50,317 nucleotides of DNA from Clostridia bacterium (GTDB lineage: Bacteria; Bacillota; Clostridia; UBA1212): NCBI GenBank assembly GCA_017444825.1, contig JAFSVU010000037.1, forward strand, positions 1 through 50,317. Reading direction: 5' to 3'. Below the pieces are notes generated by a model, which was given only the letters and a program-made list of their open reading frames with translations, had not been told where the DNA came from and made no database searches. Of the stretch, positions 1-50,317 are shown in pieces. A program made the position numbers and the translations under genes. The number at the start of each line of letters is the position of its first letter. Within the stretch, counting starts at the first letter, position 1.

Positions 1-3
1 CAT
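1..3 (-). CDS. Start codon of a reverse-strand gene running off the left edge
   Basis: Only the start codon is inside the window. Reading the reverse strand, an AGGAGG ribosome binding site (11-16) sits 7 bases before an ATG at 3-1, and a good sigma-A promoter with a dyad operator lies just upstream (16-63). The product cannot be identified. Because the operator overlaps its transcription start, a self-regulating repressor or a gene controlled by one is a reasonable guess, but nothing in the window tests it. Confidence 0.5.
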
Positions 4-15
4 CGTCTGCCTCCT

Positions 16-31
16 GTTAGTAAGTACTAAC
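16..31. promoter_or_regulatory. Dyad operator GTTAGTA-AG-TACTAAC
   Basis: A perfect 7-bp inverted repeat with a 2-bp centre lies between the -10 box of the left-edge promoter and its ribosome binding site. Two more copies of the half-site GTTAGTA stand as direct repeats at 114-120 and 122-128. The position immediately downstream of the -10 box is typical for a TetR-, MarR- or PadR-type repressor site. Which family binds is inference. Confidence 0.6.
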
Positions 32-33
32 AT

Positions 34-63
34 AGTATAGCACAAAAAATAGGGACTTGTCAA
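34..63 (-). promoter_or_regulatory. Sigma-A promoter of the left-edge gene
   Basis: On the reverse strand there is a -35 TTGACA (58-63) and a -10 TATACT (34-39), separated by 18 bases. The transcription start would fall inside or next to the dyad at 16-31, so binding there should block initiation. Confidence 0.7.
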
Positions 64-83
64 TAGACAATTTCCCTATTTTT
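45..83. other. Large nested inverted repeat overlapping the -35 box
   Basis: The arms AAAAATAGGGA (45-55) and TCCCTATTTTT (73-83) are perfect complements. Inside them TTGTC (57-61) and GACAA (66-70) form a second stem around AATA. Because both arms end in A or T runs it could end transcripts from either side, including the 782-residue gene that reads toward it. The inner arm also contains the -35 box of the left-edge promoter, so a DNA-binding role is equally possible. Confidence 0.5.
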
Positions 84-284
84 AGTGAAATATCAAAATT
101 AGTATAATTTCAGGTTAGTATGTTAGTAGAAAAGTTTAGGATACGGAGGCTTTCCCGAAGCGTCTCCATGAGCTGCTTATGTCAAACGACATGCTCGGAA
201 GGTTTCTCGATGCCGCAAACCGCAGAACCGCGAAACCTAAGTGACAGGGAAAGACGCTTTAACCGTTATTATCAGTCAGTATCG

Positions 285-2633
285 TTAGCTTTTTTTCTTC
301 TTAACTACCAATACTATGATCAGCGCTGTGCAGGCGCAGACAAGGAAAACGCCGATAACGATCAGTGCAATTATAAGGGGACTGATTCCGGACTTTGGCT
401 CCTTGACGTTGCCGCCGGGGGAGGGGGTGCCTGCCTCGGGAGAACTTGAGGGTGTTTCGGTGGAAGGCATTGGCGTTTCGGTCGCCTCAGGTATCACGTC
501 GCCTTTTTTGTAGCCGCACACCGTGCAGACGTCGCCGTCGCCAAAGGCGTGCGTGCCCGCAGTGTCTGGAATCTCGACGCCGCACCTTTTGCAGTTCTTC
601 CGGTGGAAATCCTCGTCGAAGCTCCAGGTCTCCGGGTAATCGTGGCCCAGTTCGTAAATGACAGTCTCTTCGAGCCGCAGCTCGTTCTTCCCTTCGGCAT
701 CGGAAAATCTTCTGTTGCAGGTGTTGCAGTAATAATATTCTATATTGCCGGGAGTCGTGCAGCCCGCAGGCATTGCCTCCTTTTTTACCATATCGTGAAC
801 ATGATTTACCGTAGGCTCTATTACGTAGCCGCAAACGGTGCAGAGACACGGATCTGTCTCGGTGGCGGAAGGTCCCGGAACGTGGGCCTCGATACTGCTG
901 ATGGTGCCGCAAAGGCCTGTGCAGTATCTGGCATGGCCTGTCTCATCGCTGTAGAACCGGTCTGTTGCCCAGGTGTGAGCTGCCTTGGCGCCGTATTCAA
1001 GGCCGCATACCGTGCAGATCGCTCCCCTTGTGCAAGTGGCGGTGCCTCCGGTGTGAACGCCCGCGGTATCCGAAATGATCTCGCCGCACTCTCTGCGCAG
1101 GCAGACCTTGTAATGGTTTGTACCGTCTGAATGCCACGAGGATTCCCGGTGGCCGAGGGGCGGAATGATGCCCCAGTTCCCGTCGGTGATGCGGTTCTGC
1201 CCTCTATAGTCCTCAAAATCTGCGCCGCAGTCGCAGTGGTAGTAGAGCGACTTTCCCGCGGACGTGCAGGTGGGGTATTTCTGATTTACCTTCACGGTAT
1301 CGTGTACATGGGTATACGTGTACTCGAGGGCAATGACATCCTGAGGATCCTGCTCATACGCGACGCCCGCGGTGACCCTGATGCCGTTGATCTCTGCGAC
1401 CACGTCAGGTTTGTTGTTAAGAAGAGGGAACTGTTTTCCGGGCTTTGCCGACAGCCAAACAGACAGAACGTACGTGTGGCCGGCGCGGAAGGTGTCGCCC
1501 TCGGTGAGGAATTTTCCGGAGGTCTTGTCGTACCAGGTGACAGGATCTGTCTTGTAAAGCTCGTAGGAGTCTTTGTCAAACAGCACCGGGGAGGTGTCAA
1601 AATCCGCATAATCAGAGGGCTCTTTGATGGTTAGGGACACATTGGTTATGGAGTCGCCCACGTTCAGCGCCTCTTTTGCGACATAGCCGAACCAGCCGTT
1701 TCCCGCGACCTTGTAAAAAATGCCCGACTCTTCAATGATCGTAACGTAAGTATCCTTGGGAATGTAGCAGAGCACCTGCGATTGGGAGTATTGCTGCTCG
1801 CGGAGAGGGGTCTCTTTTTTCGTGGCGGCATAACCAATGCCCGCAGGCACGCACACGTTGACCACCGCATTTTTGGAATCAATGGTCTCCATCCGGTCGC
1901 CGTTGACGTAAAGGACCAGATCCTCGCGGAATATCAGCATCCCCTGCCCGTACTTTTGGGGCTTGAAGCCTTTGGACTCCCGGGACAGCGGTATGGTCTT
2001 CCCGTCGTAAATGACGTAGCTCTCGGTTCTCAGTTCCACCTCGGAGCGCATCTGCAGTTCCGGGTCCAGCGGGGAGGTGTAGGGCGTACCCTGTAGCATC
2101 TTATCGCCAAAGGAATTATAGTAGACCACACCGTCTTTTTCTTCGATAAAATCGGGCTTCCCGCCGCTTGTGTATGAGACCGACATGGAGGTTATGCCCG
2201 CCCCGTCCTTTTCAAGTCTTTTCAGCAGCGCCTCGTGGGTGTAGATCTGCATGTTTCGCTCGGGTCCGTGGATGGAAACGCCGTTTTTGTCCGTTACAAG
2301 GCAGGAAAAATAGATGGATTCCCAGCCCGAACCGTATTCCAGGCCGTCGGTGGTGGTCATTTGGAGGTGGGCGGTTTTTGTCCCGAAATAATTTTCGTTG
2401 TCCTCAAGTTCAACGTACCAGTTGTCACCGCCCGGGCCCACTCTTGCATACCATTGGTATGTGGGTTCCTCTGCATCGGTCCCCACGGCAAAGTCATACA
2501 TACCCGGTGCATATACGTAGCCGTCGTCCCTTGAAAAAACCACTTCAAAGGTATTTTTCGCAGATGAAGCGATGCAGCAAAGCAGCAGTACGGCAGACAG
2601 AAGAATAACGGTGGCGATCATTTTTGCTTTCAT
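285..2633 (-). CDS. Secreted, membrane-anchored surface protein with Cys/His repeats
   Basis: The 782-residue protein has a signal peptide (about 1-25, ending near CIASSA). An Ig-like N-terminal part follows, then an SH3-like segment (about 290-325, with the phrase GNGWFGYVAKEAL). From about 440 to 710 there are repeats of the type HVHD...C...G..YY.C..C and HTWA..., each carrying CxxC pairs such as CTVCG, as seen in many clostridial surface proteins. A Pro/Thr/Ser-rich linker (about 711-748) leads to one C-terminal membrane segment (about 752-775) and a KKKKS tail. The ribosome binding site is GGAGGG (2643-2648). It is probably anchored on the outer face of the membrane; ligand and function are unknown. 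The CxxC pairs could bind metal or form disulfides. Confidence 0.75.
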   Translation of the reverse strand: MKAKMIATVILLSAVLLLCCIASSAKNTFEVVFSRDDGYVYAPGMYDFAVGTDAEEPTYQWYARVGPGGDNWYVELEDNENYFGTKTAHLQMTTTDGLEYGSGWESIYFSCLVTDKNGVSIHGPERNMQIYTHEALLKRLEKDGAGITSMSVSYTSGGKPDFIEEKDGVVYYNSFGDKMLQGTPYTSPLDPELQMRSEVELRTESYVIYDGKTIPLSRESKGFKPQKYGQGMLIFREDLVLYVNGDRMETIDSKNAVVNVCVPAGIGYAATKKETPLREQQYSQSQVLCYIPKDTYVTIIEESGIFYKVAGNGWFGYVAKEALNVGDSITNVSLTIKEPSDYADFDTSPVLFDKDSYELYKTDPVTWYDKTSGKFLTEGDTFRAGHTYVLSVWLSAKPGKQFPLLNNKPDVVAEINGIRVTAGVAYEQDPQDVIALEYTYTHVHDTVKVNQKYPTCTSAGKSLYYHCDCGADFEDYRGQNRITDGNWGIIPPLGHRESSWHSDGTNHYKVCLRRECGEIISDTAGVHTGGTATCTRGAICTVCGLEYGAKAAHTWATDRFYSDETGHARYCTGLCGTISSIEAHVPGPSATETDPCLCTVCGYVIEPTVNHVHDMVKKEAMPAGCTTPGNIEYYYCNTCNRRFSDAEGKNELRLEETVIYELGHDYPETWSFDEDFHRKNCKRCGVEIPDTAGTHAFGDGDVCTVCGYKKGDVIPEATETPMPSTETPSSSPEAGTPSPGGNVKEPKSGISPLIIALIVIGVFLVCACTALIIVLVVKKKKS

Positions 2634-2668
2634 TTAAAACAACCCTCCGAGGCATTAATTGTGGTTCA

Positions 2669-2697
2669 AAAATATCATAAATAATATGATGAGTCAA
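2669..2697 (-). promoter_or_regulatory. Promoter of the surface-protein gene
   Basis: On the reverse strand a -35 TTGACT (2692-2697) and a -10 TATTTT (2669-2674) are separated by 17 bases. A 6-bp dyad ATCATA/TATGAT (2674-2679 and 2685-2690) lies in the spacer and could be an operator. Confidence 0.5.
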
Positions 2698-2717
2698 GTG
2701 GACGCCAATAGCCGTTG

Positions 2718-2746
2718 TTGACAAGCGGCCTGTTTTGCTATATATT
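2718..2746 (+). promoter_or_regulatory. Promoter of the HEPN-like gene
   Basis: TTGACA (2718-2723) and TATATT (2741-2746) are separated by exactly 17 bases. The predicted start is about 40 bases before the ATG at 2792. Confidence 0.65.
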
Positions 2747-2791
2747 CCAAGGGTTGATCACAAGCCCTGACAGGCGGGTACGGAGCATAAC

Positions 2792-3262
2792 ATGCGCGAG
2801 CTTAACATCAGGTTTTTAGAGGAATACAAGACCGTCGACCGGTTCATCAGGGATGCCTACAAAAGCGAGGACGGGGTCACTGCGTATATTCACATGATGG
2901 AAGCCGACAAAAGGCAGGGAACGATGTATGTCCGTACGTGGAATGACGACTATTACATGCTGAAGCACGTGAGATGGGTCCGTAACCAATTGGTCCACGA
3001 GGTGGGATACGATTCTGCTCTTTGCGAAAAAGCGGACTACGACAACGTGGCCCTGTTTCACAAAAGACTTTACGCCGGATCCGACCCGATATCGCTTCTT
3101 GAAAAAGAGAGAAGACGCATAAAGAGAGAGCAGGCGGCAAGGGCCGGGGCTGCGGGAAGAAAACCATCGAACGGAAGTTCAACCGGCGGGTCAAAAGGCA
3201 ATTCGAAAAACAAAAAACTGTCGATCTGGCAGCGGATCGTAAGGTTCTTCACCGAACCATGA
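2792..3262 (+). CDS. Small HEPN-like hypothetical protein
   Basis: The 156-residue protein is helical and charged in its first 105 residues. It carries VRWVRNQLVHE at about 59-69, which fits the R-x4-H signature of HEPN domains, many of which are ribonucleases in toxin-antitoxin or defence systems. Similar small proteins are common in Lachnospiraceae-type genomes under DUF names; the family assignment here is from memory. Residues about 110-143 form a Gly/Ser/Asn/Lys-rich linker, and the end (LSIWQRIVRFFTEP) looks like an amphipathic membrane-touching helix. It has its own promoter at 2718-2746. No antitoxin-like partner is adjacent, so a toxin role is not supported beyond the motif. Confidence 0.6.
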   Translation: MRELNIRFLEEYKTVDRFIRDAYKSEDGVTAYIHMMEADKRQGTMYVRTWNDDYYMLKHVRWVRNQLVHEVGYDSALCEKADYDNVALFHKRLYAGSDPISLLEKERRRIKREQAARAGAAGRKPSNGSSTGGSKGNSKNKKLSIWQRIVRFFTEP

Positions 3263-3274
3263 TCGAGGTCTATT

Positions 3275-3358
3275 ATGTACGGAATTTTGAACGGTGATTT
3301 AAATGATATTGTGATCCGTCGGGAGACCGAAGCGGATGAGCGGGAGGACAATGAATGA
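3275..3358 (+). pseudogene. 27-codon stump of a GNAT acetyltransferase gene
   Basis: An ATG at 3275 opens a 27-codon frame that ends with TGA at 3356-3358. Its middle reads IVIRRETEADERE, which resembles the first beta strand and helix of GNAT acetyltransferases. The stop overlaps the ATG of the next acetyltransferase (ATGA at 3355-3358), and the next gene's GGGAGG site lies inside this frame. It looks like what remains after an internal deletion in a tandem acetyltransferase cluster. It could alternatively act as a short coupling leader peptide. Confidence 0.45.
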
Positions 3359-3903
3359 ACTATTTTGACAGAATTACGTTGAAGGACGGGCGGGAGTGCA
3401 TCTTGCGGAACGGCACCGAAAACGACGCGGAGGCGGTGCTTGAGATATTTGCGCTGACCCACGCCCAGACCGACTTTCTTCTGACTTATCCTGACGAAAA
3501 AACCTTTACACTCGAGGAGGAGAGGGATTTTTTGAAACGGGCGACCGAAAATGACGATGAGATAGAGATTATTGCGATCGTTGACGGTAAGATCGTTGGC
3601 TCTGCGGGAATCTATCCCATAGGCAGGCGGGAGAAGATAAAGCACCGGGCGGACCTGGGCATAAGTGTGGATAAACAATACTGGGGCCTCGGCATTGGCG
3701 GCGCTCTTATGGGGGCCTGCATCGAATGTGCGAAAAAAGCCGGCTTCCTTCAGGTGGAGCTTGACGTGGTCGGGACCAATACCAGGGCCATGGGCCTTTA
3801 CAAAAAGTTTGGATTCACGGAGTTCGGCAGAAATCCCATGGGATTTAAATCGAGATATTCGGGGTTTATGGATCTGGTGCAGATGAGGCTCGAACTGAAA
3901 TGA
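3355..3903 (+). CDS. GNAT family N-acetyltransferase
   Basis: The 182-residue protein transfers an acetyl group from acetyl-CoA to an unknown amine. The GNAT core is clear. A beta strand RADLGISVDKQYWGLGIGGAL (about 99-119) holds the acetyl-CoA pyrophosphate loop (GLGIGG), followed by the helix and the strand LQVELDVVGTNTRAMGLYKKFGF, typical of motifs A and B. The start is supported by GGGAGG 9 bases upstream. It overlaps the GNAT stump before it and the second acetyltransferase after it by 4 bases each, so the genes are translationally coupled. The substrate (protein N-terminus, drug or small molecule) cannot be told. Confidence 0.85.
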   Translation: MNYFDRITLKDGRECILRNGTENDAEAVLEIFALTHAQTDFLLTYPDEKTFTLEEERDFLKRATENDDEIEIIAIVDGKIVGSAGIYPIGRREKIKHRADLGISVDKQYWGLGIGGALMGACIECAKKAGFLQVELDVVGTNTRAMGLYKKFGFTEFGRNPMGFKSRYSGFMDLVQMRLELK

Positions 3904-4436
3904 GCATGGTATTCAAAGAACCTTCAAGGGAATATACGGAGCAGATAAGAGCCTACAGGCAGGAATTTCTTGACGCCGGAGACTCCATGGACGGCACGTG
4001 CCGGCTCGAAAGCTTTGAGGACCCGGAGAAGTGGATCGACTATGTGGCCTCCCACGCGGATGCATCGACAATGCCGGAGGGGCACGTAACGTCGACGCTC
4101 TACATGTATATCCGGGAGGAGGACAACAAGATAGTCGGGATGATCGACATCAGACATTACCTCAACGATTACCTGGAGAAGTACGGCGGGCACATTGGTT
4201 ATTCCGTGGCTCCGAGTGAGAGGCGAAAGGGCTATGCATCGGAAATGCTTAAAGCCATCCTTGTAAAGTGCGGACAGCGCGGGATCGGAAGGGTGCTCAT
4301 AACGTGCGACAGCGACAATGAGGGAAGCAGAAGGACCATTCTGAAAAACGGTGGCGTGTACGATTCGTCGGTGTTTGAACCGGACGAGAAAGTTGTTTTG
4401 GAGAGATATTTCATCGACGTGAAAAGGTTTGATTGA
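3900..4436 (+). CDS. GNAT family N-acetyltransferase
   Basis: The 178-residue cytoplasmic acetyltransferase starts within the stop of the previous gene (ATGA, 3900-3903). The acetyl-CoA loop is RRKGYA (about 104-109) after the strand HIGYSVAPSE, and the C-terminal half has LITCDSDNEGSRRTILKNGG, the usual motif B helix. N-terminal residues 1-45 resemble the YjcF/YkwB-like GNATs of Firmicutes, in which the acceptor is unknown. It is a distant paralogue of the preceding gene rather than a recent copy. Confidence 0.85.
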   Translation: MSMVFKEPSREYTEQIRAYRQEFLDAGDSMDGTCRLESFEDPEKWIDYVASHADASTMPEGHVTSTLYMYIREEDNKIVGMIDIRHYLNDYLEKYGGHIGYSVAPSERRKGYASEMLKAILVKCGQRGIGRVLITCDSDNEGSRRTILKNGGVYDSSVFEPDEKVVLERYFIDVKRFD

Positions 4437-4457
4437 CACCCCTTTCAGTTATATAAT
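4429..4457 (+). promoter_or_regulatory. Promoter of the mannonate (uxuA) operon
   Basis: TTGATT (4429-4434) and a consensus TATAAT (4452-4457) are spaced by 17 bases. A TTGACA at 4433-4438 is a better -35 word but leaves only 13 bases, so it is not preferred. Confidence 0.6.
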
Positions 4458-4464
4458 GACATTA

Positions 4465-4476
4465 GGGCTTAAGCCC
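4465..4476. promoter_or_regulatory. Perfect palindrome GGGCTTAAGCCC at the uxuA start site
   Basis: A 12-bp perfect palindrome begins 7 bases after the -10 box, so it sits on the expected transcription start, and it is followed by GGTTTTTGG. The position suits a repressor operator controlling the sugar-acid operon. A tiny leader hairpin is the alternative. Confidence 0.5.
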
Positions 4477-4504
4477 GGTTTTTGGATCGGAGGAGATATT
4501 GCCA

Positions 4505-5545
4505 ATGAAGATGACATTCCGCTGGTACGGCGAAAACGACAAGGTCACTCTTGAACAGATAAGACAGATACCGGGTATGACCGGCATAGTTTCCGCAGTG
4601 TACGACGTTGCTCCCGGAAAGGTCTGGAGCGTCGAAAGCATCGAAAGGATAAAGCGGCTGGCAAACGATGCGGGCCTTGATTTTACGGTGGTCGAGAGCG
4701 TGCCTGTGCCCGAGGAGATAAAGCTCGGAGGACCGGATGCAGAGGAGCTTATAGAGAACTACTGTGAAAACGTCAGGCGTCTCGGCGCTGCGGGCGTCGA
4801 CTGCATCTGCTACAATTTCATGCCGGTGTTCGACTGGTTCAGAACCAATCTCAAAAACGAGCTCCCCGAAGGCGCCAACGGCCTTTCATACGACGAAAAA
4901 GAGCTTGCAAAGCTTGACCCGCTGAGCGGCGAATTCAGCCTGCCTGGCTGGGACGAGAGCTATACGAAAAACGAGCTGCGGATACTGATGGAAAGGTATT
5001 CAAAACTGGGCGAAGAGGGCCTATGGAAGAACGTTGAGCGCTTTTTAAGATCGGTCATCCCGACGGCACACGAAGCCGGCGTCAACATGGCCATCCACCC
5101 CGACGATCCGCCCTGGGGCATTTTCGGCCTTCCCAGGATCATAACCAATGAACAAAACATCGAGCGCTTTCTGAAGCTTGTGGATATGCCCGAGAACGGT
5201 CTCACGTTCTGTACGGGCTCCCTTGGCGCGTCTCCTGACAACGATCTGCCTAAAATGGCGAAAAAATTCGCCAGGAGGATCCACTTTGCGCACCTCAGGA
5301 ACATCGCCATAACAGGCTACAGGGAATTCCACGAGGTGGCACATCCCACCGAATGCGGCTCCCTTGACATGTTTGCCATCGTAAAAGGCCTGGTGGAGGG
5401 CGGCTTTGACGGCTACGTAAGACCGGACCACGGACGCATGATATGGGGCGAGACAGGCAAGGGCGGATACGGACTTTACGACAGAGCCCTCGGCGCAGCC
5501 TACCTTTACGGGCTGTTTGAAGGCATTAAAAAGATCGGAGTATAA
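4505..5545 (+). CDS. uxuA: D-mannonate dehydratase UxuA
   Basis: UxuA removes water from D-mannonate to give 2-keto-3-deoxygluconate in the glucuronate branch of hexuronate breakdown. The protein opens with MTFRWYG and PGMTGIVSAVYD, and contains the metal-site phrases MAIHPDDPPW and FCTGSLGA typical of the family. Its 346 residues match the usual 345-395. I prefer the ATG at 4505 because GGAGG (4489-4493) is then 11 bases upstream; a TTG at 4499 in frame is too close. It is first in an operon with the SDR gene, which starts 3 bases after its stop. Confidence 0.93.
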   Translation: MKMTFRWYGENDKVTLEQIRQIPGMTGIVSAVYDVAPGKVWSVESIERIKRLANDAGLDFTVVESVPVPEEIKLGGPDAEELIENYCENVRRLGAAGVDCICYNFMPVFDWFRTNLKNELPEGANGLSYDEKELAKLDPLSGEFSLPGWDESYTKNELRILMERYSKLGEEGLWKNVERFLRSVIPTAHEAGVNMAIHPDDPPWGIFGLPRIITNEQNIERFLKLVDMPENGLTFCTGSLGASPDNDLPKMAKKFARRIHFAHLRNIAITGYREFHEVAHPTECGSLDMFAIVKGLVEGGFDGYVRPDHGRMIWGETGKGGYGLYDRALGAAYLYGLFEGIKKIGV

Positions 5546-5548
5546 ACT

Positions 5549-6373
5549 ATGGGTAAGATTGCGGTGATCACCGGGGCGGGCGGAGTGCTCTGCTCCTGTT
5601 TTGCGAAAGAGCTTGCGAAAGACGGTTTTGAGGTGGCTCTTCTTGACCTCAACTATGATGCGGCCCAAAAAGTGGCGGACGAAATTTGCGCAAACGGCGG
5701 GAAAGCCAAAGCGTACAAAGCCAATGTGCTTGACCGGGACATGCTGGAGGCGGTGAGGGAGGAGATTCTAAAGGATCTGGGCCCCTGCGACGTACTGATC
5801 AACGGCGCCGGCGGAAACAACCCCCGCTGCACCACGAAAAACGAGACCTTCGAGGAGGGCGACGAGGAGGCGGAGGACTACAAGACCTTCTTCAACCTGG
5901 ACAAGAAGGATTTCAACTTCGTGTTCGACCTCAACATCGTGGGCGTCATGATTCCGACCCAGGTCTTCGCAAAGGATATGGTGGCAAAAAAGAGCGGCAC
6001 CATACTGAACATCTCGTCAATGAACGCCTACCGTCCGCTCACCAAGATCCCCGCCTACAGCAGCGCAAAGGCCGGCGTTTCGAACCTCACACAGTGGCTG
6101 GCGGTGCATTTTGCCGGCACGGGCATAAGAGTCAATGCCATTGCCCCCGGATTTTTCGTAACAAACCAGAACCGTGCGCTTCTGTTCAACGAGGACGGCA
6201 CGCCCACGGCGAGGACAAACAAGATACTTAATGCGACGCCAATGAAGCGCTTCGGCGAGCCCGAGGAGCTGCTTGGCGCGGTAAGATTTCTGATCGACGA
6301 CAGCAGTGCGGCGTTTGTCACCGGCGTCGTCATACCGATAGACGGCGGATTCTCGGCATATTCGGGAGTCTGA
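5549..6373 (+). CDS. SDR oxidoreductase, probable D-mannonate (fructuronate) oxidoreductase
   Basis: This 274-residue classical short-chain dehydrogenase has a nucleotide-binding loop TGAGGVL (8-14), the NGAGGNNPR strand, Ser157 in NISSMNAY and the catalytic pair Tyr170/Lys174 (YSSAK). It ends with GGFSAYSGV. SDR proteins of this type with GGNNPR next to uxuA are commonly assigned as the step D-fructuronate + NADH to D-mannonate, replacing UxuB. Here the tight pairing with uxuA (3-bp gap) is the main argument. Substrate assignment is inference; the fold and NAD(P) dependence are secure. Confidence 0.85.
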   Translation: MGKIAVITGAGGVLCSCFAKELAKDGFEVALLDLNYDAAQKVADEICANGGKAKAYKANVLDRDMLEAVREEILKDLGPCDVLINGAGGNNPRCTTKNETFEEGDEEAEDYKTFFNLDKKDFNFVFDLNIVGVMIPTQVFAKDMVAKKSGTILNISSMNAYRPLTKIPAYSSAKAGVSNLTQWLAVHFAGTGIRVNAIAPGFFVTNQNRALLFNEDGTPTARTNKILNATPMKRFGEPEELLGAVRFLIDDSSAAFVTGVVIPIDGGFSAYSGV

Positions 6374-6398
6374 CGGATCGATCTTTCAGGGAGGTTTT

Positions 6399-7226
6399 AT
6401 GGCCGGATACAGGCTTTGCGCTTTTGCCGACGAGGCGTCTCCTGCGGTGGACGGACAGATCGAAGCTCTGAAACGAAACGGATTGGGGCTTCTTGAGATC
6501 AGAGGCGTCGACGGCGTGAATATTGCGGACATCACCCTTGAAAAAGCCAAAAGCGTGCGGGAAAAGCTCGACCGCGCGGGAATAAGGGTGTGGTCTCTCG
6601 GTTCGCCCTACGGGAAGATAAACGTAAAGGATGGCTTCAAAGAGCATTTTGACAGGTTCCGGCACGGTCTGGAGCTTTGCTCCGTGCTGGGCTGCGAAAG
6701 GATCAGGCTTTTCAGCTTTTACGTGGACGGAGACACGGGTGACGCGGTCTTCGACGAGGTGTGCGGGAGACTTTCGAGATTTTCCGAAGAGGCTGAAAAG
6801 GCGGGCATTATTTTATGTCATGAAAACGAAAAGGGCATTTTCGGTGAAAAAGCCTCTCTATGTCTGAAACTACACAAGGCGCTTCCCGGGATACGGGCAG
6901 TTTTCGATCCCGCCAACTTTGTGCAGGCCGGCGAGGACACGGTGAAGGCCATGGGGCTGCTGAAGCCCTACGTTGACTATATGCACATAAAGGACGCTCT
7001 TTCGGGGAGCGGTGAGATCGTTCCCGCGGGGAGGGGCGACGGACACATACCGGAGCTTCTCAAAGAGTTCAAAGAAGGCGTCCTGACGGTGGAGCCCCAC
7101 TTAAGAGTTTTTGCGGGACTGGGCAGCCTGGAACAGGCGGGCGAGAAGAGCAACATCGGAAATGCTTACGGGAGCTCCGACGAGGCGTTTGACGCTGCGG
7201 TGGCGGCGATAAAAGGGCTCATTTGA
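6399..7226 (+). CDS. Sugar phosphate isomerase/epimerase-like TIM barrel enzyme
   Basis: The 275-residue protein belongs to the xylose-isomerase-like TIM barrel (AP endonuclease 2) superfamily. Expected metal ligands are visible in order: Glu in CHENEKG (about 140), Asp in FDPANF (about 169), His in MHIKDAL (about 194) and Glu in TVEPHL (about 231). A GGGAGG site precedes the ATG. The exact substrate is unknown. In this operon an epimerase or isomerase acting on uronic acids, or on the inositol- or glucoside-type sugars handled by the Gfo/Idh genes downstream, is plausible. Confidence 0.8.
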   Translation: MAGYRLCAFADEASPAVDGQIEALKRNGLGLLEIRGVDGVNIADITLEKAKSVREKLDRAGIRVWSLGSPYGKINVKDGFKEHFDRFRHGLELCSVLGCERIRLFSFYVDGDTGDAVFDEVCGRLSRFSEEAEKAGIILCHENEKGIFGEKASLCLKLHKALPGIRAVFDPANFVQAGEDTVKAMGLLKPYVDYMHIKDALSGSGEIVPAGRGDGHIPELLKEFKEGVLTVEPHLRVFAGLGSLEQAGEKSNIGNAYGSSDEAFDAAVAAIKGLI

Positions 7227-7271
7227 GCTCAATGCGTTCGTTTGAGATCAAGGGGCTCGGCTGAGTTCATT
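7222..7271 (+). repeat. Degenerate 19-bp direct repeats after the isomerase gene
   Basis: TTTGAGCTCAA (7222-7232) and TTTGAGATCAA (7241-7251) are 19 bases apart, and a weaker CTGAGTTCA copy follows at 7261. The first copy contains the stop codon of the upstream gene, so the array may be a short tandem duplication of the gene end. No other function is evident in this 101-base gap. Confidence 0.35.
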
Positions 7272-7327
7272 GGTCAGTGAAGGATATTTAGGAAAGACCG
7301 GTATGCGGTCGGAAAGGTTTTGAAGTT

Positions 7328-8086
7328 ATGAGAGTAGGCGCGCAGCTGTTCACGGTAAGAGAGTATTGCAGGGACCTTGAGGGGTTCAGCGAGACACTTA
7401 AAAAAGTTGCGGACATTGGTTATAAATACGTTCAGGTCAGCGGCACGTGTCCTTTTGAGGCGAAGTGGCTGAGGGATGAGCTTGACAGGAACGGGCTTTC
7501 GTGCATTCTTACGCATACGAACCCGGATGCCATTAAAAACGATACGGCGGCTGTGATCGAAAATCATAAAATATTCGGGTCAAAGCTTGTGGGTATCGGC
7601 GCCATGCCGGGGGGATTTCAGAAAGCGGATCCGGATGCGTTTATAAACGATTTTAAGCCGGCGGCCCGGATGATAGCGGAGAGCGGACTCTATTTTATGT
7701 ACCACAACCATCAGTTTGAGTTTGCAAAGGACGCGGGTGGCATTACGATCATGGAGAGGCTTGCAGCGGCTTTTACGCCGGAGGAGATGGGCTTTACGGT
7801 GGACACCTATTGGGTGCAGTTCGGCGGAGGAGACCCGGCCCAGTGGATCAAAAATCTCAGGGGAAGAGTTCCGGCAATACACCTTAAGGATATGTCGATA
7901 TTTGAAAACAGGCAGAGAATGGCCGTGGTGGGCGAGGGAAATATAAACTTTTCCAGAGTCCTTTACGAGGCGGAGAATGCGGGCACGGAGTACCTGCTGG
8001 TGGAGCAGGACGACTGCAACGGCGAGGACCCCTTCGAGTGCCTGAAGAGGAGCTACAGGCGGCTGACGTCCTGGGGGCTTAACTGA
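7328..8086 (+). CDS. Sugar phosphate isomerase/epimerase-like TIM barrel enzyme
   Basis: The 252-residue second member of the xylose-isomerase-like barrel family starts MRVGAQLFTVREYC, as many IolE/IolI-like proteins do. It shows YHNHQFEF (about 124-131), TVDTYWVQFGG (about 157), IHLKDM (about 183) and LLVEQDD (about 224), which supply the family's Glu, Asp, His and Glu metal ligands. It is only distantly similar to the preceding barrel gene. Gfo/Idh/MocA dehydrogenases are often paired with this type, in 3-keto-glycoside or inositol chemistry, and two such genes follow directly. The substrate is unknown. Confidence 0.8.
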   Translation: MRVGAQLFTVREYCRDLEGFSETLKKVADIGYKYVQVSGTCPFEAKWLRDELDRNGLSCILTHTNPDAIKNDTAAVIENHKIFGSKLVGIGAMPGGFQKADPDAFINDFKPAARMIAESGLYFMYHNHQFEFAKDAGGITIMERLAAAFTPEEMGFTVDTYWVQFGGGDPAQWIKNLRGRVPAIHLKDMSIFENRQRMAVVGEGNINFSRVLYEAENAGTEYLLVEQDDCNGEDPFECLKRSYRRLTSWGLN

Positions 8087-8140
8087 GAAACGCATTGGTT
8101 TTGAGAATAAAACCGGCTTTAAAAAATGGAGGATCGTGCA

Positions 8141-9310
8141 ATGGATTACGTAAGAATGGGTATAATCGGCGTCGGAAACATGGGAAGCGGCCACCTCACT
8201 CACATTGAGCAGGGAAGGTGCCCGGAGATCCGTGTGACGGCGGTCTGTGATCTGAAACAGGACAGGCTCGACTGGGCGCAGGGGGCCACCAAGGACGAGA
8301 TCGCCTGCTTCACGGATGCGAATGAGATGCTGGACTCGGGGCTCATTGACGCCTGCATAATTGCGGTGCCCCACTACTCACACCCGAAGTACGTTATCGA
8401 GTGCCTTAAGAGAAACATTCACGTCATGTGCGAGAAGCCAGCGGGAGTTTATACGAAAGCGGTCGAGGAGATGAACGAGGCCGCAAAACACAGCAAGGCG
8501 AAGTTCGGCATGATGTTTAACCAAAGGACCGACTGCGTCTACCGCAAGATGCGTGAGATCGTCAAGAGCGGGAGGCTTGGCGCCATAAATAGGACCAACT
8601 GGATCATCACAAACTGGTACCGTCCCCAGGCGTACTACGATTCCGGCGCTTGGAGAGCCACCTGGAGCGGAGAGGGCGGCGGAGTCCTTCTTAACCAATG
8701 CCCCCACAACCTGGACCTCTGGCAGTGGATCTGCGGCATGCCCAAGAAGGTGACTGCCCACATGTATTTCGGCAAGTGGCACGACATCGAGGTAGAGGAC
8801 GACGTTACTGCTTTTGTGGAGTATGAAAACGGTGCGACAGGCTGCTTCATCACCACCACGGGCGACGCCCCCGGCACTAACAGATTTGAGATCACCCTTG
8901 AGGGCGGCAAGCTCCTTGCGGAAAACGGCAAGCTCTACATGACCGAGCTTGAAATGTTCGAGCCCGAGTTCAGCAGAACGAACACCAGCCCCTTCGGCTC
9001 CCCGAAATGCAAGACGGTGGAGGTGGAGACCGACGGCCTGTCGCCGCAGCACGTTGGCGTGTTGAACGCTTTTGCGGCAGCCATTCTGAGGGACGAACCG
9101 ATGGTGGCCGGCGGCGAAGAGGGCATCAACGGCCTCACAATTTCAAACGCCATGCACCTTTCCGCCTGGCTGGGGAAAACCGTGGAGCTTCCCATCGACG
9201 CGGATCTTTACTATAACGAGCTGATGAAGAGAGTGGCCGTGTCAAGGCGCAAGGAGGACATTGCCGGCGCGGTGGCGGATCTTTCGGGAACGTACAACAC
9301 AGGGAAATAA
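8141..9310 (+). CDS. Gfo/Idh/MocA family oxidoreductase
   Basis: The 389-residue NAD(P)-dependent sugar dehydrogenase has an N-terminal Rossmann domain (GIIGVGNMGSGH), the conserved EKPAGV lysine loop (about residues 97-102), and a C-terminal alpha/beta domain with GGVLLNQCPHNLDLW, which holds the catalytic His region. I chose the ATG at 8141 because GGAGG (8128-8132) is 8 bases upstream; an in-frame ATG at 8126 overlaps that site. It is a clear paralogue of the next gene. The pair may act on two related sugars or on successive intermediates. The physiological substrate is not identifiable. Confidence 0.85.
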   Translation: MDYVRMGIIGVGNMGSGHLTHIEQGRCPEIRVTAVCDLKQDRLDWAQGATKDEIACFTDANEMLDSGLIDACIIAVPHYSHPKYVIECLKRNIHVMCEKPAGVYTKAVEEMNEAAKHSKAKFGMMFNQRTDCVYRKMREIVKSGRLGAINRTNWIITNWYRPQAYYDSGAWRATWSGEGGGVLLNQCPHNLDLWQWICGMPKKVTAHMYFGKWHDIEVEDDVTAFVEYENGATGCFITTTGDAPGTNRFEITLEGGKLLAENGKLYMTELEMFEPEFSRTNTSPFGSPKCKTVEVETDGLSPQHVGVLNAFAAAILRDEPMVAGGEEGINGLTISNAMHLSAWLGKTVELPIDADLYYNELMKRVAVSRRKEDIAGAVADLSGTYNTGK

Positions 9311-9321
9311 CGGCGATATAC

Positions 9322-10518
9322 ATGGACAGTTTACGCGTAGGTATAATAGGTGTGGGAAATATCGGCCATGCCCACTGCTCCGGCATTGCGGGGGGAAAGA
9401 TAAAGGGCATGACTCTTTGCGCGCTCTGCGACACGGATGAGGCCAAACGGGAGATGCTTTTTTCGGAGTTTCCCGGCGTCAGGATATTCGAGGACGGCGA
9501 CGAGCTCATAAAAAGCGGCCTTGCGGATGCGGTGATAGTTGCGACGCCTCACTACTTCCACCCTCACTATGTCATTACGGCCCTTGAGAACAACGTCAAC
9601 GTCCTCACCGAGAAGCCCGCGGGGGTGAACGTCTCCGAGGTGCTGAAAATGAACGCCGCTGCCGCAAAAACCAATGCGCGCTTCGGCATAATGTTCAACC
9701 AGCGCACCGACCCTCTTTTCGGAAAAGCAAAGCAGATCATTGAGGAGGGCGGGATCGGCGTCCCCAAGCGCCTTGTCTGGATCGTGACAAACTGGTACAG
9801 GACCCAGAGCTATTACGACTCCGGAAGCTGGCGGGCCACCTGGAACGGAGAGGGCGGCGGGGTGCTGATAAACCAGGCTCCCCATAACATCGACCTCTGG
9901 CAGTGGCTCTTCGGAATGCCATCAAAAGTGACGGCTTTTTGCCGCGAGGGGCTTTATCACAATATTGGCGTGGAGGACGACGCCACGATCTACGCGGAGT
10001 ATGAAAACGGAGCGTCGGCGGTATTTATCACCACCACCGGAGAGGCCCCGGGAACCAACAGACTGGAGATATCGGGCGACAAAGGCAGGCTCGTCCTTGA
10101 GAAGAACGAACTGAGGTACGTAAAGCTCGGCATCCCGGAGCGCGAGTTCTGCTTCACGTCGGAGGCTGCCGCCGCTGTGCCCCCCATGGAGGAGACTGTT
10201 TACAGCTCCCCGCAGGAGAGAGACGGCCACGAGCTGATACTTGAGGACTTTGCCGCGGCTGTGCTTGAGGGAAAACCTATGCTGGCCTCCGGCACCGACG
10301 GCATCAGGGAGCTTTCAATAACCAATGCCGCCTTCCTGTCCTCATGGACCGGCAGAACCGTTGACCTGCCGCTCTCTGCGGAGGATATGGCGGAATTTGA
10401 CAGGCTGCTTGAGGCCAAAAAGGAAGAGGAGAGAAAGCTTGACGGAGCTACCGGGAAGGGTGGTGAAAAAACCGCCGGAAAGAGCGAATACATAAAGCGC
10501 TGGAGCGTTAAGTGGTAA
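9322..10518 (+). CDS. Gfo/Idh/MocA family oxidoreductase (paralogue of upstream gene)
   Basis: The 398-residue enzyme has the same architecture as the preceding one: GIIGVGNIGHAH, EKPAGV (about 97-102), GGVLINQAPHNIDLW and TTGEAPGTNRLEI. The two genes share long identical stretches of protein but differ at the DNA level, so the duplication is not recent. It carries an extra Lys/Glu-rich, probably disordered C-terminal tail of about 40 residues. The ribosome binding site is weak, so translation may be coupled to the upstream gene, whose stop is 11 bases away. It is the last gene of the operon, followed by the bidirectional hairpin at 10553-10586. Confidence 0.85.
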   Translation: MDSLRVGIIGVGNIGHAHCSGIAGGKIKGMTLCALCDTDEAKREMLFSEFPGVRIFEDGDELIKSGLADAVIVATPHYFHPHYVITALENNVNVLTEKPAGVNVSEVLKMNAAAAKTNARFGIMFNQRTDPLFGKAKQIIEEGGIGVPKRLVWIVTNWYRTQSYYDSGSWRATWNGEGGGVLINQAPHNIDLWQWLFGMPSKVTAFCREGLYHNIGVEDDATIYAEYENGASAVFITTTGEAPGTNRLEISGDKGRLVLEKNELRYVKLGIPEREFCFTSEAAAAVPPMEETVYSSPQERDGHELILEDFAAAVLEGKPMLASGTDGIRELSITNAAFLSSWTGRTVDLPLSAEDMAEFDRLLEAKKEEERKLDGATGKGGEKTAGKSEYIKRWSVKW

Positions 10519-10552
10519 ACGGCGCATCATCCTATATCAACGGATCAGATAG

Positions 10553-10586
10553 TTAAGCGGCCCGGCGATCACGCCGGGCCGCTTAA
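10553..10586. terminator. Bidirectional transcription terminator between convergent genes
   Basis: A perfect 15-bp stem TTAAGCGGCCCGGCG (10553-10567) pairs with 10572-10586 around an ATCA tetraloop. It lies between two converging operons. There is no long T run on either side, so it may rely on stem strength or a factor. Confidence 0.75.
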
Positions 10587-10613
10587 GTATTGTGTATGTG
10601 ACATTGGCGTCTT

Positions 10614-12803
10614 TTAGACTTTGAAATCGAATTGGTTTGTGCCTTCTGTCAGCGTCATCTCCGTGTCCTTGTAACGGAACAGGGCTGTTTTGCCTTCCGG
10701 AAGAACTATTTTTGCGCGGACGGTATCTTTGTTTTCGGGGTCCCTGTCGTACGATGCCGAAACGGTGCCGCAGGGGAGCTTCCTTGAACCCGAGAAACTG
10801 TTAGATCTTGACGGAATAAAAGGCGCTATGACCAGCTTTTCGTACCCCGCCGAGTCCGCCTCCTGGGTGATGCCGAGGAGCCTCTCGAAGAAATAAGTCA
10901 CCACCGATCCGAACATGGGATGGCTGTGGGACCTGTCCCTTGTGGAGTTTAACCAGTACTCGCTGAGCGTCGTAAACCCTGCCTTCATCCAGCCCGCAAA
11001 CGTCCTGTCGCCCAGCAGCAGATCCACGGCAACGTCCCCCTCGCCAATGTCGAAGAGCACCTTGGTCACAACGTCGGTGCCGCAGATGCCCGTGTCGTAC
11101 TGCCCGAGCTTTTTATAATAAGCGACGAGGAAATTCTTCGTCCACTCCGAACCGAGCCCGATGTCGAGAGCAAAGGCGTTCGCCCCCTGGATGTTTCCGA
11201 TGTAGTTCTGGTCCCAGGTGTTGAAGTAGGCCGCAGCGGTCGCCTTGAGCCTTGCGTCGATCTTCTGCTCGAGAGCAGGAACGTCATCTTTCCTTCCGAT
11301 GAGCCCCGCGAGTTCGATGACTCTTTTCATGGACTTGACGTAGTAATAGTTGTTCACAAAACCTGCGGGAAGGGACGTTGGTTCAAGAGTGCACCAGTCG
11401 CCAAGGCACCATTCCCCGGCCTTGTCGCTGACCACGATATCGTTGTAGCTGTGCTCCTCAAGGTAATCAAAATACCTGAGCATCTGAGGGTAGAGACGCT
11501 TCGCAGGTTCAATGTCGCCGTACTCCTTGTAGTATCTGTAGGGGACCTCCACTACCGCGCAGCCCCAGGCACCGGGACCTCCACCGCTCCGTACGTAAGG
11601 CGCCGTGTACTGAACGTGGCCTGTGAGCACGTCCTGACAGTCGGAAATGTCGTCGATCCACTTATGGTAAAACTCTTTCGCGTCAAGCACCGTCATCGCG
11701 GCCTGGCAAGTGAGCTGCCCGTCCCCCGTATAACCTCTCCGCTCGATGTGGGGGCAGTCGGAGGGGATGCCGGCGTGCGTATTGCTGAGCTGCGTGTTAA
11801 TGTAGGCCTTGTAGAGCCAGTTGAGCGCATCGCAGTCAGATTCAAACGCTGACGAGACCTCGATATCCGAATGAACAAAACCCACGCTCACAAGCTCCGC
11901 GTCACCCGAGACCTCGACGAACCTGAACGCAAACCAGGTAAAGAGGGGCGACACCAGCCTCTGTTTCCCGTCGGACACGGCAATAAACGTCTGCCTGTGC
12001 ACAAACCGCTCGTCAGGCTTATTATCCGCGGTCTTTTCCTCCGAAAAAACCAATGTGACCGTCTCCCCTGCGGCGGCTTCTATCTTGATCACCGGCAGGG
12101 CCGATATGTTTTTCCCCGCGTCGTAGACCTTGCAGGGAATTGAATCCTTTTCATATTGGTTAATAAGCTCCGGCTTTATCTCCTCCGTGATCCTGTCCCC
12201 GGGGCAGTCTGAAAAGACGTAGTTCGTGTCAACGGGCTTCGCCGCAGCCGCCGGGGCAAGCTCCCCCTCATAACCAATGCCGTCAAATGCTTTCTCCTCC
12301 AGCAGCCTGTAGTCGTGCTTTTCAAGGCAGGTGAGACTGTACTCGCTTACAAAGCTTTTCGCAAAACTGTCTTTTTCCGACGAAACAAACCGGGTGATCC
12401 TGCCCCCGCTTTCGACCTCGATCTGATAGATGACCTTGGCGTTTCCGAATGGAGCCCCGTGCCACGTGTACCAGCCTCCGCCGAAATGGATCGCAAGAAT
12501 ATTCTCGCCGATCCTCACTTTATCCGTGACGTCAAACACCGGAACAATAAGCCGGTGGCCGAAAAGCTGCTCGCCCGAGGGGTAGTTCTCCCTCGCTTCA
12601 AAATCGGTATTAAGGGGCAGAAAGGCGCTGTCGTTCACCTCTTCGCCGTTGACGTAGGCATGGAAAAAACCAAGGCCCACAGCCTTCAGCGTCACCCTGT
12701 CAAACTTATCGCCAATGTTAAAAACCGCTCTCATTACAGAGAAGCTCATCGGCTCCGAAGGCTCGATCCAAACCGCCTCGCCGAACATTTCTTTTTGCGT
12801 CAT
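10614..12803 (-). CDS. Alpha-L-rhamnosidase-like glycoside hydrolase (GH78 type)
   Basis: The 729-residue enzyme is predicted to cleave terminal alpha-L-rhamnose from plant or bacterial glycans. An N-terminal carbohydrate-binding beta region (FFHAYVNGEEVNDSAF, and a FGGGWYTW loop) is followed by the (alpha/alpha)6 barrel. The GH78 catalytic signature DCPHIERRGYTGDG is at about 347-360 and supplies the acidic residues. No signal peptide is seen (MTQKEMFGEAVWIEP), so it should work on imported oligosaccharides. It is shorter than the usual 900-1000 residues, mainly at the N-terminal domains. A ribosome binding site AAAGGAG precedes the ATG. A second, divergent member is encoded at 36684-38801. 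Confidence 0.88.
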   Translation of the reverse strand: MTQKEMFGEAVWIEPSEPMSFSVMRAVFNIGDKFDRVTLKAVGLGFFHAYVNGEEVNDSAFLPLNTDFEARENYPSGEQLFGHRLIVPVFDVTDKVRIGENILAIHFGGGWYTWHGAPFGNAKVIYQIEVESGGRITRFVSSEKDSFAKSFVSEYSLTCLEKHDYRLLEEKAFDGIGYEGELAPAAAAKPVDTNYVFSDCPGDRITEEIKPELINQYEKDSIPCKVYDAGKNISALPVIKIEAAAGETVTLVFSEEKTADNKPDERFVHRQTFIAVSDGKQRLVSPLFTWFAFRFVEVSGDAELVSVGFVHSDIEVSSAFESDCDALNWLYKAYINTQLSNTHAGIPSDCPHIERRGYTGDGQLTCQAAMTVLDAKEFYHKWIDDISDCQDVLTGHVQYTAPYVRSGGGPGAWGCAVVEVPYRYYKEYGDIEPAKRLYPQMLRYFDYLEEHSYNDIVVSDKAGEWCLGDWCTLEPTSLPAGFVNNYYYVKSMKRVIELAGLIGRKDDVPALEQKIDARLKATAAAYFNTWDQNYIGNIQGANAFALDIGLGSEWTKNFLVAYYKKLGQYDTGICGTDVVTKVLFDIGEGDVAVDLLLGDRTFAGWMKAGFTTLSEYWLNSTRDRSHSHPMFGSVVTYFFERLLGITQEADSAGYEKLVIAPFIPSRSNSFSGSRKLPCGTVSASYDRDPENKDTVRAKIVLPEGKTALFRYKDTEMTLTEGTNQFDFKV

Positions 12804-12893
12804 CCCAAAAGGCTCCTTTTTGTTTTACGGGAGAAAGCTCTCCTTTTTTACTTATCAGGGTCACATCGCCCTGCCGTTTACGGTTCAATTTCG

Positions 12894-13002
12894 GCTGCGC
12901 GAACGTTTTGCGATCACTGCGCCGCCTTTCAATGCAACTGCGCAACCATTTGGTTATTACCGTGCCGCTTTTCCATTATAACTGCGCCGCCGCTTTTTTT
13001 CA
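12894..13002. repeat. Five imperfect 21-22 bp tandem repeats (iterons) upstream of the rhamnosidase gene
   Basis: Units begin at 12894, 12916, 12937, 12959 and 12981 with the common core RCYGYGCCGCCTTT or close variants (ACTGCGC three times, GCTGCGC, ACCGTGC). The period of 21-22 bases equals two DNA turns. A weaker sixth unit may start at 12871. The promoter for the rhamnosidase gene lies in the last two units, and the others fall in its transcribed leader. They may be stacked binding sites for one regulator on one DNA face. Confidence 0.55.
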
Positions 13003-13003
13003 A
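12975..13003 (-). promoter_or_regulatory. Promoter of the rhamnosidase gene
   Basis: On the reverse strand -35 TTGAAA (12998-13003) and -10 TATAAT (12975-12980) are spaced by exactly 17 bases. The spacer is one of the 21-22 bp repeats, and the leader to the ATG at 12803 is about 165 nt. The rest of the 396-base gap 12804-13199 holds the repeats, this promoter and the Tad-locus promoter. Confidence 0.65.
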
Positions 13004-13106
13004 TAACCAAGAAACCGCGCCTGTATATAGTTAAAGCATTAAAAATAAAGCGAAAAACGCCGATATATAAAGAAACCGGCCGAATCGTAAACTTAAACCG
13101 CCCAAT

Positions 13107-13125
13107 TTTGTCGAAATTTGTCGAA
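13107..13125 (+). promoter_or_regulatory. TTTGTCGAA direct repeats upstream of the Tad locus
   Basis: TTTGTCGAA occurs at 13107-13115 and 13117-13125, exactly one helical turn apart. It lies 12 bases before the -35 box of the predicted Tad promoter, a typical activator position. The binding protein is unknown. Confidence 0.45.
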
Positions 13126-13136
13126 CGGTGCAGACT

Positions 13137-13164
13137 TTTCAACGGCAATCCTCCGTGATATCAT
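13137..13164 (+). promoter_or_regulatory. Possible promoter of the Tad pilus operon
   Basis: TTTCAA (13137-13142) and TATCAT (13159-13164) are spaced by 16 bases, a moderate match to sigma-A boxes. The weak boxes fit with a need for an activator at the adjacent direct repeats. Confidence 0.4.
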
Positions 13165-13199
13165 GAATGTGCTGAACCGGAGAAGGAAGGAGGCGGCGT

Positions 13200-14375
13200 G
13201 TGAGAAACCAGTTTTACGTAGATTTTGTGGAAAAGGCGCTTAAAAAGAGGCTGGTCCCCGGGCAGGTGTATTCCGACCGGGAATTCCGGAATCTCACTGA
13301 AGAATGCGTGGATATCCTTTCCGAAAAAGTAAGCCTGGACGAGGTTTCGAGGAGTGAGATCGCAGAAACCGTGTTCGCGGCCCACCGTAAGCTTGGTATA
13401 TTGCAACCGCTTCTGGACGATCCGGACGTAAATGAAATAATGATCAATGGCACCGAAAGCATATTCACGGAAAGAAACGGAAAAATAGAAAAGTACGGGA
13501 AACGTTTCTCCGACGCGGGCGTTCTTTTGAACGTTATCCAGTCGATGGTCTCATGGATCGACAGGACTGTAAACGAGAGCTCTCCGGTGGTGGACACCAG
13601 GCTTTCGGACGGATCGAGGGTGAACATCGTGCTAAAACCCGTTGCTTTAAATGGCCCCATTGTGACCATAAGAAAATTTCCCGACAGGGCTTTTTCGATG
13701 GATTCTCTGGTGGCCGGGGGAAGCATAACTGCGGAGGAGGCTGACTTTCTCGAAAAATGCGTCGCTTCAAAGGTCAACATCTTTGTTTCCGGAGGAACGT
13801 CCAGCGGAAAGACCACTTTTCTTAACGTTCTGTGCCGATTCATACCGGAGGGTGAGCGGGTAGTCACCGTGGAGGATTCCGCGGAACTGAGACTTACGCC
13901 CCCGAACATTGTCAGGCTGGAGACGAAAGAGCCCGGACCGGGAGGTGGCGGCGGAGTAAGCATGAGGACACTCATTAAAGCTTCGCTCAGGATGAGACCA
14001 GACAGAATAATTGTGGGAGAGGTGAGAGATTCCGCCGCGATAGATATGCTTCAGGCTATGTGTACAGGCCATGACGGCAGTATGTCCACGGCTCACAGTA
14101 ACAGTGCGAGAGACGTTATCACCAGACTTGAGACGATGGCGCTCTGGGAGGGTAACATAAACATTGAAGCATTGCGGCAGCAGATCGCTTCCGGGCTCGA
14201 CCTCGTAGTCCACATGCAGAGGAGCAGGGATATGCGGAGAACAGTGTCGGAGATTTGTTACGTTTCAGGTGCCGGAAGGGAAGGCGTTACGCTGAAAACC
14301 TTGTTTAAAAACGGTGTCAGAACCGGAGAGATCGAAAATGGGACGAGACTTTATGAAAAACTGGCTTGTGAATAA
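13200..14375 (+). CDS. cpaF: Tad pilus assembly ATPase CpaF/TadA
   Basis: The 391-residue cytoplasmic secretion ATPase powers assembly of type IVb (Flp/Tad) pili. An N-terminal helical domain is followed by the CpaF signature DDPDVNEIMING, the Walker A GGTSSGKTT (about 199-207), an Asp box VEDSAELRL, and a Walker B region RPDRIIVGEVR. The glycine-rich loop GPGGGGG between them is typical. The start is a GTG with AAGGAGG (13187-13193) 6 bases upstream. It is first of five tightly spaced Tad genes and overlaps tadB by 38 bases. Confidence 0.93.
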   Translation: MRNQFYVDFVEKALKKRLVPGQVYSDREFRNLTEECVDILSEKVSLDEVSRSEIAETVFAAHRKLGILQPLLDDPDVNEIMINGTESIFTERNGKIEKYGKRFSDAGVLLNVIQSMVSWIDRTVNESSPVVDTRLSDGSRVNIVLKPVALNGPIVTIRKFPDRAFSMDSLVAGGSITAEEADFLEKCVASKVNIFVSGGTSSGKTTFLNVLCRFIPEGERVVTVEDSAELRLTPPNIVRLETKEPGPGGGGGVSMRTLIKASLRMRPDRIIVGEVRDSAAIDMLQAMCTGHDGSMSTAHSNSARDVITRLETMALWEGNINIEALRQQIASGLDLVVHMQRSRDMRRTVSEICYVSGAGREGVTLKTLFKNGVRTGEIENGTRLYEKLACE

Positions 14376-15165
14376 AACAGGGGGACCGGGCTCCATATTT
14401 CACGTATTTAGACGTGGTGAAAAGTGCATGGGTGAATTTTACCGTGTAAAACCGTATATTCCCGCGTCGTTCGGAGCGGTGTTCTTTGCGGCGGTGACCG
14501 CCGGCGCGTTCATTCTGTCTGACAACATCTGGATATCGCTGGCGGCGGCTGTCGTTGCGACGCCTTTCTTTACCTGTCATTTTGTAAAAAGGCTTAAGGT
14601 AAAGAAAAAGCAAAGGACGGAGATCAGGTTTCTTGAAGTGATGGAGCTGGTGCTTGCGGCTGTCTCGGCGGGGAACTCGGTCCCGGAAGCGGTCCGTTCC
14701 GTCTGTGCCGACCCGGGGAACCGTTCTTACGGAGCCGGGGACGTGATAAAAGAACTTGAAGCGGTTTGCGGGAAGTCAGACATGCTTTACCATTTCTACG
14801 ACGAACTGATGCTTTTTGCCTCTAAAACGGAGAGTGAGGACATCATCGGTTGTGTTAAGGCGATGGCAATCGTAGGTTCACGGGGCGGTGATATGGCCTA
14901 CGTGATCCGGAACGCTCTTACAAATCTGAGAATCAAATTTGAGACGGATGCCGAGATCGAAGGGGCTCTTGCGCTTCCGAAATATAACCTCAGGATCATA
15001 ACCGTGATGCCCTTTGCACTGGTCCTGCTGGTAAGAAGCATGTCTCAGGGGTATATGGATATGCTCTACGGGACTGGCGCCGGAATCGCAGTGTCAGTCG
15101 CCGCGATGCTCGTCATAGCCTCAGCCTGGCTCCTTGGAAACAGGCTGTGCAGCATAGATCTTTAA
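14338..15165 (+). CDS. tadB: Tad pilus inner-membrane platform protein TadB
   Basis: The protein of about 275 residues has two N-terminal membrane segments (around PASFGAVFFAAVTAGAFIL and ISLAAAVVATPFF), a cytoplasmic T2SSF-type helical domain (EVMELVLAAVSAGNSVPEAV) and two C-terminal membrane segments. This is the standard TadB layout, a platform that works with CpaF. ATG at 14338 follows GGAG by about 10 bases, while a GTG at 14314 lacks a site; an internal ATG at 14428 is another option. It lies inside the pilus operon. Confidence 0.85.
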   Translation: MGRDFMKNWLVNKTGGPGSIFHVFRRGEKCMGEFYRVKPYIPASFGAVFFAAVTAGAFILSDNIWISLAAAVVATPFFTCHFVKRLKVKKKQRTEIRFLEVMELVLAAVSAGNSVPEAVRSVCADPGNRSYGAGDVIKELEAVCGKSDMLYHFYDELMLFASKTESEDIIGCVKAMAIVGSRGGDMAYVIRNALTNLRIKFETDAEIEGALALPKYNLRIITVMPFALVLLVRSMSQGYMDMLYGTGAGIAVSVAAMLVIASAWLLGNRLCSIDL

Positions 15166-15189
15166 AACTAACGATTGGGGGTGATTCCG

Positions 15190-15918
15190 TTGACCTTTGG
15201 GCATTCCTCCCTCGCAAACTATAATGAGTCTATGAACGCAAAGCTCAGATTTGTTTACGGGGAAGAATTTGAAAAAAAGAGAAAGGACAGGGTGCTGCTG
15301 TTTAAGCTGAGTCCCCTCGTGGCGGCAGGCGTTTTTGCGGCAGGTCTCCTGTTTGGACTTTCCGTATACGAAGCGCTGTTTCTGGCCATAGGAACGCCCT
15401 GCGCGGTTCTGTTCTTCTCAGAGCACGGGATAAAGGACAAGGCAAAAAAGAAAACAAGGAAACTGAGGCTGGGCCTGGCGGATCTTCTGGAAAGAATGGC
15501 GGTGCTTGTGGATGCCGGGGTGCCGATGTGGAGCGCAATAGTTACTGTGAGCGGTTACATGAACAGCCGCGACGGGGCGCTGGGAGAAGAACTGGCGAGG
15601 GCTGTAAACGATTTTGTCACCCCATCGGGATACTATTACGGGCCGGAGACCGCTCTCGAAAATATGGCTAAAAGGTGCAACGACGCCCAGGTGAGCACTT
15701 TCGTATCGCTGGTGCTGCAGAACTCCAGAAAAGGCGCAGACGAACTGGCACCCATTCTAAGAATGCATGCGGTCAATCAGCGGGAGGAACGAAAATCGAT
15801 CTCGAAACAGATGGCTGAGGAGGCATCCACTTTGATGGTCATTCCCTCCGTCATGATTCTTGCGGCAGTAATGGCTGTGATAGGCGCTCCGGCTGTGATA
15901 ATGCTGTTCGGAGCCTGA
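15190..15918 (+). CDS. tadC: Tad pilus inner-membrane platform protein TadC
   Basis: The protein of about 242 residues pairs with TadB in the pilus platform. It has two membrane segments near 40-75, a T2SSF-like domain with LRLGLADLLERMAVLVDAG and the QREERKSISKQMAEEAST motif, and a C-terminal hydrophobic segment (MVIPSVMILAAVMAVIG). TTG at 15190 has GGGGGTGAT 6 bases upstream, so I prefer it to the TTG at 15175, which has no site. It is similar in size and order to TadC of other clostridial loci. Confidence 0.85.
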   Translation: MTFGHSSLANYNESMNAKLRFVYGEEFEKKRKDRVLLFKLSPLVAAGVFAAGLLFGLSVYEALFLAIGTPCAVLFFSEHGIKDKAKKKTRKLRLGLADLLERMAVLVDAGVPMWSAIVTVSGYMNSRDGALGEELARAVNDFVTPSGYYYGPETALENMAKRCNDAQVSTFVSLVLQNSRKGADELAPILRMHAVNQREERKSISKQMAEEASTLMVIPSVMILAAVMAVIGAPAVIMLFGA

Positions 15919-15985
15919 GCCGTGATACCGGGGAAACTTTGGAGTATTTTCAGAAAGGGAGGTAGATCCCGGAAAGGAGGAACAG

Positions 15986-16222
15986 TTGAAAAAAATAAGG
16001 CATGATATCAAAAATATAGTTATTCGCGGCGCAATCACTGTCCGCTCAGGGCTTGATAAACTGAGGGACGATACAGTCGGAATGGGCACAGTGGAGGTAA
16101 TTCTGATAGTTGCCGTGCTGGTGGCATTGGCGCTTCTTTTCAAGACGTTCATAACCAGGTACGCGGGAAACATGTTCGACAAACTTGATCAGAAGACCGG
16201 GGAGGCGTTTTCGGATTGGTGA
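15986..16222 (+). CDS. Flp1-like type IVb pilin
   Basis: This 78-residue prepilin has a short basic leader, then GMGTVEVILIVAVLVALAL at about 32-50. A Gly precedes the mature N-terminus and a Glu stands at position 5 of the mature protein, as expected for TadV/prepilin peptidase cleavage. The hydrophobic helix is followed by a short charged tail. The start is TTG with a perfect AAAGGAGG (15973-15980) 5 bases upstream, so it is probably made in quantity. It forms the pilus fibre subunit. No prepilin peptidase or TadE gene is present in the window. Confidence 0.8.
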   Translation: MKKIRHDIKNIVIRGAITVRSGLDKLRDDTVGMGTVEVILIVAVLVALALLFKTFITRYAGNMFDKLDQKTGEAFSDW

Positions 16223-17289
16223 TGGCGGACTTCCGGGAGTTGAATGAGAAAGGCATATACAACGACGGGAACCGGCAAAGAACAGAAGCTGAGAGCGCGG
16301 ATGAACATCCGTCGGTAATGATCAGCAGTGACAGATATTCGGTGTCCGTAAGGCTTGTTTCGAAGGACTCGTACGCCGAGTACAAGAGGGCTGCCGCCGA
16401 CAGAACTTTTATCGGTTCCTGTGATCAGGCGGAACTGTTCCCCGCGACGGTGACGCCGGACGGGTATGTCTGCTCGATACGGGGAAGAGCAACTCTGAAA
16501 GAGATAGTCAGCGGAACCGATGTTCTGGGAATCCGCGCTTTGAAAGCACTTGCGGTATGCATAAGAAAACTTATCGCCAGTGCGGCGGAGCATGGAATCG
16601 ATCCGGGGGACTTCGTTTATGACTATAACGCTGTTATGGTGAGAAACATCGAAGCCGACTACAAGTTCGTATACATGCCGGGCCTCAAAAACGTGAAAGA
16701 GAGGACCACCGCAGGGGAACTGATCAGGATACTTTTTCTCAATATCGATACTGGTGATGCTACCGCCTCAGACTGTGAAAAGCTGGGTGATCGTGTCAGA
16801 AATATCAGCCCGGACGAGAATTCGGTGAAAATGCTTGACTCGCTCGATCTCCTTATTGAGACCGCGGGTGAGATGAATTCGGATACAACTTTCGGGGAAA
16901 AACTGCTGGGACTTTTAAAGCACAGGTATGTAAAAGCTGAAGCCGGGGAGAAAGCCGGGACGCTAACTGTGAGTGTCAAGGGTTACGGCGGATTAGGAGA
17001 TGTCGATCTTGAAAGGCGTGTTCGGTCAGGCGGCAGTTTGCCACTGAAAATAGGGCGCGACGGAGAGTGGGCAGACATACATGTGCCGGATCTCTTTGCA
17101 AGCCGGAAACATGCCGAGATCGAAATAAACGGCGAGGGAAAGCTGTCGGTGACGGACCTTTCGATGAACGGTCTTTGCGTTGATGGGGAGAAGACAGGGC
17201 CTTTCAGTGACCTTAATGTGAAGGAAAAGGAGGTGAGGATCGATATTACGGAAAACTTCGGAATCGCGGTCAAAGGCAGCATCTTGTGA
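16222..17289 (+). CDS. DUF6382-like protein with C-terminal FHA domain
   Basis: The 355-residue protein closes the Tad operon. The N-terminal 230 residues resemble the DUF6382 domain (a kinase-fold-like module) often found before FHA domains in clostridial Tad loci. Residues about 275-345 form a Forkhead-associated domain (KIGRDGEWADIHV, SRKHAEIEI, DLSMNGLCVDG), which binds phosphothreonine. It probably links pilus assembly to Ser/Thr kinase signalling, but no kinase is encoded nearby. ATG at 16222 overlaps the pilin stop (TGATG), so translation should be coupled. Confidence 0.75.
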   Translation: MADFRELNEKGIYNDGNRQRTEAESADEHPSVMISSDRYSVSVRLVSKDSYAEYKRAAADRTFIGSCDQAELFPATVTPDGYVCSIRGRATLKEIVSGTDVLGIRALKALAVCIRKLIASAAEHGIDPGDFVYDYNAVMVRNIEADYKFVYMPGLKNVKERTTAGELIRILFLNIDTGDATASDCEKLGDRVRNISPDENSVKMLDSLDLLIETAGEMNSDTTFGEKLLGLLKHRYVKAEAGEKAGTLTVSVKGYGGLGDVDLERRVRSGGSLPLKIGRDGEWADIHVPDLFASRKHAEIEINGEGKLSVTDLSMNGLCVDGEKTGPFSDLNVKEKEVRIDITENFGIAVKGSIL

Positions 17290-17425
17290 ATTGCGGTGAT
17301 GCTTCCGCGGTGACATTTCTTTCAATCAAAAAATCAGCTGTTTTACGGTTCGGTTGAGCTTGGTGCGCATGGTGCGGGGAAACCTGATGAGCCTCGTTTG
17401 AAGGCCTTTTTAAAAGAAAAAGAAG

Positions 17426-17454
17426 TTGACAGACAGGTATCTTTGTGCTAAAAT
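17426..17454 (+). promoter_or_regulatory. Promoter of the tRNA-Ser/tRNA-Arg operon
   Basis: A consensus TTGACA (17426-17431) and TAAAAT (17449-17454) have a 17-base spacer. The start falls about 20 bases before tRNA-Ser. The 136 bases before it, after the FHA gene stop, hold only a weak GCCT/AGGC hairpin with a T run (about 17390-17415) that may end the Tad transcript. Confidence 0.8.
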
Positions 17455-17478
17455 CCGCTCCGTGCCTTTGGGTAGCAC

Positions 17479-17568
17479 GGAAAGATGGTCGAGTTGGTTT
17501 AAGGCACCGGTCTTGAAAACCGGCGATGGTTTTGCCATCCGTGGGTTCGAATCCCACTCTTTCCGCCA
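17479..17568 (+). tRNA. tRNA-Ser (anticodon TGA)
   Basis: The cloverleaf is complete. The acceptor stem GGAAAGA pairs with TCTTTCC, and the anticodon stem CCGGT/ACCGG surrounds loop CTTGAAA with anticodon TGA at 17514-17516. A long variable arm (CGATGG...CCATCC) is characteristic of serine tRNA, and the T arm is GTGGGTTCGAATCCCAC. The 3' CCA is encoded (17566-17568). It reads UCA and other UCN codons. Confidence 0.95.
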
Positions 17569-17579
17569 CCCGGTGATAT

Positions 17580-17656
17580 GCGCCCATAGCTCAATTGGAT
17601 AGAGCGTCTGGCTACGGACCAGAAGGTTGTGGATTCGAGCTCTGCTGGGCGCGCCA
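17580..17656 (+). tRNA. tRNA-Arg (anticodon ACG)
   Basis: The acceptor stem GCGCCCA/TGGGCGC, D arm AGCTCAATTGGATAGAGC and anticodon loop CTACGGA with ACG are clear. A34 is normally changed to inosine by TadA deaminase to read CGU, CGC and CGA. The T stem GTGGA/TCTGC contains two G-T wobble pairs, which is unusual for such a conserved stem. CCA is encoded at 17654-17656. It is co-transcribed with tRNA-Ser, 11 bases upstream. Confidence 0.95.
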
Positions 17657-17661
17657 CTTGA

Positions 17662-17692
17662 GGACAGCTGAAGATCAAGGCTGTCCTTTTTT
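17662..17692 (+). terminator. Intrinsic terminator of the tRNA operon
   Basis: GGACAGC (17662-17668) pairs with GCTGTCC (17680-17686) and is followed directly by six T residues (17687-17692). Confidence 0.9.
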
Positions 17693-17727
17693 CATGCCTT
17701 CCAAGATTTTGAAAAGCCCTGTGCTTG

Positions 17728-17757
17728 TTGATAGGAATGTCTCCTTTGTGGTAAAAT
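17728..17757 (+). promoter_or_regulatory. Promoter of the ECF transporter operon
   Basis: TTGATA (17728-17733) and TAAAAT (17752-17757) have an 18-base spacer, with the start about 35 bases before the ecfT ATG. The leader is too short to hold a known vitamin riboswitch. Confidence 0.6.
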
Positions 17758-17800
17758 ATCATGGTCGAAAGACACATTTTTCCCTGCGGGAGAAGCTGTA

Positions 17801-18679
17801 ATGCATCGTTTCCGTTTGTTCCATCCTGTTACAAAAATCATTTTCTTTGCGGTACTCTTCGGAATCGCAATGTTCTCGGAGAATCCGGTCATCCGCCTGC
17901 TGTCGCTTGCGGGGGCGATTGTTGCTCTCGGCGTCAGCGGAATGCCCGCAAAAAAACTGCTTAAGATCATCGCAGGGGGAATCTTCACTGTACTGATAAT
18001 GGGACCGGTAAACTGTATTATCTCACATGAGGGGAAAACCGTACTCTTTAAGATATTCACCATGAAGATAACTGCCGAAGCGTTCTGGTTTGGCCTGTCT
18101 GCGGGAACAATGATTGTGGGAACGGCGATCTGGTGCATTTTTCTCACAGACGAAACAGACACGGAGGACCTGGTCTTTAGTCTCGGAAGGATACTTCCGG
18201 GGATATCGTCTGTAATTACGGTGACGCTGAGATATATTCCGGAGATAATAAAAAAATTCAGAGAGACCTATACGGCGCAGAAGATGCTTGGCGTATTCAA
18301 AGACAAGAAATTCTTCGCAAGGGCTGCGATCTCATCCAAGATATTCATGTCGGTTACCGAGAGATCCATTGAAAATGCGATGGACACTGCCGCGACGATG
18401 CGTGCAAGAGGCTACGGGCTCAGAAAAAGAGTGCCCTCAGGCGTGAGAAAATGGAGAAATCGCGATACTCTGACTGTGATACTGTGTGCGATCTGTGCAG
18501 GGGCATTTGCCGCAGGTGAGATTACGGGTTCGTTCGGATTTACATTTTACCCTTACACGGGATTCGGTGCGATCGGTATACCCGGCGTGGCTATGACAGT
18601 TGCATGTGCGATATTCTTTATGATCCCTGCGGGAGCTGAGATCAAAGGGAGGATAAGATGGCAGAGAAGCTTCGAATAG
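17801..18679 (+). CDS. ecfT: ECF transporter transmembrane component EcfT
   Basis: This is the 292-residue membrane scaffold of an energy-coupling factor vitamin or metal importer. It has about six hydrophobic segments. The cytoplasmic coupling-helix region includes LGRILPGISSVITVTLRYIP and the conserved Ala-Arg-Gly box TMRARGYG near residue 205, which contacts the ATPases. It starts with GGGAGAAG 7 bases upstream and overlaps the ATPase gene by 22 bases. The module order T-AA-S is self-contained, so this transporter is probably dedicated to one substrate rather than shared. Confidence 0.85.
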   Translation: MHRFRLFHPVTKIIFFAVLFGIAMFSENPVIRLLSLAGAIVALGVSGMPAKKLLKIIAGGIFTVLIMGPVNCIISHEGKTVLFKIFTMKITAEAFWFGLSAGTMIVGTAIWCIFLTDETDTEDLVFSLGRILPGISSVITVTLRYIPEIIKKFRETYTAQKMLGVFKDKKFFARAAISSKIFMSVTERSIENAMDTAATMRARGYGLRKRVPSGVRKWRNRDTLTVILCAICAGAFAAGEITGSFGFTFYPYTGFGAIGIPGVAMTVACAIFFMIPAGAEIKGRIRWQRSFE

Positions 18680-20028
18680 AGAACCTTGGTTTCAAATATG
18701 CGCTGGGCGGCAGGTACGTACTGAGCGGTGCGGAACTCACGGTCATGGCGGGTGAAAAGATACTCCTTGCCGGAACGTCGGGCTCGGGAAAGTCGACGCT
18801 GCTCAAAGTTATCTCTCCTGCGACTGCTCCAAGGGGAGAACTTACCGGACGTATTCTTCTTGACGGAAAAGATACCGGAGATTATGCGCGGGAGGAGATC
18901 ATCTCAAAGATCGCTTACGTGGCGCAGAATCCGGACACTCAAACGGTAGTGGATACTGTGACCGGAGAGCTTGCATTCGGGTGTGAAAACCTGGGAATGG
19001 ATCCTGCGGAGGTGTGCAGAAGGATCGCGTGGATATGCACATATTTCGGCATTGAAGAGCTTCTTTCGAAAAAGATAGCGGAACTCTCGGGTGGTCAGAA
19101 ACAGACTGTCTGCCTGGCGGCTTCCATTATGCTTAAGCCTGATATTCTGCTACTTGATGAACCGACCACATATCTCGACCCGGTTGCCGCAGTGAGGTTT
19201 CTGGATCTGGTTGCTAACATAAACAGGGACTTCGGTACAACGGTCATTATCGCCGAACACAGGGTGGAGGAGTTTGCGGACAGGTTCGACCGCGTGATAA
19301 AGATCGAAAACGGTCAAATTCAGGAGATCGACGCCGCGGGAAAAAGAGAGACCGATATCTTCTATGAGAAGGTCTTTGAGATCAACAAGGGCGGAAAGGC
19401 TTCGTCAGGCGATGCGGTTAGAGTGAAGAACCTTGAGTTCAGATATGACAAAAACGGCCGCAATGTTCTCGGCGGTGTAGATATCAGGATCCCGAAGGGC
19501 TCGGTCTATGCTTTGCTGGGCGGCAACGGCTGCGGAAAGACCACATTCCTGAGATGCCTTACGGGGGAACTGAAGTCGCAGAACGGGAAGATAACGATCG
19601 AAGGAAAATGCGCGGCGATGACTCAGAATCCGCTTTCGATGTTTATAGAGGAAACGCCGGAAAAAGATCTTAAGTATTTCCTGAAGCAGCTTGGTTATGA
19701 CAAAGAGACTGGAGGTCAAAAAATAAAGGAGATATCGGAAAAACTGGATCTTACGGAGGAAATGTTGAAAGCCAACGTGCTGGATCTGAGTGGCGGAGAG
19801 ATCGAAAGGGCGGCGATAGCAAAGCTGGTGCTTGCGGGAGCCGACGTGATGCTTTTCGATGAACCTACAAAAGGTCTTGACGGGCCTGCGAAAGCCAACC
19901 TCACGGGGATAATGAGATCTCTTGCGGAAGATGGATATACGGTCGTGTTTGTGACCCACGATATCAATTTCGCTCTTGCAACTGCCAGCAGAGCGGGAGT
20001 GCTTTCCGGGGGAAGGATACTTGAGTAG
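18658..20028 (+). CDS. ecfA: ECF transporter ATPase, two fused ABC domains (EcfA-EcfA')
   Basis: The 456-residue protein holds both nucleotide-binding domains in one chain. Domain 1 has Walker A GTSGSGKST (about 38-46), Q-loop AQNPD, signature LSGGQ (about 143) and Walker B ILLLDEPTTYLDP. Domain 2 has Walker A GGNGCGKTT (about 288-296), signature LSGGE (about 378) and LFDEPTKGLD. It energises uptake through EcfT and the S component encoded next. Fused A domains are common in Firmicutes and Actinobacteria. It overlaps ecfT, so the proteins are made together. Confidence 0.92.
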   Translation: MAEKLRIENLGFKYALGGRYVLSGAELTVMAGEKILLAGTSGSGKSTLLKVISPATAPRGELTGRILLDGKDTGDYAREEIISKIAYVAQNPDTQTVVDTVTGELAFGCENLGMDPAEVCRRIAWICTYFGIEELLSKKIAELSGGQKQTVCLAASIMLKPDILLLDEPTTYLDPVAAVRFLDLVANINRDFGTTVIIAEHRVEEFADRFDRVIKIENGQIQEIDAAGKRETDIFYEKVFEINKGGKASSGDAVRVKNLEFRYDKNGRNVLGGVDIRIPKGSVYALLGGNGCGKTTFLRCLTGELKSQNGKITIEGKCAAMTQNPLSMFIEETPEKDLKYFLKQLGYDKETGGQKIKEISEKLDLTEEMLKANVLDLSGGEIERAAIAKLVLAGADVMLFDEPTKGLDGPAKANLTGIMRSLAEDGYTVVFVTHDINFALATASRAGVLSGGRILE

Positions 20029-20078
20029 ATCCGGGCAATGATAAGTCGCAGCAATTGTTGGATTCGGAGCAGCAGAGG

Positions 20079-20804
20079 ATGGTCAAAGAGAGATCGATTA
20101 AGAGAATAATCGCATACATCACTGTGCTGGTGGTCATACCGGGAATGATCGTGATCTTCGCGGCATTTCTACCGAGGAGCCTTTTTATGGCGGTGGCGGT
20201 GGCAATATCGCTGGCGGCTGTTGCGGCTTTTATGCTCGGTTTTGAAAAGAGCGCCGATAACGCTTCAAAAGCGGTGCTTGCCGCGGTATTTACAGCCCTT
20301 TCCGTAGCAGGGAGAGTCGTATTTGCAGCTACGCCGGGATTTAAACCCGTGTTCAGTATGGCTATTTTTGCGGGCATGTACCTGGGTCCTGAGTCCGGAT
20401 TTCTGGTCGGAGCGCTCACGGCGCTTCTGTCTAACTTCATTTTCGGGCAGGGTGCCTGGACGATCTTTCAGATGTTCACATGGGGACTTATCGGCCTTGT
20501 TGCCGGACTTCTTGCGCCGCTGCTTAAAAAGAACAAAGTGATACTTTGCATTGCGGGAGCGCTCGCGGGACCTCTGTTTTCGATGGTCATCGACATTTGG
20601 TCTACAGTCTGGATATTCGGCTCGTTCTCGCTCGGCGGATACCTTACGACTACTCTTTCGGCATTGCCGTTCACGATACTTCATGCGATATCAAACGTGA
20701 TATTTTTGCTGGTGCTTGCCGAGCCGATGAGGAGAACGATGGACAGGGTGACGGTCAAGTATGCACTTGTTCCGGGAACTGCGAATAAAGGAGGCTTGAA
20801 ATGA
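20079..20804 (+). CDS. ECF transporter substrate-binding (S) component
   Basis: The membrane protein of about 241 residues has six hydrophobic segments. Its core GFKPVFSMAIFAGMYLGPE, GFLVGALTALLSNFIFGQG and FQMFTWGLIGLVAGLL resembles S components that some annotate as CbrT-like or of unknown substrate; cobalamin or a related compound is a guess. An N-terminal extra hydrophobic pair may be a lineage feature. I chose the ATG at 20079 (GGAG 9 bases upstream) over the TTG at 20055, which has no ribosome site. It overlaps the SDR gene by 4 bases. Confidence 0.8.
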   Translation: MVKERSIKRIIAYITVLVVIPGMIVIFAAFLPRSLFMAVAVAISLAAVAAFMLGFEKSADNASKAVLAAVFTALSVAGRVVFAATPGFKPVFSMAIFAGMYLGPESGFLVGALTALLSNFIFGQGAWTIFQMFTWGLIGLVAGLLAPLLKKNKVILCIAGALAGPLFSMVIDIWSTVWIFGSFSLGGYLTTTLSALPFTILHAISNVIFLLVLAEPMRRTMDRVTVKYALVPGTANKGGLK

Positions 20805-21574
20805 GAATCGCTGTGGTTGCGGGGGCCTCGTCCGGTATCGGAAGGGCGATAGCAAAGGAGCTTTGTGAAAAGTATTCAGGAACATTCGATGAGATCAGGC
20901 TTGCCGGAAGATCCGCCGCAGGACTAAGCGGGACGAAGGAAATGCTCGGAGAGGCAAACGCTAAGATCATTCAAGGCGACCTTTGCGATCCTTTGATCCA
21001 AAAACAGGTTGCGGAAGCGGACGGGGCCTCAGGAGATCGTTTCAGCTGGGTCGTTATATGCGCCGGCACCGGATATTACGGTGACTTTGCGGAGAGCGAC
21101 ATCGAACTTTCAAACGAAACTGTCGATATAAACTGCAGGGCGAATATCAATCTGATATCGGCGTTTCTCCCAAACTGCTCGAAAGGAACTCGGATAATTA
21201 ACCTTGCAAGTGCGGCGGCATTTTCTCCCCAGCCCGGCTTTGCGGTATATGCCGCATCGAAAGCCTTTACATTGAGTTTTTCAAGAGCTTTGGGAAGAGA
21301 ATTAAAAGACAAGGGTATTACCGTTACGGCGGTTTGCCCGGGACCCTGCAACACCGCTTTCCTGAGAAAATCGAGGGGCGGCAAAGAGCTTCCTGCCTTC
21401 AAGAAAAAACGGATAACAACGCCCGAAAACGTGGCGGCAAAGGCGCTGAAGGCGGCTGCAAACGGAAAGGCTGTTTCAATTCCAACGTTCTCAATGAAGC
21501 TTGCTTACGCGGCGTCAAAGCTGCTGCCTGCGGGAATCGTGGCGGAGGTACTTTACAAGGGGAACAGGGACTGA
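20801..21574 (+). CDS. Short-chain dehydrogenase/reductase
   Basis: The 257-residue SDR has an N-terminal cofactor loop GASSGIG (8-14) and the NLASAAAF serine strand. The catalytic YAASKA follows, then CPGPCNTAF, as in the DltE/YqjQ-type oxidoreductases of Firmicutes. The last 40 residues are basic and hydrophobic (SMKLAYAASKLLPAGIV), as in SDRs that act near membranes. AAAGGAGG precedes the ATG, and its start overlaps the stop of the S-component gene. A link to the transported vitamin is possible but only by position. Confidence 0.82.
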   Translation: MRIAVVAGASSGIGRAIAKELCEKYSGTFDEIRLAGRSAAGLSGTKEMLGEANAKIIQGDLCDPLIQKQVAEADGASGDRFSWVVICAGTGYYGDFAESDIELSNETVDINCRANINLISAFLPNCSKGTRIINLASAAAFSPQPGFAVYAASKAFTLSFSRALGRELKDKGITVTAVCPGPCNTAFLRKSRGGKELPAFKKKRITTPENVAAKALKAAANGKAVSIPTFSMKLAYAASKLLPAGIVAEVLYKGNRD

Positions 21575-21695
21575 AGAGTGTAAGAGATGACGATATTTAA
21601 TGAAAGCCCTGAAATCCCTGAGAACTTCATTTAAAAACGGCCTAAATATAGGTAAATGTATAAGCTAAATGGTCCGGAAAAAGCAATATTTTCAA

Positions 21696-21724
21696 TTGAC
21701 TTTTTGCCGAATAATCAGTAAAAT
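21696..21724 (+). promoter_or_regulatory. Promoter of recA
   Basis: TTGACT (21696-21701) and TAAAAT (21719-21724) have a 17-base spacer, 50 bases before the recA start. I see no GAAC-N4-GTTC type LexA box nearby. The remaining bases 21575-21695 show no clear structure. Confidence 0.7.
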
Positions 21725-21773
21725 CAACAGACAAAACCGGACAGGTAAAACAACCATGGAGGGAACATATTTT

Positions 21774-22826
21774 ATGGATGAGAAGAAAATGATGGATAAG
21801 AAAGCCGCCCTTGATGCCGCTATAGCAGGCATAGAAAAACAGTACGGGCAGGGCTCGGTAATGAAGCTCGGAGAGAACAAGCACATGGCTGTTGAGGCTA
21901 TTTCAACCGGTTGCATAGGGCTTGATGCTGCGCTTGGCGTTGGCGGTCTTCCCCGGGGCAGGATCGTGGAGATATACGGACCGGAATCCTCCGGTAAAAC
22001 AACTGTCGCTCTGCATGCAATTGCGGAAGCTCAGAAAGCGGGCGGCGCTGCGGCGTTCATCGATGCGGAGCATGCTCTGGATCCGATCTATGCGCAGAAT
22101 CTGGGTGTAGATATCGATAACCTTCTGGTATCACAGCCGGATACAGGCGAGCAGGCCCTGGAGATTACCGAGGCACTGGTAAGAAGCGGCGCTATCGACG
22201 TTATAGTAATCGACTCGGTGGCGGCACTTGTTCCGAAGGCTGAAATTAACGGTGAGATGGGCGAGTCCTTCATGGGTATGCAGGCGAGACTTATGTCGCA
22301 GGCTTTAAGAAAGCTTTCCGGTGTGATAAACAGATCGAATACCGTTGCGATATTTATTAACCAGCTCAGAGAAAAGATCGGCGTCATGTTCGGAAATCCG
22401 GAGACGACCACCGGCGGCAGAGCTCTTAAGTTCTATTCCTCGGTCAGAATCGACATCAGAAAGACGGACGTTATTAAAGAGGGCGGCGAGATCGTAGGAA
22501 ACAAGACCAAGGCAAAGATCGTTAAGAACAAGGTTGCTCCGCCATTCAAAAACGTTGAGTTTGATATCATCTACGGCAAGGGTATTTCAAAATCCGGTTC
22601 ACTGCTTGACTTTGCCGTTGTTAACGACATCGTGGAAAAGAGCGGATCCTGGTTCTCTTATGACGGAAAGAGGATAGGTCAGGGAAGGGAAAACGCCAAG
22701 GCGTTCCTGGAGGACAATCCCGAGATCGCTGCAGAGATCGATGAGAAGCTCCGTGCAGTTCTCCTTTCATCGTCTGCTAACGTACCCATGTCCCTGGAAG
22801 AGACCGAAAACGGGGATGAGGATTGA
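21774..22826 (+). CDS. recA: Recombinase RecA
   Basis: The 350-residue protein is standard length. It forms the ATP-dependent filament on single-stranded DNA for homologous recombination, SOS induction and transformation. Visible parts are [20 protein letters not shown], Walker [10 protein letters not shown] (about 69-77), [10 protein letters not shown] (Walker B), the loop-2 region [22 protein letters not shown], and an acidic C-terminus (EETENGDED). The ATG at 21774 lies 10 bases after GGAGGG; the frame stays open upstream, but those codons are not conserved in RecA. recX follows 18 bases later, a classic pairing. Confidence 0.97.
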
Positions 22827-22844
22827 TCCCGGCGGTGATTTGAA

Positions 22845-23498
22845 ATGATAAGAGAGCCTCTTTCTGACAGAAAATGCAACAGTGAAGAAAAATATGTTCC
22901 GAAAGGACATGAAAAGAACTCTGACGGCACATATACCGTGACTTTTGAGAACGGTTTTGCGGGAGTATTCAGCCCGGATGAGTATCTCAAATACGATCTG
23001 TTTGCTTCAGGTGAGGAAAACAGGCTCTCATATGCCGAATTAATATATGACGTGAATTTCTGCCGGTGCAGGGCGATGTCACTATCTCTTTTCAAAGCAT
23101 CGCCCAAGCCGGCAGCTGTCGTCAGAATGAAAATGGTCTCCAAGGGTTTTTCGGAGACCGTAGTGGATGATGCTCTTCAGGCACTCGCCGGGGAAGGCGA
23201 AATAGACGACAGGCTGTTTGCCGAAAAATATGCCCGGGACAGGGCCGAAAAGGGGAAATCTTCGGGCAATCTTGTGGCAAGGGAGCTTGAAATGAAAGGT
23301 GTGGATCCAAAGATCGCTGAGGAAGCGGTTAAAAGGTTCTTTACCGACGACAGGGCTGTGGCCCGAAAGATAGCAGAAAAAAAGGCCGCAAACGGCGACG
23401 GATATGAAAAGATAGCCAGGTATCTCATTGGCAAGGGGTTCAGACAGGGCCTTGTCAGGGATATATTGGATGAGATTTTTATGACCTCCGGACTTTGA
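22845..23498 (+). CDS. recX: RecA regulator RecX
   Basis: The 217-residue protein modulates RecA filaments. It has a longer N-terminal beta region (about 1-70, TYTVTFENGFAGVFSPDEYL) typical of Firmicutes RecX, then three-helix repeats: KMVSKGFSETVVDDALQALA, IDDRLFAEKYARDRAEKGK and IARYLIGKGFRQGLVRDIL. GGTGAT lies before the ATG. It is in the recA transcript and leads into rimO after 30 bases. Confidence 0.92.
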   Translation: MIREPLSDRKCNSEEKYVPKGHEKNSDGTYTVTFENGFAGVFSPDEYLKYDLFASGEENRLSYAELIYDVNFCRCRAMSLSLFKASPKPAAVVRMKMVSKGFSETVVDDALQALAGEGEIDDRLFAEKYARDRAEKGKSSGNLVARELEMKGVDPKIAEEAVKRFFTDDRAVARKIAEKKAANGDGYEKIARYLIGKGFRQGLVRDILDEIFMTSGL

Positions 23499-23528
23499 AA
23501 AAGTCGGAGCGGTCGGACAGGTGTGAGA

Positions 23529-24971
23529 ATGGACAATACCGGAGAAAAAGGCATAGCTAAGACGGAAGGAAACCGGCTGAAGGTTGGTATGATCTCGCTG
23601 GGATGTGCGAAAAACAGAGTCGATTCCGAGATAATGCTCGGGCTCATCAAAAATGCGGGCTATGATATCGTGGGCGAGTGTGAGAATGCCGATATTGTGG
23701 TTGTCAATACGTGCGGATTCATCGAGAGCAGCAAGCAGGAAGCGATCGATACTGTGCTTGAGGTGGCTGAGCTTAAAAAAAGCGGTTCGCTGAAGGGTAT
23801 TGTTGTGGCCGGATGCCTTGCCCAAAGATACGGGAGGGAGATCGCGGAATACATCCCCGAGGCGGATGCAGTGGTTGGAGCTTTTGGCTATTCCAACGTT
23901 TGCGACGCTATCGAAAGTATAGCGAAAAAGAAAAAAACGGTTCTTAGCGACGATCCGGAAAATGTGAAGGCGGCCGAGAAGAGCAGGTCGATCTGCTATT
24001 TTGACGACAGAGAGATAACGGATCTTGACTATCTTGACGGCGAGAGAGTGCTGACCACACCTAAAAGCTATGCCTATCTTAAGATCGCGGAGGGGTGCTC
24101 CAACAGGTGTACTTACTGCGCAATCCCTGCGATAAGAGGCGTTTACAGAAGCAGACCCGTAAAAAAACTTCTCGAAGAGGCGTCGAGACTTGCCGGGGCG
24201 GGGATCAAAGAGATCGTCGTTGTGGCTCAGGACACCACTATGTACGGTACGGATATTGCGGGAAAGCCGCTCCTGCCGGAACTTCTCAGAGGCCTTGACG
24301 AGATACCGGGAATCGAATTTGTGCGCATCCTTTACCTTTATCCTGACGAGATCACGGAGGAGATACTCGATGCGATAGGTTCCTGCAAAAAGGTGGTCCC
24401 GTATTTTGACATACCTCTCCAGCATATCAACGACGGTGTTTTAAAGCGCATGAACAGGCGCGGAAACGGCGCTCTTTACAGGGAGGTCATACGTAAACTT
24501 CGCGAGAGAATACCGGGATGCGTCATCAGAACGTCCCTTATTACGGGTTTTCCGGGGGAGACTGAAGAGGAACACCGGGAACTTGTGCAGTTTTTAAGAG
24601 AGACGAAGCTTGAGCGGGTGGGCGTTTTCATGTACTCGAAGGAGGACGGAACCCCTGCGGCGAAGATGAAAAACCAGATACATCCCTCAACAAAAAAACG
24701 CAGGTATAACGAGCTGATGGCGGTCCAACAGAATGTGTCCTATGAATTTAACAACTCCAGGGTAGGGCGGGTGTTTCCCGTGATAGTCGACTCTGTTTCG
24801 GAGGACGGAATATTCTACGTCGGCAGATCCTTTATGGAGGCTCCCGAGGAAGACGGAAATGTTTTTTTTGCGGCAAAAGAGGAACATTCCGTGGGCGATA
24901 TCGTGAATGTGAAGATACTGGTGGCGGAGGAATATGACGTCACCGGAGAGGAAACAGGCAAATCCGATTGA
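23529..24971 (+). CDS. rimO: Ribosomal protein S12 methylthiotransferase RimO
   Basis: This radical SAM enzyme adds a methylthio group to the conserved Asp of ribosomal protein S12 (Asp88 in E. coli numbering). The N-terminal UPF0004 domain has cysteines in SLGCAKNRVDSE, NTCGFIESSKQEAID and AGCLAQRY for one iron-sulfur cluster. The radical SAM motif is CSNRCTYC (about 190-197), with IPAIRG after it, and a TRAM domain ends the protein. About 480 residues, a little longer than usual because of N-terminal residues before LKVGMISLG. ATG at 23529 and GTG at 23523 are both possible starts. Confidence 0.95.
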   Translation: MDNTGEKGIAKTEGNRLKVGMISLGCAKNRVDSEIMLGLIKNAGYDIVGECENADIVVVNTCGFIESSKQEAIDTVLEVAELKKSGSLKGIVVAGCLAQRYGREIAEYIPEADAVVGAFGYSNVCDAIESIAKKKKTVLSDDPENVKAAEKSRSICYFDDREITDLDYLDGERVLTTPKSYAYLKIAEGCSNRCTYCAIPAIRGVYRSRPVKKLLEEASRLAGAGIKEIVVVAQDTTMYGTDIAGKPLLPELLRGLDEIPGIEFVRILYLYPDEITEEILDAIGSCKKVVPYFDIPLQHINDGVLKRMNRRGNGALYREVIRKLRERIPGCVIRTSLITGFPGETEEEHRELVQFLRETKLERVGVFMYSKEDGTPAAKMKNQIHPSTKKRRYNELMAVQQNVSYEFNNSRVGRVFPVIVDSVSEDGIFYVGRSFMEAPEEDGNVFFAAKEEHSVGDIVNVKILVAEEYDVTGEETGKSD

Positions 24972-25047
24972 CATAAGCCTATATTTGTTTTATATTACAA
25001 TCTGTGTGTTTTTTACGCACTGCTTGTGCAAAGGGGGGGTATGGTCC

Positions 25048-25635
25048 TTGAATCTTTCAAATAAAATCACATTGTCGAGGATATTCATAATACCGCTCTT
25101 CATGATTTTCGCTTTCCCGCTGCCCGGTGTGCTCGGGACGCTGATCCCATATGGAGTAAGGTGCATTGTTTCGTTGGTTTTGTTTGTCATCGCAGAGTTT
25201 TCAGACCTTGCGGACGGTAAGATCGCCAGAAAACTGAATCAGGTAACGGATTTCGGTAAATTCCTTGATCCGATCGCAGATAAACTTCTTGTGTCGGCGG
25301 CTCTGCTCTGCATTTGCGCGGAGAGGGCGATGTACGTCTGGCCTACAATGGTTATTCTGATTCGCGAATTTGCGGTTACGGGACTCAGACTGATTGCGGC
25401 GTCAAAGGGTCAGGTGATTGCGGCAGGAAAACTCGGAAAGCTTAAGACCGGACTTCAGACCGGTGCCATTTCGACGTTGCTGTCGGCAAAGGTGCTGGGG
25501 CTGATATATGCTCCGCTTGACCACTTTTTTACGATATGCGGCGACATTGTGATGATACTTGCCGTGATAATGACTATTGTATCCGGAATCGAGTATTTTG
25601 TTAAGAATTCCGAGGTATTGAAAGGTGCCAAATAA
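25048..25635 (+). CDS. pgsA: CDP-diacylglycerol-glycerol-3-phosphate 3-phosphatidyltransferase
   Basis: The 195-residue integral membrane enzyme makes phosphatidylglycerol phosphate. The CDP-alcohol phosphotransferase signature D-x2-DG-x2-AR-x8-G-x3-D-x3-D is complete in DLADGKIARKLNQVTDFG followed by KFLDPIADK (about 48-74). The start is judged to be TTG at 25048, 8 bases after a G-rich site (AAGGGGGGG), giving MNLSNKITLSRI as in homologues. Upstream in-frame codons reach back into rimO but are not family-like. Four to five further membrane segments follow. Confidence 0.9.
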   Translation: MNLSNKITLSRIFIIPLFMIFAFPLPGVLGTLIPYGVRCIVSLVLFVIAEFSDLADGKIARKLNQVTDFGKFLDPIADKLLVSAALLCICAERAMYVWPTMVILIREFAVTGLRLIAASKGQVIAAGKLGKLKTGLQTGAISTLLSAKVLGLIYAPLDHFFTICGDIVMILAVIMTIVSGIEYFVKNSEVLKGAK

Positions 25636-25650
25636 GGCCGGGAGAAGTTT

Positions 25651-26655
25651 ATGATCATTGCTCTTGATGCTATGGGCGGCGATAATGCTCCGAATGAAAT
25701 AGTTAAAGGGGCAGTTATGGCGGTGCGCGAGGCCGAAGGCTTTGACGTGCTGCTTTTGGGTGACGAGGCCGCTATTAAGGAAGTCCTTGGAAAAGAGGGC
25801 TACAGCGGATCGAGGATCACTATCAAAGGAACTACGGAAGTTATAACCAATGACGACGTGCCGACGAGGGCCATCAAACAGAAGAAGGACTCGTCGATGG
25901 TGGTCGGTTTTGAACTTCTTCGTGATAAGAAAGTAGACAGCTTTGTGTCTGCGGGCAACAGCGGTGCTCTGTTGGCAGGGGCTGTAATGATATTGAAAAA
26001 GCTTCCGGGGGTAGACAGACCGGCGGTGGCGAGTGCGGTGCCGACGAAAAACGGGCATGTGATTTTACTTGACTCCGGCTTCAATACCAATATTAAACCG
26101 GAAAACTACGTCCAGTTCGCATATCTGGGAAGCGCATATGTAAAGGCTGCATTCGGTGCGGAGGATCCCAGGGTCGGGCTTGTGAACATTGGCGTTGAAG
26201 AGAAAAAAGGCAGCAACGACGTCAGGGAAGCCAACGAGCTTCTTAAGCACACAGATCTGAACTACATCGGGAATCTGGAAACCAGGGACTTTTTCAACGA
26301 CCTGGCGGATGTTATAGTGACCGACGGATTTACGGGGAACGTGATGCTGAAGCTGATAGAGGGTGCCTCGGACTTTTTCTTTGGCGAGATCAAGAGTGTT
26401 ATGGGAAGTACGGTCCTTGCAAAGCTGGGAGCGCTTTTCATGATGAAAAAGCTGAAGCTGCTTAAGACGAAACTGGACTCGGATGTGCTTGGCGGCGCTC
26501 CGCTCCTCGGCGTTGACGGACTTTTGATCAAGAGCCACGGCAGCTCCAAGGCGAGAACGATAAAATATGTGCTGATCAAGGCAAATACGATAGCAGAAGC
26601 CGGGTTGATAGAGCATCTCAAAAACGAGATGGCGGCCATCGACCTTAGTAAATAA
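25651..26655 (+). CDS. plsX: Phosphate acyltransferase PlsX
   Basis: The 334-residue soluble enzyme converts acyl-ACP to acyl-phosphate for phospholipid synthesis. It begins MIIALDAMGGDNAPNEIVKG, the PlsX N-terminal signature. It then shows FVSAGNSGALLAGA, NIGVEEKKGSNDVREANELL, DVIVTDGFTGNVMLK and LLGVDGLLIKSHGSS, all family hallmarks. The site GGGAGAAG precedes the ATG. The next gene, acpP, encodes the carrier of its substrate. Together with pgsA this makes a phospholipid block. Confidence 0.96.
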   Translation: MIIALDAMGGDNAPNEIVKGAVMAVREAEGFDVLLLGDEAAIKEVLGKEGYSGSRITIKGTTEVITNDDVPTRAIKQKKDSSMVVGFELLRDKKVDSFVSAGNSGALLAGAVMILKKLPGVDRPAVASAVPTKNGHVILLDSGFNTNIKPENYVQFAYLGSAYVKAAFGAEDPRVGLVNIGVEEKKGSNDVREANELLKHTDLNYIGNLETRDFFNDLADVIVTDGFTGNVMLKLIEGASDFFFGEIKSVMGSTVLAKLGALFMMKKLKLLKTKLDSDVLGGAPLLGVDGLLIKSHGSSKARTIKYVLIKANTIAEAGLIEHLKNEMAAIDLSK

Positions 26656-26719
26656 ACTGTAGTTTTTCTGCCTGCGGGAAGTGCGGGAGAATTGACAAGA
26701 TTAACGGAGGAAACCAAAA

Positions 26720-26953
26720 ATGTTCGAACAGATTAAAGCCATCATTGCCGAGCAGCTTTCTGCTGATCCTGACAAAATCACACCTGAGACTTCGATCATC
26801 GAGGACCTTGGCGCAGATTCTCTTGATGTGGTTGAGCTGGTCATGGCTCTTGAAGACAAGTTCAGAGTTGAGATACCGGATGAGGACGCGGAAAAGATCA
26901 ATACTGTCGGCGATATAGTCAGCTACGTTGAGGCTCACAAGAGCAACGACTGA
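26720..26953 (+). CDS. acpP: Acyl carrier protein
   Basis: The 77-residue acidic protein carries fatty acyl chains on a 4'-phosphopantetheine attached to Ser34 in the motif [13 protein letters not shown]. Length, charge pattern and the helix II sequence are all standard for fatty-acid-synthesis ACP. The strong site GGAGG lies 8-12 bases before the ATG. The gene lies between plsX and rnc, the common Firmicutes order (the usual fabD-fabG genes are missing here). Confidence 0.96.
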
Positions 26954-26964
26954 TAAAGGACGAG

Positions 26965-27681
26965 ATGTCTCTTTCGGCGGAAGAGCTTCAAAAGAAGCTT
27001 GGATATACGTTTAAGCATATCGGACTGCTCAAAAACGCGCTTCGCCACAGGTCATATGCCTATGAGAAGTATGCCACAAATGCTCATCTCAGGAGCAATG
27101 AGAGGCTGGAGTTCGTGGGTGATGCGGTGATCGGGCTTATTGTGGCTTCGTACCTTTATGAGCGATTTCCGGACATTACCGAGGGCAGGATGTCAAGGAT
27201 CCGTGCCTCAGTTGTGTGCGAGGAGACTCTTTCCGAACTGGCGATAGCTCTTGGCGTGCCGAATGCGATAAAGCTGGGCGTCGGAGAACACAGAACAGGC
27301 GGACAGCTTAAGCCGTCGATCCTTTCCGATGCGATGGAAAGCATTGCCGCTGCGGTGTTTGTTGACGGCGGTTATGAGGCTGCGAAAACTGTGATGCTGC
27401 CTTTCTTTGTGGAGCTGATCGAGGACAGGAGCCCGCAGGTGATCGTGGAGGATCACAAATCGAAACTGCAGGAGGAGCTTGCCGCTTTCGGAGACAGGCC
27501 GATCTACGCCATAGTGGGCGAAGAGGGACCGGACCATTTGAAAGTGTTCACGGCAGAGGTCACGTCCAAAAACCGGGAAGGCGAGCTCAGAGCAACAGGC
27601 AAAGGAAACAGTAAAAAAGAGGCCGAGCAGGCAGCGGCGGGAGCTTATTACGATCTGCTCAAGTCAAAAGGATTGATTTAA
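26965..27681 (+). CDS. rnc: Ribonuclease III
   Basis: The 238-residue double-strand-specific endoribonuclease processes rRNA precursors and structured mRNAs. The catalytic domain shows HRSYAYEKYA and the signature NERLEFVGDAVIGL (about 46-59), with further acidic residues in MESIAAAVFVDGGYEAA. The C-terminal double-stranded RNA-binding domain runs from about 160 (DHKSKLQEELAAFGDRPIY) to KKEAEQAAAGAYYDLL. It starts 11 bases after acpP. In many Firmicutes smc follows; here a ThuA-like gene does. Confidence 0.96.
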   Translation: MSLSAEELQKKLGYTFKHIGLLKNALRHRSYAYEKYATNAHLRSNERLEFVGDAVIGLIVASYLYERFPDITEGRMSRIRASVVCEETLSELAIALGVPNAIKLGVGEHRTGGQLKPSILSDAMESIAAAVFVDGGYEAAKTVMLPFFVELIEDRSPQVIVEDHKSKLQEELAAFGDRPIYAIVGEEGPDHLKVFTAEVTSKNREGELRATGKGNSKKEAEQAAAGAYYDLLKSKGLI

Positions 27682-27699
27682 AAAGACGGGGGTACCGGT

Positions 27700-28428
27700 A
27701 TGATAAGAGTTACTGTTTGGAATGAGTTTTATCATGAAACTGTCAATGAAGAGGTCAGAAAGATCTATCCCGAGGGGATCCACGGAGCGATAAAGGCGTT
27801 TTTATCGGAGGAAGAGGATTTTACGGTGAGGGCGGTCACAATGTCTGATCCGGAATTCGGGCTTTCCGAAGAGATATTGAATTCAACGGATGTCCTTATT
27901 TGGTGGGCTCACGTGAAGCACGGTGAGGTGCCGGACGCAGTGGCTGCAAGAGTTAAAGAGCGGGTGCTGAAGGGCATGGGGTTCATCGGCCTTCATTCGG
28001 CACACCTTTGCAAGCCTTTTACAATGCTTATGGGAACATCCTGCGGACTCAGATGGCGCGACAACGACAGGGAGAGGATCTGGAACGTGAACCCGTCCCA
28101 TCCAATAGCTAAAGGCATCGGCGACTATTTTGAGCTTGACCATGAAGAAATGTACGGCGAATATTTCGACATCCCCGTGCCGGAAGACATTATATTCCTC
28201 GGATGGTTTAAAGGCGGAGAGGTTTTCCGCAGCGGTTGCACATTCAGAAGAGGCTATGGAAAGATATTCTACTTCCAGCCCGGTCACGAAGAGCACCCTA
28301 CGTATTACAATCCCAACGTTCAGAAGATAATCAAGAACGCAGTGAGATGGACGGCTCCTGTAAACACCAGGGCTGCTATCGATTCTCCATGGGCAGAATC
28401 ACCTGAGAAACTGCTGGCAGAAAAATGA
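27700..28428 (+). CDS. ThuA-like domain protein
   Basis: The 242-residue protein has the glutamine-amidotransferase-like ThuA fold, related to trehalose-utilisation proteins of Rhizobiales. It shows MIRVTVWNEFYHE at the N-terminus, DVLIWWAHVKHGEV, GFIGLHSAHLCKPF (where a nucleophile Cys might be expected but His is seen) and FYFQPGHEEHPTYYNP near the end. In other bacteria ThuA acts in 3-keto-disaccharide metabolism with Gfo/Idh dehydrogenases such as those at 8.1-10.5 kb. That functional link is inference. It follows rnc by 18 bases, an odd neighbour for a sugar gene. Confidence 0.82.
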   Translation: MIRVTVWNEFYHETVNEEVRKIYPEGIHGAIKAFLSEEEDFTVRAVTMSDPEFGLSEEILNSTDVLIWWAHVKHGEVPDAVAARVKERVLKGMGFIGLHSAHLCKPFTMLMGTSCGLRWRDNDRERIWNVNPSHPIAKGIGDYFELDHEEMYGEYFDIPVPEDIIFLGWFKGGEVFRSGCTFRRGYGKIFYFQPGHEEHPTYYNPNVQKIIKNAVRWTAPVNTRAAIDSPWAESPEKLLAEK

Positions 28429-28458
28429 TCTTATTTTCAGATGAAATAAATTGAAGGC

Positions 28459-28495
28459 GCGGGGCGCACGGCGGGGTCCGGGCGCCCCGCATTTT
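28459..28495 (+). terminator. Terminator after the ThuA-like gene
   Basis: GCGGGGCGC (28459-28467) pairs with GCGCCCCGC (28482-28490), followed by ATTTT. A second short hairpin GCGCC-GGAA-GGCGC (28499-28512) follows immediately, just before the radical SAM gene. Confidence 0.6.
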
Positions 28496-28536
28496 CAAGC
28501 GCCGGAAGGCGCACTTATATTGAGGAGTCATATTGA

Positions 28537-29736
28537 ATGTATCTGGTCGTACCTGTTTTTGTGCCTCATGCAGGCTGTCCCCATGATTGCTGCTTTTGCA
28601 ATCAGAAGGTGATATCAGGCAGCAGAAAGATCCCGGGCACTGATGAAATATCAGGAATAATAGCGAAATATGAGACGGAAGCAAAAAGGTATCCGGTGAC
28701 TCAAATCGCCTTTTTCGGAGGCAGTTTCACCGCCATCGAGCCTGAGGTGCAGGAACACTACCTAAAGGCCGCGGCGCCTTTTCTGAAGAAGAACGGGGGC
28801 TTTGCGGACGCTATCCGTATATCCACAAGGCCTGATGCCATTGACGAAGAAACTGTTTCAAGACTGAAAAAGTATTCCGTGAAAGTCGTGGAGCTTGGAG
28901 CTCAGTCCATGGACGATAAGGTATTGGCGCTTTCCGAGAGGGGCCACACGGCAGAGGACACGGTGCGGGCATCGAAACTGCTTTGCGAAAACGGGTTTGT
29001 TCTCGGCCTTCAAACTATGACGGGCCTTCCGGGAGCAGACCGAAAGAGCGATATCATAACTGCCGAGAGGATCGCGGATCTCGGGCCGGATTTTGTACGC
29101 ATATATCCCACGATAGTTGTAAAGAACACGAAGCTTTGCAGAGACTATATGGCCGGAACATACAAGCCAATGTCTGTAGACGAGGCGGTGAGTCTCTGCT
29201 CCGAGCTTTGCCGCATCTACGTTAGCAGGGGTATCGAAATTGCAAGGATAGGGCTTCAGTCCACGGATTCGATCGCAAGGTCCGGAGAAGAAAGCGAGGT
29301 GGCGGGAGGCCCGTACCACGAGGCATTCGGCCAGCTGGTGAGGTCTTATGACGTACTGGAGGCGGTCTCGGATGCGATAAAACCTGTGGAAAAAGAGCTC
29401 GAAAACCCCGGAACTCTCACTCTTGTGACGGATTCGAAATATTTCTCGGACGTACTGGGGCAGGGGAAAACCAATGCAGAGGCCTTTAAAGAACGGTTCG
29501 GTTTTTCAAACGTGAAAGTCGCAGCCTACGGGCAGTCTGTTTCGGAGATATACCGTAAAAGGGCGGGGCAGATCGTCTCGGTAAGAGACGTAAACGTTAA
29601 GGAGCAGTCTTCACAAAAACGCCTTGCAAATATCTCAGAGTGCTCTCTCATAAAACGCCGCGAGATGACCGGCAGGGACACGTCAAGAGAGTTCACGGAT
29701 GTGGTCCTCAAGGTCGATATAGTCTTTTTCGGCTGA
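28537..29736 (+). CDS. Elp3-like radical SAM protein without acetyltransferase domain
   Basis: The 399-residue protein has a cluster motif C-x3-C-x2-C in CPHDCCFC (Cys14, Cys18, Cys21), then FFGGSFTAIEPEVQ and ISTRPDAIDEETV, ELGAQSMDDKVL, GLQTMTGLPGADRKSDI and RIYPTIVVKNTKL, all typical of the Elp3/YhcC radical SAM branch. Unlike Elp3 it ends without a GNAT domain. Genes of this kind often stand near rnc and smc in Clostridia. It may modify RNA, but its substrate is not known. GAGGAG precedes the ATG. Confidence 0.82.
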   Translation: MYLVVPVFVPHAGCPHDCCFCNQKVISGSRKIPGTDEISGIIAKYETEAKRYPVTQIAFFGGSFTAIEPEVQEHYLKAAAPFLKKNGGFADAIRISTRPDAIDEETVSRLKKYSVKVVELGAQSMDDKVLALSERGHTAEDTVRASKLLCENGFVLGLQTMTGLPGADRKSDIITAERIADLGPDFVRIYPTIVVKNTKLCRDYMAGTYKPMSVDEAVSLCSELCRIYVSRGIEIARIGLQSTDSIARSGEESEVAGGPYHEAFGQLVRSYDVLEAVSDAIKPVEKELENPGTLTLVTDSKYFSDVLGQGKTNAEAFKERFGFSNVKVAAYGQSVSEIYRKRAGQIVSVRDVNVKEQSSQKRLANISECSLIKRREMTGRDTSREFTDVVLKVDIVFFG

Positions 29737-29778
29737 ACCCTCAGCCTGCGGCCACAATTTTTTTTAGAGGCTGAACCA

Positions 29779-30462
29779 TCAGCCAACCGTAATATAGTTT
29801 TTTATTTCATTGTACCTGGCAGCCTTTATGCCGCCCACGTTCATTATTTCCGTTATATCGCTGAAGGGGCCGTTTTCCGTGCGGTAGCTTATTATTTTAA
29901 GCGCAGTGCTCTCGCCCACCCCCGGAAGGGTGCAAAGCTCCGAAACCCCTGCCGTGTTAATGTTTACGAGGCCGCCCTCGGATATTTTGGAGGGAGAACC
30001 GGAGGTTCCGCCGTCGATTATCCACTGCTTATCTTTTTCTCCTGTAAAAGGGATCCTGATCATCATTCCGTTTGAAAGCTCTGCCGCAAGGTTTACCGCC
30101 TCTCTGTCCGCGCCTTCCGCAAAGCCCCCGGCAAGCGAAACAAGATCGTTTAGTATGCTGCCCTCGGGAAGCTCATAGACGTCTGAAACGGATACGGCAC
30201 CGACGATATACACGGTTATGAGCCTGACTTCGGGCGTGGGGGACGGCTGTGAGCCGTAAAAAGGAGTCTCCTGACCTGAAGGAAGGCCCGACGGGGTGGC
30301 ACCGGTATCATCTGTTTTTTCATTTAAAGTCATTTTGCCCGAGTTTGCTTCACGGCTGATGAAGTAGCCGGCGACGGAAAGCCCGGCGATTATGATCGCA
30401 ATGACGGTGTATTTAAGCCACTGCGGTATGATTATGATCCTGCCGAAAAAACGAAATCTCAC
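29779..30462 (-). CDS. comEA: ComEA-like competence DNA receptor
   Basis: The 227-residue membrane-anchored DNA-binding protein acts in natural transformation, in which ComEA binds incoming double-stranded DNA outside the membrane. One N-terminal membrane segment (about 14-33) is followed by a Thr/Pro/Ser linker. An SLBB domain follows (VYIVGAVSVSDVYELPEG, about 80-140), and a C-terminal double helix-hairpin-helix (VNINTAGVSELCTLPGVG and FSDITEIMNVGGIKAARYNEI) binds the DNA backbone. The GTG at 30462 has GGGAGG 6 bases upstream; an ATG at 30519 has no site. No comEB/comEC gene is next to it. Confidence 0.88.
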   Translation of the reverse strand: MRFRFFGRIIIIPQWLKYTVIAIIIAGLSVAGYFISREANSGKMTLNEKTDDTGATPSGLPSGQETPFYGSQPSPTPEVRLITVYIVGAVSVSDVYELPEGSILNDLVSLAGGFAEGADREAVNLAAELSNGMMIRIPFTGEKDKQWIIDGGTSGSPSKISEGGLVNINTAGVSELCTLPGVGESTALKIISYRTENGPFSDITEIMNVGGIKAARYNEIKNYITVG

Positions 30463-30621
30463 GGTCCACCTCCCGGATACATGCCGAATAATGCCTGAAC
30501 CGTAAAAAAGCCCGGGCACCTGACATTCAAATATATTTTCCGGTTTTCGTCAATTGCGGGAAATATTTTTGCAGATATTTATCCGATATTTTTCCAAGAT
30601 AACAGAAGCGCGATGAGATAC

Positions 30622-30659
30622 AAAAAACGGCCCGGATCCGAAGCATCGGGATCCGGGCC
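30622..30659 (-). terminator. Intrinsic terminator of the S41 protease gene
   Basis: On the reverse strand an 11-bp GC-rich stem (30649-30659 with 30629-30639) is followed by GTTTTTTG, a run of six T residues (30627-30622). It separates the protease gene from comEA, so comEA needs its own promoter in 30463-30621; none is convincing. Confidence 0.8.
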
Positions 30660-30690
30660 TCAAGCATACAAATGCATTGGTTATGGTATT

Positions 30691-31956
30691 TTATTTTGCC
30701 AGGTACTCAAGGGCGGCCTCAAGCTGTGCGTCCTGTCCCTCGGGGATCAGGGAGATGTTCTTGCTGGCGTATTCCTCGGGAAGCTCGACCGCAATGTCCG
30801 GAACGATGCCTACACCGTCATAGTTTTCAGACTTTGGCGGATCGTAGAAGAAGGTCGTGAACTTGACGTAGCCGCCGTCGGAGAGGGGATACTGGGTCTG
30901 GCCGCAGCCCTTGCCGTAGGTGGTTTCGCCGATTATGGTGGCACGGTCGAAGTCGCGCATGCAGGAGGTGAAGAGCTCGCCCGCGCTGGCGGTGCTTGAA
31001 TTGACCAGTATGACCATGGGAAGGTCTGTGGCGTAATCCGCGTCGGAGGTGTAATCCTCGTTAAAATCCGAATTTTTGTACCTTATGTGCACGACGGGCC
31101 CCTCGGGGAGAAGGTAGTCAAGGGTCCTGACCACGGAGTCCAGAAGCCCGCCGGGATTTCCGCGCATATCGAAAACGATGCCCTTGGCGCCTTCCGCAAC
31201 GACGTATTCGACCGCGGTCTTCATCTCGTTTGGCGTGGGATTTATGAACTGGTCGCACTCTATGACGCCGATCTTGACGCCGTTCCGCACCTCAATGCGG
31301 GAGAAAACACTCTCGATGGTGTAGTCGTCACATGTGATCTTTATTTCGAGGGTTTTGCCGTCTCTCAAAAGGGTGAAGTTTTTCTCGTCACCTTTTTCGC
31401 CCCGGCAGTTCTTGAGAGCCTCGTTGTAGGTGAGACCGTCAAATGAGACACCGTTGACGGATAAAAGCTCGTCACCGGACCTGAGACCGCCTCTGTTTGC
31501 CGGAGAGTCCTGCATAACGTGAACGATCATTAGGCTTTTGTCGGTCCAGGCAACCGTAATCCCGATGCCGTAGCTGTGGCCCTGATTCTCCTCGTTGTCC
31601 TTCTGCATCTCCTCGGGAGTGTAGTAGTATGCATAGGGGTCGCCGGTGCCCTCGAGGTAGGCATTGATGACTTCCGCCCTGTAGTCTTCGCCACGTTCAC
31701 GCACGTATTTCGAACGGAACATGTTTTCGATCTCGGTTATGATCTTACCGATATCCGAATAGTCAGGCTCTTCATCTTTTTCCGGATCCGCTGTGGCTTC
31801 CGTTTTTTGCGACACCGGGTTTGGCTTGTTGCGCTCGTGGGCGAATTCAAAAAGCCAGATGCAGGTCACGGACAGGGCGATGACCAAACCAATAAGGACG
31901 GCCATAATACTTATGACCGCCAGTCTCTTGTCAAATTTTAATTTTCCAAATTCCAT
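30691..31956 (-). CDS. Carboxyl-terminal processing protease (S41 family, PDZ)
   Basis: The 421-residue protease is exported, with an N-terminal anchor (about 14-34, VISIMAVLIGLVIALSVTCIW). A PDZ domain (about 130-200, with MQDSPANRGGLRSGDELLSVNG) is followed by the S41 core: FDMRGNPGGLLDSVV, the catalytic Ser in NSSTASAGELF (near 318) and the Lys in IGETTYGKG (near 345). It cleaves C-terminal tails of extracellular proteins, as CtpA/CtpB do; CtpB signals during sporulation in Bacillus. The specific role here is unknown. Confidence 0.93.
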   Translation of the reverse strand: MEFGKLKFDKRLAVISIMAVLIGLVIALSVTCIWLFEFAHERNKPNPVSQKTEATADPEKDEEPDYSDIGKIITEIENMFRSKYVRERGEDYRAEVINAYLEGTGDPYAYYYTPEEMQKDNEENQGHSYGIGITVAWTDKSLMIVHVMQDSPANRGGLRSGDELLSVNGVSFDGLTYNEALKNCRGEKGDEKNFTLLRDGKTLEIKITCDDYTIESVFSRIEVRNGVKIGVIECDQFINPTPNEMKTAVEYVVAEGAKGIVFDMRGNPGGLLDSVVRTLDYLLPEGPVVHIRYKNSDFNEDYTSDADYATDLPMVILVNSSTASAGELFTSCMRDFDRATIIGETTYGKGCGQTQYPLSDGGYVKFTTFFYDPPKSENYDGVGIVPDIAVELPEEYASKNISLIPEGQDAQLEAALEYLAK

Positions 31957-32001
31957 AACAACCTACCGGACATTGCCGGCCAACACATTCGAAAAGCAGT
32001 T

Positions 32002-32592
32002 TCAGTTTTCGGCATTGGCGATCTGTTCGATCTTTTTCTTGGTTTTTACCGCGAAAATGACTGCTACAGTGTCAAATGCGGCGGAAAGGATGAGGCTTAT
32101 TCCGGAGATGATCAGGTACGTTTTAGCCACGTCAATGGGATTGATAAACGCCAGAATGATAATGCCGACGCCAATGACCAACGAGAAAATGGCGCTGAGG
32201 AGCGAGATCGTGGAGTCCGCAAGGCCTGCCCGCTTCGAGTCGATGAAAAGGTTGATCTTAAAGATGCCGCTGATGATGAGCATGAAGCCGTAGATGACCG
32301 AGATGGTCTTGGTGAACGCCTCCATGAGCACGCCGGGCCAGAAGGTGCAGAAGATGCCGATGCCGAGAGCCACAACGCCGATAATCACCGGAATGATGCT
32401 CGCGTCCTCTTTTTTGATCTTCATCACGATGAACCTGATAATGTAGAAAGCGCCAAGCGCCAGAAGAACGATTCCGAACACTCTGAGAACCAGCTCGGTG
32501 AATTCCGTGGGTTTGATCAGAAGAACTATGCCCAGCGCCAGCTCGAAAAGAATGATCAATATGATAGGAAGAATAGAACGAAGTTTTTTCAT
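32002..32592 (-). CDS. DUF308 (HdeD-type) membrane protein
   Basis: The 196-residue protein has six hydrophobic helices arranged as pairs: SILPIILIILFELALGIVLL, VFGIVLLALGAFYIIRFIV, IIPVIIGVVALGIGIFC, ISVIYGFMLIISGIFKINLF, and two more. This matches the HdeD/DUF308 layout. Function is unknown; E. coli HdeD is linked to acid resistance. The ATG at 32592 has AAAGGAG at a good distance, so the longer open frame to 32754 is not used. The tail is basic (KTKKKIEQ). Confidence 0.8.
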   Translation of the reverse strand: MKKLRSILPIILIILFELALGIVLLIKPTEFTELVLRVFGIVLLALGAFYIIRFIVMKIKKEDASIIPVIIGVVALGIGIFCTFWPGVLMEAFTKTISVIYGFMLIISGIFKINLFIDSKRAGLADSTISLLSAIFSLVIGVGIIILAFINPIDVAKTYLIISGISLILSAAFDTVAVIFAVKTKKKIEQIANAEN

Positions 32593-32649
32593 AAAATGCT
32601 CTCCTTTGGGTTTAATGGTTTTAAAAGCTTTGAATTTATGATAATAAAA

Positions 32650-32730
32650 AAGGAAGGATAAGTCAATGAAAAACTGCTTGATGGATCCGACGCCAATGAC
32701 GTCAATGCCGTTATTTAAAGATCCTTCCTT
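32650..32730. repeat. Separated inverted repeat in the divergent intergenic region
   Basis: AAGGAAGGAT (32650-32659) and ATCCTTCCTT (32721-32730) are perfect complements 61 bases apart, between the divergent DUF308 and nucleoside hydrolase genes. Near each arm an AAGCTTKGAATT-like word also recurs. It could be a looping operator or a decayed mobile-element end. No clear promoter was found in the 227-base gap. Confidence 0.4.
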
Positions 32731-32819
32731 AAAGCTTGAATTCTTCCGCCACAAATAGTAACATTAAGGGCAGGCGGTAAACGCAAGCGCCACAGTCAAA
32801 AAATCCACAAGGAGTACCT

Positions 32820-33734
32820 ATGACACACGAGCAGTATATGAAGAATCTGAATGTCCCCGCAGGGCCGGTGGACTGCGTGCTCGACACCGACACGTACAAT
32901 GAGATCGACGACCAGTTCGCTCTTTCGCTGATGGTGAAAAGCGAGAAGTGCAACGTAAAAGCTCTGCTGGCGGCCCCGTTTTTTAACAGTAATTCTACGT
33001 CTCCGGAGGACGGCATGGAGCGCTCGTACAGCGAGATACTGAATCTCCTCGGCCTCATAGGCAGAAACGACCTTAAAAATGTGGTCTTTAAAGGCTCCCG
33101 GACCTACCTGCCCGACGAAAAAACTGCCGTGGAAAGTCCTGCGGCGGACGAGCTGGTGCGGCTGGCGAAGGAGTACAGCCCGGAAAAGCCTCTTTACGTT
33201 GTGGCCATTGGTGCTATAACCAATGTGGCCTCCGCGCTGATCAAGGCCCCCGAGATCAAGGAAAACATCGTGGTGGTGTGGCTGGGCGGACACAGCGAGC
33301 AGTGGTTCGACACCAATGAGTTCAACATGATGCAGGATGTTGCCGCGGCAAGAGTGGTGATGGGGTGCGGTTGCCCCTTCGTGCAGCTTCCCTGCATGGG
33401 CGTAGCGTCCACGTTTTACGCCTCGGGGCCTGAGCTGAGATACTGGCTCGAGGGGAAAAATCCGCTGTGCGACTACCTGGTGAAGCACACCTGCGAGGAG
33501 GCGGACAAGTACGCAAAGGGCCTCGTGTGGAGCAGGATCATCTGGGACGTCACAGCGGTCGCCTGGCTCCTCAACGACAATGACCGTTTCATGTTCTCCG
33601 AGATCGTGCCTGCGCCGATACCACAGTACGATTTTCACTACAGCTTCGACGTGAGAAGGCACCCGATAAGGAGAGTCACTTTTATACACAGAGACAGTTT
33701 AATGCGCGAGTTATTCAGGGTTCTCGCATCCTAA
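32820..33734 (+). CDS. Inosine/uridine-preferring nucleoside hydrolase family protein
   Basis: The 304-residue protein is predicted to hydrolyse N-glycosidic bonds of nucleosides to free base and ribose. The Ca-binding motif appears as VLDTDTYNEIDDQFAL (about 20-35), a variant of DTDPGxDDAxA with Asn-Glu replacing the usual residues. VVAIGAITNVASAL, the equivalent of TNVALAL, and a C-terminal Asp in WDVTAVAWLL (ligand) are also present. It starts with AAGGAG upstream and leads an operon of exported and sugar-acting proteins. The altered motif suggests an unusual nucleoside or related substrate. Confidence 0.88.
   Translation: MTHEQYMKNLNVPAGPVDCVLDTDTYNEIDDQFALSLMVKSEKCNVKALLAAPFFNSNSTSPEDGMERSYSEILNLLGLIGRNDLKNVVFKGSRTYLPDEKTAVESPAADELVRLAKEYSPEKPLYVVAIGAITNVASALIKAPEIKENIVVVWLGGHSEQWFDTNEFNMMQDVAAARVVMGCGCPFVQLPCMGVASTFYASGPELRYWLEGKNPLCDYLVKHTCEEADKYAKGLVWSRIIWDVTAVAWLLNDNDRFMFSEIVPAPIPQYDFHYSFDVRRHPIRRVTFIHRDSLMRELFRVLAS
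33206..33225. repeat. Inverted pair of the dispersed CCAATG motif
   Basis: CATTGGT (33206-33212) and ACCAATG (33219-33225) face each other 6 bases apart inside the nucleoside hydrolase gene. It is the only tight inverted pair of the window-wide motif. In species with uptake sequences such pairs are common, though usually in terminators. Confidence 0.6.
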
Positions 33735-33746
33735 GGAAGGTTTTAT

Positions 33747-35900
33747 ATGAAGAAAGCTAAAATTATTATAATGATCTTGATGTGCGCGGCACTGCTGATG
33801 GCTGTATGCGCCTGCACGGAAGTAGGCCCGGATCCCGTGCCCACAGAGCAGGCGACGGCGGCTGCGGACAATACACCGCAAGCGACTGAAACCGAAACCG
33901 ATGCCCCCGCAACGGACATCCCCGATACGAATGCTCCCGATGCAACCCCGACGTTTACGCCTGCGCCCGCGGGTGAGGAAACTCCTGCCGTAAGCGAAAC
34001 ACCTACTGCGACGCCGGACGGCGAAACTCCCGAAGAGAGCGAGGCACCGACAGCCGCTCCCGGCGAGACGGAGACTGCGACTGCCACACCCACGCCTACG
34101 CCGACTCCGGTTCCGACACCCACACCCGAGCCGCCTCTTCCCGACGGCATCACAAACTGGGGCAACGACCCTAACAGGCTCTCGTACGAAGACTCGGTGA
34201 AGGCCGCAAACCTTCTCAATTCCGCGGTCAACGCGGCTCCGGCTATCTCCAACACGGCTCTCACCGCCGCCAACGAAGATGCCAACCTGAGCCTTTGGTT
34301 TGACCATTCCTACAACAACACACCCTCCGAGACAGTGACCTCAACGGGCATGAACTCATACCAGATCCTCCTCGCGAAAAACGAGATCGAGGGCTGCCAC
34401 CTCATGCTTGCGTCGAAGGTCAACATGGACGGCGTGACCCTTGAAGTGTCGGATTTCAAGGACAAAAACGGCAACGTACTGACCAAGGAGATCTGCTACG
34501 GCTGGTATTTCGAAGGCGTCGAGGGCAAGACCGTTGCCGATCCGATACCGGTCCTGGAGCATGAATTCTCGCTGAAGGCCAACAAGAGCCAGATGTTCAT
34601 CATCAAGGTGAAGTCAAAGACCAACACCCCGACGGGCCAGTACTCCGCGACCGTGGTCGTAAAGAACAGCAGCGGTCAGGAAATCAAAAAAGCCAACGTT
34701 TACGCATACGTGTGGAACTTTGCGCTGCCATTGGCGTCGAGCTGCAAGACCCTCACGGATCTCAATGAGTGGGCGGTCATCGTTGGCGCGAACAGAGAGA
34801 ACACTACAAAGGACGGACTGGAGGACGACCTCTACGCCCTTTACTACGAGTACCTTCTGGAAAACAGGGTGAACTGCTACACTCTTCCCTATGCGAAGCG
34901 GGGCCAGTTCTGGGACGAGAGAGTCAAACAGTACCTTGACGATCCGAGAATGAACGCATTCACGCTGGCCTGGAAGATCCATCCCGAAGCCACACAGAAC
35001 GATACGAACCTCCGTGCCTACATTCAGGCGGCATACAACATGGTCTCCCAGAAGCAGGAGTGGCTGGACAAGGCGTATTTCTACCCGGATAAGGGCGACG
35101 AGCCGCTTTCGACTTCGACTCTCAACCTGATCAAAAACTACAACAAGATATACACCGAGATCTTCGGCAGCCACAAGCTGATCATCCCGATGCACTACAA
35201 CGCCCTCGTAAACAGCAACACCGACTATTTCAAGTATCTCGAGAACGACGTGAACGTCTGGTGCGGAAAGACCTACTTCTTCAACACCCAGATCGACAAG
35301 GCCTACAACAGCAAGCTCTACACCAACTTCTACAACAAGAGCATGGAGGACAAGTTCGGCACATTCAAGAGCAGAATGGCAAACGCCAAGGCCGAGGGCG
35401 ACGAGGTATGGTGGTACATCACCAGATTCCCCCACAACCCGGAGATCACTCTCTCGATCAGCGACAAATCCATCCAGCACAGGCTCCTGTTCTGGCAGCA
35501 GAAGCTCTACGACGTGGACGGCTTCCTCTACTACATGTGCAATGAGTGGGAAAACTCCAAGCAGTGGACCAAGAAGTACGAGCACGCCGTGGCGGGAACC
35601 GTTGTTGATACCTACGGCAACGGCGTCCTCATCTACCCCGGCGGCGCACTCCCTGAGTACATTGAAAAGTACGGCAGCGACGGCTATCCGGGCCCGATAG
35701 GTTCACTGAGGCTGGAATCCATACGCGACGGCGTTGACGATTACGACTACTTCACTATCCTTGACAATCTTTACGGCGAGGGAACCTCGGATCTGATCAT
35801 CAAGCAGTTCACGGTGTCTCTGGGAAGCTACAAGACGGACTCCGAACTGTTCAACAGGCTGAGGACGGCCGTTGGAAATCTGATCGCCGCAAGGAGCTGA
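33747..35900 (+). CDS. Lipoprotein with C-terminal DUF4091 (GH123-like) domain
   Basis: The 717-residue exported lipoprotein has a signal peptide (MKKAKIIIMILMCAALLMAV) ending in a lipobox VCAC with Cys23 as the lipid site. It then has about 110 residues of Thr/Pro/Glu-rich linker (TPTPTPTPVPTPTPEPP). A beta domain follows (about 190-330), and the GH123/DUF4091 catalytic barrel includes IYPGGA and SLRLESIRDGVDDYDY near the C-terminus. GH123 enzymes act on beta-N-acetylgalactosaminides. The substrate here is only inferred. It probably trims glycans at the cell surface to feed the intracellular hydrolases of the same operon. Confidence 0.85.
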   Translation: MKKAKIIIMILMCAALLMAVCACTEVGPDPVPTEQATAAADNTPQATETETDAPATDIPDTNAPDATPTFTPAPAGEETPAVSETPTATPDGETPEESEAPTAAPGETETATATPTPTPTPVPTPTPEPPLPDGITNWGNDPNRLSYEDSVKAANLLNSAVNAAPAISNTALTAANEDANLSLWFDHSYNNTPSETVTSTGMNSYQILLAKNEIEGCHLMLASKVNMDGVTLEVSDFKDKNGNVLTKEICYGWYFEGVEGKTVADPIPVLEHEFSLKANKSQMFIIKVKSKTNTPTGQYSATVVVKNSSGQEIKKANVYAYVWNFALPLASSCKTLTDLNEWAVIVGANRENTTKDGLEDDLYALYYEYLLENRVNCYTLPYAKRGQFWDERVKQYLDDPRMNAFTLAWKIHPEATQNDTNLRAYIQAAYNMVSQKQEWLDKAYFYPDKGDEPLSTSTLNLIKNYNKIYTEIFGSHKLIIPMHYNALVNSNTDYFKYLENDVNVWCGKTYFFNTQIDKAYNSKLYTNFYNKSMEDKFGTFKSRMANAKAEGDEVWWYITRFPHNPEITLSISDKSIQHRLLFWQQKLYDVDGFLYYMCNEWENSKQWTKKYEHAVAGTVVDTYGNGVLIYPGGALPEYIEKYGSDGYPGPIGSLRLESIRDGVDDYDYFTILDNLYGEGTSDLIIKQFTVSLGSYKTDSELFNRLRTAVGNLIAARS

Positions 35901-35921
35901 AAACAGATCAGGTGAAAAAGT

Positions 35922-36668
35922 GTGAACATTTTCCTTACTTTTGCGTATTTGTTTTTCATTGGTTCTGTTCTGGGCTGGGTGCTTGAACTCTTCTTCAGGA
36001 GATTTTTCTCAAGAGCCAACCCGGAACGGAAGTGGATAAATCCCGGTTTCTGCGTGGGACCCTACCTCCCGCTATACGGAACCGGGCTTTGTGTGCTCTA
36101 TGCCCTTTCCAAGGCGGGAACGGACCTCGGTTTCATGGACCTGTGGTGGAAGAAGCTGATACTGCTTCTGCTCATGTCGGTCTGCATGACCGCTGTGGAA
36201 TTCATTTTCGGCTATATCGGGCTGAAATGGATGCACGTCAGGTACTGGGACTATACGAAGCAGTGGGGCAACGTCATGGGCCTCATCTGTCCGAAGTTTT
36301 CGCTTGCCTGGACGGCGGTTTGCGCCATCTACCTCTACCTCATCCACCCGAACGTGCTGCAGGCCCTTGAATGGCTGTCGAGGAACCTGGCGTTTTCGTT
36401 TTTCATTGGTTTGTTCTTTGGCGTGTTCATAATCGACGCGGCTTATTCGGCACAGGTGGTGGCAAGGATCAGAGCTTTCGCAAAGAAGGAGAAGGTCGTG
36501 GTGGCATACGAGCAGCTGAAGACCTACATAAAGATCGCGGAGGCAAAACTGCAGCGGAAAACAGGCTTCTTCAGGCCCTTCTCGGAGAAGGTCAAGAGCC
36601 TGCCGGAATACATGAAGGAACTGATCGAAAAGGAAAAGAGCAGGATCAGGGAAGACAAAAAAGACTGA
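35922..36668 (+). CDS. CmpB-like (putative ABC-transporter type C) membrane protein
   Basis: The 248-residue protein has about five membrane helices, beginning FLTFAYLFFIGSVLGWVLELFFRR. The conserved NPGFCVGPYLPLYGTG and a YWDYTKQWGN motif match the CmpB family (PF06541), which is annotated as a putative ABC permease but has no proven function. The last 80 residues are charged, helical and cytoplasmic (EKVVVAYEQLKTYIKIAEAK). The start is GTG at 35922 after AGGTGA. It sits between two glycan-degrading genes with short gaps on both sides. Confidence 0.8.
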   Translation: MNIFLTFAYLFFIGSVLGWVLELFFRRFFSRANPERKWINPGFCVGPYLPLYGTGLCVLYALSKAGTDLGFMDLWWKKLILLLLMSVCMTAVEFIFGYIGLKWMHVRYWDYTKQWGNVMGLICPKFSLAWTAVCAIYLYLIHPNVLQALEWLSRNLAFSFFIGLFFGVFIIDAAYSAQVVARIRAFAKKEKVVVAYEQLKTYIKIAEAKLQRKTGFFRPFSEKVKSLPEYMKELIEKEKSRIREDKKD

Positions 36669-36683
36669 AAACAGGAGTTGTGT

Positions 36684-38801
36684 ATGCTTAGTAAGACTGT
36701 TGAATTTAAAAAGGCGCAGCCCGTGTGGGCCAAGGAGTATCTGCGCGAGATGAACGTAAGCCTCGTGCTTGAAAAGACGTGCGAACTGAAGGGCGGACTT
36801 CTCAGGATCGCCGCGGCAAGCTGCTACCAGCTGTTTGTTAACGGTGAACTCGCCAATATGGGCCCCGCAAGAACCGGTCACGGCTTCGCGAGAGTGGACG
36901 AGGTGCCTCTCGGGCAGGGAAGAGCGGATATAAAGATCATAGTGGCGGGCTACAACAACAATTCCTTCCAGTACATCGACGAGCCTCCCTTTGTGTGCGC
37001 AGAGATAATTGACGGCGGAAACGTTATCGCCGCGACGGCGCCGGGTGGGTCAGACTGCGGGTTCAGGGTGAGACGGTACGCAGAGCGCCTTCAGAAGACG
37101 CCAAGGTACTCCTTCCAGAGGAATTTCACAGAGGTCTATGACCTCACAAAGGCGTGCCTCGACGCGTCCCGCAATGAGATCTGCGAGCTTGCTCCCGCGG
37201 AGACAGATGACAGGTTCATCGAGCGGGGAATAGATCTCTATCCCAACGACCGTGAGGACGCAAGGTTTGTTGTCGCAAGGGGTACCCACACGGAGACGGA
37301 TGATTTCGAGCCTTTTGCTGACAGGTCAGTGACGGCAATATCCGAAAAGCTGAAGGGCTTTACCCTTGACGAGCTTGATATATGCAGTCCCCGGGAGGGC
37401 CAGAAACTGAAATTCAAGGCGGACAGCCTTGAAAGAGCGGAAGGAAACAGCTGCAGGCTGGAAAAGGACGGGTTCGCGGAATTTGAGATGGAGAGGAACC
37501 TCTGCGGCGTCATTGGTTTTGATATCGCGGTAAAAGAGGACTGCAGGGTCTTTGCAATGTTTGACGAGCTGCCGGGAGAGGGCGGAAAAGTTAATTTCCT
37601 GAGGCTGGGAACGTCGGCCATAGCCATCTGGGATCTGCCTGCGGGAAAGCACAGCCTTCTCACATTTGAACCGTATCTTTTTAAATACATCAGCATAGCC
37701 GTAAAGGGCTCTGCGGCTGAGGTGAGCGGTGTACATATAAGGCGCGTAGGTTTCCCGAAGCCGGACGTGAAGCTTAGGTCGGACAGCCCCAAGATGCAGG
37801 CGGTATTTGACGCCGCGGTGGAGACCTTCCGGGAGAATACGTACGATATCTACATGGACTGCCCGTCAAGAGAGAGGGCAGGGTGGCTCTGCGACAGCTT
37901 CTTTACCTCGAGAGTCGAGCACGCGCTGACGGGAAGATCCATGGTGGAGCGCAATTTCCTGGAAAATTTCCTGCTGCCGGGGTCCTTCAAATGCCTGCCT
38001 GAGGGCATGCTGCCAATGTGCTACCCTGCCGATCACTACGACGGCATATTCATACCGAACTGGGCAATGTGGTACGTCCTGGAGCTTGACGAATACCTGG
38101 GGAGGACCGGGGACAGGGATCTCATTGACCTTGCAAAGGACAAGATATATGCGCTCCTTAGGTATTTCAAAAAGCTTGAAAACGAAGACGGGCTCCTGGA
38201 AAAGCTTGAGTCATGGGTATTCATTGAGTGGTCAAGGTCCAACGACCTGGTGCAGGACGTCAGTTTCCCCAGCAATATGCTCTACGCCCGTGTGAAGAGG
38301 ACGGTGGCAAGGCTTTACGGCGACGAAAAACTGACCGCCGAGGCAGAACGCCTTGAAAACGTGATCCGCGAAAAGTCGTTTAACGGGAAATTTTTCAGGG
38401 ACAATATGATCCGCGTGGACGGAAAGCTTGTAAGCCCCGGGGAGTGCACAGAGAGCTGCCAGTACTACGCGTTCCACACAGGCATCGCGACCCCCGAGAC
38501 GTACCCCGAGCTCTGGGAGACACTCATTAAGGACTTCGGCCCCGGAAGGAAGAAAAACAACAAATACCCCGATATCGCATTCGCCAATGCCTTCATCGGA
38601 AACTACCTGCGCCTCGATATTCTCCACAGGTACGGGAAATACGACGAGATACTGGACAATATTGAAGGTTACTTCTACTACATGGCCGAGCGCACAGGCA
38701 CACTTTGGGAGCTTGACAGCGAGGTGGCCAGCTGCAGCCACGGATTTGCGTCCCACGTGATCTACTGGCTCGAACGGATGGGAATGCTGGAAAAGGGCTG
38801 A
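36684..38801 (+). CDS. Rhamnosidase-like six-hairpin glycosidase (GH78 type)
   Basis: The 705-residue cytoplasmic enzyme has N-terminal beta domains (CYQLFVNGELANMGPARTG) and an (alpha/alpha)6 barrel containing MDCPSRERAGWLCDSF at about 390-405, equivalent to the GH78 catalytic signature. There are further barrel motifs (WVFIEWSRSNDL, TGTLWELDSEVASCSHGF). It has no signal peptide. AGGAG lies 6 bases before the ATG at 36684; an in-frame TTG at 36678 is less likely. It is distantly related to the gene at 10614-12803. The substrate may be alpha-L-rhamnose or a related sugar. Last gene of its operon. Confidence 0.82.
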   Translation: MLSKTVEFKKAQPVWAKEYLREMNVSLVLEKTCELKGGLLRIAAASCYQLFVNGELANMGPARTGHGFARVDEVPLGQGRADIKIIVAGYNNNSFQYIDEPPFVCAEIIDGGNVIAATAPGGSDCGFRVRRYAERLQKTPRYSFQRNFTEVYDLTKACLDASRNEICELAPAETDDRFIERGIDLYPNDREDARFVVARGTHTETDDFEPFADRSVTAISEKLKGFTLDELDICSPREGQKLKFKADSLERAEGNSCRLEKDGFAEFEMERNLCGVIGFDIAVKEDCRVFAMFDELPGEGGKVNFLRLGTSAIAIWDLPAGKHSLLTFEPYLFKYISIAVKGSAAEVSGVHIRRVGFPKPDVKLRSDSPKMQAVFDAAVETFRENTYDIYMDCPSRERAGWLCDSFFTSRVEHALTGRSMVERNFLENFLLPGSFKCLPEGMLPMCYPADHYDGIFIPNWAMWYVLELDEYLGRTGDRDLIDLAKDKIYALLRYFKKLENEDGLLEKLESWVFIEWSRSNDLVQDVSFPSNMLYARVKRTVARLYGDEKLTAEAERLENVIREKSFNGKFFRDNMIRVDGKLVSPGECTESCQYYAFHTGIATPETYPELWETLIKDFGPGRKKNNKYPDIAFANAFIGNYLRLDILHRYGKYDEILDNIEGYFYYMAERTGTLWELDSEVASCSHGFASHVIYWLERMGMLEKG

Positions 38802-38830
38802 CTCATCGCCAATATAATAACCGTTCGAAT

Positions 38831-38869
38831 GACAGGTCGTGCAGCCGTTAACACGACAGGTCACAGCCG
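38831..38869 (+). repeat. Imperfect direct repeat before the operon terminator
   Basis: GACAGGTCGTGCAGCCG (38831-38847) recurs as GACAGGTCACAGCCG (38855-38869), 24 bases further on. Nothing shows a function; it may be a small duplication in the 3' untranslated region. Confidence 0.4.
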
Positions 38870-38906
38870 CCGGCAGGAAGGGAAATGCCCTCTCTGCCGG
38901 TTTTTT
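38870..38906 (+). terminator. Intrinsic terminator of the glycan operon
   Basis: CCGGCAG (38870-38876) pairs with CTGCCGG (38894-38900), with an inner GGG/CCC extension, and is followed directly by TTTTTT (38901-38906). Confidence 0.9.
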
Positions 38907-38948
38907 CGTAAACAAGGGAAATTTCCTGTAAAAAAATGAAAAAAGGTG

Positions 38949-38978
38949 TTGACAAAGCATATATTCATTTGCTACAAT
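38949..38978 (+). promoter_or_regulatory. Promoter of the mraZ division cluster
   Basis: A consensus TTGACA (38949-38954) and TACAAT (38973-38978) have an 18-base spacer. The start would be near 38985, giving an unusually long leader of about 380 nt before mraZ. Confidence 0.8.
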
Positions 38979-38989
38979 CCCTGTGTGCC

Positions 38990-39016
38990 CCATTTTAGAC
39001 CATTTTGGCCCATTTG
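38990..39016 (-). promoter_or_regulatory. Three 10-bp-spaced MraZ-type boxes
   Basis: CCATTTT (38990-38996), CCATTTT (39000-39006) and CCATTTG (39010-39016) repeat with an exact 10-base period. On the reverse strand they read AAATGG boxes, close to the TGGG/AAAGTGG repeats known to bind the ring-shaped MraZ protein. They lie at the transcription start of mraZ, so MraZ probably represses its own operon. Confidence 0.65.
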
Positions 39017-39037
39017 AAATGCGGAAAAGCACGCTTT

Positions 39038-39329
39038 ACTAAAGATGAATCCGTTTTTAAGCCGGGAAAAGACACGAAAGATTATTTTCAGGCCCTACGG
39101 GAGCCCGAAAGGGCGCCCGGGCCGGGGACAAAAGCTGCAACCCTGAAATTCAGGGACGATCTACAAAAGATAAACTCTCACAAAGAGAGATATACAAAAG
39201 ACAAAATCTCAGGAAGAGAGCTACAAAAGATAAAGCCCTAAGGGCGAAATACAAAAGAAATATAAACTACTGTTTTTCCGGCGGACTAAAGTTCCCGAGC
39301 CCCCAAAGGCCCCCGAACACCGCCGGAAA
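39038..39329 (+). other. Structured mraZ leader: hairpins alternating with ACNAAAG elements
   Basis: The element ACNAAAG recurs at 39038, 39074, 39128, 39163, 39194, 39223, 39251 and 39285, with a last weaker copy (GCTAAAG) at 39334. In the core, spacing is 28-35 bases. Between them are short stems: CCCTGA/TCAGGG (39141-39155), CTCTC/GAGAG (39175-39189), TCTC/GAGA (39207-39219) and GCCC/GGGC (39235-39245). A 10-bp stem TTTCCGGCGG/CCGCCGGAAA (39275-39284 and 39320-39329) stands before mraZ. Stems differ in sequence but keep pairing, which suggests selection on RNA structure. Confidence 0.55.
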
Positions 39330-39362
39330 CGGGGCTAAAGAGGACTTTGAAGGGCCTGCGCG

Positions 39363-39821
39363 ATGATACTCAGCGGAATTTATGAAAATACAATAGATAC
39401 CAAGAACCGCGTCGTGGTGCCCCAGGAGCTCAGGTCGCAGGTGGTCAATGAAGCCGGAGAGGTCTGGCTCACCTACAGCCCGGATTCCTGTATAAGGATC
39501 TATTCCGTTGAAGCTTATGAGAAGCTTCTCATGAGCATCCATCAGGCTCAGGTAGAGAAACAGGACACGAGGGTCCTTCAGCATATATTCATCAAAGCAG
39601 CCCGCAAGGCGGTCCTCGATTCAGGCGGACGTGTGTTCCTGCCCCAGGAGATGCGCAGCTGGGCGAAGATACCCGATACGGCGGAGGGAAAGATCGAGAC
39701 GGCCGTGGTGGGAAACGACGATCACCTTGAGATTTGGCTGAAGTCCGAGTTCGACGCGACTTTCGCGATGTTCACGCCGGAAATGGGGTTTGCGGCACTG
39801 CAGTCCATTGGTTTCTCCTGA
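39363..39821 (+). CDS. mraZ: Transcriptional regulator MraZ
   Basis: The 152-residue, AbrB-fold DNA-binding protein controls the division and cell-wall cluster. It has two repeats of the MraZ domain: GIYENTIDTKNRVVVPQELR (about 4-23) and KAVLDSGGRVFLPQEMRSWA (about 80-99), the DxxGRxxxP motifs of which make the DNA contacts. It ends close to the rsmH start. The ribosome site is weak (GAAGGG) and follows the long structured leader, so translation may be controlled there as well as transcription. Confidence 0.95.
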   Translation: MILSGIYENTIDTKNRVVVPQELRSQVVNEAGEVWLTYSPDSCIRIYSVEAYEKLLMSIHQAQVEKQDTRVLQHIFIKAARKAVLDSGGRVFLPQEMRSWAKIPDTAEGKIETAVVGNDDHLEIWLKSEFDATFAMFTPEMGFAALQSIGFS

Positions 39822-39849
39822 TGGACAGAGCCGTAGCAGGTTCTTTACA

Positions 39850-40806
39850 ATGGTGGAATTCTCTCATATCCCCGTACTCCTTGATGAGTGCATAAATAAT
39901 CTGGAGATCAAAACAAACGGTGTCTACGTCGACGGCACAGTGGGCGGAGGCGGACACTCAGGCGCGATCTTGAAAAAGCTCGGTGAAGGCGGACTGCTTA
40001 TCGGCATCGACAGGGATGCGGAAGCGATCGAAGCTGCGGGAATCGAGCTTAATTCTGTTTTAAAGGGCACCGGGTCAGGTGCAAGGTTTGAGCTCGTCCA
40101 CGATAATTACGTAAATATGGTGAGCATCTGCAAAGAACGCGGAATCGACGCTGTGGATGGCATTCTTCTTGACCTTGGCGTGTCCTCACACCAGTTTGAC
40201 AGTGCGGAAAGAGGCTTCTCGTACAGATTCGACGCGCCCCTCGACATGAGAATGGACCGTGAGGACAGATTAACCGCGGCGGACGTGGTGAACAGGTATT
40301 CCGAGAGGGAGCTTGCCGACATAATTTTCAGGTACGGCGAAGAGCGGTGGGCAAAGCGCATTGCTCAGTTTATAGTTGAAAGAAGAAAAAAATCGCCAAT
40401 TGAAACGACGCTGGAGCTGGTGGACGTGATAAAGGCTGCGATCCCGAAGGGGGCCAGAATGGACGGCGGCCATCCCGCGAAGAGGACATTCCAGGCCATC
40501 AGGATCGAAGTGAACGGCGAGCTTGACGTGCTGCCTAGGGTGATACTCGGCGCTGTGGAGATGCTGAAGCCCGGCGGCATAATGGAGATCATAACCTTCC
40601 ACAGCCTTGAGGAAGGCATTGTAAAAAAACTTTTTAAGAAGGCGGAAAACCCCTGCGAATGTCCACCTGAATTTCCGGTGTGCGTTTGCGGGAAGAAGCC
40701 CCTCGGTAAAATGACCACCAAACACGGGATAGTTGCGACGCCTGAGGAGCTTGAAAGAAATCCCAGGGCCGCCAGCGCGAAGCTCAGGGTGTTCAAAAGA
40801 GCCTGA
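39850..40806 (+). CDS. rsmH: 16S rRNA m4C1402 methyltransferase RsmH
   Basis: The 318-residue SAM-dependent enzyme methylates N4 of C1402 in 16S rRNA. It opens FSHIPVLLDECINNL, then shows the SAM loop VDGTVGGGGHSGAIL (about 27-41), LLDLGVSSHQFDSAERGFSY and GGHPAKRTFQAIRIEVN, all diagnostic. ATG at 39850 is preferred because conserved sequence begins there. A longer frame opens back inside mraZ but is not family-like. Length is normal (about 310-320). Confidence 0.95.
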   Translation: MVEFSHIPVLLDECINNLEIKTNGVYVDGTVGGGGHSGAILKKLGEGGLLIGIDRDAEAIEAAGIELNSVLKGTGSGARFELVHDNYVNMVSICKERGIDAVDGILLDLGVSSHQFDSAERGFSYRFDAPLDMRMDREDRLTAADVVNRYSERELADIIFRYGEERWAKRIAQFIVERRKKSPIETTLELVDVIKAAIPKGARMDGGHPAKRTFQAIRIEVNGELDVLPRVILGAVEMLKPGGIMEIITFHSLEEGIVKKLFKKAENPCECPPEFPVCVCGKKPLGKMTTKHGIVATPEELERNPRAASAKLRVFKRA

Positions 40807-40819
40807 ACGGGAAGATCAA

Positions 40820-41728
40820 ATGGCATCTGAATTTTACGAACCAATGGAATATTCGGAAGGAACCGGATCCGGCCAGATGTTCAGCCCGGGGAGCATCTCG
40901 TATGAGGGCATTGGCGACGTGCCTGTGGATATGATATCTACTGCACCCGGCAGAGTGAGTAGCCCCGGAAGGTACCTGGGGACCATATCCTTTGACGGTG
41001 TGGGCGAGGTGCCCATTGAGATAATCGAGGTCGAGGTTCCCGCAGAGCAGTACGAGATCGACTTCGGAGAGGCCGGGACGGCAGACGATGCGTTTGACGA
41101 GCCTGAAACGGAGCCTTTTTACGATACGTTTTACGAGCCGTTGCCGGAGGACGTTCCCGAGATAATCATTGAAGAGGAGCCTGAGACTCCCGCAAAAGCG
41201 GAAGAGGCGGTTGAAACGGAAGAGCCGCCCGCGGAAAACATGGATATCATTCCGGAGATCGCAAGGCATGTTTCGCGGGTGGACGAGCCTTCTCTTGTGA
41301 CGGTTGAGGACACCGCGACCTTCAGGCTTCTTAAAAACGTGGGCCACTTTAAAGCCGGCGCTATTTTCACGGTGCTTGTCATCATATGCAGCATTCTTCT
41401 GGGACTTGTGGCGGTGGCGAGGTACGCGTCCATATTCGACATCACAAGGCACACGAGGATCCTGGAAAATGAAAACGCCAAGGCCCTCAGCAAGCTTTCC
41501 TCGGAAAAAAACAATGCCGGGATACGGGAGGAAGAGAGCGTCGAGAGCATTGCCGCAAGGCTTGGAATGGTGAGACCTGCGGCGTCTTCCGTCATCGAAG
41601 TGGAGCTTGCGGGCGGAGAGGTGACAAGGGTGTTCCTTTCTTCAGAGGAAGCGGCGGTGAAAAGTGAGGACAGCGGCTTTTACCAAAGCCTCATGCGTTT
41701 TCTCGGGCGCATCGATTACGGCGACTGA
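40820..41728 (+). CDS. FtsL-like division protein with long acidic N-terminus
   Basis: The 302-residue protein lies where ftsL normally does, between rsmH and the division transpeptidase gene. About 175 acidic, probably disordered residues come first. They include two similar units, GSISYEGIGDVPVDMI and GTISFDGVGEVPIEII. One membrane segment follows (about 177-200, FTVLVIICSILLGLVAVA), then a short coiled coil (ITRHTRILENENAKALSKL) and a small outer domain (IAARLGMVRPAASSVIEVEL). That bitopic layout fits FtsL, which recruits PBP2b and FtsB/DivIC. FtsL is usually only about 100-120 residues, so the cytoplasmic extension is unusual. GGGAAG precedes the ATG. Confidence 0.75.
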   Translation: MASEFYEPMEYSEGTGSGQMFSPGSISYEGIGDVPVDMISTAPGRVSSPGRYLGTISFDGVGEVPIEIIEVEVPAEQYEIDFGEAGTADDAFDEPETEPFYDTFYEPLPEDVPEIIIEEEPETPAKAEEAVETEEPPAENMDIIPEIARHVSRVDEPSLVTVEDTATFRLLKNVGHFKAGAIFTVLVIICSILLGLVAVARYASIFDITRHTRILENENAKALSKLSSEKNNAGIREEESVESIAARLGMVRPAASSVIEVELAGGEVTRVFLSSEEAAVKSEDSGFYQSLMRFLGRIDYGD

Positions 41729-41731
41729 GCT

Positions 41732-44338
41732 ATGGGAAACAATAACTCAAACAATCCTTTTGAAAGACCGGTTCCGGAGGGCCGGGGGCCTGAGATGACC
41801 CCCAAAGAGCCGTCCGGTTCTTTTCCTGTACACGAATTTGAGCCTTTCTTCGGGGAGGACGACGTATACGGTACTGACGGAGACAACGATGCATACGACG
41901 TTCCGGAGGATGAGGACGAAGATAGGTATGAGCCTTCGAACGAAGACGACGAAGATATTTACAGCCTGACGGCTTACGAAGATAATACGGACAGTAGAGC
42001 CGCAGTCCCGGAAAAGCCTGAAAAAAAGAAGAACCCGATAGCTCTGTTCTTCAGATTCCTCGGCCGTCTCATGCTGGACCTTTTCGTAAAGCCCGGCCCC
42101 GCGGCAGAGGGCACCACGAAGGCCTCCCGCAGGGGTATAAAGGCCGTGGCGGTGGTGTCATTGGTCATTCTCTCACTGATCGCGCTCTACTACGGATACC
42201 TGATGATCCTCAAGGGGGAGCAGTACAAGAAAGAGGCGTACGACGCCCAGAACAAGGTGTTCGAGACAGCCGCGAGACGGGGAAATATATATGACGCCAA
42301 CGGAAATCCATTGGCGATAACGCTGGACACGTACACCGTAAGTGTTTCCAGAAAGGACGTTTCCGAGTACGGGGAGGATAAATACGAGGGCACCGCGGAC
42401 GAATACAGGCGGCTGGTCGCAAACGGGATCGGCGAGAGGACGGACGTGGATCCGGAGTGGATCTACGAGGAACTGAAAAAAGAGGTCGGAAACTACAAGG
42501 ACGTGGCGGTCGGCATTTCATCCGAGAAGGGCGAGAACGTCAAAAAATGGGTGTCCGAGGAGAAGATAAAAGGGGTCACGGTCACTGCGACCTGCTCAAG
42601 GTATTATCCCAACGGGTCACTGGCGGCTCACGTCATTGGTTTTACGGGCACGGACAACTACGGTCTCGTGTGCGGCATGGAGGTCATGTTCAACGATGAG
42701 CTGGCCGGAACCAACGGAAAGATACTGGCCACAGTGGAGAAAAACGGCAATGCCATCACCGGCGAGCCCAGGGAAGTCATCCAGGAGCTCAAAAACGGCG
42801 TCAACGTGAATATGACGATCGATAAAAACATCCAGCGGATCGCGGAGGACGTACTTCTGGAGGCCGTGAGGGACTTCGGCGTGTCTGAAGGCGGCGGGAT
42901 ACTCATCATGAACCCGAAAAACGGGGACATATTGACGATGGCCTCCTACCCCACCTTCGATCTCAACGACCCCATGACGGTGCTTCAGGACATCCGCAAG
43001 CAGTCGTTTTTCGAGGGCGAGGAGAGCAAATTTATCAGCGAATTCGTCTGGAAAAACAGGATGATAGCAAGCTCCTACGAGCCGGGCTCCACGTTTAAGG
43101 CCATAACCGCGTCAATAGCGTTGGAGGAGGGCATCGTGACCCCCGAGACCACGGTGAGCGACCTGCCCCTTGAGATAGACAAGTGGACGATCCACTGCTC
43201 CACGGCGAACAACGAAAACGGCCACGGTGAGGAAGAGACCTTCAGAATGGCCATAGCGAACTCCTGCAACCCGGTAATGGCAAGGGTGGCGCTGACGGCG
43301 GGCGTCGACAAGTTCTACAAATACGTCCGGGAATTCGGCTTCTATAACAAAACCAATGTGCTCCTCTCCGGCGAAGAGGTGGGCGTAATGCATAAAGACC
43401 CTACCGAGGTGGACCTTGCGGTCACGGCTTTCGGCCAGAGATTTACCATCACCCCCATACAGCTGGCCGCGGCCTACTGTGCCATCGCCAATGGGGGCAC
43501 TCTCTACGAGCCCCGCATCGTCACGTCCCTGACCGATGAAGAGGGCCGCACCGTGAAAGAATACCCGCCGAAGCAGGTGAGAAACGTCATCTCGAAGAAC
43601 ACCTCCGCCACGGTACTGGAGCTCCTTGAGGGCGTTGTGTCGAAGGGCACAGGTGTGAGAGCATTCGTATCCGGCTACAAGGTGGCGGGCAAGACAGGCA
43701 CCGCAGAGACCGTGGACACGGAGAGGACCGGAAGATACGTGGTATCATTCTCCGCCATCGCCCCCTCTGACAGGCCCGAGATAGTGGTATTGGTCATGCT
43801 GGACCACCCGGATTCGACCTACGGCGACGTTTCAGGCTCCAGAATGGGCGGTTGGATGGCCGGAACGGTCATTAAGAGAGTGCTTGAGTACAAGCAGGTG
43901 AAAAAGATATACACCGAAGAGGACCTGGCGATGATACGCAACGTTTATTACGCGGACGACCTCACGGGCATGACCTGCATCGAGGCGATGAACTGGTTCA
44001 AGACAAGCTCCAGGGCCTACAACGTGGTAGTCGTTGGCGATCCCGAGACCCATCCTCTGGTGACCCGCATGTACCCGGAGACCGGCGTTTACACCGCAAG
44101 GGAATGCACCCAGGTCATCTATTTTACCGACGATCCCGACGCAAAAGCGCCAATGGTAAAAGTACCGGACCTCACAGGCCTTACTTTGGGGGAGGCCCAC
44201 GGAAAGCTGACCTCGCTGGAACTCAATATGGACTGCCGCAAGGGAGATGTGATAATATCTCAGGACGTCCCTCCGGGCACGCTTGTGGAGAAGGGCACTG
44301 TGATAATCCTTGAGGCGGAGACCGCGCCGGAAGGCTGA
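41732..44338 (+). CDS. Division-type penicillin-binding protein (PBP2b/SpoVD/FtsI class) with PASTA domain
   Basis: The 868-residue class B transpeptidase crosslinks septal peptidoglycan. An acidic cytoplasmic tail of about 130 residues (NDAYDVPEDEDEDRYEPSNE) comes before a membrane helix (about 133-155). The PBP dimerisation domain follows (AARRGNIYDANGNPLAITL), then the transpeptidase with PGSTFK (active Ser near 452), SCN (near 511) and AGKTGTAET (near 652). A PASTA domain lies at about 806-866. It is longer than most because of the N-terminal tail. It starts 3 bases after the FtsL-like gene and has no own ribosome site, so translation is coupled. Confidence 0.93.
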   Translation: MGNNNSNNPFERPVPEGRGPEMTPKEPSGSFPVHEFEPFFGEDDVYGTDGDNDAYDVPEDEDEDRYEPSNEDDEDIYSLTAYEDNTDSRAAVPEKPEKKKNPIALFFRFLGRLMLDLFVKPGPAAEGTTKASRRGIKAVAVVSLVILSLIALYYGYLMILKGEQYKKEAYDAQNKVFETAARRGNIYDANGNPLAITLDTYTVSVSRKDVSEYGEDKYEGTADEYRRLVANGIGERTDVDPEWIYEELKKEVGNYKDVAVGISSEKGENVKKWVSEEKIKGVTVTATCSRYYPNGSLAAHVIGFTGTDNYGLVCGMEVMFNDELAGTNGKILATVEKNGNAITGEPREVIQELKNGVNVNMTIDKNIQRIAEDVLLEAVRDFGVSEGGGILIMNPKNGDILTMASYPTFDLNDPMTVLQDIRKQSFFEGEESKFISEFVWKNRMIASSYEPGSTFKAITASIALEEGIVTPETTVSDLPLEIDKWTIHCSTANNENGHGEEETFRMAIANSCNPVMARVALTAGVDKFYKYVREFGFYNKTNVLLSGEEVGVMHKDPTEVDLAVTAFGQRFTITPIQLAAAYCAIANGGTLYEPRIVTSLTDEEGRTVKEYPPKQVRNVISKNTSATVLELLEGVVSKGTGVRAFVSGYKVAGKTGTAETVDTERTGRYVVSFSAIAPSDRPEIVVLVMLDHPDSTYGDVSGSRMGGWMAGTVIKRVLEYKQVKKIYTEEDLAMIRNVYYADDLTGMTCIEAMNWFKTSSRAYNVVVVGDPETHPLVTRMYPETGVYTARECTQVIYFTDDPDAKAPMVKVPDLTGLTLGEAHGKLTSLELNMDCRKGDVIISQDVPPGTLVEKGTVIILEAETAPEG

Positions 44339-44351
44339 AAGGAGACGGAAA

Positions 44352-45833
44352 ATGAATCTTGACGAACTGTTAAAATGCATACCCGTGGTAAGGTCGGAGG
44401 GCGACCTGAACACCGAAGTCACCGATATAGTGACCTCAACGAAACTCCTTTCAAAGGGCTGCTGCTTTGTGTGCATAAAAGGCTTCAGCGTTGACGGCCA
44501 CACGTTCGCAGGCGAAGCCGCAAAGGGCGGAGCTTCGGTCATAGTCATGGACGATCCGGGCTTTTACGACGACTTTTTAAAAACCAATGCAACAGACGGC
44601 GACCTGCCGGCCCTCATCCTCACCACGTCGTCAAGGCACGCAGTCGCAATGCTTTCGGACAGGTTTTTCGGCCACCCATCGGGCAGGCTCAGACTCACGG
44701 GGGTCACAGGCACAAAAGGCAAGACCACCACGAGTATAATGATAAAGAAGATAATGGACGCCGCGGGAAGGCACACGGGCCTTGTGGGAACCATGTACAA
44801 CATGATCGGAAACGAGACCATACCCACCGACAGGACCACTCCCGAAGCCAATGTGCTCCAGCCCCTCCTCAAAAGGATGGCCGACGAAGGCGTTACGGAC
44901 TGCGTGATGGAGGTCTCATCCCAGGGTCTCAAGCTGGAAAGAGTGGGCGGCTGCGAGTACGGCACCTGCGTGTTCACAAATCTCAGCCGCGATCACATCG
45001 GCACCACCGAGCACCCCGATATGGAGGACTACGCCGCCAGCAAGGCAAAACTCTTCTCGATGTGCGAAAACGGGCTTTTTAATGCAGACGACGGATATTT
45101 CGGAAGGCTTTCCGAAGGGGCGTCGTGCAATATCTATACTTACTCTATAGACGGGGAAAATGCCGACTTCAGGGCGGAGAACATCGTTTTCGGAAGCGAC
45201 TTCGTGGAGTACGACCTTTTCGGCCTGTGCCCGAGGACACATATGCACGTTTCGATACCCGGAAAATTCAGCGTGTACAACTCAATGGCCGCGACGGCGG
45301 CATGCTTCCTTGAAGGTATTTCTCCGGAGATCGCCGCGGAGGCGCTCCGGGACGTATTGGTTAAAGGAAAGGCGGAGATCGTGCCCACGGGAAGAGATTT
45401 TACCGTTATGATCGACTATGCCCACAACCCCATCAGTTTTATCAACATAATAACGACGGCAAAGGCATTCGCAAAACGGGTGGTGTTCCTTTTCGGCGCG
45501 GGAGGGGACAGAAACAGGCCGAGAGCGCTCATGGGCGAGACTGCTGCCGAGTATGCTGATTTTACCATTGTCACCTCCGACAACCCGAGGACAGAGGACC
45601 CGGCGAAGATCGTTGCCGATATCGAGGAAGGGGTCAAAAAGACCGGGAAGCCCTATGTGGCTATCGTTGACAGAAAAGAGGCAATATGGTATGCTATCCG
45701 TAATGCGAGATCCGGCGATGTGATCATTCTTGCGGGAAAAGGGCACGAAACGACCCAGATCTTAAAGGACAAAGTGATACCATTCGACGAGAGAGTCGTG
45801 GTAAAAGAGGCGCTTTTGGCCCTCGATAAATGA
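44352..45833 (+). CDS. murE: UDP-MurNAc-L-Ala-D-Glu ligase MurE
   Basis: The 493-residue cytoplasmic ligase adds the third residue to the peptidoglycan stem peptide. It shows the ATP loop VTGTKGKTTTS (about 116-126), EVSSQGLKLERVGG (carbamoyl-lysine and UDP region) and SDNPRTEDP near 408-416. The DNPR box is diagnostic for enzymes that use meso-diaminopimelate rather than lysine. AAAGGAGA lies just before the ATG. It is the last conserved gene of the cluster; the usual murF and mraY genes do not follow. Confidence 0.95.
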   Translation: MNLDELLKCIPVVRSEGDLNTEVTDIVTSTKLLSKGCCFVCIKGFSVDGHTFAGEAAKGGASVIVMDDPGFYDDFLKTNATDGDLPALILTTSSRHAVAMLSDRFFGHPSGRLRLTGVTGTKGKTTTSIMIKKIMDAAGRHTGLVGTMYNMIGNETIPTDRTTPEANVLQPLLKRMADEGVTDCVMEVSSQGLKLERVGGCEYGTCVFTNLSRDHIGTTEHPDMEDYAASKAKLFSMCENGLFNADDGYFGRLSEGASCNIYTYSIDGENADFRAENIVFGSDFVEYDLFGLCPRTHMHVSIPGKFSVYNSMAATAACFLEGISPEIAAEALRDVLVKGKAEIVPTGRDFTVMIDYAHNPISFINIITTAKAFAKRVVFLFGAGGDRNRPRALMGETAAEYADFTIVTSDNPRTEDPAKIVADIEEGVKKTGKPYVAIVDRKEAIWYAIRNARSGDVIILAGKGHETTQILKDKVIPFDERVVVKEALLALDK

Positions 45834-45861
45834 CAGGTATATTCCGGAGGTGAACGACACC

Positions 45862-46383
45862 GTGTATTGTCCGAATTGCGGAGAAAACAACAGTGAAAAC
45901 GCCAAATTCTGCCCGTTTTGCGGAGCGAAGATAATGCCTTATGGGGAGAGCTCCGGGCAGGTCTATACAACGCAGCCGGAGCCTGCTTATGGAGTGCAGC
46001 CGGAAACAGTTTATGCTCCGGGACCCGGAAACGCTTATCACCCGGCATACGTCACCGCCGGTTTTGAGGAGCAAAAAGCCAATCAGCCGGATTCACTGAT
46101 CTTTTCGATAATCGCCGCCGTGCTGTCAAGAACGGTGGCTGTTGCGGGGATCGTAATGGGTATTATCGGAATCATCAAGGCCCGCAAAAATGCTGCCGGA
46201 GAGCCGATGAGAGGAAAAAACAAGGTGGGCTTCATTCTCTCCGTAGTCGCGGTGGTTTCAGGCTCGATCGGTGTGCTGGAGTTAGTCGTTTACGTGATCT
46301 GCATTTTAGCGGGCGCGCTCGGCGACGTCTCACACGGAATAAAGGCTGCTGTCAGCTGCCTTAGCATATTATCTTTAATGTAA
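45862..46383 (+). CDS. Zinc-ribbon membrane protein
   Basis: The 173-residue protein has an N-terminal zinc ribbon (CPNCGENNSENAKFCPFCG), then a Tyr/Pro/Gln-rich linker with repeats of EPAYGVQPETVYAP. Two to three membrane helices follow (IIAAVLSRTVAVAGIVMGIIGII and later), as in DUF4190-type proteins of Clostridia. The true start is GTG 45862, with GGAGGTGA 9 bases upstream; the earlier GTG at 45850 overlaps the ribosome site. Function is unknown. It is the first of three related genes. Confidence 0.7.
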   Translation: MYCPNCGENNSENAKFCPFCGAKIMPYGESSGQVYTTQPEPAYGVQPETVYAPGPGNAYHPAYVTAGFEEQKANQPDSLIFSIIAAVLSRTVAVAGIVMGIIGIIKARKNAAGEPMRGKNKVGFILSVVAVVSGSIGVLELVVYVICILAGALGDVSHGIKAAVSCLSILSLM

Positions 46384-46425
46384 TTTTCGGGGACTCTTCG
46401 TCCCTTCTATCAGGAGGTATTAATT

Positions 46426-46827
46426 ATGAAATTTTGCAGTAATTGCGGAAAACCGGTTGATGATAATGATGCATTTTGCCAGAACTGCGGCGCTCCCTGC
46501 GGACAGCAGGAAAATACACAGTTTACAGCGCCTGTCGATCAGCCTCAGGAATACGTGCAGGAGACAGTTTACCAGGAGCCCCAGCCCAACGTTCTCGGAC
46601 TCGGTATCGCAGGCCTGGCCACATCAAGCTTAGGACTTCCCGGAATGATCATTTCCATCATAGCAAGGAAGAAACTGGCCGCCATAAACGGACCTCTTTC
46701 CGGACAGAACAAAGCCGCGAAGATCCTTTCCACCATCGGACTGATCGTAGGTATCATCATGACCGTTGTCTGGACCATTGACATACTGATCGGTATTATT
46801 GCAGGCATTGGCGCTGCTTTAAGCTGA
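46426..46827 (+). CDS. Zinc-ribbon membrane protein (paralogue)
   Basis: The 133-residue protein has a zinc ribbon KFCSNCGKPVDDNDAFCQNCG at 2-22, a Gln/Pro-rich linker, then two membrane helices (LGIAGLATSSLGLPGMIISII and ILSTIGLIVGIIMTVVWTI). It has a strong AGGAGG-type site. It shares its architecture with the genes on both sides, which suggests tandem duplication; sequence similarity is strongest in the cysteine motif and the first helix. Role unknown; such proteins may sense or scaffold at the membrane. Confidence 0.7.
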   Translation: MKFCSNCGKPVDDNDAFCQNCGAPCGQQENTQFTAPVDQPQEYVQETVYQEPQPNVLGLGIAGLATSSLGLPGMIISIIARKKLAAINGPLSGQNKAAKILSTIGLIVGIIMTVVWTIDILIGIIAGIGAALS

Positions 46828-46856
46828 ATCCGCTGAAATAAACAGGAGTGATTCTT

Positions 46857-47285
46857 ATGCCATTTTGTGATCAATGCGGTGCCCCCTATAACGAAGGGGC
46901 TTCGTTTTGCGAAAACTGCGGTAAAGCTTTGGCTGCCGGCAAGTCTGCGGACGAGCCTTTCACCTACACGGGAAACATGGACCTTGAGGGCACACCTCAG
47001 GACGTTCCTGACGCCAATGTCGACCCTGGCCCGGAACCGGACTGCCTCGGCCTTTCGATCGCAGGTCTTGTCCTTTCGGTACTGTTTCAGATCGTGGGCA
47101 TTATCATTTGCGGCGCAGCGCTTTACAAGATAAAGAGCTATAATGGCGAGACGGGAAGCAAAAACCGGACTGCTAAAATTCTCTCGATATGCGGCATCGT
47201 CGCAGGCACAGTCATTCTGGTATCCTGCGCGGTACTGGTCGTGGTGAACATCGGGGCGATAATTACCTGGCTTGCGCCTAAATGA
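46857..47285 (+). CDS. Zinc-ribbon membrane protein (paralogue)
   Basis: This third copy, 142 residues, has CDQCGAPYNEGASFCENCG at 4-22, an acidic linker and two membrane helices (LSIAGLVLSVLFQIVGIIICG and ILSICGIVAGTVILVSCAVLV). The ATG at 46857 has AGGAG (46844-46848) 8 bases upstream; the in-frame GTG at 46848 overlaps that site. It ends the three-gene set, which is closed by the terminator at 47311-47353. Confidence 0.7.
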   Translation: MPFCDQCGAPYNEGASFCENCGKALAAGKSADEPFTYTGNMDLEGTPQDVPDANVDPGPEPDCLGLSIAGLVLSVLFQIVGIIICGAALYKIKSYNGETGSKNRTAKILSICGIVAGTVILVSCAVLVVVNIGAIITWLAPK

Positions 47286-47310
47286 CGGGTTAAAACGAAT
47301 ATGATGAAGA

Positions 47311-47353
47311 GAGGGCTGCCGCGGCTGAATTGCCGTTTGGCAGCCCTCATTTT
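47311..47353 (+). terminator. Terminator after the zinc-ribbon genes
   Basis: GAGGGCTGCC (47311-47320) pairs perfectly with GGCAGCCCTC (47339-47348) and is followed by ATTTT. Confidence 0.8.
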
Positions 47354-47373
47354 ACAGACCTTCATAAGGCGGT

Positions 47374-47418
47374 CATGGAAAAGTGTAAAAAATAAGTGAA
47401 AAATCCATGGAAAAGTGT
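47374..47418 (+). promoter_or_regulatory. Direct repeat CATGGAAAAGTGT upstream of the AAA ATPase gene
   Basis: Two copies of CATGGAAAAGTGT (47374-47386 and 47406-47418) are 32 bases apart, about three helical turns. Both are followed by RAA. They lie directly upstream of a -35 box, an activator or autoregulator position. Confidence 0.5.
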
Positions 47419-47428
47419 GAATTTTATA

Positions 47429-47457
47429 TTGTATTTTCCGTAGATTTGTGTTATTGT
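47429..47457 (+). promoter_or_regulatory. Possible promoter of the AAA ATPase gene
   Basis: TTGTAT (47429-47434) and TATTGT (47452-47457) have a 17-base spacer. Both are imperfect, in keeping with regulation through the repeats just upstream. Confidence 0.45.
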
Positions 47458-47488
47458 TGCATCACCGGGAATTACGGGAGGATCAAGA

Positions 47489-48856
47489 ATGCTTAATCGC
47501 AAGATTACAAATCAAATCGAAGAGTTTTATAGAGACAACCCGAAAAAGGTGTTGATGATAACCGGAGCCCGTCAGGTCGGCAAGTCTTACATTATTGAAC
47601 AGTTTGCAACCACACACTACGAAAGCATGATCAAAATCGATTTCATTGAGAATTCGGATTATATCCCGCTTTTTGAGAATGCACAAGGTGCAGATGAGAT
47701 TTTGCTACGTCTTTCTGCTCTTTTCGGAGACCGGATGATCCCCGGAAAGACGATGATCTTTTTTGACGAGGTTCAGGAGTGCAAGGAACTGATCACGCAG
47801 ATAAAATACCTTGTGCAGGACGGTAATTATTCCTATATTCTCAGCGGGTCTCTGCTTGGAACTGTTTTCAAGGATATTATTTCCACTCCGGTTGGATATA
47901 TGGACATTATTACGATGTACCCGCTCGATTTTGAGGAATTTGCATGGGCGAACGGAGTTGGCGTAAATGTCATCGATGCGCTTCGCAAATCGTTTGAACA
48001 GAAAACGTCTGTGGATCCGTTTATCCACGAGCGTATGATTTCTTTGTTCGAACTCTATCTCATTGTTGGCGGGATGCCGGAAGCGGTATCTGCTTATCTT
48101 GAGTCAAAGAATCTGCGTAAGGTTGTCGATACACAAAATGCAATAATCAAGCTTTATAAGCATGATATTTCAAAATATAACGAGAAGGACCGTTTGTATC
48201 TCAACGATATCTTTGACTTGATTCCCGGCGAGTTGAATTCTAAAAACAAGCGCTTCATTCTGAAAAATCTTAATGAGAAGGCGCGCTTCGATAAGTATTA
48301 CGATAGTTTCCTGTGGCTGAAGAACGCCGGCGTCGCGCTTCCGGTAAACATAGCGGACGAGCCGAAAGTGCCGCTGATCCTCTCACGATCTCAGAACCTG
48401 TTTAAACTGTTTTCAAACGATGTCGGCCTGCTTGCCGCACAGTACGGCAATGAGATTCAGCTCAAGATTTTGCAACACAAAACGGCGATCAATTTTGGCT
48501 CCATCTATGAGAATGTCGCCGCAGAGGAACTGACTGCCCACGGATACATACTGTATTACTACAACAGCAAAAGATTTGGCGAACTTGACTTTGTGATTGA
48601 AGAGGATGGAAAGATTCTGCCCATCGAAATCAAATCCGGAAAGGATTATTACCGTCACAATGCGATGGATAACGTGATGAATCTGACGGATTACGGCATT
48701 GAAGAGGGCTACGTTTTCTGCAACGGCAATGTCGAATCAGTCGGCAAGGTTACTTACTTTCCCATCTATATGCTGATGTTCCTACACAAAAAGGAATTAC
48801 CTATGGAGATTATGTTCGATTCCGATTTTTCGGATCTGAACGACAAGATTTTATAG
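47489..48856 (+). CDS. AAA ATPase with DUF4143 domain
   Basis: The 455-residue protein has an N-terminal AAA_14 ATPase domain: Walker A TGARQVGKSY (about 25-34), Walker B TMIFFDEVQECKEL (about 88-101) and SYILSGSLLG (sensor). The C-terminal DUF4143 domain ends in a PD-(D/E)xK-like motif, FGELDFVIEEDGKILPIEIKSGK. GGGAGG precedes the ATG. Such genes are widespread, patchy and often horizontally moved in gut bacteria and archaea; function is unproven. The gene is more AT-rich than its neighbours and holds no copy of the window's dispersed octamers, both consistent with recent arrival. Confidence 0.87.
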   Translation: MLNRKITNQIEEFYRDNPKKVLMITGARQVGKSYIIEQFATTHYESMIKIDFIENSDYIPLFENAQGADEILLRLSALFGDRMIPGKTMIFFDEVQECKELITQIKYLVQDGNYSYILSGSLLGTVFKDIISTPVGYMDIITMYPLDFEEFAWANGVGVNVIDALRKSFEQKTSVDPFIHERMISLFELYLIVGGMPEAVSAYLESKNLRKVVDTQNAIIKLYKHDISKYNEKDRLYLNDIFDLIPGELNSKNKRFILKNLNEKARFDKYYDSFLWLKNAGVALPVNIADEPKVPLILSRSQNLFKLFSNDVGLLAAQYGNEIQLKILQHKTAINFGSIYENVAAEELTAHGYILYYYNSKRFGELDFVIEEDGKILPIEIKSGKDYYRHNAMDNVMNLTDYGIEEGYVFCNGNVESVGKVTYFPIYMLMFLHKKELPMEIMFDSDFSDLNDKIL

Positions 48857-48896
48857 AGTGACTGCGATGCGCCATGATGAAAACAAATAATGAAAC

Positions 48897-48928
48897 AGCG
48901 CCGTGTGCCAACGGGCAAGAACGGCGCT
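48897..48928. terminator. Hairpin between convergent genes
   Basis: AGCGCCGT (48897-48904) pairs with ACGGCGCT (48921-48928), with an inner TGCC/GGCA stem. There is no T run, so termination is only probable. It lies between the ATPase gene and the converging GTPase gene. Confidence 0.5.
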
Positions 48929-48982
48929 GTACTATGTATGGGCGAAGCCCTGGCTTTACTGCTTTAGTTGAATCAGATAGAT

Positions 48983-49930
48983 TTATCCCAGCGATACCAC
49001 TTCCGGCTCCGGCTTTTCGGCCTTCACACAGGATATGATATTGAGGATCGGCCCCTCGCTGTTATTGTAAAGGCGGCTCTTTTCCACCGTGATCTTGGCG
49101 GTGACGGTGACCCAGTCCAGGTGGTGGAGGGCGTTGACGCCGGTCCATCTGCAGGCGAGGCCTCCGTAAACGATGTCAGCCGCGCAGCAGGTCATAATGT
49201 GCCGTCCGATGACGAAGGAGTTGGGCGGCAGCTTGCCGGCTTTCGCCACAAGACCCGTGAACTTCACTGTCTTTCCTTCGTATTCCTTCTCTTTTCCGTC
49301 CAGGTCCGAGTACCAGATGCCGTAGTCGTCATTGGCGATCTCGATAACAGGCGCGTTCACGTCGAAGGGCAGCGGGTCCACTACAGTGTCGGGCTCCATG
49401 CGGCCGTCGTAGTTGTAAATGATGTTGCAGCGCTTCGAAATACTGCGGACCACTTTATGGTAGGGCATCACGTCCATACCCTCGGCGCAGCCGTTGAAAA
49501 CGATCATGTCGGCGTTCTTCAGCTTGTCGCCCACCAGGTTGCGCATATTGGCGTTGTAGGAAAGATAATCGCCAACGTCCGCAAAAGTTGCCTCCTGATA
49601 TATCAGCCAGCCCTCGGGCATAGCCTCAAGAAAGCTCTGGAACAGCCACATGCCGTTGTACTCGACCATGACCCTTTTAGCCTTGTGCCTGCGGAGAAGG
49701 TCGCTGAGATTTGCTTCGGTGAGGTCATCCTGGCTTGAGATCATCTCGACGGAGACCGCCTTGGGGTTTGCGAATTTCGAAGGATCCAGCTCCTCCTCGC
49801 CGTCCTCGCAGAGCAAAACCAATGTGCTCACGCCGTTGTTGAACCTCTTGTCCTCGAGGGTCTTTTGTATAAAGCTTGTCTTACCCGCGCCCAAAAAGCC
49901 TGTAAAAACAAATACCGGAATTTCTGTCAT
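48983..49930 (-). CDS. G3E (CobW-type) GTPase fused to a TIGR03943-like domain
   Basis: The 315-residue protein has an N-terminal GTPase domain with the P-loop TGFLGAGKTSF (about 10-20), a switch region EDGEEELD and a MVEYNGMW strand. The usual metal-binding CxCC motif of metallochaperones is not seen. From about 210 on it changes to a domain with VKFTGLVAKAGKLPPNSFVIG and HIMTCCAADIVYGGLACRW. That domain is typical of the TIGR03943/DUF1980 (YcgQ) proteins, which accompany zinc-responsive permeases. GAGGAG lies before the ATG. It is probably a GTP-dependent metal handling factor; which metal is inference. Confidence 0.8.
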   Translation of the reverse strand: MTEIPVFVFTGFLGAGKTSFIQKTLEDKRFNNGVSTLVLLCEDGEEELDPSKFANPKAVSVEMISSQDDLTEANLSDLLRRHKAKRVMVEYNGMWLFQSFLEAMPEGWLIYQEATFADVGDYLSYNANMRNLVGDKLKNADMIVFNGCAEGMDVMPYHKVVRSISKRCNIIYNYDGRMEPDTVVDPLPFDVNAPVIEIANDDYGIWYSDLDGKEKEYEGKTVKFTGLVAKAGKLPPNSFVIGRHIMTCCAADIVYGGLACRWTGVNALHHLDWVTVTAKITVEKSRLYNNSEGPILNIISCVKAEKPEPEVVSLG

Positions 49931-49963
49931 GAAAACATCTCCTCAAATCGATCCGTCTCAATT

Positions 49964-50317
49964 TCAGGCAAAGAGCTCCGCAAGAGCTTTGTCGTTGATC
50001 TTTGAACCAATGACGCAAAGCCTTCCGGTCACCTCGGCGGTGCCTGTGCGCACGTCGGGCTCTCCCGGCACGTAATCAAAGTGGATCCAGCTGCCGTCCT
50101 GCGCGGGAACGATGCCCTTTGCCCTGAGGATCGTGCCGTAGGTAGCCTCGTCCATGAGCGTCTCAAGCTTGTCCTTTATTTCGTCTATCGTGTAGCGCCT
50201 TGTGGTCTCAAGGCCCCAGCTGGCGAATATCTCATCCGCATCGTGACCGTGGTGATGGTGGTGATGCCCGTGCTCGTGATGGTGCTCGTGCTCATCGTCG
50301 TCATCATCGTCGTCATC
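49964..50317 (-). CDS. C-terminal part of a CobW-family GTPase with His/Asp-rich linker
   Basis: The gene enters from the right edge; 117 codons and the stop are visible. At the edge there is a run of eight Asp, then EHEHHHEHG and HHHHHHGHD, a metal-binding linker (50265-50317). A CobW C-terminal domain follows (ILRAKGIVPAQDGSWIHFDY, GRLCVIGSK). In the zinc chaperones YjiA/ZigA/YeiR a similar His-rich loop separates the GTPase and C-terminal domains. It lies 33 bases upstream of the second G3E gene in the same operon, so the two probably work together in metal delivery. Confidence 0.85.
   Translation of the reverse strand, partial: DDDDDDDDEHEHHHEHGHHHHHHGHDADEIFASWGLETTRRYTIDEIKDKLETLMDEATYGTILRAKGIVPAQDGSWIHFDYVPGEPDVRTGTAEVTGRLCVIGSKINDKALAELFA

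Follow-up and report, generated by a model that had tools for sequence, protein, structure and literature searches.

Comparison with described systems

The closest described counterparts of the array reported here, which lies upstream of mraZ within a window of 50,317 nucleotides (the whole stretch of DNA analysed), are RNAs in which a short motif recurs many times. The CsrB and RsmZ sponge RNAs carry numerous short protein-binding motifs held single-stranded between hairpins, an arrangement that the array resembles, and some relatives of the array likewise form promoter-array-terminator-like units. By way of contrast, the sponge RNAs display GGA and bind CsrA or RsmA, whereas the motif of the array is UACNAAAGA, is usually located inside the dcw mRNA, and has the core AA(A/G)GA, with G as the alternative letter in 11% of 111 copies; moreover, neither the window's genome nor most genomes of its order encode CsrA. 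In the TRAP-bound trp leader a single protein occupies many copies of a short leader motif, as is proposed for the array, but TRAP sites are (G/U)AG triplets 2–3 nt apart and the array comprises a 9-nt element repeated at intervals of about 14–45 nt. The array consequently belongs with neither CsrB/RsmZ nor TRAP, although both work in a similar manner.

UpsM, a small RNA derived from the 5′UTR of the dcw operon of Rhodobacter sphaeroides, shares with the array an extended dcw 5′ leader (268 nt for UpsM), which contains a non-coding RNA proposed to act in trans (PMC5089854). It differs in its Hfq-dependent cleavage, its leader terminator and its restriction to the Rhodobacteraceae, and the abstract mentions no repeat array (PMC5089854). 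A scan for terminators and attenuators, including an intrinsic terminator of the UpsM type, found no sense-strand site in the window's leader; such a hairpin follows some arrays in the mraZ-rsmH gap. The mraW RNA motif (RF01746) of the Actinomycetales has its gene neighbourhood in common with the array, but belongs to another phylum and constitutes a separate Rfam family (PMC2864571). MraZ DNA boxes are, like the array, direct repeats located 5′ of mraZ; the array motif nevertheless lacks the TGGG/GTGG-type boxes, about 10 bp apart, of an MraZ operator, and separate putative boxes are present in the window. The array follows a match to 6S RNA (RF00013) at three loci (L080, L113 and L154), but lies outside the 6S model and is found mostly in dcw.

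When the whole window was searched against Rfam only tRNAs reached the gathering threshold (two adjacent tRNA genes lie at 17479–17565 and 17580–17653), and a permissive search of the leader returned a single lncRNA match that fell short of its threshold (11.3 bits, with 55 required). The leader is thus without a meaningful Rfam family match. No riboswitch or attenuator of this shape was known to the initial annotation. Literature searches did not find a description of the element, which is no proof that none exists.

The array in the mraZ leader

Exact copies of ACNAAAG numbered eight in the interval 39038–39340 (starts 39038, 39074, 39128, 39163, 39194, 39223, 39251 and 39285), compared with 0.36 expected from a Markov-1 model of the interval, and eight or more copies were obtained in none of 5000 Markov-1 simulations. 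Near-matches occur besides, and the nine ACNAAAG-like elements initially annotated were a fair count of the two together. Four copies extend to TACAAAAGA (0.005 expected), starting at 39162, 39193, 39222 and 39250 and hence separated by the 28–31 nt originally noted, namely 31, 29 and 28 nt; since none of these intervals is a multiple of 3, a coding origin was rejected, as had been argued at the outset, and the ORF list of the window contained no plus-strand ORF of at least 80 aa over the array. Across the whole window TACNAAAGA gave six matches against 1.0 expected, five of the six being situated in the array on the plus strand.

The interval initially annotated leaves out two features immediately upstream (Table 1), a near-consensus promoter and, directly 3′ of it and apart from the array, a set of direct repeats that, by their type and spacing, are probably MraZ operator boxes. 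Several relatives have repeats of the GTGG type in a comparable location. The promoter places the array within a predicted mraZ 5′UTR of ~375 nt, and supports the prediction that the array is transcribed from it. In GC-richer relatives a promoter matching 10–12 of 12 consensus positions was located ~60–130 nt 5′ of the first copy, scores that shuffled sequences rarely or never reached; the leader promoter scores of AT-rich relatives were no better than those of shuffles. No array was present in the rsmH-ftsL gap of the window.

Table 1. Coordinates of the features of the mraZ leader and adjoining dcw genes in the window
Feature	Position	Strand	Basis
Sigma-70-type promoter, TTGACA-18-TACAAT, 11/12 consensus	38949..38978	+	promoter scan
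Putative MraZ DNA boxes, three TGGG/TGGT-like repeats ~10 bp apart	38988..39017	-	sequence
Element 1, TACTAAAGA	39037..39045	+	motif count
Element 2, ACGAAAGA	39074..39081	+	motif count
Element 3, degenerate, ACAAAAGC	39128..39135	+	motif count
Spacer hairpin CCCTGA/TCAGGG	39141..39155	+	sequence, fold
Element 4, TACAAAAGA	39162..39170	+	motif count
Spacer hairpin CTCTC/GAGAG	39175..39189	+	fold; spacer p 0.01 vs shuffles
Element 5, TACAAAAGA	39193..39201	+	motif count
Spacer hairpin TCTC/GAGA	39207..39219	+	fold; p 0.05 vs shuffles
Element 6, TACAAAAGA	39222..39230	+	motif count
Spacer hairpin GCCC/GGGC	39235..39245	+	fold; p 0.09 vs shuffles
Element 7, TACAAAAGA	39250..39258	+	motif count
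Terminal 10-bp stem before mraZ, TTTCCGGCGG/CCGCCGGAAA	39275..39329 (arms 39275-39284/39320-39329)	+	sequence
Degenerate element inside terminal-stem loop, ACTAAAGT	39285..39292	+	motif count
mraZ	39363..39821	+	ORF list, homology search
rsmH (mraW)	39850..40806	+	ORF list
ftsL-like gene	40811..41728	+	assigned from position; read in frame from 40811, start putative
Penicillin-binding protein gene of dcw cluster	41732..44338	+	position and sequence

Consensus and conservation of the element

The consensus of the element is UAC-N-AA(A/G)-GA followed by A-rich sequence, and arrays in many Clostridia contain from 3 to 20 copies of UACNAAAGA, at intervals that do not keep helical phase. The 111 copies taken from leaders of the window's order comprised T (0.92), AC, a free position (A 0.66, G 0.14, T 0.13, C 0.07), AA, A (0.89) or G (0.11), GA and an A-rich stretch; as these copies were collected with the pattern AC.AA[AG]GA, only the flanking letters, the N and the choice between A and G are informative. 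Looser copies, such as ACATAAGA and ACAAATGA, occur too.

Of the 31 genomes of the order, 30 yielded an mraZ match, and sense copies were detected in every one of these 30. The mraZ leader holds the copies in 25 of them, with 3–7 strict copies each; the leader of G006 contained one strict and three relaxed copies within 480 nt. In the remaining five the leader was empty and copies were located around the rsmH-ftsL gap instead, being numerous in G010, G011 and G013 and more weakly represented, by about three each, in G009 and G030. Both locations were occupied in G001, and the position of the array differed between G012 and G013, two members of one family. Antisense strict matches totalled one in all of the order's leaders together.

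A three-copy pattern was matched in 77 of the 391 genomes of the class, and 24 of the 30 class loci fetched were at dcw, mostly in the rsmH-ftsL gap. A scan of the genome collection returned at least 118 loci; among the matches listed, 58 were at the head of dcw, all 58 in sense orientation and 55 of them in the mraZ-rsmH gap. Among ~213 genomes not belonging to the class, a comparable though slightly more stringent pattern was matched by 2. Three main positions were thereby recognised, namely upstream of mraZ, the mraZ-rsmH gap and the rsmH-ftsL gap, all of them upstream of ftsL. In the mraZ-rsmH gap a stem CAGYTGGTA...TACCARCTG with a T-run was observed after the array at L104, L133, L137, L149, L173 and other loci; a strict scan found it in 14 of the 55 mraZ-rsmH arrays among the matches listed, and it may either function as an attenuator or form the 3′ terminus of a small RNA.

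Arrays outside dcw

At three Lachnospiraceae loci (L080, L113 and L154) the array lies directly 3′ of an Rfam-scored 6S RNA, and is itself followed by a terminator, which the scan scored at L080 and L113 and which was recognised by eye at L154. Reading by eye also suggested a promoter-array-terminator-like unit at L128 and a promoter with the array at its start at L181, the scan scoring a terminator at neither. No array was found in the dcw cluster of those Lachnospiraceae that carry one after 6S RNA or as its own unit. Genes encoding a SpoIID domain are located downstream of the array at L080, L108, L113, L125 and L189. At L050 (G391) an array plus a T-run hairpin was observed upstream of a spoIVA-like gene, its translation being judged by eye, and at L087 three copies precede a type III glutamine synthetase gene (Pfam GSIII_N).

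The three-copy scan found one array place in 15 of the 16 genomes reached through loci, and more in G417. Ten genomes with a non-dcw array and an MraZ match contained at most two relaxed sense copies in their MraZ-centred loci, which may span the rsmH-ftsL gap only partly; the three-copy scan does span it. As the scans required three strict copies, degenerate second arrays could escape them.

Folding of the spacers

The four spacer stems and the 10-bp terminal stem were all present as initially described. The fold of the leader (38986–39370) was more stable than those of 100 dinucleotide shuffles (z −4.75). Differing stems occupy a place comparable to that of the GCCC/GGGC hairpin at L002, L004 and L005, and a stem similar to the terminal one is present at L002–L004; as no T-run follows it, the terminal stem is not an intrinsic terminator.

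The alternation of hairpins, at first regarded as the defining shape, is significant within the window's order, where spacers averaged −3.9 kcal/mol compared with −1.9 for shuffles (p = 2.8e-6). In other orders it is not significant: spacer folding in their rsmH-ftsL arrays did not clearly exceed that of shuffles (p = 0.09). Hairpins were therefore rejected as the core feature, a role that falls to the constant element. Conservation of the element and covariation of the stems had both been proposed as checks on related mraZ leaders: the former was confirmed and the latter was slight, since of 30 predicted pairs compared across seven leaders 3 had both partners changed, and the covariation term was −0.14. 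The suggestion that the hairpins hold the elements open was not supported either, openness with the real spacers being no greater than with shuffled spacers (p = 0.45).

Candidate binding partners

The window's genome (G000) gave no match to CsrA, which is also absent from 26 of 29 genomes of the order, and lacks Hfq, found in 0 of 29; both were consequently rejected as binders. A KhpA/KhpB KH domain was present in all 44 genomes tested, whether array-positive or array-negative, so that co-occurrence does not discriminate. KhpA/KhpB, which one report links to division in Streptococcus pneumoniae (PMC6403258), are the leading guess as partner of the element.

Single copies of TACNAAAGA were not enriched in the 2.1 Mb of the window's own genome (69 versus 75 ± 36 for permuted motifs), nor within 80 nt 5′ of starts (6 versus 5.2 ± 4.6). 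No motif-sharing regulon is therefore visible, and a genome-wide single-site regulon was rejected. The same genome contained no clustered complement of the element.

Interpretation of the array

Because the element is strongly conserved, lies on the sense strand and occupies a leader behind a good promoter, a repeatedly used RNA site with putative binding activity is its best reading. The absence of an Rfam match, and the occurrence of the array at the end of 6S RNA or as a separate small RNA, suggest in turn a multi-site docking array for an RNA-binding protein, probably a titrating sink made together with the dcw mRNA, a view that we prefer tentatively and consider somewhat likelier to fail than to hold. 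The dcw mRNA would carry, in its untranslated head, a multi-copy, mostly single-stranded RNA element on which many copies of a single RNA-binding protein with sequence specificity, other than CsrA and Hfq, would dock. The array would be made whenever dcw is transcribed, or in some Lachnospiraceae together with 6S RNA or as a small RNA in its own right, and by soaking up the protein would tie the level of free protein to growth and division. The existence of the array, its sense orientation, its conservation and the variety of its locations are shown; that a protein binds, which protein it is, and that titration is preferable to cis control are inferred. The restriction to one array per genome, its shifting position and its presence in unrelated transcripts favour the titrating role.

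A pure titrator does not require the strong preference for dcw, on account of which cis control stays a close rival. The protein-bound element would then govern the dcw mRNA itself, through its stability, through elongation or through the mraZ-rsmH:ftsL-pbp ratio, in some cases with the help of an attenuator hairpin. This is possible, if rather doubtful. The array is upstream of ftsL in each main position, the T-run stem often follows mraZ-rsmH arrays, and several non-dcw arrays precede envelope or sporulation genes (five with a SpoIID domain, and the spoIVA-like gene of L050). The downstream gene nevertheless varies among mraZ, rsmH, ftsL, spoIID, spoIVA-like, glutamine synthetase and ileS, and a terminator-like site after the array was confined to L050 in the rsmH-ftsL set and to L007 among leaders with a 3′-side array. 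Doubt is also cast on this reading, which takes up the control of the division cluster initially proposed, by the movement of the array among three gaps, and by those Lachnospiraceae arrays that follow 6S RNA and end at a terminator, or form their own unit, with none found in dcw.

The initial annotation had envisaged either an RNA-binding protein or a trans RNA binding many times over; the repeated RNA site was upheld and the trans RNA is disfavoured. Short repeated elements that predicted folds leave mostly unpaired could conceivably base-pair with an RNA carrying UCUUUNGUA, but a pairing register would hardly leave one position free, and the failure to find a clustered complement in the same genome counts against one kind of trans-RNA partner, making this docking improbable. 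More improbable again is a protein-binding array acting as chromosomal DNA near dcw: the spacing of 21–25 bp in many arrays is near two helical turns, but spacings of 14–19, 25, 28–31 and 37–45 also occur, so that a helical-phase array does not fit, while the uniform sense orientation at the dcw loci among the matches listed, the spacer hairpins of the window's order, and the arrays placed after 6S RNA and before terminators all argue otherwise. Least probable of all is a functionless by-product of A-rich low-complexity or coding repeats, since, although some class-wide and genome-scan matches are repeats in other contexts and all intervals are multiples of 3 in 20 of the 118 loci among the matches listed, the 9-nt core is near-fixed while the spacers are free, whether the genome is rich in G+C or in A+T, and dcw positions match across families.

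The docking array may, in broader terms, be a portable RNA module of Clostridia with its own candidate RNA-binding partner, placed once per genome in a growth-following transcript (most often dcw, in other cases 6S RNA or a separate small RNA) and linking transcription of division genes to a regulator, a possibility to which we attach distinctly limited confidence. If true, the module would constitute a post-transcriptional link in bacteria without CsrA and Hfq, such as that of the window. Few bacterial gene orders are as well conserved as mraZ-rsmH-ftsL, and an array kept in the dcw gaps of many Clostridia, absent from Rfam and capable of lying at the end of 6S RNA instead, would mark an unrecognised layer of control. 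As would-be bait for an RNA-binding protein where CsrA and Hfq are absent, the array would permit a test of whether growth and division are tied post-transcriptionally.
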